In this document: positions 1 to 64,000 of the stretch, one piece after another | Layout: each line of letters starts with the position of its first letter | How positions within the stretch are numbered: the stretch's first letter is position 1 | Source of the DNA: Clostridium sp. HBUAS56010 | GTDB taxonomy: Bacteria > Bacillota > Clostridia > Lachnospirales > Lachnospiraceae | DNA length: 64,000 nt | Assembly (NCBI RefSeq): GCF_007115105.1 | Contig: NZ_SULJ01000001.1 | Coordinates: 496,001-560,000 of the forward strand | Direction of reading: 5' to 3' | Notes under the pieces: generated by a model | Databases searched by the model: none | The model's input: only the letters and a program-made list of their open reading frames with translations | What the model was told of the DNA's origin: nothing | Made by a program: the position numbers and the translations under genes

Positions 1-612
1 CAGATCCGTATAATCACCGTTTACCTTTAACATCTCCTGTGATATCTCTTTTAAAGGCTTTGTAATGGAGCCGGCAAAGCTGTCCGCAGAAAAAGCAGAA
101 TACAAAATCGCCACAAGAAAACTAAGCCACACAGCAGGAAGCAGAAGCAAAACATATTCTTTCATTCCTGTATAAGGTATTGCCATGCGCAAAATATAAT
201 CAGATTCACTGGAATGGATCGCCACATAAAGCATGGTTTCTTTCAGAGTATCCGAATAACGCCTGGAATATCCAACCCCTTCTTCTTTTGCCTCCTTGAC
301 TTCTTCCCTCTGGGCATGATTATCAAGAGAAGAAACCGGCACATCTCCTGTATCAGCAACAACCGTTCCATCTGAACGGATAATGGTAAACCGGCTCTTT
401 TTTTCATTTAATACCCTTTTCAGTTTACCGACTTCCGACGTTATATCTCCATTATAATCCAGAACTTTATCAATGGCATCTAAGGTATAGCGCATATCTT
501 TTCTGGAGTTTTTTAAAAGAGCACTGCTGGCTGCAATATAAAATATAAAAGTACTTAACAGCAGGACTACTAAAATAACCTGGAGAAACTTTGCAAATAT
601 TGCCTTTCTCAT
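1..612 (-). CDS. Sensor histidine kinase, N-terminal part (cut by window edge)
   Basis: The reading frame is open from an ATG at 612 to the left edge (204 codons), so only the sensing half is visible. Residues about 5-27 form a membrane helix, followed by an extracytoplasmic region of about 130 residues, a second helix (LLLPAVWLSFLVAILYSAF) and the start of a HAMP-like segment (ITKPLKEISQEM). The kinase domain lies outside the window. The start is preceded by a GGAGGTTT ribosome site. It is last in an operon after the response regulator at 634-1323 and the Na/Pi symporter, a layout that suggests a PhoR-like phosphate or envelope sensor. The family call rests on topology and neighbours only. 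Confidence 0.8.
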   Translation of the reverse strand, partial: MRKAIFAKFLQVILVVLLLSTFIFYIAASSALLKNSRKDMRYTLDAIDKVLDYNGDITSEVGKLKRVLNEKKSRFTIIRSDGTVVADTGDVPVSSLDNHAQREEVKEAKEEGVGYSRRYSDTLKETMLYVAIHSSESDYILRMAIPYTGMKEYVLLLLPAVWLSFLVAILYSAFSADSFAGSITKPLKEISQEMLKVNGDYTDL

Positions 613-633
613 AGGAAACCTCCGTTCCACTTT

Positions 634-1323
634 TTATTCTTCTGTTTTCATGAAACGGTACCCTACGCCGCGGACTGTCTTGATGCAGGCACTGCCTTTC
701 TCTCCCAGTTTCTGACGCAAAGTTCGGATGTGCATGTCCAGAGTTCTTGTTTCTCCATCATAATCATAGCCCCATATCTGATTAAGCAGTTCGTCTCTTG
801 TGACCACCTTATTATGATTTTCCATCAGATATTGAAGCAGTTCAAACTCCTTTAAGGTCAGCTCCACCTTTTTGCCATCGCAGTAAACTTCCCTGGTTTT
901 TTTATTCAGATTCAGATAATAAAGATCCAGTACGTCATCAACCGCATTGGCTCTTGTACTCCGCCTCAAAAGACTTCTGATTCTGGCAGCAAGTTCCATA
1001 ACCCCAAAAGGTTTTGTCATATAATCATCAGCGCCGCCATCAAGACCTGCCACCTTATCAAACTCACGGTCTTTTGCCGTAAGAACTAAAATGGGAAGAT
1101 CCTTTAAGCATTCAATTTTACGAATCTTACGGATTGCCGTCAATCCGTCCATGCCTGGCAGCATTAAATCAAACACAGCAAGAGAAGGGCGGTCCGTTTC
1201 AATCTGCTTCAAACATTCCTCCGCCATCTCAAATGCAGCCACTTCATAGCCAAATCCTTCTAAAGCAATCTTTATTAAGTCTCTGATATTGTCATCATCT
1301 TCAATTACATAGATTTGTTCCAT
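634..1323 (-). CDS. OmpR/PhoB-family response regulator
   Basis: A two-domain DNA-binding response regulator of 229 residues, typical length. The receiver domain has the acidic pocket (EDDD at 8-11), phospho-acceptor Asp52 in VFDLMLPG and the conserved Lys in MTKPFG. The C-terminal winged helix is of the PhoB type (LTLKEFELLQYL, ending TVRGVGYRF). It lies 16 bp after the Na/Pi symporter gene and 22 bp before the histidine kinase, so the three probably form one transcript. The symporter context points to phosphate or ion sensing (inference). The start has a GAAAGGAAG ribosome site. Confidence 0.93.
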   Translation of the reverse strand: MEQIYVIEDDDNIRDLIKIALEGFGYEVAAFEMAEECLKQIETDRPSLAVFDLMLPGMDGLTAIRKIRKIECLKDLPILVLTAKDREFDKVAGLDGGADDYMTKPFGVMELAARIRSLLRRSTRANAVDDVLDLYYLNLNKKTREVYCDGKKVELTLKEFELLQYLMENHNKVVTRDELLNQIWGYDYDGETRTLDMHIRTLRQKLGEKGSACIKTVRGVGYRFMKTEE

Positions 1324-1338
1324 ATGCCCTTCCTTTCT

Positions 1339-3000
1339 CTACATTTCCTCTCTTACATAACCAGCCACATTATGTGCATGGTCTGAAATACGTTCCAGAT
1401 TGTTTAAAGCATCTAAGAAAATAACCCCGCTCTCAGGCCGGCAGATCTTTAAAGATAAGCGTTCAATATGACGCTCTCTAAATTCTTCTTCTAAGTTGTC
1501 CACAATCTCCTCGCTTCGGACAACTACACGAACTTCTGACATATCTGAGGCTTTCCTGGCATCAATCGCATGTTGAAGCGAGCTTCGGACAGCCAAAAAC
1601 ATTTCCTCCAGCTCCTTGTCCGCCTCCCGGGAAAAAGAAATAGCCCGGCGAGATTTTTCAAGAGCCAGCTCCGAAAGATTCTCACAGTGATCACTGATGC
1701 GTTCAAAATCGCTGACCATATAGAAAAGGTTCTTCACAATTAAATGCTGTTCTTCGTTTAATGACTGATTACTGATCTTGATTAAGTAATCCGTGAGTAT
1801 CTTCTCATATTCATTAATGGCCTGTTCCATCTTTTTGACTTCTGTGGCTTCACTTGCAGCGTTATCCAGTAAAACATGGGCTGTAAAGTCGAAATTCTGA
1901 AGCACAGCATATCCCATCTCAACCGCCTCATGGCTGGCACTTTCTATGGCAAATGAAGGTGTTTCAAGAATTCTGCTGTCCAGATGGCGTTTCATCCGTT
2001 CTTTTAAATCTGCCGAAGCCAGGTTCGACTGCTTGTCTTCCCTTACAAGTATTCCCGATAATCGAACCAGACAACCTGCAAAGGGGAATAAAAAAATGGT
2101 GTTAGAAACATTAAACATGGTATGAAATATGGATATATTCACGCTGGTCACCGGAGAAAGGGCAAAAACAGGATTCATCCGGAATACACCAGTCATGATA
2201 ACGCCAAAGATCAAAGCTCCTGCCACATTAAAAAGGAGATGGATCATTGCCGCCTGTCTGGCTGTACGATTTGCTCCAAAGCTGGAATGAATGGCGGCAG
2301 CACAGGAGCCAATATTCTGCCCCAGATTGATAAATACTGCAGTCTGCCAGTCCACCATCCCATTCAGTGCAAGCACCTGCAGGATGCCTACGGATACAGA
2401 GGAACTCTGAAGCAGACCGGTAACCAGAAGTCCGGCAAGAATTCCCAAAAACGGATATCTTCCCATGGCTGAAAATGTATCCAGAAAAAATGGATTTGTT
2501 CGGTAATACCCAGAGGAAACGGACATAAACTGAAGCCCAATAAACAAAAGGCCGAATCCCACCATCACCTCCCCGATCTGCTTTCTCTTTTCTTTCTTTG
2601 AAAGGAAACCCAAAAGTGCCCCTGCCACAATAAGAACAGAGGAGAACCATTCAGGTTTCAGCATCTCCCCCCACTCATTCATGGACACAATCCAACTGGT
2701 AACAGTGGTTCCAACATTGGCACCCATAATAATTCCCACCGCCTGGGAGAGATTTAAGATTCCTGCATTGACAAATCCCACCACCATAACTGTGGTTGCA
2801 GAACTGCTTAAAATAATAGCAGTAATTCCTGTACCCATCAGTATTCCCATAACCCGGTTCCCGGTCAGTGCGCCTAAAAACTGCTGCATCTTATGGGCGG
2901 CTGATTTTTGAAGCCCATCTGCCATTCTGTCCATTCCATAGAGAAACACTCCAAGTCCTCCTAAGAACTGGATCAGTCGTTCCAAGTCTTCCATCGACAT
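1339..3000 (-). CDS. Na+/phosphate cotransporter (NptA/PF02690 family) with PhoU-like tail
   Basis: An integral membrane symporter of 553 residues. The first ~310 residues carry two inverted repeats with family-typical motifs (GLGVFLYGMDRMADGL, ILSSSATTVMVVGFVN, GANVGTT and, in the second repeat, LLQSSSVSVGIL and GQNIGS). The last ~200 residues are helical and PhoU-like (RISDHCENLSELA, then ERISDHAHNVAGYV), as usual in bacterial members. It imports phosphate driven by sodium (family knowledge). It is first in an apparent operon with the response regulator and kinase. The start ATG at 3000 follows a GGGGGG-rich ribosome site. Confidence 0.92.
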   Translation of the reverse strand: MSMEDLERLIQFLGGLGVFLYGMDRMADGLQKSAAHKMQQFLGALTGNRVMGILMGTGITAIILSSSATTVMVVGFVNAGILNLSQAVGIIMGANVGTTVTSWIVSMNEWGEMLKPEWFSSVLIVAGALLGFLSKKEKRKQIGEVMVGFGLLFIGLQFMSVSSGYYRTNPFFLDTFSAMGRYPFLGILAGLLVTGLLQSSSVSVGILQVLALNGMVDWQTAVFINLGQNIGSCAAAIHSSFGANRTARQAAMIHLLFNVAGALIFGVIMTGVFRMNPVFALSPVTSVNISIFHTMFNVSNTIFLFPFAGCLVRLSGILVREDKQSNLASADLKERMKRHLDSRILETPSFAIESASHEAVEMGYAVLQNFDFTAHVLLDNAASEATEVKKMEQAINEYEKILTDYLIKISNQSLNEEQHLIVKNLFYMVSDFERISDHCENLSELALEKSRRAISFSREADKELEEMFLAVRSSLQHAIDARKASDMSEVRVVVRSEEIVDNLEEEFRERHIERLSLKICRPESGVIFLDALNNLERISDHAHNVAGYVREEM

Positions 3001-3096
3001 AGTATTCCCCCCGATCTTACTGCATGTCTTGTAAGTACTATATCAAATCTATGTAAAGTATCCTATATCAAAGAGTAAAATCTCTGTAAATTTTTA

Positions 3097-4089
3097 TCAT
3101 TGTAAAATTTCTTTGTATACACGGAGAACATTTTTATAAAAAACAGCTTCTATTTCACTGTCTGAAAATCCAGCTTTTTTCATGGCCGCTTCCAGCATCG
3201 GCAGGTCTTCTGGAGATTTCAGTTCCAAGTCTCCCCCAATTCCATCAAAATCAGAACCAAGTCCGATACACTGGATTCCCCCCACCTGTTTTATATGCCT
3301 GATATGAGAGATCATATCTCTGACTCTGCTGATCTCATGCTCTCCTTTTTTCCAATCATAAAGAAAGGCAGCACAATAATTAAGTCCCATGACACCCCCT
3401 CGCTCAGAGAGCCGTCTGATCATGTCATCCGTAAGGTTTCTTGGACAGGAGGTAACGGTTCTGGCATTGGAATGGCTGGCTACAAACGGTTTATTCGTAT
3501 ATCGGAATACATCTTCGATTCCTGCATCTGATAAATGGGATACATCTACGATGATTCCTAAATCCTCCATCTCCTTTAAGAATTCGATTCCTTTTTCTGT
3601 AAGCCCATGTTCTGTATCCGGCTCAAAAAATCCCACTCCGTTTTCTTCCCATATGCGGTTTGGATGGGCAAGTTCATTCTTATAATTCCAGGTAAGTGTC
3701 ATCATTCGGACACCCAGTCTGTAAAAGTCTCTTAAGAAAGCAAGTTCTCCCTGACAGACGCCGCCTTCTTCAATCGTCAGCATTGCGGACATCTTTCCTT
3801 CCTTCCGGTTTCGTTCGATGTCATCATAAGAAGTAACCACACCAATCAGTTCTTTCTGTTGTTCCATTTCCGTATAAAAAAGATCCACAAGTTTCATGCA
3901 ATATTCAAATGGCCGTTCATGACTGGATAATTCTGTAAACAGGGCAAAATTCTGAAGATAATAGTCTCCCTTTTTCATCCGCTCCAGATCAATGTGACAA
4001 TCATTTTTTAAAAGGGAATAGTCTTTTCCCTCTTCTCTTCTATAAAATAACTCTGAAATAGTATCACAGTGCATATCTATCACTTTCAT
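3097..4089 (-). CDS. Membrane dipeptidase (peptidase family M19)
   Basis: A zinc-dependent dipeptidase of the renal dipeptidase type, 330 residues. It begins with the metal motif IDMHCDTI (His7, Asp9), has the bridging Glu in TIEEGG and further metal ligands in DVSHLSD and VASHSNAR, and ends with a family-typical helical tail. No signal peptide is visible, as usual for the bacterial cytosolic members. It cleaves dipeptides, including those with D-residues at the C-terminal side (family knowledge). The gene stands alone between the symporter operon and the alarmone synthetase, on the same strand. Confidence 0.92.
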   Translation of the reverse strand: MKVIDMHCDTISELFYRREEGKDYSLLKNDCHIDLERMKKGDYYLQNFALFTELSSHERPFEYCMKLVDLFYTEMEQQKELIGVVTSYDDIERNRKEGKMSAMLTIEEGGVCQGELAFLRDFYRLGVRMMTLTWNYKNELAHPNRIWEENGVGFFEPDTEHGLTEKGIEFLKEMEDLGIIVDVSHLSDAGIEDVFRYTNKPFVASHSNARTVTSCPRNLTDDMIRRLSERGGVMGLNYCAAFLYDWKKGEHEISRVRDMISHIRHIKQVGGIQCIGLGSDFDGIGGDLELKSPEDLPMLEAAMKKAGFSDSEIEAVFYKNVLRVYKEILQ

Positions 4090-4216
4090 ACATTAAACCC
4101 TTTCCTGTCTCATGATTTTTGTATACGCAGAAGGAGCAACCCATAATGAGCCACTCCTTTTGTAACTATGCAAATAGTAACGCTGTTATGTTACATTTTA
4201 ACAAAATATTCTATTG

Positions 4217-4927
4217 TTATTTTGTAATTGCAATTCCCTGCGCTTCAATCTTCTTTCTGATATTAAGCATCCGTTCGTCCGTATTGGCAATGATATCTGC
4301 ACATTCCCGCAGTTCTGCACTGATCTCTTCCGAATGATCCTGCATTTCTTTTTTATACTTTAACTGATGATCAAGACTTGCCCAAAAATCCATGGCAATG
4401 GTACGGATCTGAACCTCCACCCGCATCCACTTTTTCTGTTCGGAAAAGAAAACAGGAATCTCCACAATCATATGATAGCTGCGGTAACCATTGTTCTTAG
4501 GGTTGGAAATATAGTCTTTTATGGCAATGATATGAACATCATCCTGTCTGGTAAGCATCTCTGCAACTGCATAGATGTCATCAACAAAAGAACAGATCAC
4601 ACGGACTCCTGCAACATCATCAAGATGTTCCATCATGGATTCCAGGGAAACCGGATAACCTCTGCGCTGAAGTTTTTCCACAATACTGATAGGTTTTTTC
4701 ACTCTGGATTTTACCATCTCAATCGGATTTCTGGAATTCCTTACAGACAATTCATCGTTTAAAACTTCTAATTTTGTTTTAAGTTCCCTGATTGCGCAAG
4801 TATACATCATCATTGCTTCCTGAAATTGATATGCCTGCTTGATTAAAGGATCCGGAACCTGAACCAGGTTTGGGACATTTACAATGGACTGAATCAATTC
4901 ACTATTAGGGTTCATGCTTATATTCAT
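4217..4927 (-). CDS. Small alarmone synthetase, (p)ppGpp synthetase (YjbM/YwaC type)
   Basis: A single-domain RelA/SpoT-like synthetase of 236 residues without the HD hydrolase domain, so synthesis only. Visible motifs are IVEKLQRRGYP, the DDVAGVRVICSFVDDIY strand, NGYRSYHMIVEIPV and the G-loop-proximal VEVQIRTIAMDFWASLDHQLKYK, all standard for the family. It transfers pyrophosphate from ATP to GDP or GTP (family knowledge). The C-terminal helix is like that of RelQ-type enzymes. The neighbours (mrp, dipeptidase) give no extra clue. Confidence 0.92.
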   Translation of the reverse strand: MNISMNPNSELIQSIVNVPNLVQVPDPLIKQAYQFQEAMMMYTCAIRELKTKLEVLNDELSVRNSRNPIEMVKSRVKKPISIVEKLQRRGYPVSLESMMEHLDDVAGVRVICSFVDDIYAVAEMLTRQDDVHIIAIKDYISNPKNNGYRSYHMIVEIPVFFSEQKKWMRVEVQIRTIAMDFWASLDHQLKYKKEMQDHSEEISAELRECADIIANTDERMLNIRKKIEAQGIAITK

Positions 4928-4954
4928 CTTTATACCTCGTGTTAAAAAAGATTA

Positions 4955-5794
4955 TTAAGCCTTCTCCGCCGCCACAACAGCAGCATCAAGCCAGGGGGCA
5001 TCTAAGTACTCAACTGTGCCGCCATCCACTGCAGCGGCGATCTTTGGTTCAATAGGAATCTTGGCAAGAACAGGCAGCTTATGCTCTTTCGCCACCTGAT
5101 CAATATGGCTTTCTCCAAATACTGCAATTTTCTTTCCGCAGTCCGGACAGTTTAAATAACTCATGTTTTCAACAAGTCCCAAAATAGGAATATTCATCTT
5201 CTTTGCCATATTCACTGCTTTTGCAACAATCATAGACACCAGTTCCTGGGGAGATGTTACAATCATAATACCATCAAGGGGCAATGACTGGAACACAGTC
5301 AGCGGAACATCACCCGTTCCCGGAGGCATGTCCACAAACATATAATCAATGTCCTGCCATAACGTCTGCTGCCAGAACTGCTTTACTGTTCCTGCAATCA
5401 CCGGACCTCTCCAGATCACCGGATCTGTCTCATGATCTAATATAAGATTGGCTGACATCACTTCAATTCCTGTTGCCGTTGTTGCCGGAATCATCAAACC
5501 ATTCTGTGCCATTCCCACGCCTGCATCCGAGAGACCAAATGCTTTTGGAATGGAAGGACCGGTAATATCCGCATCCAAAATGGCTGTTTTATATCCTTTT
5601 GCTTTCATGCGGACAGACATCATGGTGGTGACCAGTGATTTACCAACACCGCCTTTTCCGCTTACAATACCAATTACCTTTTTTACTGAACTGTCGGCAT
5701 GAAGGGGCTCTAAAAAACTCTTTGGTCCTTCCTGTCTGACTGCACAGCTTTCTCCGCAACTATTACAATTATGAGTACAATCTGCATCACTCAT
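4955..5794 (-). CDS. Mrp/NBP35-type Fe-S carrier ATPase
   Basis: A P-loop ATPase of 279 residues that binds and transfers iron-sulfur clusters (family knowledge). The N-terminus has a four-cysteine motif (CTHNCNSCGESC), typical of the NBP35-like form. The deviant Walker A motif GIVSGKGGVGKS starts near residue 42, and MFVDMPPGTGD is the Walker B region. The conserved CPDC pair near residue 216 is the dimer-interface cluster site. Length and motifs are complete. The monocistronic position and absence of neighbouring suf/isc genes suggest a housekeeping role. Confidence 0.92.
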   Translation of the reverse strand: MSDADCTHNCNSCGESCAVRQEGPKSFLEPLHADSSVKKVIGIVSGKGGVGKSLVTTMMSVRMKAKGYKTAILDADITGPSIPKAFGLSDAGVGMAQNGLMIPATTATGIEVMSANLILDHETDPVIWRGPVIAGTVKQFWQQTLWQDIDYMFVDMPPGTGDVPLTVFQSLPLDGIMIVTSPQELVSMIVAKAVNMAKKMNIPILGLVENMSYLNCPDCGKKIAVFGESHIDQVAKEHKLPVLAKIPIEPKIAAAVDGGTVEYLDAPWLDAAVVAAEKA

Positions 5795-5932
5795 GATTCA
5801 TTCCTCCTAACGAAAACCATATCAACAATTAGAGGGAAGTTACATAAACTTCCATGGCACATCTTAAATTATAGTATGAAAAAAGAATTCTGTCCATGGA
5901 TTTTATGCAGACTGCTTTAAATTATCTGGCAG

Positions 5933-5969
5933 AAAAGCCTGTGACTTCAACGAAATCACAGGCTTTTTC
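5933..5969 (-). terminator. Intrinsic terminator after folT
   Basis: A perfect 12-bp stem (AAAAGCCTGTGA with TCACAGGCTTTT) lies directly after the folT stop. In the minus direction it is followed by TTTTCTG. The A/T flanks on both sides allow it to act in both directions. Confidence 0.75.
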
Positions 5970-6542
5970 TCACTTTGTCTTAACAGTCCAAGGCGTCTGA
6001 ATCATACGAAATACGCCGATTCCGCCTAATGCTTTAATCACCGTATAAAATACAATGGAATCAATGGGCCACATAACAAGATTTTTCAATGCCCTTGCAG
6101 GTAAAAGGATCATAAACCCTTTTCCGTAAAGAATGGATAAACATAACGTGTTCAAGAGCACATTACAGATTATCATAACCACCAGCTTGGAAATCAAAAC
6201 CCGCTTTAAGGTTATGGTCCTCTTGTAATAGAGGCAGCCATACAGGATTCCTGATAACAGAGTTACCAGTGTCAGTCCCGGGAAAAAAGCTCCGTTAGGC
6301 TTCATTAAATATTTCAGCACGTCCAAACTTGCTGAAAAAAGACCGCCTACTACGGGTCCAAAGAGATACGCGATCATCCCATTTGGAATTGATGCAAAGC
6401 CCAGCCTGATATAATTGCCAAGATTAATGGAAAACATTCCAAGAATGATTGCAATTGCACCAAACATGGCGGCAGTGGTAATGGTTCTTACATTCTTTAA
6501 TTCCCTGTAAGAATCGGTGAACAAAGTAACGAATTTTTTCAT
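5970..6542 (-). CDS. folT: Folate ECF transporter S component
   Basis: A 190-residue membrane protein with about six hydrophobic segments. It has the FolT/ECF pattern: a charged N-terminus, TITTAAMFGAIAIILGMFSINLG, then the AxxxN-like FASIPNGMIAYLFGP and PARALKNLVMWPIDS near the C-terminus. It captures folates and needs the shared EcfAA'T module, which is not in this window. The gene follows a THF riboswitch (6604-6703), which independently supports folate as the substrate. The RBS AAAGGAGG precedes the ATG at 6542. Confidence 0.88.
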   Translation of the reverse strand: MKKFVTLFTDSYRELKNVRTITTAAMFGAIAIILGMFSINLGNYIRLGFASIPNGMIAYLFGPVVGGLFSASLDVLKYLMKPNGAFFPGLTLVTLLSGILYGCLYYKRTITLKRVLISKLVVMIICNVLLNTLCLSILYGKGFMILLPARALKNLVMWPIDSIVFYTVIKALGGIGVFRMIQTPWTVKTK

Positions 6543-6603
6543 AAAAAAATACCTCCTTTGCAGACCTCAGACTACAACCGGAGATAATCGTACTTATCTT
6601 CTG

Positions 6604-6703
6604 ATGCAGCGGGATGCAACTCGTGTACCGCAAGAAAATCTTTTCGTCCAAATGACAACTCCCTGTTCATCCGGCACTTAACGCACACAAGTCTACTCTG
6701 CGA
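6604..6703 (-). promoter_or_regulatory. THF (tetrahydrofolate) riboswitch
   Basis: The minus strand carries the conserved parts of the THF riboswitch in order: AGAGTAGA after the P1 strand, GCGTTAAGTG, then GGGAGTTGTC and, at the 3' side, GTTGCATCCCGCTGC closing P1 (GCAG with CTGC). It sits in the 5' leader of folT, the best known target of this riboswitch class in Clostridia. A small hairpin (AGATAA/TTATCT) and the AAAGGAGG ribosome site follow, so translational control is plausible (inference). Confidence 0.88.
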
Positions 6704-6787
6704 CTTTTCTATTTTATTTATAACTTCACCAGTATATCATAGATTCTTAAAAATGCAAATATTTTTTCGGAACTTGCAGAAAATCAT

Positions 6788-6816
6788 TTGACAAGCTGCA
6801 AAATTAAGTTTAGGAT
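6788..6816 (+). promoter_or_regulatory. Sigma-A promoter for lrgAB
   Basis: A consensus -35 TTGACA at 6788-6793 and a -10 TAGGAT at 6811-6816 are spaced by 17 bp. They lie about 45 bp before the lrgA start on the same strand. Confidence 0.6.
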
Positions 6817-6860
6817 AAACCATAGCTGAGAATTCGACAAAAAACGCAGGAGGCGTAGCT

Positions 6861-7232
6861 ATGAAATACTTAAGACAATTCAGCATTATTCTTCTTATTT
6901 CTTTAATAGGAGAAGTCATCCATTTATTTATCCATCTCCCTATCCCCGCCAGCATTTACGGCTTGCTGATTATGCTGATCGGGTTAATAACAAAACTCAT
7001 TCCTTTAAATGCGGTGGAAGACGCCAGCATATTTCTGATTGAAATCATGCCCGTCATGTTTATCCCTGCAGCGGTTGGACTTTTAGATTCCTGGGGTATT
7101 CTTGGACCTATTTTAGTTCCTTTTATTGTGATTACCCTGTTTTCCACGATTGCGGTCATGGCGCTCACGGGAAAGGTGACACAATTTTTTATCCGGATTG
7201 ACAAAAAAAGGAAGGAAAAAGACCATGAGTAA
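6861..7232 (+). CDS. lrgA: CidA/LrgA family holin-like membrane protein
   Basis: A 123-residue protein with four hydrophobic helices and the family signature PIPASIYGLLIMLIGL near residue 30, followed by the conserved FIPAAVGLLDSWGIL. A basic tail (KKRKEK) closes the protein. LrgA/CidA proteins influence murein hydrolase activity, and in some bacteria the pair with LrgB transports small organic acids such as pyruvate (family knowledge; which applies here is open). AGGAGG lies 8 bp before the ATG. The stop overlaps the lrgB start. Confidence 0.9.
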   Translation: MKYLRQFSIILLISLIGEVIHLFIHLPIPASIYGLLIMLIGLITKLIPLNAVEDASIFLIEIMPVMFIPAAVGLLDSWGILGPILVPFIVITLFSTIAVMALTGKVTQFFIRIDKKRKEKDHE

Positions 7233-7917
7233 TACAGTAAACAGTTTTTTATTTTTCGGTGCGGCAATCAGTCTTTTGGGATATGAACTGGGTGTTCAGT
7301 TAAAAAGAAAATTTAAATCTCCCATTTTTAACCCATTATTAATCTCCATTCTAGTGGTCATGGGATTATTGTCTCTGTTTAAAATCAAATATGATGTCTA
7401 CAACCAGAGTGCAAAATACATCAGCTATCTTCTTACACCTGCTACCATCTGCCTGGCGGTTCCTTTATACCGGCAGATTGAACTGCTGAAAAAACATTCT
7501 AAAGCGATTATCGCCGGAACACTGACAGGCGTGCTCACTACCATGAGTACCGTGCTTCTTCTGGCACTTATCTTCGGGTTGAATCACCAGGAATATGTTA
7601 CTTTCCTGCCAAAGTCTATTACAACGGCAATTGCCATGGGTGTCTCTGAAGAAATGAAAGGATTTGTTACCATTACTGTTGCCAGCATTATTATTACGGG
7701 CATCCTTGGAAGTATTATTGCAGAAACGGTCTGCCGGATCTTTCGCATAACAGAACCGGTTGCCGTGGGGATTGCCATTGGTTCCGCAGCTCATGCCATT
7801 GGAACAACAAAAGCACTGGAAATAGGCGAAATTGAAGGTGCCATGAGCAGTCTGGCGATTGCAACCTCAGGACTTTGTACTGTAATTTTTGCATCTATAT
7901 TTGCAAATTTTTTATAA
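7225..7917 (+). CDS. lrgB: LrgB/CidB family membrane protein
   Basis: I place the start at the ATG at 7225 (MSNTVNSF), which overlaps the lrgA stop by 8 bp and follows GGAAGGAAA. The protein is 230 residues with many membrane helices and conserved family stretches LPKSITTAIAMGVSEEMKG and GSAAHAIGTTKALEIGE. It works with LrgA. Its natural terminator directly downstream has been interrupted by an IS element (7957-9614). Confidence 0.9.
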   Translation: MSNTVNSFLFFGAAISLLGYELGVQLKRKFKSPIFNPLLISILVVMGLLSLFKIKYDVYNQSAKYISYLLTPATICLAVPLYRQIELLKKHSKAIIAGTLTGVLTTMSTVLLLALIFGLNHQEYVTFLPKSITTAIAMGVSEEMKGFVTITVASIIITGILGSIIAETVCRIFRITEPVAVGIAIGSAAHAIGTTKALEIGEIEGAMSSLAIATSGLCTVIFASIFANFL

Positions 7918-7946
7918 ATTGTTCTTTATAAGCCTAAAAAAAAGAG

Positions 7947-7956
7947 GTCACAGACC
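7947..7956. repeat. Target-site duplication, left copy
   Basis: GTCACAGACC directly precedes the IS left end and is repeated exactly at 9615-9624 after the right end. A 10-bp duplication fits IS4/IS231-like elements. Joining the two flanks restores a hairpin (AGAGGTC-ACA-GACCTCT with A and T tracts), the original shared terminator. Confidence 0.9.
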
Positions 7957-7987
7957 CAATGTCATTAAGTTAAGATGAATAATTAAG

Positions 7988-8025
7988 ATCTCTATATCAG
8001 AAATGGTATGGGGGTCTTTTTTATT
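7988..8025 (+). terminator. Terminator-like hairpin at IS left end
   Basis: AGATCTCTATATC can pair with GGTATGGGGGTCT over 13 positions (several G:U), followed by TTTTTT. It would block transcription entering the IS from lrgB. Confidence 0.5.
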
Positions 8026-8060
8026 TTGTAAAAATACTTGACATTATGATTCAAATGTGC

Positions 8061-8105
8061 GGCCGCTCTCGCTACTGATTAATTTAATTAGTTGCGAGAG
8101 CGGCC
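8061..8105 (+). other. GC-rich hairpin in transposase leader
   Basis: A perfect 12-bp inverted repeat, GGCCGCTCTCGC with GCGAGAGCGGCC, has further AT pairing inside the loop. It lies 40 bp before the transposase start and stands out from the AT-rich IS. A role in limiting read-through expression of transposase is inference from other IS elements. Confidence 0.75.
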
Positions 8106-8144
8106 CTTGTAATTAAGAAACAGCTTAATTTCGAGGAGGAATAC

Positions 8145-9458
8145 ATGATGTCATACTTTATTGAAAACACTACAAAGTTACTTGAAACAGTGGTATCAGA
8201 ATTAGCAGATAATCCATCACTTTTTCTTAGAAATCCTAATGCTGATTTTTCAAGAAACAGAAAAATTGATTTTAAAACTTTCATTGGAATCACTATGAAT
8301 TCCGGGGGCTGTACAATGAGCAAGGAATTACTAGACTTCTTTGATTTTAATGTAAATGCACCTACCGTATCTGCTTATTCGCAGCAACGGTCTAAGGTTT
8401 TACCCGAAGCATTTGAATTTATATTTCATGAATTCAATTTGAAAAATCAAAGTAAAAATAAGAAGCTCCTCGCCGGCTATCAACTGCTGGCCTGCGATGG
8501 GAGTAATCTAAGCATTGCCTCAAATTCAAAAGACGCTGAGACTGCATGGAAACATAATCAACTCGGCGGTATTACAAATCACCTTCACCTAAATGCCTTT
8601 TATGATGTTTTAAACCGAGTTTACACAGATGCAATTGTTCAAACAGCGTCAGAATATCATGAACAGAGAGCCTGCATCCGAATGCTGGAACGGTCTGCAG
8701 AAGAACAAGTGATACTTGTTGCAGATAGAGGGTATGAAAATGATAACATCATAGCTCATGCAATAAACAAAGGATGGAACTTTGTGATTAGAATGAAAGA
8801 TATAAAAAGTAATGGGATTGCATCTGGCTTAAATCTACCCAGCAATAATTCTTTCGATACGGATATCGATATGACACTTACAAGGAGACAAGCTAAAGCT
8901 AAAAAACAAGCTGGATATAAATTTATGCCCACTGTTCAAACCTTTGATTATCTTCCGATTGGAAGTTCTGAGGACTATCCATTGTCATTTAGAATTGTAA
9001 GATTTAAAATTTCAGAAGATTCTTATGAATTGGTCATTACAAATCTTGATAGATTTCGATTTCCACCCAACAAACTGAAAGAAATTTATCAGTTACGATG
9101 GGGAATTGAAACATCTTTTAGAGAACTAAAATATGCGATTGGATTGACAAGTTTTCATTCTAAAAAAGTAGATTATATCAAACAAGAAATATTTGCTCGA
9201 TTAACACTTTATAACTTTTGCGAATTAATTACATCTTATGTAGTGGAGCAGCGTAATATATCTGGCAAAACAAAACAGGTGAACTTTACCATTGCCATTT
9301 ACATTTGCAGAGAATATCTGAGAAGGAAACGCCAATTAAGTCCACCTGATGTGATTAAGCTCATAGAAAAACATACATTACCAGTAAGACCTGGACGGCG
9401 AGACCCTCGGAAAGTCAAAGCCCAAGCTTCCGTCAGTTTTCTATATAGAGTAGCATAA
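8145..9458 (+). CDS. IS4-family DDE transposase
   Basis: A 437-residue transposase. Catalytic aspartates are visible in LLACDGSN and LVADRGYE. The catalytic glutamate lies in the YREK signature YQLRWGIETSFRELK, with the exact Y-2-R-3-E-6-K spacing of IS4 enzymes. The C-terminus is basic. The start ATG at 8145 (or the ATG directly after) follows a GAGGAGG ribosome site. It cuts and joins the inverted repeats at 7957 and 9614. The frame is intact. Confidence 0.95.
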   Translation: MMSYFIENTTKLLETVVSELADNPSLFLRNPNADFSRNRKIDFKTFIGITMNSGGCTMSKELLDFFDFNVNAPTVSAYSQQRSKVLPEAFEFIFHEFNLKNQSKNKKLLAGYQLLACDGSNLSIASNSKDAETAWKHNQLGGITNHLHLNAFYDVLNRVYTDAIVQTASEYHEQRACIRMLERSAEEQVILVADRGYENDNIIAHAINKGWNFVIRMKDIKSNGIASGLNLPSNNSFDTDIDMTLTRRQAKAKKQAGYKFMPTVQTFDYLPIGSSEDYPLSFRIVRFKISEDSYELVITNLDRFRFPPNKLKEIYQLRWGIETSFRELKYAIGLTSFHSKKVDYIKQEIFARLTLYNFCELITSYVVEQRNISGKTKQVNFTIAIYICREYLRRKRQLSPPDVIKLIEKHTLPVRPGRRDPRKVKAQASVSFLYRVA

Positions 9459-9485
9459 CCAACAATGATTATATATGTTTTTTGG

Positions 9486-9572
9486 CAGATGAGCAATCTG
9501 TCTTTTTGTAATACAATAAAAAAGAGATTTTGCAATCTGATGATAATATATCATCTAAACAAAATCTCTTTT
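9486..9572 (+). terminator. Tandem terminator hairpins after transposase
   Basis: CAGAT/ATCTG followed by TCTTTTTG (about 9486-9507) and then a 13-bp stem AAAAGAGATTTTG/CAAAATCTCTTTT (9520-9572). Both are inside the IS. Confidence 0.65.
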
Positions 9573-9614
9573 CAATGTCTGTCATCAAAATAATACATTA
9601 ACTTAATGACATTG

Positions 9615-9624
9615 GTCACAGACC
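9615..9624. repeat. Target-site duplication, right copy
   Basis: GTCACAGACC, identical to 7947-7956, directly after the IS right inverted repeat. It is followed by TCTTTTTTT, the other half of the split terminator. Confidence 0.9.
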
Positions 9625-9631
9625 TCTTTTT

Positions 9632-9913
9632 TTAATAAGCTCCAAACCTTGAAGCAAGCGTTGCAAACGCTACAAAATATAAAATAGTACATACTACGGA
9701 TAAGATAACAGAAACAATCAGATATGCTCTGCTTAAATTTTTTCGGTTCTCATTTCCATCAGCAAATGACCACACCAATGCCATGATAAAGTTAATACAT
9801 GGGATTGAAAATACAATCAAAGTGATTACAAACTGTCCCATAGATAATACACTTTTGTTTGGATCTGTTGATACAGAATTCTGGGTATAACTTACATTGT
9901 TCTCGTTTTCCAT
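9632..9913 (-). CDS. Small membrane protein, CD225/DUF4190-like topology
   Basis: A 93-residue protein with a polar N-terminus of about 25 residues and two hydrophobic helices (FVITLIVFSIPCINFIMALVW and YLIVSVILSVVCTILYFVAF) joined by a short polar loop with FADGNENRKN. I do not recognise a defined function. The shape resembles small two-helix membrane proteins of the CD225/dispanin or DUF4190 kind. It neighbours a DUF2752 protein on the same strand, an association seen elsewhere for such proteins (recollection). The start has a GGAGGATTAGT site. Confidence 0.75.
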   Translation of the reverse strand: MENENNVSYTQNSVSTDPNKSVLSMGQFVITLIVFSIPCINFIMALVWSFADGNENRKNLSRAYLIVSVILSVVCTILYFVAFATLASRFGAY

Positions 9914-10001
9914 ACTAATCCTCCTTGGTAAAATGTTCCTTTTATTAACTTCAACAGTATACCATAGATATTCCTGATTGGATAGTTCAATTTTATTATT
10001 T

Positions 10002-10430
10002 CTACAATCCTCTTCCCTGTAGCATGTTTAAAAGACGAAACATTAGGCTTTTTTCATAAAAAACATAAGGTTCCCGGTAAGGGAAATATAACTTCATCCT
10101 TATTATATAGACAATCAGAGAAAATACAACACTGGAAACCAGTAATATTGCTGCAAGCTTTTTATTTCCTCGTTTAAAATATCCAATACGGATTTCATTG
10201 AGGATACATAAAAAAAGAAAGGGTGCCGATGGGTTAAAATAAATGGAACCAGACAGATCACCTTTTGCAAGACGTAAGATTGATCTGGTTCCTCCACAGC
10301 CCGGACAGGGAATTCCAAACAGTCCCCGAAAAGCACATACACCGCCTGTAAATATATACAGTACAGTACAATAAACGCAAAAAAGAAATAGTAAGAATAA
10401 GCTGACCTTCGTTTCTTTTGTAATTTTCAT
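10002..10430 (-). CDS. DUF2752 membrane protein
   Basis: A 142-residue protein with three to four membrane helices and the DUF2752 hallmark CPGCGGTRS near residues 42-50 (FGIPCPGCGGTRSILRLAKGDLSGS). The cysteine pair could bind metal or form a disulfide, but the function is unknown. It is 88 bp downstream of the ytaF-side intergenic region and upstream of the two-helix protein at 9632-9913 on the same strand, possibly co-transcribed. Confidence 0.85.
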   Translation of the reverse strand: MKITKETKVSLFLLFLFCVYCTVLYIFTGGVCAFRGLFGIPCPGCGGTRSILRLAKGDLSGSIYFNPSAPFLFLCILNEIRIGYFKRGNKKLAAILLVSSVVFSLIVYIIRMKLYFPYREPYVFYEKSLMFRLLNMLQGRGL

Positions 10431-10477
10431 AATTATATACCGGAATATTCCGCATTCCTTCCTTTGTTTTCAATCAT

Positions 10478-11098
10478 TTATAACTTCCCAAAAGCCAGAA
10501 ACAAAAATAATATTCCGCTTACCCAGGACAAATCCCAATTTTTTCTTGCTGCAAGCTCATGTCCCAGAAACAGTCCGACATACATGACACAGATTCCCAT
10601 TAGGAGGGATATAAGAGAGGTCAGACCTGGGGGCATCAATAAAAATCCCGATAAACCGCCAGCTACCAGACTGTCAATGGACATGGCAAAAGAAAACATC
10701 ACGGTCTCCTTCCACGACAAAGATTTGGATTCATCCCAGTCTGCTGCCATCGGATTGCCATAAATATTAATAATAATACTAAGACCGGAAATCGAGAATG
10801 TCAGATCTTTGCGCACATTCACATGTTTATTAATATATTTTTTTATTGAATAATCCAGAAGTTTTATGATACCAAGAAAAAACAGGCACGCAAACCCCAG
10901 CCCCTTTGCAAAAGCTTCCGGCACAAGTTCACTCATAAAACTGCCAAACAGCAGGGCTGCACCCAGACAGCCGCTGCAGATAAGGTTTACTGCAATAACC
11001 TTCGCCGGTGAGATCCGCAGCCGGTTTGCCCCATAAGCAATGCTTGCAACAAAACTGTCCGTAGAAAGTGCAAGAACCAGAATCAATATATCACGCAT
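10478..11098 (-). CDS. ytaF: Sporulation membrane protein YtaF (MntP-like)
   Basis: A 206-residue protein with six helices of the MntP/YtaF fold. It starts ILVLALSTDSFVASIAYGANRLRI, and the second repeat carries AMSIDSLVAGGLSG, the paired acidic S-x-D motifs of the family. YtaF proteins are annotated as sporulation membrane proteins with unclear transport function. It lies close to lepB and the split sigK, all on the minus strand. Confidence 0.85.
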   Translation of the reverse strand: MRDILILVLALSTDSFVASIAYGANRLRISPAKVIAVNLICSGCLGAALLFGSFMSELVPEAFAKGLGFACLFFLGIIKLLDYSIKKYINKHVNVRKDLTFSISGLSIIINIYGNPMAADWDESKSLSWKETVMFSFAMSIDSLVAGGLSGFLLMPPGLTSLISLLMGICVMYVGLFLGHELAARKNWDLSWVSGILFLFLAFGKL

Positions 11099-11162
11099 AT
11101 GCCACTGAACTTACCTTTTTCTTTTAATATATTCACTTCTGCCTTGTTTGGGACCCAAAAAA

Positions 11163-11729
11163 CTACCGAATCATCTTAATCCCGGGATAATACCGGACAA
11201 GCACCTTGGCAAGAATCTTATTCTTCGGCACATATGGATCAGGCCAGTATCTGGCATCTGCGGAATTATTCCGGTTATCTCCCAGCATGAGATAAGACCC
11301 TTTTGGTACTTCAAAATGATAATCTTCCGTTTCCATATATTCTGACAGATATGGCTCCTCAAGCGGTTTTTCGGACTGATTGATGTATATTTTATTATTC
11401 CGGATATCCACAGTCTCTCCCGGAAGGCCCACAATTCTCTTCACCAGATGGATCTTCTTGGAAGCTGGCCCTGTTGCATGATCGAATATAACAATATCAC
11501 CTCTTTTGGGATCTTGTCCAAAGGTGTATGCCAGCCGGTATCCAAATACACGGTCTCCGGTCATTATGGTTGTTTCCATGGAACCAGAGGGCACTCTGCT
11601 GTTGGCAATGATAAACGTATTGATACAAAATGCTATGACAGAAGCCATAACAATGATTTTAATCCATTCAAAAAGTTCTTTTTTCCAGTTAAGGGGTTTC
11701 TTTTCCTGGTCATTCTTAATCTCATCCAT
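11163..11729 (-). CDS. lepB: Signal peptidase I
   Basis: A 188-residue type I signal peptidase with one N-terminal membrane helix (about 22-43). Catalytic Ser50 lies in SRVPSGSME, the general base Lys97 in LVKRIVGLPGE, and the conserved box GDNRNNSADARYW follows. It removes signal peptides of exported proteins at the outer face of the membrane (family knowledge). A 9-bp inverted repeat (GTACCAAAT/ATTTGGTAC, 11766-11805) lies just upstream of the start and might be regulatory. The gene follows sigK and may be read with it only if the sigK terminator is passed. Confidence 0.95.
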   Translation of the reverse strand: MDEIKNDQEKKPLNWKKELFEWIKIIVMASVIAFCINTFIIANSRVPSGSMETTIMTGDRVFGYRLAYTFGQDPKRGDIVIFDHATGPASKKIHLVKRIVGLPGETVDIRNNKIYINQSEKPLEEPYLSEYMETEDYHFEVPKGSYLMLGDNRNNSADARYWPDPYVPKNKILAKVLVRYYPGIKMIR

Positions 11730-11765
11730 CTTACACTTGTCCTTTTCCTGATTATTTCCTTTATT

Positions 11766-11805
11766 GTACCAAATATAAAATTATGGTTCAAGCTTAATTT
11801 GGTAC
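11766..11805. repeat. Inverted repeat upstream of lepB
   Basis: GTACCAAAT and ATTTGGTAC are separated by about 22 bases, between the sigK terminator and the lepB start. It could be an operator or part of the lepB leader. No known regulator motif is recognised. Confidence 0.4.
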
Positions 11806-11809
11806 AGGG

Positions 11810-11837
11810 AAAAAGCAGGGATTAAAAGTATCCCTGC
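11810..11837 (-). terminator. Terminator after sigK
   Basis: GCAGGGAT/ATCCCTGC stem of 8 bp with a 7-base loop, followed in the minus direction by TTTTTCC, 9 bp past the sigK stop. Confidence 0.75.
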
Positions 11838-11845
11838 TTTGCAGC

Positions 11846-12214
11846 CTACACTCCATACTTTTTCAGTTCTGATCGCAGCCGTTCCAGCGCCTTTTTTTCA
11901 AGCCTGGAAACATATGATCTGGAGATTCCCATTAATTCAGCAATTTCCCTCTGGGTATATTCTTTTCCGCCCAAAAGACCATAACGCATACCAATAATGG
12001 TCTTCTCATTGTCTTTGAGACAATTGTCAAAGGCCTGGTACAGTTCTTTAATATCCTGCTTTAAAATAATGGTTTCCAGAGCTTCTTTATTTTCCATTTC
12101 AATTACATCAACAAGGCTTACAGTTTCTCCATCCTTGTCTACGCCGATGGGTTCAAACAAAGAAACTTCTTTTGAATATTTTTTATTTGCACGGAGAAGC
12201 ATTAGGATTTCATT
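11846..12214 (-). CDS. sigK: Sigma-K, 3' fragment (regions 3-4), separated by skin-type element
   Basis: This is the C-terminal 122 residues of the mother-cell sigma factor SigK. It reads from NEILMLLRANKKYSKEVSLFEPIG through the region 4 helix-turn-helix YTQREIAELMGISRSYVSRLEKKAL. It lacks its own start. An open frame upstream to 12274 is only element DNA. Joining codon 21 of that frame (AAT at 12214) to codon 88 of the 5' fragment at 14773-15132 restores the reading frame and the conserved ENEILM stretch. The composite protein would be about 210 residues. Function before excision is not expected. Confidence 0.9.
   Translation of the reverse strand, partial: NEILMLLRANKKYSKEVSLFEPIGVDKDGETVSLVDVIEMENKEALETIILKQDIKELYQAFDNCLKDNEKTIIGMRYGLLGGKEYTQREIAELMGISRSYVSRLEKKALERLRSELKKYGV
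12204..12214 (-). other. Skin-type attachment site, sigK 3' side
   Basis: AATGAAATCCT on the minus strand. The partner at 14858-14868 is AATGCTATCCT, giving 9 of 11 matches with the codon phase preserved. AATGA is the core described for the B. subtilis skin element. The recombinase stop codon TGA (12210-12212) lies inside this core. Confidence 0.75.
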
Positions 12215-13868
12215 TGCTATGATCTCCTGACGGCTCTTCCGCTCCAAAAAAATATAGATGGACATTTTCCCCATCCCAGACTGCTTTTTTTACCAGGCTG
12301 CGGATTGCCATACGTTTTTGCTCTACATCCATAATATCCACCATACTCTTAAAAGAAGAAAGGATTTCTTTTAAAAGTTTTTCCTGACCAGAAGGCAGTA
12401 TTTCTTCCGATACGGTTGTTTCCATCTGAATGATACTCTTTTGATATTTCTCTTTTCTTTTATGAAGCAGCTCTATCTGTTTTACAATGTAATCCTCTGC
12501 AGCAGTTCCCTCTGCCCTTTTTAAGGCTGATACCAGACCTGATATTTCCTCTTCTACAGATATTTTTTCTTCCTTTAATTGAATTACATTCATCTCAAGC
12601 GATTCCTTGTCCTCTTGAAGCGTCTTTCTGCCTTGATTTAGCTGCTGTAAAAACTGTTCTTCATCTTCCGGTATCTTCTTGATTTCCTGTACCACCAGTT
12701 CATCCAAAGCATTTCCTCTGGCATTTTTCATATTACAGCACTGCATACGGCTTTTTTCCTTCATGGAGCACAAGTAAGAATAGGTCTGCTCCCCATTGGA
12801 ATTCTTTCGACCTGATAACTTGGGACGCATATAACTGCCGCAGGCACTGCAGAATAACATTCCTGACATAAGAGCCACATTGCTGCGGGGCTTTTTATAG
12901 TTCTTTGATTTATTCCTCTCCAGCATCTTCTGAACCTGAACCCAGGTAACGCCTCTGATGATCCCTTCATGTTTTCCAACTGCTACAATCCATTCCTCCA
13001 TCTCCCTCATCTCATGAGTCTTTCCAGGCTTTTGAATGGTTCTGTTATATGCAATCACTCCATAGCTGCCATCAAATTGTTCCTTCTCCCCAAATAAATC
13101 CACCTTTTTTTCTTTTAGATAGGCGTATGCCTGCGGATCGGCTATCATATAAACAGGATTAGTCAGAATTCCTTTTATAGCAAATCGGCTGAATTGCCGG
13201 TTGTATTTTGTCTTATATCCATTCTGGATTAAATATGTTTCCGTTCTGGTTAAAGACCCAGTCTCCAAAAATTTTTCAAAAATCAGCCTTACCAGGGCGG
13301 CTTCTTTGGGTAACAGCTTTAATTGATACATTTTTTTTGATTTACCCTCAATTGTGATGGACGAAACACTTTCTGATTCATAACCTGTAGGCGTATTTCC
13401 TCCCAGCCATCTTCCGCTTTTTGAGAGTTCCAGCATATTATCCCGAATTCGTTCCGCAATGGTTTCTCGCTCTAACTGGGAAAAAACAGAGGCAATATAC
13501 ATCATAGCCCTTCCCATAGGCGATGCCGTATCAAACTGCTCCTTAATAGAAATAAAAGAAATATGAAGATCATTGAGTTCTTCAATCAGACTGGCAAAAT
13601 CTCCGATATTACGGCTTATCCTGTCCAGGCGATAGCAAACGATAGCAGTAAACTTCTTCTTTTCTGCCTCTTTCATCATCATCTTAAACTGGGGCCGTTC
13701 CAGATTGCCGCCGGAAAACCCTTCATCCTCATAAATATAAGCACTTTTGGCACAGGCACTTCCATAGTGTACTGAAATATACTGTCTGCATAATTCTATC
13801 TGATTTCCAATGCTTTCTCCCTTTCCGGTAAATTTAGACTTTCTTGAGTAGATTGCAAACTGATCCAT
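12210..13868 (-). CDS. Large serine recombinase of the sigK element (SpoIVCA-like)
   Basis: A 552-residue recombinase. Residues 1-140 form the resolvase-type catalytic domain with nucleophile Ser8 in FAIYSRKS and the arginines of YRLDRISR. The middle is the recombinase domain. A zinc-ribbon segment has CSACGSYMRP and a later cysteine cluster, and a coiled coil (about residues 420-490) is as in large serine integrases. I start at the ATG at 13868 (MDQFAIYS), which has GGAGGGGAGAT upstream; the frame is open further 5' without a better site. The role is excising the element to rebuild sigK (inference from location). The stop codon sits within the attachment core. Confidence 0.92.
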   Translation of the reverse strand: MDQFAIYSRKSKFTGKGESIGNQIELCRQYISVHYGSACAKSAYIYEDEGFSGGNLERPQFKMMMKEAEKKKFTAIVCYRLDRISRNIGDFASLIEELNDLHISFISIKEQFDTASPMGRAMMYIASVFSQLERETIAERIRDNMLELSKSGRWLGGNTPTGYESESVSSITIEGKSKKMYQLKLLPKEAALVRLIFEKFLETGSLTRTETYLIQNGYKTKYNRQFSRFAIKGILTNPVYMIADPQAYAYLKEKKVDLFGEKEQFDGSYGVIAYNRTIQKPGKTHEMREMEEWIVAVGKHEGIIRGVTWVQVQKMLERNKSKNYKKPRSNVALMSGMLFCSACGSYMRPKLSGRKNSNGEQTYSYLCSMKEKSRMQCCNMKNARGNALDELVVQEIKKIPEDEEQFLQQLNQGRKTLQEDKESLEMNVIQLKEEKISVEEEISGLVSALKRAEGTAAEDYIVKQIELLHKRKEKYQKSIIQMETTVSEEILPSGQEKLLKEILSSFKSMVDIMDVEQKRMAIRSLVKKAVWDGENVHLYFFGAEEPSGDHSK

Positions 13869-13940
13869 ATCTCCCCTCCCGCTGTCAGATAATCCTTTCG
13901 GGCAAACTCCTTTTCTCCACATACCGGACACGCCAGACAA

Positions 13941-13948
13941 CATACATT
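13941..13948 (+). promoter_or_regulatory. Possible sigma-E -10 element
   Basis: CATACATT matches the sigma-E -10 consensus (CATACANT) and lies 30 bp before the small ORF at 13978. The -35 match (around ACATACC) is weak, so this is tentative. Confidence 0.3.
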
Positions 13949-13977
13949 GTATTAATTACATTTAGAAAGTATCTATC

Positions 13978-14148
13978 ATGAACATGATCCCATATCATCC
14001 AAAAAACAAGGAAGATCAGAAAGAATTAGAAAAAAAAGCAGCCATCCTGCATAGCCAGGCTGTCTTACAATATGTAAAACAACTCTCCTGTCCCACCAGT
14101 CAGAAACAGGATCTCATTCATGCGGTTACCGGTCATACCCGTTCTTGA
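13978..14148 (+). CDS. Small ORF of unknown function inside the sigK element
   Basis: A 56-residue, highly charged, probably helical peptide (MNMIPYHPKN, then KEDQKELEKKAAIL, ending VTGHTRS). It is encoded opposite to the recombinase and the cytochrome b5 gene. It is too short for the usual ORF cutoff, but codon use looks real and it fills the only gap in the element. The ribosome site is weak (GAAAG). Its TGA stop lies in the loop of the hairpin at 14129-14163. A directionality factor role is possible purely by position. I recognise no family. Confidence 0.45.
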   Translation: MNMIPYHPKNKEDQKELEKKAAILHSQAVLQYVKQLSCPTSQKQDLIHAVTGHTRS

Positions 14149-14163
14149 GACGGGTGTGACCGG
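14129..14163. other. Strong 14-bp hairpin between convergent genes in the element
   Basis: CCGGTCATACCCGT pairs with ACGGGTGTGACCGG (one T:G wobble) around a 7-base loop. There is no T-tract on either strand, so it is not a classic intrinsic terminator, though it lies exactly where two convergent genes end. Confidence 0.8.
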
Positions 14164-14178
14164 ACGAGTTCTAATCTG

Positions 14179-14685
14179 TTACTCCGTTTCTGCTGCCAGT
14201 GTTCCCACTACCGGAAGTACGCTTAACACCATTGCACCCGGGTGGCACATGGCAAATTCATTGCTCAAATCCCTTCCTGCACTCAGTCCGAAGAAATGAT
14301 TCCCTCCTGCCCATAGAGGATTATCCGTTACATTATAAACCACTCCATTGACCGCCACATAGGCAGGTGCACCATTTTGTCCATTGTACTGCGCAAGCTC
14401 TTCCAATGTAAAAACCCTGGTTTCTGGTTCCGGTTCCGGAATCAGGGGTTCTTCTGGCTCCGGCTGTTCTGGCTCTTCCGACGGCAACTCAGGTTCTCCC
14501 ACTTCCACAGCCGCCTGATTAATCTGACTAAAGTACTGGATATGATTTTCCAGCATAATGACTTCACTGCTTATATGATCCAATACGTCATTATTGTTAT
14601 ACAGATTTGATCGGATTTTTTCCACATCAGAGTTGATCATCCTTAAGCTGTTGCCTACATAGTTCAAAAATAGTTCCAATTCCAT
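14179..14685 (-). CDS. Cytochrome b5-like heme-binding domain protein, cargo of the sigK element
   Basis: A 168-residue protein. Residues 1-60 are helical, and residues about 64-88 form a proline/glutamate-rich linker (PSEEPEQPEPEEP). The C-terminal ~80 residues are a cytochrome b5/steroid-binding-like domain (RVFTLEELAQYNGQNGAPAYVAVNGVVYNVTDNPLW, then GRDLSNEFAMCHPG). No signal peptide or membrane helix is visible. In canonical b5 two histidines bind heme. Here NHFFGL and MCHPG hold the candidate histidines. The start has a TGGAGG site. It is same-stranded with the recombinase, and a role in spore formation is open. Confidence 0.82.
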   Translation of the reverse strand: MELELFLNYVGNSLRMINSDVEKIRSNLYNNNDVLDHISSEVIMLENHIQYFSQINQAAVEVGEPELPSEEPEQPEPEEPLIPEPEPETRVFTLEELAQYNGQNGAPAYVAVNGVVYNVTDNPLWAGGNHFFGLSAGRDLSNEFAMCHPGAMVLSVLPVVGTLAAETE

Positions 14686-14772
14686 ATCAATACCTCCATA
14701 AAATACAGAGCTCTGTCATCTTTGTCCTTATTTCTCTGCTGATACTGCTATATATATGAAAAACAGACCTGA

Positions 14773-15132
14773 TTATTCTATAAATGAAACCATCTTATCC
14801 ACAAATATAAAAAAGCAGAGTAGCAATTGAGACAATGAAACCATGAGCCGCTGTGACAGGATAGCATTTTCCACACATTTGGCTGCATATGTGGCTAACC
14901 TGGAGCCTCTGTCTGGATGGAAGGTATTAACGGCTTTAATCAGTCCGATGGTTCCCACAGAGAGAAGATCTTCCATATCATAATCTGTATTTTGATATTT
15001 TTTTGCTACATGGGCAACCAGACGCATATTGCGCTCGATGAGTGTGGCTCTTGCCTCCTGATCCCCTTCCTGGTATCGTTCCAGACACTCTCGTTCCTCT
15101 CGCGCAGTTAAAGGTTTGGGAAAAGTTTTCAC
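14773..15132 (-). CDS. sigK: Sigma-K, 5' fragment (region 2), no pro-sequence
   Basis: The GTG start at 15132 follows AAGGTGG. Residues 1-88 are sigma-K region 1.2-2 (FPKPLTAREERECLERY, then RLVAHVAKKYQ, DLLSVGTIGLIKAVNTF and LATYAAKCVEN). The remaining 31 codons to 14773 are element sequence read through (hydrophobic LLLCFFIFV). The genuine fragment ends at the attachment core 14858-14868. The protein begins three residues before the conserved FPxPL, so it lacks the inhibitory pro-sequence of B. subtilis SigK, as in C. difficile. Timing of activity would then depend on excision (inference). Confidence 0.9.
   Translation of the reverse strand: MKTFPKPLTAREERECLERYQEGDQEARATLIERNMRLVAHVAKKYQNTDYDMEDLLSVGTIGLIKAVNTFHPDRGSRLATYAAKCVENAILSQRLMVSLSQLLLCFFIFVDKMVSFIE
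14858..14868 (-). other. Skin-type attachment site, sigK 5' side
   Basis: AATGCTATCCT on the minus strand, in the same codon phase as AATGAAATCCT at 12204-12214. Crossover within AATG yields the codons for E-N-E-I-L-M across the joint, matching SigK proteins of other spore formers. Confidence 0.75.
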
Positions 15133-15161
15133 AGAAAGCCACCTTAAACTTACTTACTCTC

Positions 15162-15169
15162 ATTTTATG
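15162..15169 (-). promoter_or_regulatory. Candidate mother-cell (sigma-E/K) -10 element before sigK
   Basis: CATAAAAT lies 30 bp before the GTG start and resembles sigma-E/sigma-K -10 elements. An upstream CAC about 17 bp away fits a sigma-K -35. Both matches are short. Confidence 0.35.
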
Positions 15170-15237
15170 CTCTCCTGCCCATGAAAGTGCTTTTACAATA
15201 AATATTGGCTGGTACTTCTTTTTTCTCCTTCAAAAAC

Positions 15238-15293
15238 ACAAAAAAACAACCAGACAGGAGGCAAAAAACAATGGAAAAGCCTGTCTGGTTGTT
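15238..15293 (-). terminator. Terminator after purH-type gene
   Basis: A 14-bp perfect stem AACAACCAGACAGG/CCTGTCTGGTTGTT with a loop of about 21 bases, directly after the stop codon. In the minus direction it is followed by a T-run. Confidence 0.8.
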
Positions 15294-15296
15294 TTA

Positions 15297-16475
15297 TTAA
15301 TGGTGGAACAGCCGGATTCCGGTAAATGCCATAGCCATACCATATTTATTACAGGTTTCAATTACCTGGTCGTCACGGACAGAACCGCCAGGCTGTGCTA
15401 TATAAGTTACCCCACTTTTATTTGCTCTGTCAATATTATCGCCAAAGGGGAAAAATGCGTCAGAGCCTAAAGAAACGCCGGTAAGCTGGTCCAGCCACGC
15501 CCGCTTCTCTTCTTTTGTGAATACAGGGGGCTTTATCTGAAAGATTTGCTCCCATCTTCCATCTGCCAGAACATCCATATATTCTTCTCCAATGTAAACA
15601 TCAATGGCATTATCCCTGTCCGCTCTTTTAATTCCCTCCACAAAGGGAAGGTCAAGAACCTTGGGTGCCTGGCGAAGAAACCAGTTATCTGCTTTGCTGC
15701 CCGCAAGTCTTGTGCAGTGAACTCTCGACTGCTGTCCTGCTCCGATTCCGATTGCCTGTCCGTCTTTGACATAGCAGACAGAGTTGGACTGGGTGTATTT
15801 TAAAGTAATCAGTGAAATAATCAAATCTCTTTTGGCATCGTCCGGAATATTGTGATTGTCCGTAACAATTTCCTTTAAAAGCTCTTCATTGATCTTTAAC
15901 TCATTCCTTCCCTGTTCAAATACAATCCCATAGACCTGCTTTCTCTCCAGAGATTCCGGTACATAAGACGGATCAATCTCAATTACATTATAATTCCCGT
16001 TTTTCTTCGCCTTTAATATCTCAAGAGCTTTCGGTTCAAATCCAGGGGCAATCACGCCATCAGAAACTTCTCTCTTAATCAGCTTTGCAGTATCCACATC
16101 ACAAATGTCAGACAGGGCAATAAAATCTCCAAAAGAAGACATACGATCCGCTCCCCTTGCTCTGGCATAAGCGCTTGCAAGAGGCGTAAGCTCTTCCATA
16201 TCCTGGACCCAGTAAATGTTCTTCAACACGGAATTGAGGGGAATTCCTACTGCCGCTCCTGCAGGGGAAACATGTTTAAAGGAAGTTGCTGCAGGTAGCA
16301 CAGTGGCTTCTTTTAGCTCTTTTACAAGCTGCCAGCCGTTAAATGCATCCAAAAAGTTAATATATCCAGGACGTCCGCTTAATACTTTAATCGGAAGCTC
16401 AGCTCCCTCCTGCATATAGATTCGGGACGGTTTCTGATTGGGGTTACAGCCATATTTTAATTCTAATTGGTTCAT
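15297..16475 (-). CDS. purH: AICAR transformylase (PurH C-terminal domain, stand-alone)
   Basis: Phosphoribosylaminoimidazolecarboxamide formyltransferase, 392 residues. It matches only the transformylase half of bifunctional PurH: LKYGCNPNQKPS, the Lys-His active site in TSFKHVSPAGAAVG, and near the end QPGGSVRDDQVIETCNKYGMAMAFTGIRLFHH. The IMP cyclohydrolase half is missing and is supplied by the PurO-type gene 10 bp upstream. I choose the ATG at 16475 because the earlier ATG is only 1 base from the TAGGAG ribosome site. The pair makes IMP from AICAR and is controlled by the ZTP riboswitch. Confidence 0.93.
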   Translation of the reverse strand: MNQLELKYGCNPNQKPSRIYMQEGAELPIKVLSGRPGYINFLDAFNGWQLVKELKEATVLPAATSFKHVSPAGAAVGIPLNSVLKNIYWVQDMEELTPLASAYARARGADRMSSFGDFIALSDICDVDTAKLIKREVSDGVIAPGFEPKALEILKAKKNGNYNVIEIDPSYVPESLERKQVYGIVFEQGRNELKINEELLKEIVTDNHNIPDDAKRDLIISLITLKYTQSNSVCYVKDGQAIGIGAGQQSRVHCTRLAGSKADNWFLRQAPKVLDLPFVEGIKRADRDNAIDVYIGEEYMDVLADGRWEQIFQIKPPVFTKEEKRAWLDQLTGVSLGSDAFFPFGDNIDRANKSGVTYIAQPGGSVRDDQVIETCNKYGMAMAFTGIRLFHH

Positions 16476-16485
16476 TCTCATTCTC

Positions 16486-17196
16486 CTATTGATTCTTGTT
16501 TACGATCCTGGTTTCATAGGAACGGGTCTTTATATCCATGTATCTCACAAACAGGGATACTTTATTCTCTTCATTTAAGCTTTCCCATATCATTTTAGTA
16601 AATGTATCAATATCATCATCCATACCCACCAGCCTGGGTTCCCCCTCAAAACTTTTTAGGGGATTTCCATCATGTAAGTAGGTGTGAATGAAATGTCCCT
16701 CTCCTGCTGCTGGATTCTCATAAGTAAAGGTATAGCGATTGCATGAATCAGGATTTCCATGATTGCTTTTAAGGATAGACATGGCATAATAAAAACCGCC
16801 ATCTACATGAAGCAGTCCAGATATACGGGGGGTGTAATTAGGGCAATCCGGCTCAAACCGTCTGGAACGAAGAGACTGCTCAAAGGTAAGTCCTTTCGTT
16901 AATCCCTCGTAAACCGTATCCGTCTGATCTCCATTGGTTACAATGGTTTCATTCCCCAATACCCGTACCGGTGCATAAATAATAAGACTTGGGTCAGTGA
17001 GCCTGGCAGGATCAAACGCCTGGGTGCGGATTCCTTCCCCATCTTCCACAAATACACGGTTCCTGCTGTTCTCACTTCTACCCATAATAAAATACGCAGA
17101 CACAGCCTTTGTTCCATCCGGTGTTCTTCCAATCACAATTCCTCTTCCCGGATAACAATTGTTTTTTAAGTCGTCTTTTAAAGAAATCAAATTCAT
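16486..17196 (-). CDS. purO: IMP cyclohydrolase, archaeal PurO type
   Basis: A 236-residue protein of the PurO/IMP_cyclohyd family (MNLISLKDDLKNN, YPGRGIVIGRTPDG, AYFIMGRSENSRNRVF). It closes formyl-AICAR to IMP, the last purine step. The start ATG at 17196 has GGAGG 10 bp upstream; an open frame extends 5' into the riboswitch region without a ribosome site. It replaces the N-terminal half of ordinary bacterial PurH. Such PurO-type proteins occur in several Clostridia (recollection). It is first in the operon after the ZTP riboswitch. Confidence 0.85.
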   Translation of the reverse strand: MNLISLKDDLKNNCYPGRGIVIGRTPDGTKAVSAYFIMGRSENSRNRVFVEDGEGIRTQAFDPARLTDPSLIIYAPVRVLGNETIVTNGDQTDTVYEGLTKGLTFEQSLRSRRFEPDCPNYTPRISGLLHVDGGFYYAMSILKSNHGNPDSCNRYTFTYENPAAGEGHFIHTYLHDGNPLKSFEGEPRLVGMDDDIDTFTKMIWESLNEENKVSLFVRYMDIKTRSYETRIVNKNQ

Positions 17197-17227
17197 ATAA
17201 TTTGGTCCTCCTTCATCGCTTGCACGC

Positions 17228-17331
17228 AAAAAACCGCCTGGGCATCCCAATAGCGGTGCCCAGGCGGTCGGCTTTAAAATGTATCGTGCTCCCCGTGGTT
17301 ATCTCCACTTATCCGCCAGTCGCACGACCTT
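17228..17331 (-). promoter_or_regulatory. ZTP riboswitch with terminator
   Basis: The minus strand shows the pfl/ZTP consensus: GTCGTGCGACTGGCGGATAAG, TGGAGATAACCACGGGGAGCACGA, and after a short linker GCCGACCGCCTGGGCA. The last part pairs with TGCCCAGGCGG followed by TTTTTT, an intrinsic terminator. Binding of ZTP/ZMP would allow read-through into purO-purH (established for the class). Confidence 0.93.
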
Positions 17332-17338
17332 GTTAAAC

Positions 17339-17367
17339 ATCATATCGTATCCTTATATAAAATGCAA
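17339..17367 (-). promoter_or_regulatory. Sigma-A promoter for purO-purH
   Basis: -35 TTGCAT (17362-17367) and -10 TATGAT (17339-17344) spaced by 17 bp, just before the riboswitch. Confidence 0.6.
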
Positions 17368-17384
17368 GTATTTTTTGCACTTTC

Positions 17385-18734
17385 CTAATCGTTGCGTATT
17401 GCTGCCAGCGGACTTAGCTTCATGGCTCTCAGTGCAGGGAAAAAGCCTGCTGCCATTCCAACCACAACAGCAAATCCAATTGCCATCATAGTCAGCCAGA
17501 GAGGAATTCTCGATAATCCTCCTGCAAGATCGGTCATATGACCGGAGACAAATTTATTAATAATAAAGGAAACACTGTAACTGAATATAATTCCGGTCAC
17601 GCCTCCCATAAAACCAATAAAGCCTGACTCCAGAAGAAACATATTTCTGATATTGTTCATATCACATCCCAGAACCTTTAAAATACCAATCTCTTTTGTT
17701 CTCTCATAGATGGACATCATCATGGTATTGGCAATTCCAATCGCTGCGACAAAAAGAGAGACTGCTCCAATTCCGCCTAAAAGCGCCTGGACCATCTTTG
17801 CCTGCTTCTGGGACTGTTCCAGCCATTCCATATTACTATTTGCCTGAAATCCCATATCAGTAATGATTTTTTGTACCTCTGTCACATGGCTCATATCATC
17901 TACCTGGACAACTGCCTGATTATAAATAAAATAATTATAAGGCTTTCCTTTTTTTGTTGTGGGCTGGTTAGGAATTGGCTTTTTCTTAAAAACCTGCTTT
18001 AACTGGGTTTTTAATGCGTCAATATCCGTATACACATCATAGCTGTAAGTGTTATAATCTTCCTCACCACCTTCTACCAGACCACTGGCTGGAAGCAGGT
18101 ATTTCTTTGGTGGTTTTACCGGGTTTTTTTCATCGGAAGCTCCCCCGCTCTGGGACTGATAATATGCGTCCATATCAAAAATAACAAAAAGAGGACGATT
18201 CATGAAATCAATATCCGGAATGCTGGAAGGATCATCATAATAATTCTTATTGCTTTTCGGATTGGAAAATCTTCTTGCAACCATATTGCCAATAACCAAC
18301 TGAACTTCTTTTTTGCCTGCCTCTGGTAGTTTCCCCTCTTTCAGCGGAATGTTTTTCAAGTATTCCTGGGTAACTCCTATCAGGGTTATATTGGCCTGAT
18401 AAGCACCTTGTTTGATCAGGATATCCGACTCAAGCAGCGGTGATACAGAGGTGACATATTGAATTCCTTCAAACTGTTTTATCACATCATCGGTCATGTA
18501 GTCCGGATCTTTTCCTCCATCTGCCTGACCACCATTGGAATAAATAGATATCTCTGTCAGACTTCCGGAAGAAGCAATCTGTTCCATGGTAAGCTGATTA
18601 AAACCAATTCCCAAAGATACCATAACCACAATGGAAGCAGTCCCGATCAAAACACCCAGTACGGTTAAAAACGTTCTCAGTTTTCTGCGCCTTAGATTGT
18701 TGACACTCATGGTCAGCAAATCGCTAAATCTCAT
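17385..18734 (-). CDS. MacB/FtsX-type ABC transporter permease
   Basis: A 449-residue permease with one N-terminal helix (FLTVLGVLIGTASIVVMVSLG), an extracytoplasmic domain of about 250 residues and three C-terminal helices containing the FtsX-family stretch YERTKEIGILKVLGCDMNNI. The pattern is that of MacB-like mechanotransmission transporters. Its start overlaps the end of the upstream exported protein (18724-20544) by 11 bp. With the ATPase at 20531-21271 it forms a three-gene operon. The exported partner suggests envelope-stress or peptide handling, substrate unknown. Confidence 0.9.
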   Translation of the reverse strand: MRFSDLLTMSVNNLRRRKLRTFLTVLGVLIGTASIVVMVSLGIGFNQLTMEQIASSGSLTEISIYSNGGQADGGKDPDYMTDDVIKQFEGIQYVTSVSPLLESDILIKQGAYQANITLIGVTQEYLKNIPLKEGKLPEAGKKEVQLVIGNMVARRFSNPKSNKNYYDDPSSIPDIDFMNRPLFVIFDMDAYYQSQSGGASDEKNPVKPPKKYLLPASGLVEGGEEDYNTYSYDVYTDIDALKTQLKQVFKKKPIPNQPTTKKGKPYNYFIYNQAVVQVDDMSHVTEVQKIITDMGFQANSNMEWLEQSQKQAKMVQALLGGIGAVSLFVAAIGIANTMMMSIYERTKEIGILKVLGCDMNNIRNMFLLESGFIGFMGGVTGIIFSYSVSFIINKFVSGHMTDLAGGLSRIPLWLTMMAIGFAVVVGMAAGFFPALRAMKLSPLAAIRND

Positions 18735-20544
18735 CCTCTACGCCCTCTTCTGCTTCTGCCTTTTTCATTTTACGCTTCTTAAGAATAATCACTGCACCGG
18801 TAAGTCCTGCCGCCAGAATCACAATTACAGCACCAATAATAATTCTTCTGTATCTGGCAATTCCCTGTGGAGCTGCATCTGCCGGAGACACTCCAATATC
18901 TTCCATACCGGTATCAATGTCCGACGCTTCCGTGACTGTAAGCGTAATTTCTTTTTCAATGGGATCACTGACCACACCATTTTCATCTTCATAGGTAATT
19001 AAAACCTTAATCTTTCCATCGTCTGCAGTGGCTGCGGAGCCAGTGACCATGGCATCTACGTTGCCAGTCTCGCCTGGCTTTATATTTCCAACATAAGTGC
19101 TGGTCTGCTGAATGGTATCGCCTACAAAATTAACCATAACATTATAAAGAAGAACCTTACCTGTATTATTAATAGGGAACATCACATTTGTTTCTGATCC
19201 TACACTGATGCTGTCTGGCATAATATCAATAGTACCGGTATTAAGGCGTGCTTCCTGCCTGACAGGAATGTTTACAGAAACCTTCTCTTCTGCATTCTTA
19301 AATTCAGGGCTGTCGTACTTCTCATTGATGGTGAGGCTATAGGTCCGTTGGTCAACCCAGGCTCCTGCACGCATCTTCACCTTAACATCCGTAGTCTGAC
19401 CTGCCCCCAGAGAATTTACCACAATGGCCGAAGAGCTGGAATCCGTGGTGAATACAGCACTGTCTGAAACCTTTTCTGATTCCAGACTAAAAAGAATATT
19501 GCTGGCAGCCACATTCTCAGAAGCATTTTTCATATACAGCGTCAGTTCAAATTCATCACCTGCGTAGACAGTCTCCGGATTGGTCTTAAATCCATCTACA
19601 ATCAGCCTCGCTTTTGTTCTGTCGTTGGCATTGAATTCTTTTGTATCTTCTTCCTTTTCTTTATTCTGTATCTTGACATAGAAAGTCCCCTGTGCCTTCT
19701 GAACATCTCCTTCTGTACTGTCCCGGTATTCAATGGTAAAGGCAATGGGATAATATCCGCTGTATACTTCCTTCCGGATGCTTAAGCTGTAAGGCACTGC
19801 CACAGTCTCTCCGCCGCCAATCCGGTCATAGTGCTTTGTATAATTCCCATCATTGATATCAAAAGGGAATTTGGTGCTGTCCTGATCAAGAGTCATGCGG
19901 ATGTTTACATCAAATGCTGTAAGCTCTGAGGAGTTCCTTACATTCATGTTGTAATCCATGACACTGGGATAGGTTCCAAAAGGAGTGCTCTGGTTCTCTC
20001 CCAGTTCAAACTGAATGGTTCCGTCCGTACTTCCTGATGCAGTGGTGCCTGAGGATTTGGTGATCCAGATATTAACTCTTTCCCGTCTGAACTCATCGCC
20101 GCCGGTTTTAATTAAAAGGGGAACGGTATAATATCCCTCGGAGAGATCCCGCCTCACCCTTGCCGTAAGGGAAAACGTCTTGGAACTGTCCTGTTTTACG
20201 GTTCCTAAGATTTTAGCATCAAAGGTGCTGGAACTGATCTCAAAAGGAAACATGGAGCCATTGCTGACTGCGGTCTCTTCAGCAGCATCGGATGTTGCTT
20301 CAAATTCATCTCTCGCAACGCCTTTATCGAACATGACTGCAACACCTTTTAAATCATACCCTGCTTTATTGGTAAAAATAAGATTCAGGGTTGTCTTCTC
20401 CCCTGTTTTTCCAGATAACGTTTTTCTGGCATCAATATATGTATTCTGGCTCACATCGTACTGGGCAAATGCAGAACCGGGAACGGCTGAAATAATCATG
20501 ACCAACGTAAGCAGCCACAAAACACCCTTTCTAACTTTGTTCAT
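18724..20544 (-). CDS. Exported membrane-anchored protein with CARDB/COG1361-like repeats
   Basis: About 606 residues. A signal peptide (MNKVRKGVLWLLTLVMIISAVPGSAFA) is followed by repeated beta-rich modules with phrases such as NKAGYDLKGVAVMF, NSSELTAFDVNIRM, KNASENVAASNILF and NNTGKVLLYNVMVNF, typical of CARDB/COG1361-like surface domains. A C-terminal membrane helix (IIIGAVIVILAAGLTGAVIIL) and a charged tail close it. I start at the ATG at 20544 with AAAGGAGG upstream. It overlaps both ABC genes, so it is likely the extracytoplasmic partner of that transporter. No enzymatic motif is seen. Confidence 0.8.
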   Translation of the reverse strand: MNKVRKGVLWLLTLVMIISAVPGSAFAQYDVSQNTYIDARKTLSGKTGEKTTLNLIFTNKAGYDLKGVAVMFDKGVARDEFEATSDAAEETAVSNGSMFPFEISSSTFDAKILGTVKQDSSKTFSLTARVRRDLSEGYYTVPLLIKTGGDEFRRERVNIWITKSSGTTASGSTDGTIQFELGENQSTPFGTYPSVMDYNMNVRNSSELTAFDVNIRMTLDQDSTKFPFDINDGNYTKHYDRIGGGETVAVPYSLSIRKEVYSGYYPIAFTIEYRDSTEGDVQKAQGTFYVKIQNKEKEEDTKEFNANDRTKARLIVDGFKTNPETVYAGDEFELTLYMKNASENVAASNILFSLESEKVSDSAVFTTDSSSSAIVVNSLGAGQTTDVKVKMRAGAWVDQRTYSLTINEKYDSPEFKNAEEKVSVNIPVRQEARLNTGTIDIMPDSISVGSETNVMFPINNTGKVLLYNVMVNFVGDTIQQTSTYVGNIKPGETGNVDAMVTGSAATADDGKIKVLITYEDENGVVSDPIEKEITLTVTEASDIDTGMEDIGVSPADAAPQGIARYRRIIIGAVIVILAAGLTGAVIILKKRKMKKAEAEEGVEDEI

Positions 20545-21271
20545 TTTTATTGTCCTCCTTTGTGTCTTCATGATGCTGCTCCTCAATCTTAAATATTTTT
20601 CCGTCTACGATATGGAATTGTCTGTCTGCAAATTTTGCAATATAGTTATCATGAGTAACCATGACCAGGGTCTGATTCTGTTCCCTGACAATCTTCTGCA
20701 TGAGATTCAGTATTTCTTTTGTAGTCTTGGAATCCAGATTGCCGGTGGGCTCATCCGCAAATATAATCTTTGGATCGGCAGCAAGCGCCCTGGCAATTCC
20801 CACTCTCTGCTGCTGGCCTCCAGACATCTCATTTGCCATATGCTTCATTTGCTTTTCAAGTCCTACAAGCTTTATATATTCTCTGGCCTTTTCGTTCCTG
20901 GTTTTTCTTGGAACCCCACGGAAGGAAAGAGGCATTGCCACATTCTCTTCTGCATTTAACGTCTTAATCAAGTTATAGGACTGGAAGATAAAGCCTACAT
21001 GCTTTCTGCGAAAAGCAACCAGTTGGTTCTCTGTCAGTTTTTCTATGTGATGACCGCCTATGACGATCTCTCCCTTTGAAGGTTTTTCAAGACCTGCCAT
21101 CATATTAAGGAGCGTGGATTTACCGGAGCCGGAAGGACCGACTATCGCACAGAATTCTCCTTTATATATGGTAAAGTCCACACCGTTTAGCGCATAGACT
21201 TTGGTATCTCCAACTTTGTACACCTTAAAAAGATTTTTTACTTCAATCATCGGTGTCTTTTTTTCCGCCAA
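20531..21271 (-). CDS. MacB/LolD-type ABC transporter ATPase
   Basis: A 246-residue ATPase: Walker A GPSGSGKST, signature MSGGQQQRVGIARAL, Walker B IIFADEPTGNLD, and H-loop VTHDNYIAKFADR. The start is TTG at 21271 with TAGGAGG 8 bp upstream; the later ATG has no site. A C-terminal tail rich in E/D/H extends beyond the usual end. The gene leads an operon with the exported protein and the FtsX-like permease. An 11-bp direct repeat upstream suggests activation by an OmpR-type regulator. Confidence 0.93.
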   Translation of the reverse strand: MAEKKTPMIEVKNLFKVYKVGDTKVYALNGVDFTIYKGEFCAIVGPSGSGKSTLLNMMAGLEKPSKGEIVIGGHHIEKLTENQLVAFRRKHVGFIFQSYNLIKTLNAEENVAMPLSFRGVPRKTRNEKAREYIKLVGLEKQMKHMANEMSGGQQQRVGIARALAADPKIIFADEPTGNLDSKTTKEILNLMQKIVREQNQTLVMVTHDNYIAKFADRQFHIVDGKIFKIEEQHHEDTKEDNKNEQS

Positions 21272-21304
21272 TACAGTTACCTCCTAACATTCTTTTGCAC
21301 TCAC

Positions 21305-21333
21305 ATTATACAACATGCTTTCGCTGTTGGTCA
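21305..21333 (-). promoter_or_regulatory. Promoter of the MacB-like operon
   Basis: -10 TATAAT (21305-21310) and a poor -35 TGACCA (21328-21333) with 17-bp spacing. The weak -35 fits activator dependence. Confidence 0.5.
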
Positions 21334-21349
21334 TAGGTTATTTTCTTAA

Positions 21350-21371
21350 TCTTCCTTACATCTTCCTTACA
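21350..21371 (-). promoter_or_regulatory. Tandem 11-bp direct repeat, probable response-regulator site
   Basis: TGTAAGGAAGA occurs twice in direct contact (minus strand; 21361-21371 and 21350-21360). An 11-bp period is typical of OmpR/PhoB-type dimer sites. It lies 17 bp upstream of the -35. Confidence 0.6.
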
Positions 21372-21459
21372 GCACCAAAGGAAAAAATTGGTTTTTTCCT
21401 TTTAAAAAGGATTATAGCATAATTTTAAAAAAAGTGTGGAAATATTCCAGTGAATACTA

Positions 21460-21465
21460 TATAAT
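21460..21465 (+). promoter_or_regulatory. -10 element of pyrBI
   Basis: TATAAT 45 bp before the pyrB start, with a partial -35 (TGGAAA at 21437-21442) 17 bp upstream. I see no PyrR-type antiterminator or pause site in the short leader. Confidence 0.5.
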
Positions 21466-21510
21466 GGGATAGAATTTGAAATCATAACTCAGTGGATAAA
21501 GGAGATTCTT

Positions 21511-22434
21511 ATGAGACATTTACTTAACCCGTTAGACTTTAGCGCGGAAGAAACCGGGAAGCTTTTAGATCTGGCAAAAGATATTGAAAATAATCTTCCC
21601 AAATATTCCCATGTATGTGATGGAAAAAAATTAGCGACTTTATTCTATGAGCCAAGTACAAGAACCCGTTTAAGTTTCGAAGCAGCAATGCTGAATCTGG
21701 GGGGTAGTGTACTGGGCTTTTCTTCTGCTGATTCCAGTTCTGCCGCAAAAGGGGAAAGTGTTTCCGATACCATCCGGATTATCTCCTGCTACGCAGACAT
21801 CTGTGCCATGAGACATCCCAAAGAAGGTGCTCCTTTAGTAGCCGCCAGACATTCTGGTATTCCGGTCATCAATGCCGGAGACGGCGGACACCAACACCCC
21901 ACCCAGACACTTACTGATCTGCTCTCTATCCGTTCTTTAAAAGGCCGTTTAAATGATTTAACCATTGGATTATGCGGTGATCTTAAATTCGGGCGCACCG
22001 TTCATTCTCTCATCAACGCACTGGTTCGCTACGAAAACATTAAATTCGTCTTAATCTCCCCTCCTGAACTGCGTATTCCGGAATATATCCGGGAAGATGT
22101 ATTACAGGCCAATCATATTGAATTTGTTGAAATGGACAGTCTTGACGATGCCATGCCGGATTTAGATATCCTTTATATGACCAGAGTTCAAAAGGAACGT
22201 TTCTTCAATGAAGAAGATTATATCCGTTTAAAAGACTGCTACATTCTGGACACGAAGAAGATGAAACTGGCGAAAGAAGATATGTATATTCTTCACCCTC
22301 TCCCAAGGGTTAATGAAATATCTGTAGAAATCGACGAAGATCCAAGAGCCGCTTACTTTAAGCAGGCGCAGTATGGGGTTTATGTGCGAATGGCTCTGAT
22401 CATGACATTACTGGAGGTAGAAAAATCATGTTAA
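21511..22434 (+). CDS. pyrB: Aspartate carbamoyltransferase catalytic chain
   Basis: 307 residues. The carbamoyl-phosphate site [13 protein letters not shown] lies near residue 48. Further motifs are [26 protein letters not shown], the aspartate-binding [10 protein letters not shown], and the terminal [11 protein letters not shown]. It makes carbamoyl aspartate in pyrimidine synthesis. It overlaps pyrI by 7 bp, giving the dodecameric allosteric enzyme type. An AAAGGAG site precedes the ATG. Confidence 0.97.
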
Positions 22435-22853
22435 ATATAAGCGGATTAAAAGAAGGGATTGTATTAGATCATATTGAAGCCGGAAAAAGTCTGGATATCT
22501 ATTATAATCTGGGACTGGACAAGCTGGACTGTCAGGTGGCAATTATAAAAAATGCCCGGAGCAACAAAATGGGAAAAAAAGACATCATAAAGATCGAAGG
22601 TGGATTAAACCACATTGATTTAGATATTCTGGGCTATATTGATCATAACATTACGGTTAATATTATCCGGGATAACGAAATTGTTGAAAAAAAGGCGCTT
22701 AGCCTTCCTCAAAAAATCACCAATGTTATTCCCTGTAAAAATCCACGCTGTATTACCTCCATCGAACAGGGGCTGCCCCAGATCTTTTATCTGTCCGATG
22801 AAAAAAAGGAAACTTACCGCTGCATGTACTGCGAGGAAAAATATACAAAATAG
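22428..22853 (+). CDS. pyrI: Aspartate carbamoyltransferase regulatory chain
   Basis: A 141-residue nucleotide-binding regulatory chain. The N-terminal domain carries the allosteric site ([17 protein letters not shown]). The C-terminal zinc domain has four cysteines, CKNPRC and CMYC, that bind the catalytic chain. Translation is coupled to pyrB by overlap. A strong terminator follows at once. Confidence 0.95.
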
Positions 22854-22856
22854 CAG

Positions 22857-22903
22857 AAAACCCGGTGAAGCTGATCTTATGTCAGCCTGTGCACCGGGTT
22901 TTG
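22857..22903 (+). terminator. Terminator after pyrBI
   Basis: An 11-bp stem AAAACCCGGTG/CACCGGGTTTT with an inner GCTGA/TCAGC stem. The T-run follows on the plus strand. Confidence 0.8.
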
Positions 22904-22927
22904 AATTTCAGAGTTAAACTGCTTTTC

Positions 22928-23443
22928 TTATATTCTTTTCAATAGGATATCCCTGAGAAATCCCCCATATTTTTCTTTTGTTGCCATTACTTCATACCCC
23001 TGACGAATCGCATTGTTTTTGCTGAACTGGTTATCCGGATGAATGGTACACATCAGATACTGGTATCCTCTTCGTTTTAACTCTTCTTCTCCCTCCAGCA
23101 TCAGCCTGTACTGCAAACCATGTCCACGGTACTCCGGAAGAATGGCAACCGATTCCATATGGGCAACTTTGGGAAGCTCTTCTTCTGAAATCCCTATATC
23201 CTTCCCCATATTTTCTTCTCCTGCCCCGGGAAAAGCAACGAAAAGCACTCCTGCCAGTGCTCCCGATTCCTCTTCCACCGCCTGATATCCCAAGCCATTC
23301 CCTTCCTCTAACAGAAGCCGTAGATTCTCAGGATCATCGGCAACAAACCAGTCTTTATTGTTGATTTCCAGCCACACAGACTGAATCACATCAGCCATTG
23401 CCTTATAGTTATGTATATCTGCTCTTTTCATTACAAAATTCAT
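22928..23443 (-). CDS. GNAT-family acetyltransferase
   Basis: 171 residues with the acetyl-CoA fold: motif A VAILPEYRGHGLQYRLMLEGEEEL near residue 97, then CTIHPDNQFSKNNAIRQGYEV in motif B. The N-terminal half (IQSVWLEINNKDWFVADDPENL) is typical of GNATs that act on small molecules or aminoacyl compounds, but the substrate cannot be told. It lies 30 bp downstream of the exonuclease gene on the same strand. Confidence 0.85.
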   Translation of the reverse strand: MNFVMKRADIHNYKAMADVIQSVWLEINNKDWFVADDPENLRLLLEEGNGLGYQAVEEESGALAGVLFVAFPGAGEENMGKDIGISEEELPKVAHMESVAILPEYRGHGLQYRLMLEGEEELKRRGYQYLMCTIHPDNQFSKNNAIRQGYEVMATKEKYGGFLRDILLKRI

Positions 23444-23472
23444 TCACAAACCTTTCTCTCTAAAACGAACAG

Positions 23473-24144
23473 CTACGCATTTTTAGTAAACCGGCAACTG
23501 GGGTAATTGGTACAGCCATAAAAATCCCCAAATCTTCCGCTTCGTTTTCTAAGTTCCGATCCGCATTGAGGACAGATTTCTGCAGCCTTTTTCTCTCTGG
23601 GAAGCTTTCCCATCCGCTCAAAGCATTGCTGATTCATTGCACAATCATTCAACGCCCTGTGAGCACCCTGCGTATCAATATGAAAATAAGCAGAAATATC
23701 AACAAGCCGGTGACGTCTGAGCTGGGGCAGACACTCTCTTGCCATAAAAAGTGTATCCACATAATCGTTGACCACTTCTTTCTCCAACAACTCTTTTGCA
23801 GCTTTATAAATAAATGGGAGATCAAAAGACTGAATATTATGTCCTACTAAAACCTCTCCTTCAATAAAAGAAAGGAAGTCCGGAAGCACTTCGTGAAGCA
23901 TGGGTGCAGAACGGACCATATCATCGGTAATTCCATTGACATTAGTGGCTCCCGCCGGAATATGAGTCCCGGGATTCACAAGAGAGGTGAATTCTTCCAC
24001 CGGCTTTTGTCCCTTTACCTTGATTGCTGAAATTTCAATAATGGTATCTTCCTGAACACTGATTCCTGTTGTCTCCAAATCAAAAACAACATAATCTGTT
24101 ACATATTCATTCAAACGCCTGCCTGTTATCTGTCTGACAGCCAT
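23473..24144 (-). CDS. DEDDh 3'-5' exonuclease with C-terminal topoisomerase-type zinc finger
   Basis: 223 residues. Exonuclease motifs are YVVFDLETTGISVQEDTIIE (Exo I), VGHNIQSFDLPF (Exo II) and HRALNDCAMNQQCF (Exo III with the DEDDh histidine), like the PolC/DnaQ epsilon type. The last ~40 residues form a four-cysteine zinc ribbon (CPQCGSEL, then YGCTNYPSC) as found in repeats of topoisomerase I. The combination suggests a DNA repair or processing nuclease with an added DNA-binding finger. Confidence 0.88.
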   Translation of the reverse strand: MAVRQITGRRLNEYVTDYVVFDLETTGISVQEDTIIEISAIKVKGQKPVEEFTSLVNPGTHIPAGATNVNGITDDMVRSAPMLHEVLPDFLSFIEGEVLVGHNIQSFDLPFIYKAAKELLEKEVVNDYVDTLFMARECLPQLRRHRLVDISAYFHIDTQGAHRALNDCAMNQQCFERMGKLPREKKAAEICPQCGSELRKRSGRFGDFYGCTNYPSCRFTKNA

Positions 24145-24250
24145 AGTCTCCTCCGATCTGTATAATAGATATTGTTATGGATTATAACGCCTCTATTATA
24201 CCGTCAGAAGAGGAATCCTTCAAGCTTCCCTGGAAAATTCTTTCTTTTTC

Positions 24251-24723
24251 TTATCCTTTTACCGCTCCCGCCATCATTCCCTCTACAAAATATTTCTGAA
24301 ATGCCACAAACAGAAGAAAGATAGGAATAACAGAAAAAACAGATCCCACAATCAGAAGGCGAAAGATGGTTCCTGCTACCACAACCGAAGTCAGTGCCGG
24401 TATAAAATAAACAGATTTAAAGAAGTCTGTTCTTTTCATCAGTTTACTGTTGAGCAGTGTTGCAAATAACATGGGAAAGGGAATTAACAAAGCAAGGGTT
24501 CCCAACATATACTTAAAGCTGTTCCATAATGCTTTTACAAAGATCTTATCCGACAGCAGTCGGGCATAATTATCAAATCCCACCCACTTTTCTTTCAAAA
24601 CATCCTGAAAGCTCAATAAAATGCCATTATAAACTGGAACAATCCAAAACAATAACACGGTTAATACAAAAGGACAGAGAAACACATAAGGAGCAATCTT
24701 TTTTTTTAAAGAATTTTTTTCAT
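24251..24723 (-). pseudogene. Chimeric remnant of two sugar ABC permeases
   Basis: The N-terminal ~100 residues match a MalF/UgpA-type permease (YVFLCPFVLTVLLFWIVPVYNG to YFIPALTSVVVAGTIFR). The last ~33 match the end of a MalG/UgpE-type permease (VGSVFSVIPIFLLFVAFQKYFVEG). An internal deletion has fused the two neighbours and removed the EAA loops. In addition the proper ATG at 24723 is out of frame with the rest by one base in an A-run (7 As where 8 would keep frame). It cannot make a working permease. Confidence 0.85.
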
Positions 24724-24749
24724 TTTATATCCCTCTTTTTCAATACAAA

Positions 24750-26125
24750 CTACTTTTCTTTAAATTCGTTATCCAAAGTTTCCTGGGATCTTTTCAGTGC
24801 TTCTGTTACATCTACTCCATCTTCAAAAATACTGTTAAGCGTTACATTGCAGAATTCATTATTAATAGAAGGGTATTTTTCATCCGTATACGCCTGCAAT
24901 ATGCCGATACTGTCCTTGGTTTTAAGCAGAGGATCAAAGGGCGCATTGGAAAAATACTGGATATACTGATTATCTGGATTCTGTGTCAGTTCTTCGTCTG
25001 TCCACACAGCCGTATTAACCGGATCAAAACCAAGAACATTCCAGACTTCCCTGTTGGATTCTTCTGAGAGATTAATAAAAGCCATAACCTCTGCCGCCAA
25101 TTGCGCATGTTTACCTGATTTTATAATGGCTGTTCCAGTGCCTCCTCCTCCAATGGTTTTGACTTCCCCGTCATTTTCATTCCATACGGGCACATTGGCA
25201 ATTGCAACCTGCTTCTTTAAATCACCGATATAATTGACGTATCTGGAAGTCTGCCAAAACGGCATGATCTGAACCGCATATTCCCCAGAGTTATAAAACG
25301 GATATGCCTCTTCATTGTCCGGCTGCCCTCCGGGAATGGTGGCAAATGCTCCAGTCTGCTGCATTCCTTTTATGTACTCCAGAACTTCTGTCATCTCTTT
25401 GCTGGTCAGATTAAGCCTGCCATCCGGATCAATATAATCTCCTCCTTTTTGTGCCAGCATAAGATTCACCATCCACTGAGCCGACGTCTCCACACAGGAG
25501 AAGTATTTTCCCGTAACTTCATGATACTTTACACCCGCTTCTTTAAACTGATCCCAGATTTTTATCTCCTTATAATCAATTCCGGCTTCTTTTAACAGCG
25601 TTTCATTATAAAAAGCCACCGTAGTTCCCACATGAGTCGGCAGCCCATATTCTTTCTCAGCCTTGGTATAGATGTCCAATCTTGATTTTACAATATTTTC
25701 TCTATATGGATCTAGGCTATTGTTCAGCTCCATAAGACCAATGTTTCCAACCATAAATGCCGGAAACTTTCCAAGCTCAATATCCACCACATCCGGTGCT
25801 CCCTCTCCCGATTCCAGAGCAAGAGATAATTTGTTGTGCATATCATCATAAGGCATGTTACTCAAAACCAGTTTCACCTTTTTATCCGGATGGGCTTCAT
25901 TCCATTTTCAGCCATTGCAACATAAAAATCCTGATGAAGTTCGATGAACGTCCAGACATTTAATTCTGTCACATCATCCCCTCCCACTTCCATGGATTTC
26001 TTTCCGGCGGATGACACGCCTTTATTGGAAACAGCCGCATCCTCTGATTTTCCATTGCCGCAACCAACCATTACCGATGCAGTCAGCCCCATACACAGTA
26101 AAAATGCTAATCCCCATTTTTTCAT
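24750..26125 (-). pseudogene. Sugar ABC transporter substrate-binding protein, frameshifted
   Basis: Reading starts at the ATG at 26125 with a lipoprotein signal (LLCMGLTASVMVGCGNG, lipobox cysteine near residue 22). It runs about 70 residues into LHQDFYVAMAE, then shifts frame near 25890-25910, where GAAAATGG needs one more A to give EKWNEAHPDKK. The remainder (24750-25877) is a full family-1 solute-binding body (KLVLSNMPYDDMHNKLSLALESGEG to the C-terminus). Together they would be about 458 residues. It is directly upstream of the broken permease. A sequencing error in the A-run is possible, but the neighbouring fusion supports real decay. Confidence 0.82.
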
Positions 26126-26217
26126 TTATAAACCTTCCTTTCCCCAATCACTCTACCAATCCAGATCCGTATAATCCGGATGTTTTCTTTTCTGCTTCAT
26201 CCTCCTTCCTTCTTAGG

Positions 26218-26229
26218 TTAAACGTTTAA
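26218..26229. promoter_or_regulatory. LacI-family operator, perfect palindrome
   Basis: TTAAACGTTTAA, a CG-centred 12-bp palindrome about 90 bp before the binding-protein start. Form and position fit the adjacent LacI regulator. Confidence 0.65.
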
Positions 26230-26369
26230 TATGCTATATAAATATTCTGATTATTGATTGTATATTCTGATATTTTGATCGTCATTATCACTATTAAAAG
26301 CTGTAATAATTGTATAATATCACACACTTTTTATTATGTAAAGTATATATGCACAATACAGTTGTAGTT

Positions 26370-26381
26370 TTAATCGTTTAA
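26370..26381. promoter_or_regulatory. Second LacI-type operator, imperfect
   Basis: TTAATCGTTTAA, 10 of 12 positions palindromic, 152 bp from the perfect copy. The pair could support looping. The rest of the AT-rich 26126-26521 gap holds no other feature besides the lacI-side terminator. Confidence 0.5.
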
Positions 26382-26454
26382 CAATGTAGACTTTTCACAT
26401 ATATTGTAATAATTTGTAGCATAGTCACATGGATGCTTTTTCCTTCTTCCCATT

Positions 26455-26501
26455 AAAAAAGCAGGGAGGTTATCTGGCAAAATCCAGCTACTCCCCTGCT
26501 C
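26455..26501 (-). terminator. Terminator after lacI-type gene
   Basis: AGCAGGGGAG pairs with CTCCCTGCT, with an inner CTGG/CCAG stem, and in the minus direction TTTTTT follows. Confidence 0.75.
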
Positions 26502-26521
26502 TAATTATATTCATTGATTCA

Positions 26522-27562
26522 TTATGTAATGTCTTTTACTGATTCCCGGACAAGCCGCTGGCATTCCACGTAGCAGACATTCTCAGAATCCGCATCCACA
26601 CTGCCACCTTTTAAAAGCTCAATCATCAGCTGGCTGGCTTTATATCCGATATCATGAAGAGGAAGGCGGATGGTAGTAAGAGGAGGACGATAATATGCGG
26701 ACAGTTCCCGATCATCGTATCCAGCCAAAGAAATATCTTTCCCTGCTTTAAGCCCCAATTCCTCCATTCTGTCATAAACTCCGCCAGCCATCAAATCATT
26801 CATGCAAAAAATTGCGGTTACTTCTTTTTTCAAAAGCAGATCTGTGCACCGGTATCCAGACTCTCTGCTCCAATCTCCTTCTGCTATCAGTCCGGGATCA
26901 TATAAAATCCGGTTTTGAAAAAGAACCTGCTGATATCCAATCAGCCTTGCCTGGGAATGCAGACTATCCGTTTTTCCTGTTATTACACCGATTCTTCTAT
27001 GGCCCTGTTCCACCAGATATGTGAGTATCTCCGATGCGCCATGAACATCATCGACAACAACAGAGGGAATCTTATTGCTTTTGGAATATCCATAAGCCAT
27101 GACTGCAGGAATCGGCAGTGTTTCAGGGATACAGCGAATCACCCGTTCATGAGCTGCAACATAGATAATCCCTTCCACCTGTTTCTCCATCAGTTTTTTA
27201 ATCTCAAGCCTGACTTGTTCATAATACCCTTCCTGATCGTAATAGGTATCATTGTACTTTTTAAATAATCTTAAATTTGTCAGCAGAATCTGATACTCCT
27301 GTTCCTGACAATAGTGGGTAACCCCATCAATGATATCTGGAATGCTGAATATGGTCATATCCTCTGCAATAACACCAATGCTTCTTGTCTTTTGGAGCTT
27401 TAAATTTTTTGCAACAATATTGGGAGTATAATCCAGCTTTTCAGCCATCTCCAATACCATCTTTCTCGTCTTCTCGCTTGCCCCAGGTTTATGATTCAAT
27501 ATATTCGATACTGTGGCAACGGATACACCGCAGCATTTTGCCAGTTCTTTTATTGTCGCCAT
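26522..27562 (-). CDS. LacI-family transcriptional regulator
   Basis: 346 residues. The N-terminal helix-turn-helix and hinge helix are clear (TIKELAKCCGVSVATVSNILNHKPGASEKTR, then YTPNIVAKNLKLQKTRSIGVI). The sugar-binding core follows with GYDDRELSAYYRPPLTTIRLP near the C-terminus. The start is preceded by a CTGGAGG site. It is intact, unlike the adjacent sugar transporter it presumably controls through the TTAAACGTTTAA-type operators. The sugar is unknown. Confidence 0.93.
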   Translation of the reverse strand: MATIKELAKCCGVSVATVSNILNHKPGASEKTRKMVLEMAEKLDYTPNIVAKNLKLQKTRSIGVIAEDMTIFSIPDIIDGVTHYCQEQEYQILLTNLRLFKKYNDTYYDQEGYYEQVRLEIKKLMEKQVEGIIYVAAHERVIRCIPETLPIPAVMAYGYSKSNKIPSVVVDDVHGASEILTYLVEQGHRRIGVITGKTDSLHSQARLIGYQQVLFQNRILYDPGLIAEGDWSRESGYRCTDLLLKKEVTAIFCMNDLMAGGVYDRMEELGLKAGKDISLAGYDDRELSAYYRPPLTTIRLPLHDIGYKASQLMIELLKGGSVDADSENVCYVECQRLVRESVKDIT

Positions 27563-27624
27563 GGTCTGCCTCCAGATGCTTTTCTATTAATTAACTCAGA
27601 TTTTCTTCTGATTGTCAAGAGCAT

Positions 27625-27659
27625 AAAAAAGGTCATGAGAGGAAAATCCCATGACCTTT
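27625..27659 (-). terminator. Terminator of rnpB
   Basis: AAAGGTCATG/CATGACCTTT stem with the T-run on the minus strand, about 35 bp after the mature rnpB end. Confidence 0.8.
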
Positions 27660-27690
27660 ATAATGTCTGATATGAAAATTTTAATGTTCT

Positions 27691-28031
27691 GAGTAAGACG
27701 ATAAGCCGGGTTATGTCATTGAATGGCCATCTATCTAGGCCTGCCGTCACCAGCAGGCTCAAGCGACCTACCCGGGAGCAGACGGGCAGCCTTATGCTCC
27801 CTGTTCGGTCTTGCTTCGGATGGGGTTTACATGGCCTCTCCTGTTACCAGGAGAGCGGTGGTCTCTTACACCACCTTTCCACCCTTACCGCATAAAGCGG
27901 CGGTATATTTCTGTTGCACTTTCCCTGGAGTCACCTCCGCCAGACGTTATCTGGCATCCTTGCCCTGCGAAGCCCGGACTTTCCTCACCTGCAGCCTTTC
28001 GGCTCAGCAGCTGCGACCATTTGTCTTACTC
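27691..28031 (-). ncRNA. rnpB: RNase P RNA (type A)
   Basis: About 341 nt. The ends pair perfectly (GAGTAAGAC with GTCTTACTC, helix P1). Universal parts are present on the minus strand: GAGGAAAGTCCGGGC near the 5' end (CR-I), CAGGGAAAGTGCAACAGAAA in the centre (CR-II/III), and GACATAACCCGGCTTATCG at the 3' end. A P3-P4 layout with a GCTGCTGAGCCGAAAGGC arm fits type A. It processes tRNA 5' ends with the RnpA protein. No gene overlaps it, so the 27563-28079 gap is explained. Confidence 0.97.
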
Positions 28032-28079
28032 AAAACTATAATAGCTTATCACATATTTTTAACTTTGTAAAGCAATACC

Positions 28080-29741
28080 TTAAACCCTGAAACAACTTCC
28101 TCCAATAAATTCACGGACAATGGAGTTGCGTGGAATGTCTTCGCTGTTTACCCCAAGAAAATAATCCAGGAATTTCAAAAGCCGTTTTGCTTCCATATAT
28201 TCCGGTGACTCTCTTGGAATTCCAAAAAGCAGAGGCTCTGCAAACTGTTTAAGAACCGCAAGTTCATAAACAGTAGCCGAATTAAACATCATATCTGCCG
28301 ACTCCTGGAAAGGAAAGATATAGGATTCTTCTCCATGGCGGACTCCCGGCCACATCCGGATGGTATCCTGGGCAGAAGCGCCTCGTGTTCTGGCATCTCT
28401 TACCATTCTGCGGATCAGACGGCAGTCTGTGGTAGGAATCCGGTTGTGCTCATCAATATTAAGCTGAGTCAAAGCGCTCACATAAACTTTAAATTTACTT
28501 TCTTCCGGAAGGGAATAAGACAGCTTGTCATTGAGACAATGAATTCCTTCAATCACCAGGATATCATCTTTTCCAAGTTTCAAATAATCTCCATGGTATT
28601 CCCTGACACCTGTTTTAAACTGATATCTGGGCATTTCCACAGTCTTTCCTGCAAGAAGATCGACCATATCCTTATTAAACTGCTTAATATCCAGACTTTC
28701 CAATACCTCAAAATTGTAGCTTCCATCGGGATTTTTCGGACTGTCCACCCGGTTTACAAAATAATCGTCTGCTGCAATTGGGTGAGGAATCATTCCCATT
28801 GCCTTTAACTGCACCGATAAGCGATGGGAGAATGTAGTTTTTCCAGAAGATGACGGACCTGCAATCATAACGAACTTCTTACTTTTATCGGAACCAATCC
28901 GTTCCGCAATTTCCGCAATTTTCTTCTCCTGAAGTGCTTCCTGAATCAGGATTAAATCACTAATATTGCCTTCTGCAATCTTTTCATTGAGCGCACCTAC
29001 ATGGGAAACATGAAGCCGTTCTCCCCACTTCACACTTTCTTTTAATACCTGGTAAAGTTTATGCTTTTTTTCCACTTCAAAGGGAGGAATCTCTTTTGGT
29101 TTTTCTTTGGTGGGAAGCATCAGCATAAATCCTTCATCAAACAAAATCAGATCAAACACTTTAATATAACCGGTATTCTGTACCATGTATCCATAGTAAT
29201 AATCTTCAAAACTGCCGATGCTGTAAATATTGACCCGGGAAACCCGGCGATAACGGAACAGACGTTCCTTGTCATACATCCGGTGCTTATGAAACAGATC
29301 AATCGCATCGTCTGTATTCTCACTTCTCTTCATAATGGGGATTTCCTGACTTACATATTCTTTCATCCGTTTTTTTACCCGTTCTATCAATTCCTCTGTC
29401 AGAACAAACTCCCCATGGGGTTCAATATAATATCCCTTGCCAATTGTAAAATCAACCGTTACCTTTTCCACCTTTTCTGTACCAACCACATCATAAAACG
29501 CTTTCATCATAAGAAAGATCGCACTTCGATGATAGGTCCGTATTCCAGGCTGGTCATTGGCTGTGAAAAAATGAAGATTGCAGTCAAACTGAACCGTCTT
29601 ATGAAGTTCTCGCAACTTACCGTTTACGCTGACCAGCAAAATATCATTTTCATATTGGGGCTGATATTCCCATGCTATCTCCTGATAGGTGGTTCCTAAA
29701 GGGTATTCCTTTGCAATTCCCTGAATCGTAACAATTGCCAT
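28080..29741 (-). CDS. Uridine kinase-like nucleoside kinase with TGS-like N-terminus
   Basis: 553 residues. The first ~60 resemble a TGS/threonyl-tRNA synthetase-like domain (GIAKEYPLGTTYQEIAWEYQ). The middle is the second tRNA-synthetase-additional-domain-like region (FFTANDQPGIRTYHRSA). From about residue 285 it is a P-loop kinase with Walker A AGPSSSGKTTFSHRL and the uridine kinase/PRK fold (DDYFVNRVDSPKNPDG, VIEGIHCLND). It probably phosphorylates nucleosides, exact substrate unknown. It is 12 bp after nif3, so likely co-transcribed. Confidence 0.9.
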   Translation of the reverse strand: MAIVTIQGIAKEYPLGTTYQEIAWEYQPQYENDILLVSVNGKLRELHKTVQFDCNLHFFTANDQPGIRTYHRSAIFLMMKAFYDVVGTEKVEKVTVDFTIGKGYYIEPHGEFVLTEELIERVKKRMKEYVSQEIPIMKRSENTDDAIDLFHKHRMYDKERLFRYRRVSRVNIYSIGSFEDYYYGYMVQNTGYIKVFDLILFDEGFMLMLPTKEKPKEIPPFEVEKKHKLYQVLKESVKWGERLHVSHVGALNEKIAEGNISDLILIQEALQEKKIAEIAERIGSDKSKKFVMIAGPSSSGKTTFSHRLSVQLKAMGMIPHPIAADDYFVNRVDSPKNPDGSYNFEVLESLDIKQFNKDMVDLLAGKTVEMPRYQFKTGVREYHGDYLKLGKDDILVIEGIHCLNDKLSYSLPEESKFKVYVSALTQLNIDEHNRIPTTDCRLIRRMVRDARTRGASAQDTIRMWPGVRHGEESYIFPFQESADMMFNSATVYELAVLKQFAEPLLFGIPRESPEYMEAKRLLKFLDYFLGVNSEDIPRNSIVREFIGGSCFRV

Positions 29742-29752
29742 ATGCTGCCTCC

Positions 29753-30547
29753 TTATATCAATGTCTGAGGAAATAGGACACCAGCCTTTTTAATGGTCAA
29801 TGATGTGACCTGATTCTTTAAATAATTCTCCATAAAATCAAGAAAAAGGTATTCCAGCCCATAATGACCGGCATCAATCACTGCCATATGGCTGGCTGCC
29901 GCATCAATCCCGCTGTGATGCCCTATATCTCCTGTTATAAGCACCTGTGCTCCTGCTTCTAAAGCAGGAGCAATCATGCTTTCTCCTGATCCGGGGCTGA
30001 TAGCCACAAAATCAACAGCCCCTTCCAGAGCACTCTCTCCATATATAGTAACAAACGGAAGAGCAAACCGCTCTTTCACGAAACCAGCCAACTCCCGTAT
30101 TGTCATTTTCTTTTTTAAAAATCCGGTTCTGCCAATGCCGTAGGCATTCTCACCCAATGTGCCTTCCAGTTCTAAAATGTTTGTTCCTGTCAGGTCCAGC
30201 TTTTTTGCCGCTGCGTCTGCCATGCAGCCAGGGGCAGAATCAAAGTTGGTATGCATGGCATAGCAGGATATATCATTTGCAACCAGTTTTAAAACCCGTC
30301 TTCCTATGAAATCGGTATCACTGATCTTCTTTAATGGTTTAAAAATCAGTGGATGATGAGTGATGAGCATATCAGCTTCCCACAGGATTGCTTCTTCTAT
30401 GATTTCATCGGTGGCATCCACTGCAAGAAAGACTTTTTTCACTTCCTTATTGCATCTTCCTGCCAAAAGCCCTACATTATCCCAGTCACATGCACAGTTT
30501 AAGGGCGCCAGATGTTCCAGTTCTTTCATTAAATCATCGCATCTCAT
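29753..30547 (-). CDS. Nif3-like dinuclear metal-binding protein (YqfO/YbgI family)
   Basis: I start at the ATG at 30547 (MRCDDLMKELEHL) with AAGGAGG 6 bp upstream; it overlaps trmK by 14 bp. About 264 residues. Metal-site motifs are LITHHPLIFKPLK, TNFDSAPGCM and, near the end, DAGHYGLEYLF. The family assembles into a hexameric toroid with two metals per subunit. Its cellular role is poorly known. The conserved pairing with trmK and rpoD is common in Firmicutes. Confidence 0.92.
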   Translation of the reverse strand: MRCDDLMKELEHLAPLNCACDWDNVGLLAGRCNKEVKKVFLAVDATDEIIEEAILWEADMLITHHPLIFKPLKKISDTDFIGRRVLKLVANDISCYAMHTNFDSAPGCMADAAAKKLDLTGTNILELEGTLGENAYGIGRTGFLKKKMTIRELAGFVKERFALPFVTIYGESALEGAVDFVAISPGSGESMIAPALEAGAQVLITGDIGHHSGIDAAASHMAVIDAGHYGLEYLFLDFMENYLKNQVTSLTIKKAGVLFPQTLI

Positions 30548-31232
30548 CTTGTGCCTCCTTATTCCATGACAGCTCTTTTTCAAGCTCTGCTATTCTCTTT
30601 TTTGCTGACTCACTGTCTTTTACAGTAAGTTCTCTGAGAATGGTGTTTATCTGTTCTTCTTCTTTTTCTAAATACTCTTTCAGCACCGAATCTTTTGATC
30701 TGAGTAAATCAGATCCATACCGATATGAAATTTCCCTGTCATCTGAGGTCAGCCCTTGTCTTCTCACTGCCCCCATCACAATATAGTATTTTCCATCTTC
30801 CTTTATCATAATCTCCTGTTCCACGGAAAATGACTGTTCCATCAGAAACTTTCTCATCTTATGAAGTTCGGACTGAGGGGAGAATACCCAATAAGGAATG
30901 TGATCCCATAGTCTTTTTCCCTGCTCCAGAATATGTATCATCAATTCCCCGCCCATTCCGGCAATGACGACACAGTCTGCTTCATCTTTTTCTAACATTA
31001 AAAGTCCGTCGCTTAAACGGACTTCAATGGCTTCAGTAAGGCCAGCTTCTTCAATATGGGACCTGGCCCTTAAAAGAGGTCCAGGTCTTACATCCATGGC
31101 AATGGCGTGTTTCGCCTTTTTTTCCTGCACCAGATGAATGGGAATATATCCATGATCGGTTCCAACATCAGCAATCCGGCTTCCTTCCGGCACAAATGAA
31201 GCGATGGTTTCCAAACGCTTTGATAATTTCAT
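30534..31232 (-). CDS. trmK: tRNA (adenine(22)-N1)-methyltransferase
   Basis: 232 residues. It starts LSKRLETIASFVPEGSRIADVGTDHG, containing the SAM-binding motif. It continues with AIAMDVRPGPLLRARSHIEEAGL and the catalytic-loop region CVVIAGMGGELMIHIL, all diagnostic for TrmK (COG2384). It methylates A22 in bacterial tRNAs. The C-terminal ~70 residues form the family's coiled coil. It lies between rpoD and nif3 on the same strand. Confidence 0.94.
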   Translation of the reverse strand: MKLSKRLETIASFVPEGSRIADVGTDHGYIPIHLVQEKKAKHAIAMDVRPGPLLRARSHIEEAGLTEAIEVRLSDGLLMLEKDEADCVVIAGMGGELMIHILEQGKRLWDHIPYWVFSPQSELHKMRKFLMEQSFSVEQEIMIKEDGKYYIVMGAVRRQGLTSDDREISYRYGSDLLRSKDSVLKEYLEKEEEQINTILRELTVKDSESAKKRIAELEKELSWNKEAQDEMR

Positions 31233-31253
31233 CCTGAACTCCGCCTTGTATCT

Positions 31254-32459
31254 TTAATCATCCAGATAATCTTTCAATTTCTTGCTTCTGCTGGGATGGC
31301 GCAGTTTACGCAATGCTTTTGCTTCTATCTGTCGTATTCGTTCTCTTGTAACATTAAATTCTTTTCCAACTTCTTCTAAAGTCCTGGGTCTGCCGTCATC
31401 AAGTCCGAAGCGCAGTTTAAGCACCTTTTGTTCTCTTTCTGTAAGCGTGTCCAGCACTTCCATCAACTGTTCATGAAGCATGGTAAAGGTGGCTGCATCA
31501 GCAGGAACCATCACCTGGTCATCCTGGATAAAATCACCCAGGTGACTGTCTTCTTCCTCTCCAATTGGTGTCTCTAAGGAAACAGGTTCCTGAGATACTT
31601 TCATGATTTCTCTGACACGTTCCACCGGCATATCTGCCCTGGCAGCAACTTCCTCGGGCACCGGTTCCCGTCCAAGCTCCTGTAAAAGCTGTCTGGAAAC
31701 CCGAACCAGACGGTTAATGGTTTCCACCATATGGACCGGAATCCGAATCGTACGCGCCTGATCCGCAATGGCTCTTGTAATTGCCTGTCTGATCCACCAG
31801 GTTGCATAGGTACTGAATTTATAACCTTTTCTGTAGTCAAACTTCTCTACAGCCTTAATAAGACCAAGATTGCCTTCCTGGATCAGATCCAGAAACTGCA
31901 TTCCCCGCCCCACATAACGTTTTGCAATGCTGACAACCAGACGAAGGTTTGCCTCTGTCAGCTTTTGCTTTGAAATATCATTGCCCAGTTCTATATTCTT
32001 GGCAAGCTCAATCTCGTCTTCGCTGGAAAGAAGAGGAACTTTTCCAATTTCTTTCAGATACATTCGGACAGGGTCTTCTACACTGACGCCTTCAGGAACA
32101 GATAAGTCGATACTTTCCATATCAATCTCTTCCTCTTCCTCAATATCCTCCTCCACAAAAAGGTCTTCATCAAGTTCTAATTCTTCCGCATTGATCTGAA
32201 GAACATCCACTTTATTCGAATCCAGAAAATCAAAGATCTGATCCAGCTTGTCCGAATCCGGCTTATCTTCAGCAAAGAAATCAAGAATCTCCTGATTCTC
32301 CAGCACATTCCGTTTCTTTTTTGCCAGCAGCAAAAGCTTTCCTAACTTTTCCTCAAATTCCGCAGCTAATTCTTCTGTCTTCTTTTCTGTAATCTGCTCC
32401 TCTTCGGTTTTTCCTGACCCCACCATCTTATCTGCTGTCTTCTTCACATTTTCGTCCAT
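31254..32459 (-). CDS. rpoD: Housekeeping RNA polymerase sigma factor SigA/RpoD
   Basis: About 401 residues. The N-terminal part is acidic (region 1.1-like, [16 protein letters not shown]). Then come region 1.2 [16 protein letters not shown], region 2 [44 protein letters not shown], region 3, and region 4 [28 protein letters not shown] choose the ATG at 32459, with GGAAGGA upstream. It directly follows dnaG, the classic dnaG-rpoD macromolecular synthesis arrangement. Confidence 0.97.
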
Positions 32460-32498
32460 GTTTTTCCATCCTTCCACAGCCTGCCTATAGTGTACACC

Positions 32499-34268
32499 CT
32501 AATCAAGCGAAATATGCAAATCCTTTAATGCAGCCTGTTCCTTTATAATTCTTTGCAGTTCTTCAATTCCTTCTGCACGACGGCTTGCATGATCCAGACT
32601 GTTCTTCTTCACTTTCATAATCGTTTCCGAAAACGCTTTTTTCTGTTCTTCATTATTCAGGGACTCTTTTAAGCTCGCATGAAAAAGACCTGCGACTGCC
32701 CGGTATTGATCATCGTCATTAATGAAATGATTTAAAATCTCAGCCGGATTTAAAGTTCCGGCAGCGTGTCCGTCAAAAACCATCCGTGCCACCTTATAAT
32801 ACAGTTCTTCTATAAAATCTTCCGGAGTAATTACCCCTTGAATCTTATCAAATAGTACCGGATCTTCAATCAGCCAGGTAAGAAGCAGCCTTTGAGACTG
32901 TTTCACCCCATCTTCCTTATCCTTCTTTTTCTGGCCCTTTAGACCTGTCTCCTCTCTGCGGTAAGACTGATTTACCGGTGATAGAGATGCTCCAAGTCGA
33001 TTAACCAGACGTTTCAAATCTTCATAATTAATAAAATATTCTCTGGAAACGGCTTCCAGATAATTATCCCGCTCCAGTGCTTCCGGAAATTCCAGCAGTT
33101 TTTTTGCAACCTGATTATAAAATTCGGTCTTCTGTTCGGGATCATCCATCTGATAATTTTTTCTTAAAACCTGGATTTCAAACAGAAAACTGTTCTGGGC
33201 TTCTTCAATTCTCTGACGAAAGGCATCTGCTCCCATATTCTTAATGAATTCATCCGGGTCCTTATAAGGCTGCATATTCAGCACTTTTATAGATATCCCC
33301 GCCTCTTTTAAAATGGGAATTGCCCGCAGAGCTGCCTTGGTTCCTGCACCGTCGCTGTCATAGGTGAGAACAACTTTATCCGTGTATCGTTTTAAAAGCT
33401 GGGCATGCTGGGTTGTAAATGCCGTTCCAAGAGACGCCACCGCATTGGTGAATCCAGCCTGGTGCATGGCAATTACATCCATATAACCCTCACAAATCAA
33501 TATGTACTTTTCCCTGGAGGTCCTGGCATAATTCAGCCCATATAAGTTACGGCTCTTATCGAAAAGTTTTGTCTCAGGGGAGTTTAGATACTTTGGCTCT
33601 CCGGCACCCATAACCCGTCCTCCAAATCCAATGACCCGGTTATTCACATCCATAATTGGAAACATAACCCGGTTCCAGAACTTATCATAAGTTCCCCGCT
33701 CTTCAATCGTTGCCAGACCTGTCTGTTTCAGTATATTATCATCGTAGCCTTTTCCCTTTAAGTACCGATACAGATCATCACTTGTTTTGTTGGAATACCC
33801 AAGACCGAAATGGACAATCGTTTCATCTGTCAACTGCCTGTCTTTTAAATACTGGTATCCGGCTTCTCCCTGAGGTTTTTTAAGCTGGTAATAGAAATAG
33901 CTGGCAGCCAGTTTATTAATATCCAGAAGGGTAGCTCTTAAATCTTCCTGTGCTTTTGCTTCTTTGCTGTACTCCGGCGCCGGAAGTTTCACACCAGCTC
34001 TGTCTGCTAATACTTTTAATGCTTCGAAAAAGGAGTAGTTTTCATATTCCATAACAAAAGTTATGGCATTGCCGCCTGCACCACAGCCAAAACAGTAATA
34101 CATCTGCTTCCCCGGTGAAACGGAAAAAGAGGGGGACTTTTCATTATGAAAAGGACACAGACCAAAATAGTTACTGCCTTTTTTCTGCAGCTTCACATAT
34201 CCTGAAATCACATCGACGATGTCATTTTTCATCCGGACTTCTTCAATTACATCTTCCGAATATCGCAC
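32499..34268 (-). CDS. dnaG: DNA primase
   Basis: 589 residues. The N-terminal CHC2 zinc finger (GLCPFHNEKSPSFSV, then YYCFGCGAGGNAITF) is followed by the catalytic TOPRIM core (LICEGYMDVIAMHQAGF, LTYDSDGAGTKAALRAI) and a C-terminal DnaB-binding domain. It makes primers for replication. It sits between dgt and rpoD on the same strand. Confidence 0.97.
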   Translation of the reverse strand: MRYSEDVIEEVRMKNDIVDVISGYVKLQKKGSNYFGLCPFHNEKSPSFSVSPGKQMYYCFGCGAGGNAITFVMEYENYSFFEALKVLADRAGVKLPAPEYSKEAKAQEDLRATLLDINKLAASYFYYQLKKPQGEAGYQYLKDRQLTDETIVHFGLGYSNKTSDDLYRYLKGKGYDDNILKQTGLATIEERGTYDKFWNRVMFPIMDVNNRVIGFGGRVMGAGEPKYLNSPETKLFDKSRNLYGLNYARTSREKYILICEGYMDVIAMHQAGFTNAVASLGTAFTTQHAQLLKRYTDKVVLTYDSDGAGTKAALRAIPILKEAGISIKVLNMQPYKDPDEFIKNMGADAFRQRIEEAQNSFLFEIQVLRKNYQMDDPEQKTEFYNQVAKKLLEFPEALERDNYLEAVSREYFINYEDLKRLVNRLGASLSPVNQSYRREETGLKGQKKKDKEDGVKQSQRLLLTWLIEDPVLFDKIQGVITPEDFIEELYYKVARMVFDGHAAGTLNPAEILNHFINDDDQYRAVAGLFHASLKESLNNEEQKKAFSETIMKVKKNSLDHASRRAEGIEELQRIIKEQAALKDLHISLD

Positions 34269-34304
34269 GAAGCCTCACTCCTCCTTCCACAAACTCAATT
34301 CTGT

Positions 34305-35315
34305 TTAAATGGCTTTCCATGCTTTCGGAACAAACAATTTTTCAAATTTATCAATGGCATAGCTGTCGCTCATACCAGCAATATAATCACAGACCGCCCG
34401 TTCTTTACTGGCTCCATCTTTATCCTTAAAATAGCGGTATTCCTCCGGAAGTCTGTCAGGTTGATCCATATAATACTGGAACAGCATGACAATCAGATTC
34501 TGGGCTTTGCCTTCTTCCGCTTTTGGAATCTCATTTTTATAAACATTGTTAAACATCCAGGTTCGCAGTCCCTGCATGGCTTTTTCCATGTGAGGGGACA
34601 TAATAATTTCATTCTTTCCAAGGCTGTTGCCAATAATGTCATGAATCAGATTATTCAGCCTTTCCCTGACGCTGTGTCCCAGCACATCTGTATAACATTC
34701 AGGAAGTTCCTCTTCCACAAACATCTTTGCCCGTATGGCATCGTCAATATCATGATTGATATAGGCAATCTTGTCAGACAAACGAACGATACAGCCTTCC
34801 AGCGTGGAAGGCTTACCACTGGTCCGGTGATTTAAGATTCCGTCTCTCACTTCCCATGTCAGATTCAGACCCATACCGCCTTTCTCCAATACTTCCACCA
34901 CACGGACACTCTGTTTGTAATGTTCGAATCCTTCCTTACAGATCTTATTAAGAACCGCTTCCCCGGAGTGACCAAAAGGAGTATGTCCCAAATCGTGTCC
35001 CAGAGCAATGGCTTCTGTCAGATCCTCATTCATACGAAGAGATTTGGCAATGGTTCTGGCAATCTGAGATACTTCAAGAGTATGGGTCAGTCTGGTGCGG
35101 TAATGGTCGCCCTCCGGCGCCAGAAAAACCTGGGTCTTATGCTTTAATCTGCGAAATGCCTTGCAATGAATGATCCGGTCTCTGTCCCGCTGATAAGAAG
35201 TCCGGATATCACAGGCGTCTTCCATACGTTCCCTGCCTTTACTGTCCTTGCTCAAAGACGCATAAGGGCTTAAATATGCTTCTTCCCACTTTTCCGTGGA
35301 TTCTCTGATATTCAT
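34305..35315 (-). CDS. dgt: dGTP triphosphohydrolase-like HD protein
   Basis: 336 residues. HD metal motif parts: CKAFRRLKHKTQVF, THTLEVSQIARTIA (His ligand), ALGHDLGHTPFGHSGE (the HD pair) and SDKIAYINHDIDDA. This is the short dGTPase-like form common before dnaG in Clostridia. It hydrolyses dNTPs to nucleosides and triphosphate (family knowledge). It begins the dgt-dnaG-rpoD-trmK-nif3 gene block. Confidence 0.93.
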   Translation of the reverse strand: MNIRESTEKWEEAYLSPYASLSKDSKGRERMEDACDIRTSYQRDRDRIIHCKAFRRLKHKTQVFLAPEGDHYRTRLTHTLEVSQIARTIAKSLRMNEDLTEAIALGHDLGHTPFGHSGEAVLNKICKEGFEHYKQSVRVVEVLEKGGMGLNLTWEVRDGILNHRTSGKPSTLEGCIVRLSDKIAYINHDIDDAIRAKMFVEEELPECYTDVLGHSVRERLNNLIHDIIGNSLGKNEIIMSPHMEKAMQGLRTWMFNNVYKNEIPKAEEGKAQNLIVMLFQYYMDQPDRLPEEYRYFKDKDGASKERAVCDYIAGMSDSYAIDKFEKLFVPKAWKAI

Positions 35316-35404
35316 TCACTCACATCCTTTGCCCAAAGTTATGTTACATTATATCATATTTTCTGTGATTTTAATACCCTATATTGAAATATTTGCAATT
35401 CATA

Positions 35405-36235
35405 TCACCGGTTTCCGGATATGTTTTTTCTATAAGCGCTGGGCAGGCAGCCATACCGTTTTTTAAATGCTTTTGAAAAAGATCTGCTGTCCGGAAAACC
35501 ATGATTCATGGCAATCTCGCCGATCTCATGATCGGTTCCTACCAATTCTCTGACCGCATATTTCACACGCAGGTCAATTAAGTAAGTGCGATAATTAACC
35601 TGCGCATATTTTTGAAAGATTCTGGATAAATAGGTGGGGCTGAATCCAAAGCGCCCTGCAACTTCCTCAAGCTTTAACTCCTGATCATAATTGTCCCGCA
35701 TATACTGCGTAACATCAGAAAGCTTATCAAGCTGCTTTTTCTGCCTGATAACTTCTTTATCCATGGTTTCCGTCTTAAATTCTGTGACCAGAAGGTACAG
35801 CAATTCATAAAAACGGCTCTTTACCTGTAAGCGGTAACCATAATCCTGTTTTTCATAGATAGAAAACATGGAATTGACCAGATCTGTAAGCATCTTATTA
35901 GAAACTTCATCCTTTTTTTCAAAATTAATATATCCGTCTTCTCCCAGATATTCTTTAAACGTATCCCCAGGAATCTGTAATACCACCGTTGTGTTCGGTT
36001 CTGGACATGCAATGGAGTGAATCTCATTGGAATTCACCAATACAAAATCCTGTCTGCCAAGAGGTAAATGGCGGTTGTTAATATAAAAATCCATCCGGCC
36101 TTCCTGGACCAGGAATATCTCCACGGAATGATGCCAGTGTTTTGTGACCTTATAATTACCTTCTCTGCCTTCAAAGACAAATAATTTAAAAGGCAGATCA
36201 TCATTTGGAATAATCAGTTCATACCGAACGTCCAT
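35405..36235 (-). CDS. AraC-family regulator with cupin sensor domain
   Basis: 276 residues. The N-terminal ~150 residues form a cupin (KHWHHSVEIFLVQEGRMDFYINN). The C-terminal ~100 hold two helix-turn-helix units (KLEEVAGRFGFSPTYLSRIFQKY and IGEIAMNHGFPDSRSFSKAFKKRYGCLPSAYR). Such proteins usually regulate sugar or polysaccharide genes. No target operon is adjacent, as the neighbours are dgt and a subtilase. The pectinesterase 5 kb away is one possible target, but this is only a guess. Confidence 0.92.
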   Translation of the reverse strand: MDVRYELIIPNDDLPFKLFVFEGREGNYKVTKHWHHSVEIFLVQEGRMDFYINNRHLPLGRQDFVLVNSNEIHSIACPEPNTTVVLQIPGDTFKEYLGEDGYINFEKKDEVSNKMLTDLVNSMFSIYEKQDYGYRLQVKSRFYELLYLLVTEFKTETMDKEVIRQKKQLDKLSDVTQYMRDNYDQELKLEEVAGRFGFSPTYLSRIFQKYAQVNYRTYLIDLRVKYAVRELVGTDHEIGEIAMNHGFPDSRSFSKAFKKRYGCLPSAYRKNISGNR

Positions 36236-36309
36236 CAGACACCTCCCGAAAAAGTTCTGCTCTTATTATAAATCATTTTCGATAAATTTCCAATGGATTT
36301 TCCAATATG

Positions 36310-38013
36310 CTACACCGGAAGACTGTCACTGACACATAAGACCCCATAACCCAGTTCCGGATTTGGATACTGCTCGATTCCAGGCAGTTTTCTTGTTCCC
36401 CGGATCAAATATGCCTTTACCTTTTCCCCGAATAAAAACGGATCTCTGCCGTCTACAATTCCCCACTGCATTAAAAGAGCAGAACTTCCTGTAACAAAAG
36501 GGGTTGCAAAAGAAGTTCCCGTAACCGTATCATATCCTCCTCCCGCTTTTGCAGCAATAATTCCTACTCCTGGCGCCGCCAGATCTGGTTTTACCTGATT
36601 GGTTCTTCTGGTATAGCCTCTTCCTGAGAAATCAGCATAAGACTGGAACGTGTCATCATAGGCACCTACAGAGATCACTTTTGCTGCGGTGGAAGGAATG
36701 GTCAGTGTGGTTTCCGGTGTTGCCCGCAAAAAACGGGTGGACTCATTTAGCACGCCTGCTGATGGAAGCCACAGATCATATTTCCCCTCTACAATCTGCC
36801 TTGGCGTCAGACGGAATTTCCAGATTCCGCTTTCTATGTAAGTATCAAGAGGGATGAAATCCATATAGATCTCCTGAGCCACACTGTAAGGTCCCGGTTT
36901 TCCGTAATACAGTAAAATCCGGGTATCCCTGTAATTAATGGTCTGGGGACCAAGCCGGCTGCTAATGGGACCAATCACTTCCCCGGAAGGTGTAATAATG
37001 CTGATGTCAAAAATATCTGCATACGATTTCCATAGCTGAACGCTGAAACTCTGCTGGTATCCACCCACACCTAATTCCACCTCTTCCGGTGCCGCCATGG
37101 TCAATGCACCGGAGATATGCCCGCCTGCCACACCTTCGTTGCCGGTTCCTGCTACAATTACAGTTCTTCCGTAATTGGAAATATCATCAAGAAATGTTTC
37201 TAAAAGGCTGGTACCGTCATGGGAACCGTAAGTATTTCCAAAACTCAGATTAATGGCAACCGGCATCTGCATCTCCACCGCTTCTCTCACCACAAAATTT
37301 ACTGCTTTCATCAGCTCCGTTGTCCTGGGGAATCCGCCTTCCTGCGGTATGCCAAGTTTTACAACCAGGAGAGGACTTTCATAAGCAATTCCTCTGTACT
37401 GCCCTCTGTTCTCTCTGCCGTTTCCCGCCGCAATGGATGCAACGGCCGTTCCGTGACCGCTTATATCCACAGAAGGCACCAGCGCTCTTGCACCTGCCCG
37501 GCTTCCGGTTGCCAGTGCTTCGTTGATTTCCTCTGCCGTAAATACCCGGTCAAGAGTCTGGTCCCACAGCTTGACAATTCTTGTGGTTCCATCTTCATTA
37601 CGAAAATCCTGATGGTAATAATCAATTCCAGAATCAATAACAGCCACCAAAACTCCTCTTCCATTGAGAATGCTTCTTCCCTGTTGGACCAAATTGACGC
37701 AAGAGGCCGCTTTTGCCTGGTTAATAGCAAAAAACAGCCTCTTTGGTTTTTCCACATATTCAATTTGCGGCAGACGGCTCAGGGTATCTATATAAGATTC
37801 CGGAACCCTTAATATAGCATATTCATTGAGCATAGGCTCTACCACAATTCCCACTGCCGAAAGCCCGCTTATGTCGCCGGAATATTTTACAATCACATCC
37901 CAGGCATTCTCTTCCGGAACATATCCTACATTTAAATTACCCGATTTCTCCCGCTCCTCAGGGGTGGAACTGAGGGCAAGATTCAGCAGATTCTCCAGCT
38001 TCTGATCCTGCAT
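36310..38013 (-). CDS. Subtilisin-like serine protease (S8, Csp-like)
   Basis: 567 residues without a signal peptide. The triad is complete: Asp127 in VAVIDSGID, His187 in DISGHGTAVAS and Ser501 in GTSFATP. A large insert between His and Ser (about 310-450, beta-rich) is as in clostridial Csp germination proteases and other Clostridia S8 proteins. Because all three residues are present it is likely active, unlike CspA/CspC pseudoproteases. A role in spore germination is an inference from family and the nearby SpoIID and SleB-like genes. Confidence 0.88.
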   Translation of the reverse strand: MQDQKLENLLNLALSSTPEEREKSGNLNVGYVPEENAWDVIVKYSGDISGLSAVGIVVEPMLNEYAILRVPESYIDTLSRLPQIEYVEKPKRLFFAINQAKAASCVNLVQQGRSILNGRGVLVAVIDSGIDYYHQDFRNEDGTTRIVKLWDQTLDRVFTAEEINEALATGSRAGARALVPSVDISGHGTAVASIAAGNGRENRGQYRGIAYESPLLVVKLGIPQEGGFPRTTELMKAVNFVVREAVEMQMPVAINLSFGNTYGSHDGTSLLETFLDDISNYGRTVIVAGTGNEGVAGGHISGALTMAAPEEVELGVGGYQQSFSVQLWKSYADIFDISIITPSGEVIGPISSRLGPQTINYRDTRILLYYGKPGPYSVAQEIYMDFIPLDTYIESGIWKFRLTPRQIVEGKYDLWLPSAGVLNESTRFLRATPETTLTIPSTAAKVISVGAYDDTFQSYADFSGRGYTRRTNQVKPDLAAPGVGIIAAKAGGGYDTVTGTSFATPFVTGSSALLMQWGIVDGRDPFLFGEKVKAYLIRGTRKLPGIEQYPNPELGYGVLCVSDSLPV

Positions 38014-38066
38014 ATGTTATTCCTGTGCTTTTTTATCATCCTACGCAGGAATCACCGATCTCATGA

Positions 38067-40337
38067 CTATCCCTGATCCGCTTCTCTTACCTCTGCCCCG
38101 TTATAGAAAAACTTCAGAATATCTTCATAGGTTTTCCCTTCCTTTGCCATTGCCTGTGCCCCATTCTGGCTCATACCCACTCCATGTCCGTATCCTCCCC
38201 CGGAGATATGAAATGTTGTAATGTTTTTATCATCAACCCCAAGATTATCAATGGCAATGTAAGCGCTTGGCAGGGAATCAAAATTCTTCATTGTGCTTCC
38301 ATCTTTTTTAGTGAGAACCATATATTTGTTCCCCAGCCTTGCTCTCACCTGACCTTCTCCGCTGATGGTCATCACACCTTCAGAACCTTCAACCCGAAGT
38401 TTTTTTACGATTCCACCAACCCCTCTTTCTGTAACGGTTATATTCAAAATAGAACCTACTTCTGTAATCTCTTCCTCCAACTGGCGGTTGGTCACCGTGG
38501 TCTCCCACCGGTACATGGGATAAGAAGAGTCATAGGAAGGATATTCTTTGTTCTTTATAAAAGTTTCAAAATCCCCATTGGTAGACAGATTCAACACACC
38601 TCTGTTATCCTGTAAAAGACTGCCATCCAGATAAGGGAAACGGGAAGGGTCGCCTCCCCAGATACTGCCGTCTGTGGTGTGACCGCAGGACGTGGAAAAA
38701 TAAAATGCCTCTATAGGAGTCTGGTCATAAAATAATAATTTGCCATAGGTTTCCTGAACCGCTTCCTGGGTCTTTGACCCGGTAGGAAGATTATTATATA
38801 CCTGGAACCTGGTACTGTCATCCACATGTGCGCCGTACCTGCTGTAGGAATTGCTCTGAATCTGGCGGTAAGCATAAGTCCTGGCACAAACAGCCTGGGC
38901 TTTTAACGCTTCTTTGTCATAACTGTTAGGCATCTCACTGGGCACCACTTTTGTCAGATAATCTTCCAGATACAGTTCATTGACAAGAAGAAGACCTTGC
39001 TGGTCTTTGCGAATCTCAATGGTTCCGTTATAGGACGGAGTCCCATAGGATCTGGTGATAGAATTAACAGCAATGGAATCTCCCGGCTCCACAGGTTCGG
39101 CAACTATTCTTCCGTCTTTCAGACGATCATCCGAAGGGGAAATAACAACCTCTGCTCCAGCAGGAAGTGAGACATTCCCATCTCCATAAGTCAACACAAG
39201 ACCGCTTTTTGCAGACAGTGTCACTGACGGATGGAAAATCGACTGGAAATCAGAATTCATCAACAAAACCCTGATGCTCTTTGCATCAAATTCCCTTACC
39301 AGCAAAGCAGCACACAACTTCCCATGGGCTACAACAAAATCCTGAATGTCATAGCCTACCAGAACATCAGAAATGGATCGTTCTTCAAACTGTCCATACA
39401 GCCGGTATACTTTAAAGTCTTTATCCAGTTTCAGGTTTCCATAACCCTCAATTTCAATGGAATTATCTTTCACTGCCAATACTTTTCCGGAAATTCTTTT
39501 TTTCTTCATGGTGACTTTTAAAAGGGTTCCCTTTTTCATTGTCACATCCGCCAGATTATTGGCAAAATCCTCTGGCCGCCCCATGGAAGCATCGAAAGGC
39601 AGATTCCTTTCTACGGATCCCAGGTGCAGTAAAACTGTGCCAGGCTCTGCCGTTGTAAGCCAGACGTTTTTATATGTAACGGTATCTGTAACTGCCTCTC
39701 TCATGGCAATGATCTCATCGCCTCTGACCACCACTTTTACTTCCCAGTCAAGATAGGAATCCAGACTGATTCCTTCAAAACGATAATTCCCCTGGCTTGT
39801 GTAAGCCGTCCAGGGAGTCGCTGCGGGTATATTGGTAGGTGTACCATAAAGGAGAACATTCAAATCTTTTACATTGCCCTCTTTGTCAAGAGATTTTCTC
39901 AGTTCTTCATAAAGGTTCCACCACTGATCGGCAGATACCTGCTTATTCTTTTTCTTTTTCCCTGTTTTAAAATCTTTTCCCGAACCCGGAACCAAAGATT
40001 CCGCAAGGTTTCGTGCATCCTGGTAGGTCAGAAAGCCTTCTGCAGTTTCTTTTCTTGCAGGCACCTCTTTCTGATCCAAATAACCTTTTGCGTAAAGGTA
40101 ACTCATATATTTTACATACCAGTTGTCCTTTTCCGTCTTAGAAAAATAATCCTGCTTTTGATCCGCCAGCGTCTTCTCACAACTTTCCCGGTCTATAAGA
40201 AGCAGAACTGCGGATTTATAAGCAAGTCCTCTTGATATTCCTTCCGGTTCCGGTTCATTAATCAAAATAATCACAATGAGAAACAAAACCAAAAGAGGAA
40301 TTCCCACAATAAATCCAATAAATGTCTTTTTATTCAT
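38067..40337 (-). CDS. SpoIID/LytB-domain protein
   Basis: 756 residues. One N-terminal membrane helix (FIGFIVGIPLLVLFLIVIILI) is followed by an S-layer-homology-like helical region and beta modules (about 180-430). The C-terminal ~300 residues are a SpoIID domain: LYLEDYLTKVVPSEMPNSYDKEALKAQAVCARTYA, STSCGHTTD and, at the end, GGGYGHGVGMSQNGAQAMAKEG. SpoIID-type proteins are lytic transglycosylases acting on stem-peptide-free glycan in engulfment. This one is much longer than SpoIID, so a wall-remodelling paralogue is likely. Confidence 0.9.
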   Translation of the reverse strand: MNKKTFIGFIVGIPLLVLFLIVIILINEPEPEGISRGLAYKSAVLLLIDRESCEKTLADQKQDYFSKTEKDNWYVKYMSYLYAKGYLDQKEVPARKETAEGFLTYQDARNLAESLVPGSGKDFKTGKKKKNKQVSADQWWNLYEELRKSLDKEGNVKDLNVLLYGTPTNIPAATPWTAYTSQGNYRFEGISLDSYLDWEVKVVVRGDEIIAMREAVTDTVTYKNVWLTTAEPGTVLLHLGSVERNLPFDASMGRPEDFANNLADVTMKKGTLLKVTMKKKRISGKVLAVKDNSIEIEGYGNLKLDKDFKVYRLYGQFEERSISDVLVGYDIQDFVVAHGKLCAALLVREFDAKSIRVLLMNSDFQSIFHPSVTLSAKSGLVLTYGDGNVSLPAGAEVVISPSDDRLKDGRIVAEPVEPGDSIAVNSITRSYGTPSYNGTIEIRKDQQGLLLVNELYLEDYLTKVVPSEMPNSYDKEALKAQAVCARTYAYRQIQSNSYSRYGAHVDDSTRFQVYNNLPTGSKTQEAVQETYGKLLFYDQTPIEAFYFSTSCGHTTDGSIWGGDPSRFPYLDGSLLQDNRGVLNLSTNGDFETFIKNKEYPSYDSSYPMYRWETTVTNRQLEEEITEVGSILNITVTERGVGGIVKKLRVEGSEGVMTISGEGQVRARLGNKYMVLTKKDGSTMKNFDSLPSAYIAIDNLGVDDKNITTFHISGGGYGHGVGMSQNGAQAMAKEGKTYEDILKFFYNGAEVREADQG

Positions 40338-40653
40338 GTGCTCCTCTTAATCCATCCTATTTTCTTATACTCAATCATCCTCTGAGTAAAGTTAAAGCAG
40401 CGATCGCTCGCTGCTTTTTTTCTTTGGTAACCCCAAAATGCCGGTTCTTACTTATTGACGCCTAGCTTTGCTAGGTGGGCGACCTCACTCAGATTTCTGC
40501 CTTCCACTGCAATGGAGGCCTGACATCCATCTGAAAATATTGGAATCCCAAAAGTCATAATGTAGGTTCAAAAAAGGTAAGAGTATCGCACATTCCAGGA
40601 ATTACATTCCATTACTTCTATGGCATTTAGTATACACCAATTTAATTTAATTT
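40338..40653. other. Intergenic region with several hairpins, no gene recognised
   Basis: The 316-bp gap holds a bidirectional terminator-like hairpin (GCAGCGA/TCGCTGC around 40397-40417 with a plus-strand T-run). It also holds CCTAGC-TTT-GCTAGG (about 40462-40476), a near-palindrome around CCACTGCAATGG, and a short minus-strand frame of about 37 codons (MTFGIPIFSDGCQASIAVEG...) without a ribosome site. It looks like remnant or structured noncoding DNA. I cannot assign it. Confidence 0.5.
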
Positions 40654-40935
40654 TCAAGTTCCTTTTGTTGTCAGTTTTGGATTTACATTTCTGCCCATCA
40701 GTCTGGCATGATCCACATAAAGTTCCAGGTGTTTTAAAAGAGGTTCACAGGAATCTTCCTGGATCATCAGCTCCAGTCCTTCAACTGTCGCCAAAGAGAG
40801 TACGGAAAGCAATGACTTTGCATTGACTATACTATCACCGCACACCAGTAATATGTGTTCTTTAAATTTACTGGCAATGGCAACAAATTCCAGAATGGAA
40901 TCCATCCCCCAAAAGCCAATCTCCACCTTCCTCAT
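40654..40935 (-). CDS. HPr-like domain protein lacking the phosphorylatable histidine
   Basis: 93 residues. The second half fits HPr: ASKFKEHILLVCGDSIVNAKSLLSVLSLATVEGLELMI aligns with the HPr region around regulatory Ser46. The first part lacks the GIHARPA motif with the active histidine; the equivalent stretch reads FWGMDSILEF. It is therefore not an ordinary PTS phosphocarrier. It might bind HPr partners such as CcpA, or be a diverged fold. The gene stands alone. The family call is by eye. Confidence 0.65.
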   Translation of the reverse strand: MRKVEIGFWGMDSILEFVAIASKFKEHILLVCGDSIVNAKSLLSVLSLATVEGLELMIQEDSCEPLLKHLELYVDHARLMGRNVNPKLTTKGT

Positions 40936-41095
40936 CTTTCGTATCCTCCTGACTGGTTGATCTAGGGCGTGTAGATTGAATCAATGAGTTTTCAACCATG
41001 CCCTAACAGCAAAAAAATCTTTTATACAAGTAGAGACCTAGTATAGCATACCAGAAAATATTCTGCAAATCAAAAATCGTTTCTCTTGCAAATTT

Positions 41096-41124
41096 TCTAT
41101 ATATTGTTTATATTTATAATATGT
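41096..41124 (+). promoter_or_regulatory. Promoter before pectinesterase
   Basis: -35 TTGCAA (41096-41101) and -10 TATATT (41119-41124), 17-bp spacing, 35 bp before the ATG. Confidence 0.45.
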
Positions 41125-41158
41125 TTTGCATTTTGTACACAAAGAAAGAAGGGACATT

Positions 41159-42124
41159 ATGATACATATTTCACAGGATGGAACCGGAGATTTTAAAACC
41201 ATTACAGATGCTTTGAATTCTCTTCCAAAAAACAACACAACCGAACAGATTCTTTATATTCATAAAGGGATTTATGAAGAACAGATTACAGTAAGCGTTC
41301 CATTTGTAACTTTTGAAGGAGAGGATGCCGATAATACGATCCTGTCTTATGGTCTTTATGCCAGAATGCTCATGGAAGACGGAGAAAAAAGAGGAACCTT
41401 CCGTACTTACTCCAGTCTCATTGACACACATGATTTCACAGCAAGAAATCTCACATTTGAAAACAGTGCGGGAAAAGGCACTGACGTGGGACAGGCACTT
41501 GCCCTTTATGCGGACGGGGACCGGCTGGTTTTTGAAAACTGCCGTCTTTTAGGAAATCAGGATACTCTGTTTACCGGACCTCTTCCGGAAAAAGAAATGC
41601 AGGTTAACGGATTTATCGGACCAAAACAGCATGATCCCAGAATCAATGGACGCCAGTATTACAAAAACTGTTATATTGAAGGAGATATTGACTTTATCTT
41701 TGGAAGTGCCACTGCATATTTTGAAAACTGCACATTTTTTTCTAAATACACTGGAAAAGAAATCAGCAGCTATGTTACTGCCGCTTCAACTCCAAAGGGA
41801 CAGAAATACGGTTACGTTATGGATCACTGCCGTTTTGAAAGCAATTGCCCGCCTGATAACGCTTATCTTGGACGCCCATGGCGGGAATATGCAAAGACAG
41901 TTCTGATCCATTGCTTTATGGACGATCATATTTGTAAAGAGGGCTGGCATGACTGGGGAAAAGAAGCCGCTCATGAGCATAGCTTTTATGCAGAATATAA
42001 AAGTTATGGTCCCGGTGCAGTCATGGAGAAACGGCCGGACTGGATTCACCATTTAAAAAATGAAGATCTTCCCACCTACACAAAGGAAGCTGTGTTAGGC
42101 GGCAGTGATCACTGGAGACCATAA
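41159..42124 (+). CDS. Pectin methylesterase (carbohydrate esterase family 8)
   Basis: About 321 residues from the ATG at 41159 (MIHISQDGTGDFKTI), with AAGAAGGG upstream. Family motifs are GTGDFKTITDALN, QALALYADGDRLVFENCRLLGNQDTLF (with the catalytic Asp and Gln), YIEGDIDFIFGSATAYFENC (second Asp) and YLGRPWREYAKTV (Arg, Trp). No signal peptide is visible, so it is probably cytosolic and acts on imported pectin fragments. It removes methyl groups from polygalacturonate. No other pectin gene is in the window. Confidence 0.93.
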   Translation: MIHISQDGTGDFKTITDALNSLPKNNTTEQILYIHKGIYEEQITVSVPFVTFEGEDADNTILSYGLYARMLMEDGEKRGTFRTYSSLIDTHDFTARNLTFENSAGKGTDVGQALALYADGDRLVFENCRLLGNQDTLFTGPLPEKEMQVNGFIGPKQHDPRINGRQYYKNCYIEGDIDFIFGSATAYFENCTFFSKYTGKEISSYVTAASTPKGQKYGYVMDHCRFESNCPPDNAYLGRPWREYAKTVLIHCFMDDHICKEGWHDWGKEAAHEHSFYAEYKSYGPGAVMEKRPDWIHHLKNEDLPTYTKEAVLGGSDHWRP

Positions 42125-42169
42125 AAAAACAGGATTCGGTCACTCACTCTGGACCGAATCCTGTTTTTT
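42124..42169. terminator. Bidirectional terminator between convergent genes
   Basis: A 17-bp stem AAAAAACAGGATTCGGT/ACCGAATCCTGTTTTTT, with T-runs on both strands. It serves the pectinesterase (plus) and the YhcH gene (minus). Confidence 0.9.
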
Positions 42170-42632
42170 AGTTTTCCCTGATCTTAACAATTACTTTTTT
42201 AATTGGTGCAGGCTCTCCAGCCGCTGCCTTTGGCTTATGACCATCCCATGGATTAAATATCATATATTCCCCGGCCTTTACAACTACCTTTAAGCCCGGA
42301 TTTTCATTGTCGTAAAATACAACATCTTTTTCTTCGTTATAAGGTACTTTAACATTCAACTCTTCAACGGGTGCATATGTCATAGTCTCAGTACCGGATA
42401 TCATATATTGAATATCGGAATAATCACGATGTGTCTCGTATTTTGCCTCTTCCCAGGGAAGGGTTGTATACTCAACTACGTTCGCATAAACATTCTTACC
42501 GTCAATCTCATACTTACCTGGTGCCAGGCTCTCTAAATCGGTATTCTTAAGAAAATCAATTGCTTTTGCATATCTTCCTTCTACTCCAAGGTTTCTGTAA
42601 AAATCAAGGTTCTTTGTTAAATCAAAAATCAT
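42168..42632 (-). CDS. YhcH/YjgK/YiaL family protein
   Basis: About 154 residues from the ATG at 42632 (MIFDLTKNLDFYRNLG) with AAAGGAGAG upstream. A cupin-like beta barrel with family motifs: EYTTLPWEEAKYETHRDYSDIQYMISG and a metal-ligand-like MIFNPWDGHKPKAA near the C-terminus. Members act as sugar anomerases or sialic-acid/uronate-related accessory enzymes. The convergent pectinesterase is the only sugar-related neighbour. Confidence 0.9.
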   Translation of the reverse strand: MIFDLTKNLDFYRNLGVEGRYAKAIDFLKNTDLESLAPGKYEIDGKNVYANVVEYTTLPWEEAKYETHRDYSDIQYMISGTETMTYAPVEELNVKVPYNEEKDVVFYDNENPGLKVVVKAGEYMIFNPWDGHKPKAAAGEPAPIKKVIVKIREN

Positions 42633-42737
42633 AATATTACTCTCCTTTTGTGTATAATATCCTTCCAATACTGTCCTTTTTCAGGATTCAGCCAGACAAC
42701 TATAGTATACACCTAAAGCGGAGATTTTCACAATGCT

Positions 42738-43625
42738 TTATTTGAAAAATTCGTGATTTTCATGCTGAAATAAATAAGTCAGTCTGGAATCAAACCAACG
42801 GACTGCTCCATTTTTTGATCCTCTCCGGTTCATAAAAAACAATGCACCTTCGGAATAATCCTCTCCTGACAAAGCCCGGTCAACACACTGCCTGGTATCC
42901 TCTGTCACTTTCACGGTATTGATTCTGCCGTTTGATACTGGGGAGAACTGGGAAGGGGAATAAACAACTCCTCTTACCGTATCCGGAAATTTACCGCTTT
43001 TCACACGGTTTAATATTACATTCGCTACAAGAATTTTACCCTTGTTATCGCATACCCCTGCCTCTGCCTGAACGATCTTTAAAAGGACCTGATAGTCATC
43101 CTGTGACACAGACATGGCATGGACCGCCTTTTCTTCTTCGGCCTTTCTGGCTGCCTCTTCTGCTGCTTTTCTTTGTTCTTCTGCTATTCTAGCCGCTTCT
43201 TCTGCCTGCCGTTTTGCCTCTTCTTCTTCAGCGATCTGGGTATGAACCAACTTGATACGGGCCTGGGATTCCTCTTCCAGCTCCTGTTTCTGAACAACCT
43301 CTTTAACCAGTAAGTTACCGGCTAACTGATGCGCTTGCATTCTGGCTTCGGTAAGCGTAATTTGTACTTTTGCTTGTGTAGCTGTTTCCTCTTCTTCAAC
43401 CGTTTCTTCTTGTGTATCGGCGCCTGGAGCTGGCGTTTCAGCAAATGCCGTCAACGCATTTTTACCGCCGCTTCCAAATCCTGTCGAAGTAAACGCAACA
43501 ACAGTAATGACAGCCGCTCCCGTCATAAAAACCGCAGACGAACGGTACATCTTCTTCGTGACTTTTACAGCCATTCCCCTGAAGAACTGACATATCTGTT
43601 GAAGGATAGAGCGTAGTGTAAGCAT
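42738..43625 (-). CDS. SleB-like cell wall hydrolase with coiled-coil spacer
   Basis: 295 residues. The N-terminal region is basic with a membrane helix (AVFMTGAAVITVVAFTSTGFG). A charged Glu/Ala/Lys coiled coil lies between about residues 115 and 165 (EEEEAKRQAEEAARIAEEQRK within it). The C-terminal Hydrolase_2/SleB domain is seen in VQAEAGVCDNKGKILVANVILNRVKSGKFPDTVRGVVYSPSQFSPV. It cleaves peptidoglycan. A role in germination or growth cannot be separated. Its leader has a sigma-A promoter and a folded RNA candidate (43647-43692). Confidence 0.9.
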   Translation of the reverse strand: MLTLRSILQQICQFFRGMAVKVTKKMYRSSAVFMTGAAVITVVAFTSTGFGSGGKNALTAFAETPAPGADTQEETVEEEETATQAKVQITLTEARMQAHQLAGNLLVKEVVQKQELEEESQARIKLVHTQIAEEEEAKRQAEEAARIAEEQRKAAEEAARKAEEEKAVHAMSVSQDDYQVLLKIVQAEAGVCDNKGKILVANVILNRVKSGKFPDTVRGVVYSPSQFSPVSNGRINTVKVTEDTRQCVDRALSGEDYSEGALFFMNRRGSKNGAVRWFDSRLTYLFQHENHEFFK

Positions 43626-43646
43626 ACATACTCCTCTTCTCTTATC

Positions 43647-43692
43647 TCACTTGCCATGACTGGGAGTTTATTTCCCAGCCGTTTCCGGGTGA
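43647..43692 (-). promoter_or_regulatory. Compact structured leader of the SleB-like gene (candidate)
   Basis: On the minus strand, TCAC pairs with GTGA and encloses two hairpins: CCG-GAAA-CGG and CTGGGA-AATAAAC-TCCCAG. The single-stranded TCATGGCAA follows. The three-way layout begins just after the predicted start site. I do not recognise a known riboswitch class. Confidence 0.45.
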
Positions 43693-43700
43693 CAGCCGTA

Positions 43701-43730
43701 ATTATAGAAGAAGCATGTTAAAAAAGTCAA
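43701..43730 (-). promoter_or_regulatory. Sigma-A promoter of the SleB-like gene
   Basis: -35 TTGACT (43725-43730) and -10 TATAAT (43701-43706), 18-bp spacing. The rest of the AT-rich 43731-43933 gap shows nothing clear. Confidence 0.65.
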
Positions 43731-43933
43731 TGGGGATTTAACAATTTTGTGATATTTTAACTTTTGACTTTTTATGCGTTTTTATTTTTTAGAAGTATTG
43801 CACTATTTTTCATGCCATTTCAGCCTGTTTTATATGTTATTTTTCCTTTTACATTTTACAATAGTATTACATTTCTGTTAACTATTCACGTTTCCAAGAA
43901 AAGCCAGTCCACTGGTTTTATGTTTTATGTAAA

Positions 43934-44407
43934 CTAATCCTGTGTTAATGATGCAAATTCACCTTTAATAAAGTCTATGAGAGTCTGTGGAGACACCATA
44001 ATCTGCTGTCCCCTCATGCCTGCGCTGATCGCAATTTCAGAATAATCCAGAGCGGATTTATCTATAAATGTAGGAAAATGTTTTTTCATGCCGACTGGAG
44101 AACAGCCGCCTCTGATATATCCTGTAATTTTCTGCAGATCTTTCATGGGAATCATCTCTACTTTTTTATCGGAAGCAGCCTTTGCCGTTTTCTTTAAGTC
44201 CAGTTCCTTATCCACAGGAATGCAGCAGACAAGAAACCCTGTTTTTTCTCCTTTTAATACAAGCGTTTTAAAAACGCTGCCATGATCCACTCCCATCATA
44301 TCCGCCGCATGACTTCCAGATAAGTCATGTTCGTCTACCTCATATTCCCCGGTATGATAAAAAATACCTGCTTTGTCAAGAATTCTCATTGCATTTGTTT
44401 TAACCAT
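43934..44407 (-). CDS. ybaK: YbaK/EbsC-type Cys-tRNA(Pro) deacylase
   Basis: 157 residues. KTNAMRILDKAGIFYHTGEYEVDEHDLSG is followed by SVFKTLVLKGEKTGFLVCCIPVDKELDLKK, which carries the conserved substrate lysine, and later GYIRGGCSPVGMKKHFPTFID. It clears misacylated Cys-tRNA(Pro). It is complete and monocistronic. Confidence 0.95.
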   Translation of the reverse strand: MVKTNAMRILDKAGIFYHTGEYEVDEHDLSGSHAADMMGVDHGSVFKTLVLKGEKTGFLVCCIPVDKELDLKKTAKAASDKKVEMIPMKDLQKITGYIRGGCSPVGMKKHFPTFIDKSALDYSEIAISAGMRGQQIMVSPQTLIDFIKGEFASLTQD

Positions 44408-44475
44408 AAATTTACACTCCCTGTATTTTTTTCTAATTATAATACTGTTTTTCTATAATTTCAATGACAAGGAGG

Positions 44476-44528
44476 AAAGGAGTCCATAAACATCAGATAC
44501 AAAATCTGACATTTACGGACTCCTTTTC
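44476..44528 (-). terminator. Terminator after leuCD
   Basis: AAAGGAGTCC/GGACTCCTTT stem with inner CAGAT/ATCTG pairing, directly after the leuD stop. It may also serve ybaK-side transcription from the other direction. Confidence 0.7.
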
Positions 44529-44542
44529 CATGGAAAATACAT

Positions 44543-45031
44543 CTATTTCTTCTTATTAATATAGGGAAACAATCCACCTGCTGAAATTATCTCCTGCATA
44601 AAGGGAGGAAACGCCTGACCTTCAAAGGTTTCCCCTGTAGTCTTATTGGTAATGATTCCGCTGTCAAAATCCACCGCCACCTCATCACCTGCTTTAATTG
44701 CCCTTGCCGCCTCAGGACACTCTATAATAGGAAGTCCAATGTTGATTGCATTGCGATAAAAAATCCTTGCAAATGTTTCGGCAATTACGCAACTCACTCC
44801 CGCACATTTGATCACAAGCGGAGCATGCTCCCTGGAAGAACCACATCCAAAGTTCTTATTTGCGACAATAATATCACCTTTTTTAACAGTTTTTATAAAA
44901 TCTTTGTCAATATCTTCCATGCAGTGCTTTGCCAGTTCATTCCCGTCTGTAATATTCAAATACCGTGCCGGTATAATAACATCCGTATCCACATTATCCC
45001 CATACTTAAAAACAGATCCATGTGCATTCAT
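44543..45031 (-). CDS. leuD: 3-isopropylmalate dehydratase small subunit
   Basis: 162 residues, the short LeuD form found in Clostridia and archaea. Motifs are [32 protein letters not shown] (substrate-contact loop) and [19 protein letters not shown]. With LeuC it isomerises 2- to 3-isopropylmalate. It lies 13 bp after leuC. Confidence 0.95.
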
Positions 45032-45044
45032 CTCTGCATTCCTC

Positions 45045-46310
45045 CTATAATCCTAATTCTTCCGGTGCTGAAATATGACCGGTCACTGCACTTGCAGCCG
45101 CCACTGCAGGACTTGATAAGTACACTTCTGATCCCACATGTCCCATGCGCCCTACAAAATTCCGGTTTGTGGTAGAGATACATCTCTCCCCATCTGCAAG
45201 AATTCCCATATAACCGCCAAGACAGGGACCACAGGTCGGTGTGCTGACTACTGCTCCCGCCTCAATAAATATCTCTAAAAGCCCTTCCTTCATGGACTGC
45301 AGATAGATCTCCTGTGTGGCAGGAATAACGATACAGCGCACATTCTTTGCAACTTTATGCCCTTTTAATATGGCTGCTGCAATCCGCATATCTTCCAGCC
45401 GTCCATTGGTACAGGAACCGATCACTGCCTGATCCACCCTTATCTCATCAAAGGTGCCAAAGGTTCTGGTATTTTCAGGAAGGTGGGGGAATGAAATAGT
45501 TGGTTCTAACTTTGACAAATCTATGGTGTACACTTTTTCATATTCCGCATCTTCATCCGCTTCATAAACTTTAAAATCCCGTTTGGAATGATCCTTTATA
45601 TATTCAACCGTTAATTCATCCACTGGGAAAATTCCATTTTTACCACCGGCCTCTATTGCCATATTTGAAATGGTAAAACGATCATCCATGGAAAGATGTC
45701 TGATTCCCTCGCCGGAAAACTCCATGGACTTATAAAGTGCACCATCCACGCCGATCATGCCTATAATATGAAGAATTACATCTTTTCCTCCAACCCATTT
45801 CGACGGTTTTCCTACCAGTTCGAATTTAATTGCAGATGGAACTTTAAACCAGGCTTTTCCAGTGACCATACCTGCTGCCATGTCTGTACTTCCCACTCCT
45901 GTGGAAAAAGCCCCCAGTGCTCCGTAAGTACAGGTATGGGAATCCGCTCCAATCACCACATCTCCGGCAACTACCAGACCTTTTTCCGGAAGAAGGGCAT
46001 GTTCAATTCCCATCTGGCCAACATCAAAATAATTGGTAATGTCATGGGTACCTGCAAAGTCACGGCAGCATTTGCAGTTTTCTGCAGACTTAATGTCTTT
46101 ATTCGGAATAAAATGATCCATGACCAGAGCAATCTTATCTTTATCAAAAACGGATTCCTTCTGGAACTTTTCCATCTCTTTAATTGCAACTGGCGACGTA
46201 ATATCATTACCCAAAACCAGGTCTAAATTCGCTTCAATTAACTGTCCAGCTTTCACCTCTGAAAGCCCCGCATGAGCCGCCAGAATTTTCTGGGTCATCG
46301 TCATTCCCAT
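45045..46310 (-). CDS. leuC: 3-isopropylmalate dehydratase large subunit
   Basis: 421 residues, an aconitase-family [4Fe-4S] enzyme. Cluster cysteines lie in [13 protein letters not shown] and [14 protein letters not shown]. Other conserved pieces are [24 protein letters not shown] and [16 protein letters not shown]. It forms an operon with leuD and is transcribed away from the LysR gene at 46453. The 142-bp shared gap presumably holds the regulator's sites. Confidence 0.96.
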
Positions 46311-46452
46311 AGTCTGATCCTCCTGTTGGTTCCTTAGAATGAACCTCTGTTATTTTACTGCTTTACATTCTAACATACTTATTGATATAATAGAAATACA
46401 TAATATGAATATTTACTATAATAGTTAGTTATAGGATGAGAGGGAAAGGAAC

Positions 46453-47352
46453 ATGGAACAAAATTTATCCCAGTACAAAATCTTTTATGAAGTTGCCAAG
46501 GCTGGCAACATCTCCAAAGCAGCAAAAGAATTATACATCAGCCAGCCGGCTATCAGCAAATCCATTAGCAAGCTGGAAGGAAATCTGGGTGTCTCTCTTT
46601 TTACCAGAAACTCCAGAGGGGTACAGCTTACAGAAGAGGGCAAGCTGCTGTTTATTCACACAAAGTCAGCATTCGAAGCCCTGGCACAGGGTGAACAGGA
46701 ATTAAAGCGTATCAAAGATTTTCACATTGGACACTTGAGAATTGGTGTGAGCAATACTCTCTGTAAATATATTTTGCTTCCTTATCTAAAGGGCTTCATT
46801 GAGAAATACCCTCACATTAAAATTACCATTGAAAGCCAGTCAACTGCTCAGACAGTCACCATGCTGGAGCAACAGAGAATTGACCTTGGTCTGATTGCAG
46901 AACCATCTAACCGACGCCCCCTTTCCTTCACTCCTGTCATGGAGATTCAGGATTCCTTTGTTGCAACAAAGTCCTATCTTGATAATCTTTATTTGAGAGA
47001 GGGAAAGGATGCAGATCTGTTTCAAACCGGGAATATCCTTCTGCTAGACAGAAACAATATGACCAGAAAATACATTGATGAATATCTCAATGAAAATCAG
47101 ATTGTTCCCAATCAGATTCTGGAAGTTACCACCATGGACATGCTTATTGAATTTGCTAAGATCGGCATGGGAATCGGCTGTGTGATAAAAGATTTTGTTC
47201 AGAACGAACTGGATCAGAAAAAACTGATTTTAGTGCCTGTTAAAACAGAGATCCAAAAAAGAACTGTAGGATTTGCTTATAATTCCGGCACAATGTCAAC
47301 GGCAATGGAGAATTTCTTCGATGCCATGAAGGTAGAAATCAAAAGATCATAA
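46453..47352 (+). CDS. LysR-family regulator, divergent from leuCD
   Basis: 299 residues. The winged helix is ISKAAKELYISQPAISKSISKLEGNLGVSLFTRNSRGVQLTEEGKLL, followed by the two-lobe effector domain (LRIGVSNTLCKYILLPYLKGF, QRIDLGLIAEP, IGMGIGCVIKDFV). Divergent placement next to leuCD makes regulation of leucine synthesis likely. The effector may be an isopropylmalate-type intermediate (inference by analogy to other LysR proteins). Confidence 0.92.
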   Translation: MEQNLSQYKIFYEVAKAGNISKAAKELYISQPAISKSISKLEGNLGVSLFTRNSRGVQLTEEGKLLFIHTKSAFEALAQGEQELKRIKDFHIGHLRIGVSNTLCKYILLPYLKGFIEKYPHIKITIESQSTAQTVTMLEQQRIDLGLIAEPSNRRPLSFTPVMEIQDSFVATKSYLDNLYLREGKDADLFQTGNILLLDRNNMTRKYIDEYLNENQIVPNQILEVTTMDMLIEFAKIGMGIGCVIKDFVQNELDQKKLILVPVKTEIQKRTVGFAYNSGTMSTAMENFFDAMKVEIKRS

Positions 47353-47354
47353 AT

Positions 47355-47398
47355 AAAAAGCAGGAAACCGGATAATTCATCCAGTCTCCTGCTTTTTA
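47355..47398. terminator. Terminator between LysR gene and ilvC
   Basis: AAAAAGCAGGA/TCCTGCTTTTT stem with A/T tracts on both sides, placed between convergent genes. It serves both. Confidence 0.8.
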
Positions 47399-47417
47399 TT
47401 TTCTATCTCCGATGAAA

Positions 47418-48443
<1,026 letters not shown>

Positions 48444-48537
48444 TCAATCAATTGACTCGTAATGTATTTTGTTAAAGGAACCATGCCGACGACTCTCTGT
48501 CCGCCTTTGGCAATACCTCTAGCCAGCAAAATTGCAG

Positions 48538-49038
48538 TTATGGCAGAACACGAATGTCGCCAGACCCTCTTGATAAACCGGTCAGACCGGTTCGGGCCAA
48601 TTCTAAAATCTCATAATCTTCAAGCAGGTTAATGAGCGCATCAAGCTTTGACTGATCCCCTGTGAGCATAACGGTTAAAGAATCTTTCCCCACATCCACA
48701 ATGGTTGCTCTGAATATATCAGCAATCGCACTTACGGCCTGACGTTGTCCGGAATTAGCACGGACCTTGACCAAAATCAGTTCTCTGAATACAGAACTGC
48801 CTGGCTTTAATTCTTTTATGTCCCTGACATCTTCTAATTTCCTCAGTTGCTTTTCAATCTGGTCTAATATCTCCTGATCGCCGATGGACACCACTGTCAT
48901 TCTGGAATATCTCTCATCCGCGGTCACACCTACTGTCAGACTTTCGATATTATAGCCACGGCGGCTGAATAATCCAGCTACCCTGCTTAATACGCCAGAG
49001 GTGTTATCAACCAACAATGATAATACGATTCTTTCCAT
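48538..49038 (-). CDS. ilvN: Acetolactate synthase small (regulatory) subunit
   Basis: About 166 residues from the ATG at 49038 (MERIVLSLLVDNTSGVLSRVAGLFSRRGYNIESL), an ACT domain that binds valine, followed by the C-terminal ACT-like domain ending RTGLTGLSRGS. The longer frame to 49080 lacks a ribosome site. The catalytic subunit gene is not in the window, which is unusual, as ilvB and ilvN are often adjacent. No T-box leader is seen. Confidence 0.93.
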   Translation of the reverse strand: MERIVLSLLVDNTSGVLSRVAGLFSRRGYNIESLTVGVTADERYSRMTVVSIGDQEILDQIEKQLRKLEDVRDIKELKPGSSVFRELILVKVRANSGQRQAVSAIADIFRATIVDVGKDSLTVMLTGDQSKLDALINLLEDYEILELARTGLTGLSRGSGDIRVLP

Positions 49039-49137
49039 CCTTATCCCTGCCTTTTTGTATAGTGATTTTAATAATAACAATGGTTGTTCTATTTGTCAAT
49101 TAAATAAAAGGAATGTGTATTATAATTTAAAGTTATA

Positions 49138-49743
49138 TCATACACAGGTGGGATAATCAATGATGTAATATTCATAAGCATTGATTACAGTTGTCTCCCC
49201 ATATCGGTCTTCCCGCTTAAACCCCTTCCCATAATTGGCATGAACATGACCATGAAGAAAATACTGGGGCGCATACTTATCCAGCAGATCCTTAAAGCAG
49301 GAAAATCCTGTATGAGGCAGATCAGGCAGATCGTTAAGCAGATAAGCCGGCGCATGGGTGACCAGAATATCAAATCCTTTATTCTTTTTGATCTTCCACC
49401 ACATCCGGCGGATTCTCTGCTCCATCTTCCGTTCTGTGAACTGATTGGGCGCATCCGGTATGTATTCCATGGAACCTCCCAGTCCCATGATCCGCACTCC
49501 GTTAAAGGTGACAATGTTGTCTTCAATGCAGACACAGCCTTCCGGCGGACAGTGGGAGTACTGGCAATCATGGTTTCCACGGACATAAAACACCGGAGCG
49601 CGGGAAAATGTAGCAAAAAATGACAAATATTCCGCTCTTAAATCTCCGCACGAAATGATTAAATCAATGTCTTTGATCTTTTCCGGTGCAAAGAAATCAT
49701 ACAGTGACTTGGACTCCTGATCAGCCAATACCAGAATTTTCAC
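49138..49743 (-). CDS. Calcineurin-like metallophosphoesterase
   Basis: 201 residues. The metal-binding blocks are IISCGDLRAEYLSF, FYVRGNHDCQY, ILVTHAPAYLLNDLP and FLHGHVHANYG. The first block is shortened: the usual D-x-H near the N-terminus reads VLADQES, so the site may hold an altered metal set. It acts on phosphodiesters, substrate unknown. It lies 4 bp after the ParB/PnrA fusion gene, so the two are probably co-transcribed. Confidence 0.88.
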   Translation of the reverse strand: MKILVLADQESKSLYDFFAPEKIKDIDLIISCGDLRAEYLSFFATFSRAPVFYVRGNHDCQYSHCPPEGCVCIEDNIVTFNGVRIMGLGGSMEYIPDAPNQFTERKMEQRIRRMWWKIKKNKGFDILVTHAPAYLLNDLPDLPHTGFSCFKDLLDKYAPQYFLHGHVHANYGKGFKREDRYGETTVINAYEYYIIDYPTCV

Positions 49744-49747
49744 GCTC

Positions 49748-51706
49748 TTACTCCTCCATATCTATTTTCTCGTAAATTGCCTGGCCCTGGAGACGTACCA
49801 GAGACCGTGCTTCTTCTGTAAGTTCTTCATAGTCAGGGATTTTACCGACTACGTTTTCTGCCAGCCAGTTCATGGTTGTAATCTCTTCGGGAGTCAGACT
49901 CTCTCCTTCTTTGCAAGGAACTTTTCCAGTCTGGGAATAAATGGTTCCAACAAAGGGCTGAAAACTCCCTGCACAGATAGAGTGCTTTAAGAAATTAAGC
50001 AAACGTCTGGTTCCATGAGGAAGACTATTGGAACAAATAACATCAATCACATCTGCCGACATTCCCCACCAGTAATTAATTGCCTGTTTTCCCTTCAACT
50101 CCTTCCGGTCAGAAGCACCATGACAGGTAATATTCACCATCTTTTCATAGAACTTTCCCCAATGGCACAAAGGTGATGCCAGATTTTTTAAAGAGCCGTC
50201 CGGAAGCTTCTGATGAAGCCCGAATTCTCTGCTGGGGGTCTTTGGGGTGATCATATCATCACCAGATATAAATGTAATTCCTTCCTTCTCAAGTTCTTCA
50301 TGAGGATCACGGTTCTTGACTCTGGACCACTCTAAATGAACAAGTGAATAGGGATTGATCATCTTTGCTCCAAGGGCAAAGGCGTTGATGTTGGCAATGG
50401 TGCCGTAGATGGGATAATCTGCTATATATCCCAGCTTGTCATCTCTTGACATGGAGGCAGCCAATGCGCCCATAAGGAACTTGGATTCATACATTCTTCC
50501 ATAATAGGTACAGATAGAAGAATAGGACATATTCACAGAACAGTTAAATATCTTTACTTCCGGGTGGTCAATGGCGGTCTTTACCGATTGGTTAATCATG
50601 GTGGAGGCTGTTGTAAAGATCATATTACAACCTGCTTCCAATGCTTCTTTTAAAGCCTTTTCCGTCTCTTCCTTCGAATCTGCATGAAAAAACGCCATGG
50701 TCTGTAATTTATGGTCAAATGCCTGCTCCAGGTACATTCTTCCCAGTTCGTGTCCATAGGTCCAGCTTGAAGTTTCCGCTGACTTGGCATGAATAAAACC
50801 AATCTTTAACATATGAGGTTCAATCATCTGGAAAGGAAGAAGCCAGTTTATAATCTTTAAAGGACCGTTCTCCCCTATCTCCTCTGCGTCTTCCGGCTGG
50901 TCAAGCAAAGCGATCTTATTCCCTCTGGAAGCAAGAAGCAGCTCATCCTTAATCTTAACAAGATCCCTTTTCATCTGTCTCTCTACCCGGTCTTTTACCG
51001 TCCGGTATCCAAACAGTTCCACATATATAAGGAAGGCATCGGAACAGGTCATGTCATAATCATCACCGCCAAAGGCGTGAAATGCCTTGGAAAAGCGATC
51101 ATAGGAGGACTTAAACACAATTCTGTCCTCGTCGCCCCACTGCTCCCCTGGCTGCTTATTCATTGCCTTTATAAGCTTGTCATAGCTTCCCTCTTTGCTG
51201 AACCAGATATCAATATTAAAGGACACCTGATAAAAGTCCAGGAATTCATAATACAGCCGGTTGTTTAAATCATCCGTTCTTCTCGGAATCAGACGGATTA
51301 CAGAAGCCGCAATGCTGAATGCCCCCACATACTTCAACACGCTGACCCGCTTATTGCCTTCCTGCACATAATACTGATTCATGAACTCATAGACAGCAAT
51401 GGGATCATGAATTCCTTCTTCAATCTGATGATCGTAAAGGTATGCCCATTTCGCGCCAAATTCTGACTTTTCAGAAAGCAGCGGCATGAAATTATTGGCA
51501 AAAGCACTGGTTCTGCCTTCTGTCTTTGTCCCCACAATCTTCTCAAGCGGAATATCCATAATTCCAAGATTCACTTCTGAAACAATATCCGTATAAGACA
51601 AAATATCTTCAAGAACCGGAAGATACGGATATTCCCCCTTTGCTACAGAAGCCTGATACTGCCTGCGCCCTCTTCTTACAGCCCCCACATAATCATATAG
51701 TGCCAT
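49748..51706 (-). CDS. Cytosolic fusion of ParB-like domain and PnrA/BMP-like binding domain
   Basis: About 652 residues from the ATG at 51706 (MALYDYVGAVRRGRRQYQ) with AAGGAGAGGAG upstream. Residues about 30-140 look ParB/sulfiredoxin-like (IVGTKTEGRTSAF, then HDPIAVYEFMNQYYVQEGNKRVSVLKYVG). The C-terminal ~350 residues resemble basic-membrane-protein/PnrA nucleoside-binding proteins (KIGFIHAKSAETSSWTYGHELGR, MIFTTASTMINQSV, KLGYIADYPIYG, INAFALGAKMINP). No signal peptide or lipobox is present, so it is not an ordinary ABC binding protein. It may be a cytosolic nucleoside sensor; function unknown. Confidence 0.7.
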   Translation of the reverse strand: MALYDYVGAVRRGRRQYQASVAKGEYPYLPVLEDILSYTDIVSEVNLGIMDIPLEKIVGTKTEGRTSAFANNFMPLLSEKSEFGAKWAYLYDHQIEEGIHDPIAVYEFMNQYYVQEGNKRVSVLKYVGAFSIAASVIRLIPRRTDDLNNRLYYEFLDFYQVSFNIDIWFSKEGSYDKLIKAMNKQPGEQWGDEDRIVFKSSYDRFSKAFHAFGGDDYDMTCSDAFLIYVELFGYRTVKDRVERQMKRDLVKIKDELLLASRGNKIALLDQPEDAEEIGENGPLKIINWLLPFQMIEPHMLKIGFIHAKSAETSSWTYGHELGRMYLEQAFDHKLQTMAFFHADSKEETEKALKEALEAGCNMIFTTASTMINQSVKTAIDHPEVKIFNCSVNMSYSSICTYYGRMYESKFLMGALAASMSRDDKLGYIADYPIYGTIANINAFALGAKMINPYSLVHLEWSRVKNRDPHEELEKEGITFISGDDMITPKTPSREFGLHQKLPDGSLKNLASPLCHWGKFYEKMVNITCHGASDRKELKGKQAINYWWGMSADVIDVICSNSLPHGTRRLLNFLKHSICAGSFQPFVGTIYSQTGKVPCKEGESLTPEEITTMNWLAENVVGKIPDYEELTEEARSLVRLQGQAIYEKIDMEE

Positions 51707-51761
51707 CCGCTCGCTTCTCCTCTCCTTCGTCACTGCGGTTTCTTGTGAAAATGCTTATTAA

Positions 51762-52223
51762 TTACAGATTTCTTACTTTAAATTCCCGTTCCAGTTCTCT
51801 CTTCTGATCCTTTTTGGCAATGTCCTCCCGTTTGTCATAGAGTTTCTTTCCTCTTGCAAGTCCGATTTCTACTTTGACAAGACTTCCCTTAAAATACACC
51901 TGGAGCGGTACCAGAGTGTAACCTTTTTGTGCAATCTTTGCATCCAGCTTGCCAATCTCTGCCTTGTGCAGCAAAAGCTTTCTCACCCGCAAGGGATCCT
52001 TGTTAAAAATGTTGCCTTTTTCATAAGGGCTGACGTTCATACCATAGACATAAACTTCTCCCTTTTCAATCTTTATAAAAGATTCCTTCACGCTGCATTT
52101 TCCCATGCGCATGGACTTTACTTCTGTACCAGCCAGCTCCACACCGGCTTCGTACTTTTCATCAATGAAATAATCATGATATGCCTTTTTATTGTTGGCT
52201 ATGAGTTTTATTCGTTCTCCCAA
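51762..52223 (-). CDS. smpB: SsrA-binding protein
   Basis: 153 residues. It has the SmpB pattern: [67 protein letters not shown] and the basic tail [25 protein letters not shown]. It brings tmRNA to stalled ribosomes. I searched the neighbouring gaps for tmRNA (ssrA) and did not see it. Confidence 0.97.
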
Positions 52224-52294
52224 ATCAATAACCTCCGTTGTTACGTTTCATATATGATACTACATTGTTTATTCTAAGTAAAGGTCTAATGGCG

Positions 52295-52325
52295 AAAAAG
52301 GAAACTGCCCCTAAGGGAGTTTCCT
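52295..52325 (-). terminator. Terminator of the pyrimidine-degradation operon
   Basis: AGGAAACT/AGTTTCCT stem with inner CCC/GGG pairing, followed in the minus direction by TTTTT, 10 bp past the last stop of the operon. Confidence 0.8.
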
Positions 52326-52334
52326 CTTCTATTC

Positions 52335-53561
52335 TTACTGCCTGTCAATATGTAAAATTGTATTTAACAGTACATTTGCCCCTTTCAGGCAGTTCTCCAC
52401 AGGTGTGTATTCAATCTCACAATGGCTGTGTCCTCCCACACTTGGTACAAAGATCATGGTAGTTGGAATGAGATCAATAACAAACTGGGCATCATGACCG
52501 GGACCGCTGTAGATTCTCCGGTTGGAATAGCCGCATCCCTGAGCACTCTTTTCCACGTAATCAACCAGCTCTGAGGTAAAGCTTACGGTCTTTCTCGCCC
52601 AGGCTTCTTCGTAGGTTACCTTACATTGTTCCACTGTACCTGGAATCTTTTTGATGACTGCAAGCACCTGTTTGATCACTTCCGGGTCCTGGTGTCTGGC
52701 ATCCAGGGTGAATCGGACTTCATCCGGAATAATGGTGTGAATGTTGGGATGTGCAGAGATCTTACCTGTGGTATACACCAGCTTGCCATCTAGCTGATCC
52801 AGTTCATCATGAAGATACTGAATGGTCTTTACAGCTGCGTAAAGGGCATCTTTACGGTATTTCATGGGCGTGGTCCCTGCATGGCCTGCCTGACCGGTAA
52901 AGGTAAACTCATAATTGATCATTCCACAGACCCCTTCTACAATCCCAATGTCAATTCCCTCTGATTCCAGGACCGGACCCTGTTCAATGTGAAGTTCCAC
53001 AAAAGCTTTGGCACTTGAAGAACTCAAACGGTTTTCTTCTTTTCCTTTAAATCCGCTTTGGTCAAGAGCCTCAGAAAACGTATATCCAGGAAGGTCTTTT
53101 GCTTCGGAAGCCAGCATGGCAGCTTTGTCAAACTTTCCGCAGATGACACCGGAGGACATCATAGCCGGTTCAAACCTTGCTCCTTCTTCATTGGTCCAGA
53201 CCATTACAGTAATCGGATGTCGATGAGGAATGTTCTCTTTTACAATGGTTTCTGCCACTTCCATTGCGGTTAAAACACCTAAAATCCCGTCATAATTCCC
53301 TCCCTGACGGACAGAATCCATATGGGAGCCGGAGTAAATAGCAGGAAGATTTTCTGTTCCCGGAATGGTTGCGTAGATATTTGCCATATCATCCGTAACC
53401 ACAGAAGCTCCAATGGCTTCCATGCGTTTCACAAATTCTTTTCTTGCGGCAACTGCTTCCTCTGATAAAGAAAATCTGGTAATCCCACCATTTCCCGTGT
53501 CACCAAACTGACCAAAGGTTTTAATTTTATCTTCCATTCTATCATAATTACACTGAATCAT
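52335..53561 (-). CDS. pydC: N-carbamoyl-beta-alanine amidohydrolase (beta-ureidopropionase, M20 type)
   Basis: About 408 residues from the ATG at 53561 (MIQCNYDRMEDKIKTF), with AAGGAGG upstream. An M20 metal hydrolase: AIYSGSHMDSVRQGGNYDGILGVL (His/Asp ligands), VMVWTNEEGARF (catalytic Glu), VELHIEQGPVLESEG, GQAGHAGTTPM and, at the end, SVGGHSHCEIEY. This is the carbamoylase/allantoate-amidohydrolase family. The preceding dihydropyrimidinase and PreA genes make N-carbamoyl-beta-alanine the likely substrate, giving beta-alanine, CO2 and ammonia. It is last in the operon. Confidence 0.88.
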   Translation of the reverse strand: MIQCNYDRMEDKIKTFGQFGDTGNGGITRFSLSEEAVAARKEFVKRMEAIGASVVTDDMANIYATIPGTENLPAIYSGSHMDSVRQGGNYDGILGVLTAMEVAETIVKENIPHRHPITVMVWTNEEGARFEPAMMSSGVICGKFDKAAMLASEAKDLPGYTFSEALDQSGFKGKEENRLSSSSAKAFVELHIEQGPVLESEGIDIGIVEGVCGMINYEFTFTGQAGHAGTTPMKYRKDALYAAVKTIQYLHDELDQLDGKLVYTTGKISAHPNIHTIIPDEVRFTLDARHQDPEVIKQVLAVIKKIPGTVEQCKVTYEEAWARKTVSFTSELVDYVEKSAQGCGYSNRRIYSGPGHDAQFVIDLIPTTMIFVPSVGGHSHCEIEYTPVENCLKGANVLLNTILHIDRQ

Positions 53562-53585
53562 CTTCTCTTCCTCCTTGAACACAGA

Positions 53586-55091
53586 TTATTTTTTCTTTTT
53601 CACTCTGGCACCTGGTGAAATTGCATTTGCAGGGCATACCAAAGCACAAAGATGACAGCCCACACACTTTTTCCCATCCATCACAGGCTGCCCGGTTTTC
53701 TCATCCTGCCTTAATGCCTGATGCCCGCCATCATAGCAGGACAGATAACATCTTCCGCATCCAATACATTTTTTACGGTCGAATTTAGGATAACATATGG
53801 AATCCCGGTCCAGTTCATCGGTTGGTATGGTGTGGACAAGAGATTTTCCTACAATCTCGCTGATACTTTTATAACCATGGGAACTTAAATAATGTTTCAT
53901 CCCTTCAATCATGTCCTCAATAATGCGGTATCCATATTGCATGACTGATGTGGTCACCTGAATGTTCTCACAGCCAAGAGCCATAAATTCAAAGGCATCC
54001 CTCCAGGTTTCAATTCCTCCCATTCCGCTGATGGGAATGCTGGTAAGCCCTTTGTGGGTCTTCATGGAATGAATGAAACGGAGCGCAATGGGTTTAACGG
54101 CTTTTCCTGAATATCCGCCCACGCTGGTTTTTCCTGCTACAAAAGGTCCCGATACAAAAGTATCTGTATCAACATTCATAATGCTTTTAATAGTGTTGAT
54201 GGCAGCAATTCCATCCGCTCCTGCTTCTACTGCGGCGAGTGCAGGAATCTCCATATTACCAATATTCGGCGTCATCTTTGCCAGAACCGGCAGATGAGTT
54301 CCTCTTTTCACAGCCCTGGTATAAGCAGCCACCAGTTCCGGATTCTGTCCCACATCGGATCCCAGCCCGTCTGCTGCCATGTGAGGGCAGGAGAAATTAC
54401 ATTCGATCATATCCGCTCCAGCTTCCGTAACAGCTTTTGCAAGATAAGTCCACTCTTCTTCGGTCTGCCCCATGATGGACGCAACAAAGATTTTGGTTTT
54501 ATAGTCTCTTTTCAAATCCCGGATAAAGGAAAGGTTCTCTTCTAATGTGTGATCGGAAATCTGTTCTATATTTTTAAATCCCACAAAAGGAACGGCTTCT
54601 TTCTTCATTGCGTCAAATCTAGGTGAGACTTCATTCGGCACAAAGACTCCGATGGTTTTAAATGCCACACCAGCCCATCCCATATCAAATGCTTTCGCCA
54701 CCATCTCATAATTACTTCCTACCACAGAAGAGGACAAAAAGAATGGATTTTCACAAGGTATTCCGCAGAAATCAATGGAAAGATCCACCTCAGCCAGATC
54801 TTCTTTTTCATAGGAAGCAATCTTTTCAAATATTCCTTTCACCGGCACCGGATTGCTGATCTTTCCTTTCAGACAGGCAGACATACAAGGCGTATCTTCA
54901 CATGTTTGGCACGGGAGTTCTTCCGGCTGGCGGTTTGCCGCTCCTGTTTTATTCTCAAACCGGTAGGAACGAATGATTTTATCCACTTCCAGTTCATATG
55001 GGCATGCCTTCCTGCAAGGTGCCTCATTGCATAAAAGGCACCCTCCAGTCTCCTCTAATAAGGAAGTTTCTTTATATAATAACTGATTCAT
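53586..55091 (-). CDS. preA: Dihydropyrimidine dehydrogenase, PreA type with N-terminal Fe-S segment
   Basis: 501 residues. Residues 18-31 ([14 protein letters not shown]) and about 60-72 ([13 protein letters not shown]) are two four-cysteine motifs like those at the N-terminus of PreT/DPYD. Then follows the FMN dehydrogenase core ([57 protein letters not shown]). At the C-terminus are two ferredoxin motifs ([23 protein letters not shown]). The FAD/NADPH domains of PreT are absent, and no PreT gene is in the operon. It reduces uracil or thymine. Where mammalian DPYD has its catalytic Cys, the loop reads GSDVGQ; I recall the same in E. coli PreA. Confidence 0.9.
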
Positions 55092-55107
55092 ATGATCACT
55101 CCAGACT

Positions 55108-56475
55108 CTATTTTTGCGGTTTTCGTTTTACATAGGTTCCAAATCCCGGAGTTCCTACAAATTCCCCATTGTCATATACCAGATGTCCTCTTACATACGT
55201 CTGCACCGGATATCCGTGTACCTTGATTCCTTCCCATATGGTGTGGTCGCAGTCTGAGTGCATGTTATCTGCGGAAATGGTCACATCCTTATCCGGGTCA
55301 TAAATAACAATATCTGCATCCTTTCCAACGGTCAAAGAACCCTTTTCGCTGCATCCAAAGATCTTTGCGGGATTGGCGGCACAAAGTTCAACAGCCCGGT
55401 TAAAGCTGATTTTGCCTTCATTGGCTTTGGACAGCATATATGGATATAAATTCTCGATTCCTGCACAGCCGTTTGGAATCTTTGTAAAATCATCTTTTCC
55501 CCAATCTTTTTCATAACTCTGGAATGGGCAGTGATCGGTTGCTACTGTATCAATGCTCCCATCCATAATTGCTTTCCAAAGAGCGTCCTGGCTTTCCTGC
55601 GCCTTAATCGGAGGAGAACATACGAAATTGCGTCCGTCTTCTCTTTTATAGACATCACTGGTGAACTCCAGATACTGAGGGCAGGTTTCAATATAGATCG
55701 GATGCCCTTCCCGCTTTGCAGCAACGGCTGCCTCTAAACCTTCTTTATTTGCCATATGGACGATGTAGAGAGGTGCTTCCACAGACTTTGCCCAATGTAC
55801 GGCACGTTTATCTGCCTCTGCTTCCACATACTCTGGTCTGCTTAAATAGTGATACCAGGCAGAGGTTTTGCCTTCTGCAAGAAACTGCTCAATGTTTAAA
55901 TCAATCACATCGGGGTTTTCCGCATGAATGTTGGTAATGGCTCCTGTTTCCTTTGCTTTTCTTAATATACGGACCAGGGTTCCGTCATCGACCATCATGC
56001 CTTCTTTTTTGTATACAAGGAAACATTTAAAACTGGTGATTCCGTAATCCACAGCCGCTTCAAACTCATCTAAAATAGTTCCTCCATTCAGATCGGTAAT
56101 ACAGCAGTGAAACGCATAATCCACACACGCCTCGGGATCGCATATGTTTTTTCGTTCCTCAACCGTTTCCACAAGCCCTTTTCCTTTTCTCTGGATGGGA
56201 TAATCAAAAACTGTGGTTACTCCGCCGCATGCCGCTGCCCTGGTTCCGGATAAATAACCGTCTGAGGAAACTGTTCCGCCAAAAGGCATTGCCAGATGGG
56301 TATGAACATCAATGGCTCCAGGTAAAACCATTTTCCCGGATGCATCTATTACTCGTTCTGCTTCTATTGTCAGATTAGTTCCAATACATTGAATTTTTCC
56401 GTCTTTTACTGCAATATCACCTGTAAATGTCTCTTCCGGTGTTACAATTGTTCCATTCTTAATCAGTAAATCCAT
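55108..56475 (-). CDS. hydA: Dihydropyrimidinase (D-hydantoinase family)
   Basis: 455 residues, an amidohydrolase. Metal ligands are His-x-His in [12 protein letters not shown], the carboxylated lysine in [11 protein letters not shown], histidines in [10 protein letters not shown] and [11 protein letters not shown], and the catalytic Asp in [12 protein letters not shown]. It opens dihydrouracil or dihydrothymine to the N-carbamoyl amino acid. It lies between the ABC binding protein and preA with gaps of 16-24 bp, one transcript. Confidence 0.93.
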
Positions 56476-56498
56476 TCTTTTTCCTCCTTGACGTTCTG

Positions 56499-57668
56499 TT
56501 ATTGATTTACTTTATATACAAGGACTAATCCAGATCTCTGATATACCTGGGCTACTGCAATCAAATCCATTCCTCCGGCATTGGCTGCAATCAGGTTGGC
56601 ATCCCAGGTTACTCCAAAATCAACCTGACCAGAATTAACTGCAGTTGTTTCTCCAATGTCTCCGCCGCCTGGTGTAATGGTTACATTTAATCCGGCATCT
56701 TTATAATATCCTTTGGCTTCTGCCACATAATATCCCATAAACTGTGCCTGAGGCAGCCATTTTAACTGAATGGATATATCTGTTTTTTCCGGTGCTCCCA
56801 GTTCTTCCCCGCTCATGGCAGCTTTCCAATAGGAGGTATCCCTGAAATCATCCAAAGTTAAGGTCTGTAACTTCTGTGCTGCTGCACTGTCATCTAATTT
56901 GATGTACTGTTTTGCCAGATCAAGGGTCTGCTGGAATGCTTCTTCATCCATGTTGCCAAGGTCTGTTACTTTGTTTCCTTTTGTATCCGTTTCCACCAGC
57001 TTTACAACTTCTTCTGCCATATAAGCCTGATGGTCACTGGATACTGAAGAACCTGCATGAAATACGATCTCTGCCGCTTCTTCCGGATTGGCACAGGCAT
57101 ATTCCCAACCCTTCATGGAAGCACGGACAAAGGCTTTTACGGTGTTTGGATTTGCCTCTGCAAATTCTCTTGTGGTAAAGATGTTATCTTCCAGCATGGC
57201 TACGCCTTCATCATTCATATCAATGGTCTTGACCGAATCTCCGTAAGCATATCCGCCTTTGTAAGTATTTTTTACAAGGCCCAGCTCATTAAAAGTCATT
57301 GCAGAAGCCAGCAAGATGGAGTCATCATCAAAACCGTCCATATCAAATGCCTGACTTAAAAATGATGTATCCTGCCCATATTTGGTCAAAAGAGCCTGAA
57401 CTTCATATTCATTTCCAAGTCCCCAGTTTCCTATCTTTCCTTTGCTTGCAGCATCGGCAATCACTTCCTGTGCTGTGGCATCTGCCAGATAATATTCTCC
57501 GCCTGTTTCTGTTTTTGGTGCGGCGGCTTCTTTTGATGTTGTGCTTTCTGCTGCCGAAGTTTCCTGAACGGTTTCACTTTCTTTGTTTCCTGCACAACCC
57601 GTTACTGCTGCAGTGGTAAGGGCAAGAGTTACTGCCATTGCGGTTAAAGTTTTTGTCTGTTTTTTCAT
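56499..57668 (-). CDS. ABC transporter binding lipoprotein, NMT1/THI5-like, circularly permuted
   Basis: 389 residues. Lipoprotein signal with lipobox VTGC (Cys25) and a Ser/Thr/Glu-rich linker to about residue 56. From about 77 the sequence matches the second and third segments of NMT1/THI5-like proteins (GKIGNWGLGNEYEVQALLTKYG, SAMTFNELGLV, NPEEAAEIV). Only at residues 297-389 does the canonical N-terminal segment appear (ISIQLKWLPQAQFMGYYVAEAKGYYKD to QRSGLVLVY). Ordinary family members have the reverse order. The break is at the usual hinge (between RSGLVLVYK and GKIGNWG). It presumably captures a pyrimidine or its catabolite for the following permeases. Confidence 0.85.
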   Translation of the reverse strand: MKKQTKTLTAMAVTLALTTAAVTGCAGNKESETVQETSAAESTTSKEAAAPKTETGGEYYLADATAQEVIADAASKGKIGNWGLGNEYEVQALLTKYGQDTSFLSQAFDMDGFDDDSILLASAMTFNELGLVKNTYKGGYAYGDSVKTIDMNDEGVAMLEDNIFTTREFAEANPNTVKAFVRASMKGWEYACANPEEAAEIVFHAGSSVSSDHQAYMAEEVVKLVETDTKGNKVTDLGNMDEEAFQQTLDLAKQYIKLDDSAAAQKLQTLTLDDFRDTSYWKAAMSGEELGAPEKTDISIQLKWLPQAQFMGYYVAEAKGYYKDAGLNVTITPGGGDIGETTAVNSGQVDFGVTWDANLIAANAGGMDLIAVAQVYQRSGLVLVYKVNQ

Positions 57669-57696
57669 AAATGATTCCTCCTCATATTGGTTGTGA

Positions 57697-58506
57697 CTAT
57701 TTTCTTCCTTTCAGCAAAGCACTTTCTGCTGCAAGCAATATTCCATACAAAATGATTCCCATGGCACATGCCACCACAATGTAGGCCCAGGCTGTTGCAT
57801 ATTGGGCAAGCACAATGTTTTCACGGATCTGTCTGCCTACTCCAATGATAAATTCAGCAAAATATTCGCTGACTAAAGCACTGATGATGCTGGCTGGTAC
57901 ACTGACTCTCAAAGCTACAAATATATAGGGAACACTGTTTGGAATCCTCAATTTTAAAAACACCGTTGTTTTCCCTGCCGCATAACTCTTCATCAAATCC
58001 AGGGAAAATGGTTTTAATTCATTCAGCCCTCTGTATGCGTTGATGCACATGGCTGCGGTACAGGTGATGGTAACTACAATCATTTTTGCTAACATACTTC
58101 TTATGTTGGCATCTTTGCTGAAATCCTTTGTTAAATTGTTTAAAATCGGAGCAATTGCAATGATGGGAACTGCACTGACTGCAGAAGCAATGCTAAGACC
58201 TCCTGCTCCCCATTTTGGAAAAAATGTTGCAATAGCACCCAACAGATATCCAAAAACAGAACCAAATAATAATCCTCCCATGGCTACAATCATGGTTGCC
58301 TGCACATTCTTCCAGACAGCCGGACCATTATCCATAACAATCCGAAGGATTCTGCCAGGTAAAGGAAGGGTAAATGTGTCTGCTCCGATTATTTTGTGTA
58401 AAATCTGTGTCTGCCAGAAAATCAGCAAAAGGATACCGAACAGCACAGGATAGAGCACTGTTTTTGCAGACTGTTTATCCCATTTAAAATGTCTTTTTCT
58501 CTTCAT
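57697..58506 (-). CDS. ABC transporter permease (second, TauC/SsuC-like)
   Basis: 269 residues with about six membrane helices. The EAA-type loop is seen as KSYAAGKTTVFLKLRIPNSVPYIFVALRVSVPASIISALVSEYF. Such permeases pair with NMT1/THI5-like binding proteins for pyrimidine-related and sulfonate compounds. It is 28 bp upstream of the binding protein and 11 bp downstream of the first permease. Two unlike permeases suggest a heterodimer. Confidence 0.92.
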   Translation of the reverse strand: MKRKRHFKWDKQSAKTVLYPVLFGILLLIFWQTQILHKIIGADTFTLPLPGRILRIVMDNGPAVWKNVQATMIVAMGGLLFGSVFGYLLGAIATFFPKWGAGGLSIASAVSAVPIIAIAPILNNLTKDFSKDANIRSMLAKMIVVTITCTAAMCINAYRGLNELKPFSLDLMKSYAAGKTTVFLKLRIPNSVPYIFVALRVSVPASIISALVSEYFAEFIIGVGRQIRENIVLAQYATAWAYIVVACAMGIILYGILLAAESALLKGRK

Positions 58507-58517
58507 GTCCTCTCCTT

Positions 58518-59333
58518 CTACTTTTTCTTCTTTTTCTTATAGGGGGATATGGTCTGTTCCAATAACACCATAACGTAAAAACTTGCAATTCCTATTACTG
58601 CACTTAAAAATACAATCTGCCAGAATATATAAATAGTTGTGGCGTGTTTTAAAGACTGGGACAGTGCAGTTCCAAGTCCAGCTCCGCCCTGAAGGGTATC
58701 CACAAGAATGGCGGCTGTAATTGCCATTGGTGCAGAGATCTTCAATCCGGTAAAGAAATAAGGCAGGGAAGACGGAATTAACAACTTCCGGTATATCTCA
58801 TATCTGCTTGCTGCAAGGGAATACATCAGTTCATGTTTTTCCTTTGCAACGGACTGAAATCCGGCTAAGGTATTGGTTGCCACCGGATAAAAAGTTAAGA
58901 TGGCGGCAATGATGATCCTGCTTTTGTCAATATCTTTGGTGATGGCAAGAACAATTGGTGCCATACCAAGAATGGGAATCATCTGGATCATCATCAGATA
59001 AGGAAATAAAATCTTTTCAAGCGGTAAGAATAAACTCATGAGAAGGGCAAGTAAAAATCCTGCTCCTGCTCCTATGACAAAACCAGTTCCTGCCCTTAAA
59101 AGCGTGATTCCTGCATTGCTTAACACCATCTGAAAGGCAGTCTGGGTTCCATTTACCTTCTGTGTATCAAAGACCGAATCCAGAATCTGATACAGGTGGG
59201 GGAGCACATTCTCAGGAGTTCGTTTGGTTCCCTCTATTACGGCTGCGCCTATTTCCCATACAACAATAAGTCCAATCACCCAAACAAGGGTTACCATGTA
59301 TCTGGAGGACAGTATCTTTTTCATCTGAGTCAT
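58518..59333 (-). CDS. ABC transporter permease (first, TauC/SsuC-like)
   Basis: 271 residues with about six membrane helices and the EAA loop SLAASRYEIYRKLLIPSSLPYFFTGLKISAPMAITAAILVD. The conserved IPILGMAPIVLAI segment precedes it. It starts directly after the ATPase stop. The neighbouring permease at 57697 is related but clearly different, so the channel is probably heterodimeric. Confidence 0.92.
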   Translation of the reverse strand: MTQMKKILSSRYMVTLVWVIGLIVVWEIGAAVIEGTKRTPENVLPHLYQILDSVFDTQKVNGTQTAFQMVLSNAGITLLRAGTGFVIGAGAGFLLALLMSLFLPLEKILFPYLMMIQMIPILGMAPIVLAITKDIDKSRIIIAAILTFYPVATNTLAGFQSVAKEKHELMYSLAASRYEIYRKLLIPSSLPYFFTGLKISAPMAITAAILVDTLQGGAGLGTALSQSLKHATTIYIFWQIVFLSAVIGIASFYVMVLLEQTISPYKKKKKK

Positions 59334-59335
59334 AC

Positions 59336-60163
59336 TTATACCCCCTCAAAGCTGTTTCGAACCTTAGATACGAGAGCATTAAATTCCGGAGTTTCCTTCA
59401 TTTCAACAGGTCTTGGTCTTGGAAGGTCAATATCCACAACTGCCGATACACGGCCAGGGTGCGGGGAAAGGACCACCACACGGTCTGAGAGATAAACCGC
59501 TTCCTGAATATTGTGGGTTACAAATAAAATGGTCTTATTGGTCTTCTGCCAGATCCGGAGTAAATCTTCGTGAAGCTTTTCTTTTGTAAATTCATCCAGC
59601 GCGGAAAATGGTTCATCCATTAACAGAATCTCAGGACGAATTGCAAGAGCCCTTGCAATGTTGACTCTCTGCTGCATTCCACCGCTTAATTCGTGAGGGT
59701 ACTTTTCTCCAAATTCCATAAGCCCTACCAGTTCAAGCATCTTCGTAACTCTTTTTGTTCTGTCTTTTTTTGGCATGCCCAGAAGCTCCATAGGCATACA
59801 CACATTTCTGCGGACCGTTCTCCACTCATACAGAACCGGTGACTGGAACACAATTCCGTACTTTTTTTGCAGGCGGATCTCCCTGGGCGTCAAACCACGA
59901 ACTGAAATGGTTCCAGATGTCTTTTCCTGTAAATCGGCAATGGTTCTAAGCAGGGTGGTCTTTCCACAGCCTGATGGTCCAAGAAGGGAAATAAATTCTC
60001 CCTGTTTGATCTCCAGATTCACATTGCTTAAAGCCACAATCGGTTCTCCCCCGTCTTTATCCGGGAATTTTACACTCAGATTTTCTATCTTAATCTCTGT
60101 TTCCCTTGGAAGAGAGGCATCTCTTTCTTTAAATTCTTCATCCATGATTTCTGCATTCATCAT
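59336..60163 (-). CDS. ABC transporter ATPase (TauB/SsuB-like)
   Basis: About 275 residues from the ATG at 60163 with AGGAGG 6 bp upstream. Walker A GPSGCGKTT, Q-loop YGIVFQSPVLYEW, signature LSGGMQQRVNIARAL, Walker B LLMDEPFSALD and H-loop FVTHNIQEAVYLSDR. The C-terminal end is short. It energises the importer encoded by the next three genes. Confidence 0.94.
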   Translation of the reverse strand: MMNAEIMDEEFKERDASLPRETEIKIENLSVKFPDKDGGEPIVALSNVNLEIKQGEFISLLGPSGCGKTTLLRTIADLQEKTSGTISVRGLTPREIRLQKKYGIVFQSPVLYEWRTVRRNVCMPMELLGMPKKDRTKRVTKMLELVGLMEFGEKYPHELSGGMQQRVNIARALAIRPEILLMDEPFSALDEFTKEKLHEDLLRIWQKTNKTILFVTHNIQEAVYLSDRVVVLSPHPGRVSAVVDIDLPRPRPVEMKETPEFNALVSKVRNSFEGV

Positions 60164-60257
60164 TTTAATCCTCCTGTTATGCAAACAAGGACGTAAAGCT
60201 TTTGCCTTACGCCCTTGTAAGTTTTGAAATATTTGTAGGAAGTCTTATGATCTAAAT

Positions 60258-61409
60258 CTAAAACAAACTACCGTATATGGTTAATATATCTTCTTTTGAT
60301 ATCTCTTTTCTGGAATTAGAAGGACTTCCGCTTGCCATTGCGTCCTCTGCCATCTTTTCTGCAACAGCTAAAAATTCTTCTTTTTTAATTCCATATTCAT
60401 AAAGCGTTGGGATCCCGCACCGGTTGCAAAGCTGATCCAATGCCTGTAAAAAAGCTTCACTGGCTTCCTTTTCTCCCATGCTCTTGTCACACACACCAAT
60501 CGCCTTTGCCATCTCTGAAAACCGGTCATAACAGCCATCGGTCACATAAGATAAGCATTTGGTAATGAGCATGGCGTTTGATATTCCATGGGGAACATGG
60601 AATAATGCACCAATTGGACGGCTCATTCCGTGAACCAGGGTTACAGACGCATTGTTAATACACACGCCGGCTTCAAAGGCGGCTATTGACATCTCTTCCC
60701 TCGCCTTTGAATCACTTCCTTGCTCATAAGCCAGAGGCAAATACTGAAAAATACGTTTCATTGCAGATAAGGCAAAGAGATCGGTCAAAGGATTTGCCTT
60801 TTTGGAGATGTATGACTCCACCGCATGGGTCAGCGCATCCATACCTGTTGCTGCGGTAATGCTCTTTGGAGCCGTCCGCGTAAATTCCGGATCAATGATT
60901 GCCACCTGGGGAAGCAGATCTTCTCCCTTTAAAAGCATTTTTATCCCTTTTTCCTTATCCGTAATAATCGTGAATTTCGTTGTCTCGGAACCAGTTCCTG
61001 CTGTGGTTGGGATCAGAACCAGAGGAGGAAATTCCCCGGTGATTTCTTTTCCCATATAATCTGCGATGGAACCCTCTAGTACTGCCATGGCCGCAATTGC
61101 CTTGGCACTATCCAAAGGACTTCCTCCGCCGATTCCAATCAAGAAATCACATCCGGACTCCTGATATTCCTTTACTCCTGCAAGTATCATCTCATCCGTA
61201 GGTTCACCAGTAATATCATTAAATATCTTATATTCCACGTTCCACTGGTCCAGATAATTGGTGAGGATTGATACGGTTCCCATCTTTGTAACTATTTTTC
61301 CTGTTACAATAAACGCTTTCTTTCCCAGTTTTTTTATTGCTTCTTCACTGCTCTTTAGCGCATTGTCACCAAGAATGGTTCTTCCTGGTAGTGTAAATTG
61401 AGCTGCCAT
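60258..61409 (-). CDS. Iron-containing alcohol dehydrogenase, probable malonate semialdehyde reductase
   Basis: 383 residues, type III dehydrogenase. The NAD(P) motif is GIGGGSPLDSAKAI. Metal ligands lie in ATGMDALTHAVESYIS (Asp, His) and LVHGMSRPIGALFHVPHGISNAML (two His). In this operon it probably reduces malonate semialdehyde, formed from beta-alanine by the aminotransferase, to 3-hydroxypropionate. The substrate is inferred from context only. It begins 18 bp after the aminotransferase gene. Confidence 0.88.
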   Translation of the reverse strand: MAAQFTLPGRTILGDNALKSSEEAIKKLGKKAFIVTGKIVTKMGTVSILTNYLDQWNVEYKIFNDITGEPTDEMILAGVKEYQESGCDFLIGIGGGSPLDSAKAIAAMAVLEGSIADYMGKEITGEFPPLVLIPTTAGTGSETTKFTIITDKEKGIKMLLKGEDLLPQVAIIDPEFTRTAPKSITAATGMDALTHAVESYISKKANPLTDLFALSAMKRIFQYLPLAYEQGSDSKAREEMSIAAFEAGVCINNASVTLVHGMSRPIGALFHVPHGISNAMLITKCLSYVTDGCYDRFSEMAKAIGVCDKSMGEKEASEAFLQALDQLCNRCGIPTLYEYGIKKEEFLAVAEKMAEDAMASGSPSNSRKEISKEDILTIYGSLF

Positions 61410-61427
61410 CCTCCACCTCTTTCCGGA

Positions 61428-62753
61428 TTATAAAAATTCCTTATCTACGATTGCCAGTACCTCTTCCACTTTGACCAGTCCTTCTTCCAACTGCTCTTTT
61501 GTGATGATTAACGGGGGTGCAATCAAAATCATATTTTCGTGGGTATAAGTCATAAATTTCCGTTCTTTTAAAAGGCCAAGAATCTTTCCCATAATTCCTT
61601 CCGGATCCTTTCCGTAAGGTACCAGTGCCTCTTTTGTTTCCTTGCTCTTTACCAGCTCAATGGCAGAAAAGAGTCCAATATAACGAACATCTCCCACACA
61701 GGCATAGGTTTTTTTCATATCTTCCAGCCTTTTTCCAAGAATCTGTCCCACACGGTTTACATTTCCTAAAATATCCGCTTCTTCATAGTAGTCGATACAC
61801 GCAACACCTGCTGCGCAGGAAAGTGGGTGACCGCTGTATGTAAGTCCGCAGGATAATAAATTCTCATCAAAGTAGGAAGCAATTTCCTTGCTGACTGCCA
61901 CTCCTCCAAGAGGAACGTATCCACAAGTAACACCTTTTGCAAATGTCACAATGTCCGGCTTGATATCAAAGTGTTCAAAAGCAAACATCTTTCCTGTTCT
62001 GCACCAGCCGGTCATAACTTCGTCACAAATCATTAAAATACCATATTGATCGCAAAGTGCCCGGACACCTGGTAAATATCCTTTTGGAGGAATGATGATT
62101 CCGTTCGAACCTGTAATGGTTTCCAGAACAATCGCTGCAATGGTATTGCCGCCTTCATACTGAATCTGTTCCTCTAATTTTGCCAGATAGTAGGCAGTTG
62201 CCTGTTCCTCTGAGTCAAACTCAACAGCTTCCCGGTAAACATATGGATCAAAAAATTTAACAAATCCAGGAACTCCAGGTTCCAGAGTATATCTTCTCGG
62301 TTCACCAGTTAAATTACCTGCTCCAAATGATGATCCGTGATAACTTCTGTAACGGCTGAAAACTTTATTTTTTCCGGTAAACATTCTTGCAATCTTTACC
62401 GCATTTTCATTGGATTCCGCTCCTGCATTGGTAAAGAATACTTTTCCCATGTTATCCGGCATCAGCTCAATGATCTTTTTGGCAAGTTTCGCTCTGGATT
62501 CTGCCCCGTAAGACGGTCCTACAAAACAATACTGGTCAACCTGATCTTTAATTGCCTGCCCAATCGCCTTGTTTCCAAAACCCAGATTCATGTTCACAAG
62601 CTGGGAAGACATATCGCTGTAGCGGTTCCCTTCATAATCCCAGAAATAAATGCCATCTGCTTTTTCTACTGGAATTGGATTTAAATTCTTTTGTTTGCTC
62701 CAGGACTGCAAGTTATATTCTTTTAATGTACTTTTGATTTCTTCACCATTCAT
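61428..62753 (-). CDS. Class III aminotransferase, probable beta-alanine:2-oxo acid transaminase
   Basis: 441 residues. The PLP site is ICDEVMTGWCRTGKMFAFEHFDIKPDIVTFAKGVTCGYVPLGGVAVS (Asp and Lys). Also visible are FFTNAGAESNENAVKIAR and RYRSYHGSSFGAGNLTGEPRR. This subgroup transfers amino groups from omega-amino acids. It leads the operon. I choose the second ATG (62753), which is 8 bp from AGGAGG, instead of the first at 2 bp. It would convert beta-alanine to malonate semialdehyde. Confidence 0.88.
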   Translation of the reverse strand: MNGEEIKSTLKEYNLQSWSKQKNLNPIPVEKADGIYFWDYEGNRYSDMSSQLVNMNLGFGNKAIGQAIKDQVDQYCFVGPSYGAESRAKLAKKIIELMPDNMGKVFFTNAGAESNENAVKIARMFTGKNKVFSRYRSYHGSSFGAGNLTGEPRRYTLEPGVPGFVKFFDPYVYREAVEFDSEEQATAYYLAKLEEQIQYEGGNTIAAIVLETITGSNGIIIPPKGYLPGVRALCDQYGILMICDEVMTGWCRTGKMFAFEHFDIKPDIVTFAKGVTCGYVPLGGVAVSKEIASYFDENLLSCGLTYSGHPLSCAAGVACIDYYEEADILGNVNRVGQILGKRLEDMKKTYACVGDVRYIGLFSAIELVKSKETKEALVPYGKDPEGIMGKILGLLKERKFMTYTHENMILIAPPLIITKEQLEEGLVKVEEVLAIVDKEFL

Positions 62754-62769
62754 GATCATTTCCTCCTAC

Positions 62770-62811
62770 AAAAAAAGCAGCGGACCGATGGCTTTATAGC
62801 ATCGTCGCTGC
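62770..62811 (-). terminator. Terminator-like hairpin in the leader of the pyrimidine operon
   Basis: GCAGCG/CGCTGC outer stem with an inner CGATG/CATCG stem, followed by seven Ts and then at once by the AGGAGG ribosome site. It lies between the promoter and the first gene, so it may attenuate the operon. No clear antiterminator is seen. Confidence 0.65.
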
Positions 62812-62883
62812 ACTTGTTATTGATATGAGAAGTAAAATACGATTTGTTCCCGCTGTATTTCCTTCTGTCTTTGACATGGTAGT

Positions 62884-62913
62884 ATTATAATCACATCAAA
62901 CCAGGAAATGCAA
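62884..62913 (-). promoter_or_regulatory. Promoter of the pyrimidine operon
   Basis: -35 TTGCAT (62908-62913) and -10 TATAAT (62884-62889), 18-bp spacing. The leader to the first gene would be about 120 nt. Confidence 0.6.
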
Positions 62914-62934
62914 CCAGCAAGTGAACAAACATAA

Positions 62935-62950
62935 TTGTGCAATCGCACAA
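62935..62950. promoter_or_regulatory. Inverted repeat, probable PucR-type operator
   Basis: TTGTGC-AATC-GCACAA, perfect 6-bp arms, centred about 65 bp upstream of the predicted start site. This is a usual place for an activator. The nearby regulator gene is of the PucR family. Confidence 0.5.
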
Positions 62951-63014
62951 CCAATCGCCTTTTTCATGGAGTTGAGCGTTCCTGCAAATGGGATAATTTG
63001 GGCATAAACCCATA

Positions 63015-64000
63015 TCAGAGAATATCTCCAATATAAAACCCCAGATAGAACTTCACCTTGTCCTCTAATTCCAGAGGGTTGAAACCTGTAATCTTCTCAA
63101 TTCTCTTTAACTGATTGGTTACGGTATTGCGGTGAATGTACAATTTTTCTGATACCAGTTGAAGACTCCCGTTGTTCTCCAAATAAGTTTTCAACAGAAT
63201 CGTCAGTTCTGTTTTATTCTCTCTGTCATATGCCTCCAGCAAACCAATGGTATCATTGTAAAAACTTCTTAACAAAGTTTTTTCCTTTACTCCATACAGT
63301 ATTTTGTATACACTTAACCGATCGTAATAAAGAACCGCATCCTTCTGTTTTTCCGCCATTTCCATGGCTGAAATGGAACGTTCAAAATTCTGCTCCTGGT
63401 TATAGATTCCAGGCTGATTGGAGCTGATTCCCATATGAATCATGGTGTCATTTTTTTCTTTTTTACCAAATTCCAGAAAATCTCTTACAAAGCTCTCAAT
63501 CTCTTCATCTGTATAATCCACCAGCACAAATACAAGGTTCTCCTGATAGGTAAAGGAAATAAATAATTCATGAATCTTCCTTGCAAGTTTTTCGGCATAT
63601 ATGGTCAGCCGTTCTAAATATTCTTCAAAATGTACTTCTTCTCTTTTCTCTGCCAGTACGCTGATGAAACAGAAAGAAGAATTTCTTTTATAACCATAAC
63701 GCTCCATCTGAAGAATCTGGGACTCTAAATCGCCAACGTGAAAAATAATATTCTTAATGGTGGTTGCCATACTGTTTTCCACATTGTCGTTCATCATAAT
63801 CCGCCGGCAGAAATCCCTTGTCATATCAACCATCCTGGTCTCCCAGGGAATGGTAAACAGAGGCATATTTATTTCATCGCAGTAAGCGGCAACTTCTTTT
63901 GGAATCTCTTTTGTATGAGGACCTAGATTCACCACAAATGCACTGACTCCTGAGGCATGAAGTTTTTTCGCAAACTCCAGCAGCCAGTCCTCTGACTGGT
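63015..64000 (-). CDS. PucR-family regulator (N-terminus beyond window edge)
   Basis: The frame is open from the stop at 63015 through the right edge (328 codons visible), so the true start is outside. The visible N-terminal part (ending ASGVSAFVVNLGPHTKEIPKEVAAYCDEINMPLF) fits the PucR purine-catabolism-like domain. The C-terminus is the HTH_30 domain (LLKTYLENNGSLQLVSEKLYIHRNTVTNQLKRIEKITGFNPLELEDKVKFYLGFYI). It lies just upstream of the pyrimidine operon on the same strand, so it is the likely activator. Confidence 0.92.
   Translation of the reverse strand, partial: QSEDWLLEFAKKLHASGVSAFVVNLGPHTKEIPKEVAAYCDEINMPLFTIPWETRMVDMTRDFCRRIMMNDNVENSMATTIKNIIFHVGDLESQILQMERYGYKRNSSFCFISVLAEKREEVHFEEYLERLTIYAEKLARKIHELFISFTYQENLVFVLVDYTDEEIESFVRDFLEFGKKEKNDTMIHMGISSNQPGIYNQEQNFERSISAMEMAEKQKDAVLYYDRLSVYKILYGVKEKTLLRSFYNDTIGLLEAYDRENKTELTILLKTYLENNGSLQLVSEKLYIHRNTVTNQLKRIEKITGFNPLELEDKVKFYLGFYIGDIL

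Follow-up and report, generated by a model that had tools for sequence, protein, structure and literature searches.

One of the closest described systems is TpMglB-2 (Tp0684) of Treponema pallidum, a naturally permuted glucose-binding lipoprotein classed as 'Type Ic/Cluster Bc' (PMC4990184). The canonical N-terminal strands of TpMglB-2 lie near its C-terminus, in about the last 70-100 residues, and the homologues of its permease are distributed similarly to TpMglB-2 itself; its authors raised membrane tethering as a possible factor favouring the topology (PMC4990184). Binding proteins of type II have one discontinuous lobe, as stated in PMC10601554.

In the NMT1/THI5 family, ThiY (PDB 3ix1), THI5 and THI13 (PDB 4h65 and 4esw) have their segments in canonical order and bind or make precursors of the thiamine pyrimidine. 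Here we describe an NMT1/THI5-like protein, P0001, that resembles TpMglB-2 in carrying its canonical N-terminal strands near the C-terminus. TpMglB-2 has a type I fold and binds glucose (PMC4990184), whereas P0001 belongs to another family and would bind another ligand.

Segment order in P0001

P0001 is encoded within the window, the 64,000-nucleotide stretch of Clostridium sp. HBUAS56010 DNA that was analyzed. The gene and the parts of its product are as follows.

56499..57668, (-): permuted NMT1/THI5-like substrate-binding lipoprotein P0001, 389 aa plus stop (open reading frame, Pfam matches)
57594..57668, (-): residues 1-25, signal peptide including the lipobox Cys25 (sequence; motif only)
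57486..57593, (-): residues 26-61, low-complexity, non-conserved tether linker (alignment of 86 permuted proteins)
57444..57485, (-): residues 62-75, stretch of the permuted form, a putative helix, where canonical proteins have the connector from hinge strand to lobe 2 (alignments)
56811..57443, (-): residues 76-286, equivalent of the canonical chain after the putative first crossover as far as the canonical C-terminus, which would comprise lobe 2 and the second half of lobe 1 (alignments, HMM)
56781..56810, (-): residues 287-296, linker fusing the old C- and N-termini (alignments)
56511..56780, (-): residues 297-386, canonical mature N-terminal segment, now C-terminal and ending in RSGLVLVYK, the putative hinge strand (alignments, HMM, PDB match)

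The NMT1 profile PF09084, which all 63 members of set A1 match at E 0.001, scores 108 bits on P0001 against a curated gathering score of 20.5, and does so in two stretches. In the whole-genome scan with this profile, positions 89-216 fall at window 57075-57458 and positions 2-83 at window 56502-56747; as transcription of the gene runs towards lower window coordinates, the protein matches the later profile part first. The two stretches cover the 216-position profile with zero overlap, such that two segments tile the canonical domain once in reversed order, and a collinear N-to-C match is absent. With positions 89-216 ahead of 2-83, P0001 is a permuted relative and not an ordinary PF09084 member.

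The same swap is seen against structures. Residues 297-378 of P0001 align to residues 7-89 of PDB chain 4nmy and residues 153-210 to residues 186-243, and the segments are swapped likewise in the alignment to 3ix1; both P0001 segments align in each case, to chains that are in canonical order. None of the 7 matching PDB sequences was collinear over the whole permuted profile. When P0001 was re-permuted in silico to canonical order, its partial matches of 149.6 and 114.5 bits became one collinear match of 267.8 bits, with the full-sequence score nearly unchanged (259.6 to 268.2). These results confirm that P0001 is a circularly permuted NMT1/THI5-like binding protein. Domain tools report mere pieces of such a protein, and thus segment order matters for its annotation.

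The preliminary description of this DNA had proposed a circular permutation with swapped segments, which is borne out by the reversed NMT1 stretches, the swap against 4nmy and the 86/86 homologues analyzed below. Its segment boundaries hold, as G77 opens GKIGNWG and residues 297-386 contain DISIQLKW...RSGLVLVYK. The frame that it called unbroken is an intact 389-aa reading frame, the signal peptide has Cys25 at its lipobox, and the partner genes, two permeases and the cognate ATPase, are present at the locus. Aligned to PF09084 and to canonical members, the segments give reversed, non-overlapping stretches, and the domain search revealed no pair of complete or unrelated domains in canonical order: at E 0.001 Pfam gives NMT1 and NMT1_2 only. 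Peripla_BP_4 had no match on P0001 at E 0.001, and P0001 does not share the type I (Peripla_BP) ancestry of TpMglB-2. The further remark that no description of such a permutation was known stands for the NMT1/THI5 class, for which no description of a permuted protein was found in the literature searched (a scope that leaves most subscription journals aside), and needs qualifying for substrate-binding proteins generally, TpMglB-2 being a permuted one (PMC4990184). To our knowledge, the permutation is the first reported in the type II/NMT1 class, with the type I protein TpMglB-2 as the one prior natural case found.

Conservation and origin of the permuted order

Genome contigs scanned with P0001-derived patterns yielded 134 confirmed relatives, of which the best 80 were kept; each of these 80 loci contains one reading frame collinear with P0001. 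Such a frame was likewise found in 9 genomes of the family sample and in the window's own genome, giving 90 of 96 matching frames in all; five of the remaining six have canonical order and one (L002) matched in a single stretch. After a search of the phylum, 125 reading frames were sorted into 91 permuted, 25 canonical with both segments and 9 with too little matched to assign an order. Removal of identical sequences left 86 distinct permuted proteins, 55-85% identical to P0001, which answers the call in the preliminary description for homologues with the same order.

Segment order was scored with two HMMs, a sister HMM from 7 canonical sequences and a broader, independent HMM from 24 other canonical sequences, using the best two stretches that had at least 8 bits and at least 25 positions and ended beyond profile position 70. 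The 86 proteins were preselected as collinear with P0001, such that the figure counts independent sequences and not a frequency in the family, and each HMM found reversed order in 86/86 of them and in 0/20 canonical sisters (7 of which also built the sister HMM, while the broader HMM has none in common with these controls). The canonical sisters all matched in a single collinear stretch (20/20), and 0/86 shuffled controls gave an HMM match. A cruder rule found reversed order in 79/86 and 57/86 with the two HMMs, these counts being lower because N-terminal matches were scored. When five proteins were tiled with the HMMs in search of leftover duplicated segments, the halves shared no more than one profile position under the sister HMM, and a 9-position overlap (128-136) was seen with the broader HMM in two of the five (L079 and L098). 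In four of the five, extra N-terminal matches on the signal peptide and linker scored 4-6 bits with the sister HMM and 6-11 bits with the broader HMM.

A comparison of 5 permuted with 8 canonical proteins gave 43 invariant positions, 19 in the moved segment and 24 in the rest. For the one pair compared, P0001 and L061, dN and dS are 0.097 and 1.04 overall (a ratio of about 0.09), 0.072 and 1.52 for residues 62-286, and 0.020 and 0.67 (0.665) for the moved residues 297-386; the values for the 10-residue linker, 0.18 and 0.23, come from a stretch too short to weigh. At the level of sequence, these comparisons show that the permuted order is conserved and under purifying selection. An assembly error, which the preliminary description had named as a possible refutation, is ruled out by the agreement of many separate assemblies, including the complete chromosome NZ_CP121445.1 (L044), and together with a gene that is frameshifted or in decay, or a chance product of profile alignment, it forms an explanation for which we found no supporting point and which is already refuted by 86 distinct homologues with the same order, by homologue frames that are open and free of internal stops in the rows shown, by the low dN/dS and by the unmatched shuffles.

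The nearest canonical pyrimidine-operon proteins (L099-L102 and L163-L167, from the window's phylum) show 43-53% identity per segment. Such canonical proteins share the 43 invariant positions with the permuted form and have similar operons and partner genes; they differ in their canonical order (20/20), their canonical connector and the lack of a linker between the old ends. A tree was built from 52 of the 86 permuted proteins, put into canonical order, together with 20 canonical sisters and 4 outgroups. It places the permuted form in a single clade (100/100 support) that lies within the canonical proteins. This clade is sister to the group formed by L101 and L163-L167, in a join that unites two long branches, is flagged as possibly false and has a bootstrap that is not fully settled. 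The permutation appears to have happened once.

The members of the permuted clade are Clostridia and some spirochaetes. This is similar to the distribution of TpMglB-2 relatives, which come chiefly from treponemes and Gram-positive bacteria, often gut commensals (PMC4990184). The six spirochaete proteins of the tree group at two separate points within the Clostridia, which suggests horizontal transfer of the permuted form. Its prevalence is patchy: it is present in 10 of 200 family genomes (the window's genome is one of the 10), in at least 2 of 398 genomes of the phylum sample, where at least 7 of 398 have a canonical form in two strong stretches (at most 4 candidates scored per genome), and in 1 of 149 of the spirochaete sample, namely the centre genome itself. 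Among 24 genomes with the permuted form, a second match at E 1e-6 was absent in 16 and a single weak one (8e-10 to 9e-7) was present in 8; in no case did a second match reach the strength seen for canonical pyrimidine forms from this phylum. Thus, no strong canonical pyrimidine copy was seen beside the permuted form in these genomes.

The standard route to a circular permutation is a tandem duplication with fusion in frame and removal of the outer parts, and this one probably arose in that way; no intermediate was found. In the window's genome, no other binding protein with reversed order was found at 7 other NMT1 places, several of which matched in one partial stretch only, nor did any of the 15 of 17 Peripla_BP_4 places examined have two reversed stretches. 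Two of the latter (L187 and L190) look like LacI-type regulators by eye. Phage records contained no match. Matches occurred in 62 plasmid records, in none of which a single place accounted for 80% of the query, and the order was canonical in 9/9 of those examined for it. Elsewhere, canonical NMT1 proteins were seen in long reading frames of 533-793 aa (L111, L119, L152 and L153), and the region behind the NMT1 domain of L111 and L119 resembles a sensor kinase by eye.

Predicted topology and lipid tethering

Canonical relatives have a strand with the ending L-V-x-K, then a short connector (TSKGINSPADLKG in L101), then the next strand. In the permuted form the L-V-x-K strand closes the chain: 1-7 residues come after it in 79/86 proteins and 12 in one, and the motif was not located in 6/86. 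The permuted chain starts with the non-conserved linker, continues with its own stretch (residues 62-75) and then reaches GKxGNWG, and its old C-terminal end (near residue 286) leads to the old mature N-terminus (residue 297) via about 10 residues. The sequence TLDDIRDTSY, ahead of the joining linker in P0001, is well conserved in the alignment of 86.

From the alignment and general knowledge of type II binding proteins, we infer that the chain was cut at the first lobe crossover, which would render the discontinuous lobe continuous and leave one covalent crossing. It is highly likely that P0001 folds as the usual two-lobed trap with lobe 2 first, lobe 1 continuous and one covalent crossing instead of two, and that its lipid tether departs from the hinge region and no longer from lobe 1. 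The TpMglB-2 permutation adds a fourth crossover (PMC4990184), whereas the NMT1 permutation should remove one of two. As TpMglB-2 is also of type I, the NMT1 permutation is an independent event in another fold class.

A lipobox Cys was found in 75 of the 86 permuted proteins by motif and in 3 more by eye, which leaves 8 without one. The 8 are seven spirochaete proteins (L038, L048, L056, L064, L066, L067 and L071) and L051, and they are apparently secreted free rather than lipid-anchored. Among canonical sisters, 13/20 have the Cys, including all 12 of the window's phylum. Thus, tethering neither requires the permutation nor always accompanies it, and the Cys-less permuted members, set beside those 12 sisters, argue against the idea, raised for TpMglB-2, that tethering alone explains such topologies. 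Because canonical and permuted forms occur in comparable operons, effects of chain order can be tested side by side, and export folding, hinge motion, tethering and permease docking are all open to such comparison.

Operon, ligand and transporter partners

The genes around P0001 are listed below with the number of contexts of the permuted form that contain a homologue; there are 80 such contexts, some of which end early at contig ends.

52335..53582, (-): M20-type amidohydrolase of the hydantoinase/carbamoylase family, probable N-carbamoyl-beta-alanine hydrolase by inferred substrate (45/80)
53586..55091, (-): PreA-like dihydropyrimidine dehydrogenase subunit, Fer4_20-like stretch at its N-terminus (70/80)
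55108..56475, (-): dihydropyrimidinase, TIGR02033 above cut-off (74/80)
57697..58506, (-): ABC permease 2, BPD_transp_1 by Pfam (80/80)
58518..59333, (-): ABC permease 1, BPD_transp_1 by Pfam (78/80)
59336..60184, (-): ABC ATPase by Pfam (76/80)
60258..61409, (-): iron-containing alcohol dehydrogenase, probable semialdehyde reductase by inferred substrate (37/80)
61428..62759, (-): class III aminotransferase, probable beta-alanine transaminase by inferred substrate (55/80)

Reductive pyrimidine breakdown leads to beta-alanine and on to 3-hydroxypropionate, and the gene set of the operon fits this pathway. The operon also resembles the uracil-degradation operons of gut bacteria, which in Anaerostipes hadrus act on 5-fluorouracil (PMC11036815). 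In the PreA-like protein, the Fer4_20-like stretch (residues 5-94) scores 23.2 bits, just below the cut-off of 25.8. No PreT-like NAD(P)H reductase was present among the nine proteins scanned from 52335 to 62759, and therefore the electron donor of the PreA-like protein may be something else.

Leaving the ligand aside, P0001 is very probably a functional, naturally permuted binding protein of its NMT1/THI5-type ABC importer. A permuted protein that no longer serves the transporter and acts as a sensor or scavenging protein would suit the 8/86 members (7 of them from spirochaetes) without a lipobox Cys, which may be unanchored in the periplasm. Such a role is nevertheless very improbable: permease and ATPase homologues accompany the gene in 76-80 of 80 contexts, and canonical proteins share 43 invariant positions with the permuted ones.

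As the binding protein of this importer, the trap would close on a pyrimidine base or dihydropyrimidine and hand it over to the importer's permeases and ATPase, the genes of which lie immediately upstream. Judged from the operon, such a ligand is probable. Canonical relatives adjoin preA and dihydropyrimidinase genes in a Deinococcus (L154) and on a Klebsiella plasmid (L156), and genomes of the window's phylum also have canonical relatives in comparable pyrimidine operons. The context of another six plasmid relatives covers 1-1.5 kb on each side. A canonical relative in Azospirillum has no pyrimidine genes within 8 kb, and thus the tie of the wider family to pyrimidines is not absolute. Another cargo, for example hydantoins, ureido acids or a thiamine-pyrimidine precursor, would agree with the link of the PDB relatives of named role (3ix1, THI5 and THI13) to thiamine-pyrimidine precursors and with the name D-hydantoinase borne by the matching dihydropyrimidinase model TIGR02033. 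However, the PreA-like dehydrogenase in 70/80 contexts and the dihydropyrimidinase in 74/80 point to pyrimidine reduction and ring opening, and we consider a cargo other than pyrimidine bases or dihydropyrimidines unlikely.

The partners of the binding protein differ in how far permuted systems stand from sister systems. Mean identities between permuted and sister systems are 0.42 for permease 1, 0.41 for permease 2 and 0.45 for the binding protein, against medians within the permuted systems of 0.63, 0.59 and 0.74, respectively. The corresponding values are 0.65 and 0.64 for the ATPase, 0.67 and 0.66 for the dihydropyrimidinase, and 0.57 and 0.57 for PreA. With groupings fixed in advance for 20 permuted systems and 5 of 6 sisters, the stem of the permuted clade has a length of 0.98 for the binding protein, 0.99 for permease 1, 1.03 for permease 2 and 0.12 for the ATPase. 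The permeases may have been re-fitted to their permuted partner. In unconstrained trees, support for the permuted group is weak for the ATPase (0.42) and for permease 2 (0.56).

The long stem of the binding protein and permeases, and not of the ATPase, could also reflect exchange of the ATPase gene, along with those for dihydropyrimidinase and PreA, rather than adaptation of the permeases. The dihydropyrimidinase and PreA proteins of the sister operons (L128 and L174-L178) nest inside the permuted-operon set, which indicates that enzyme genes were probably exchanged between operons, and in sister operon L128 the dihydropyrimidinase and preA genes adjoin the ATPase gene. By contrast, the sister ATPases themselves fall outside the permuted set, if with the weak support of 0.42, and in comparison with the canonical operons L127 and L129 the permeases of permuted systems are about 10 points of identity below the sister permeases, the ATPases only 4. 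Weighing both sides, we give such an exchange a chance somewhat below even.

Re-fitting of the permeases bears on a broader and rather doubtful proposal, namely that a single permutation at the lobe crossover rewired the type II binding protein, forced both permeases to re-fit and, with TpMglB-2, would be a second independent case of the same kind that points to a common pressure. If true, the common pressure on these spirochaete and Gram-positive permutations would lie in tether geometry, export folding order or hinge stiffness. The sister operons L128 and L174-L178 look mosaic, their enzymes being near those of the window operon and their permeases and binding protein far apart from them.
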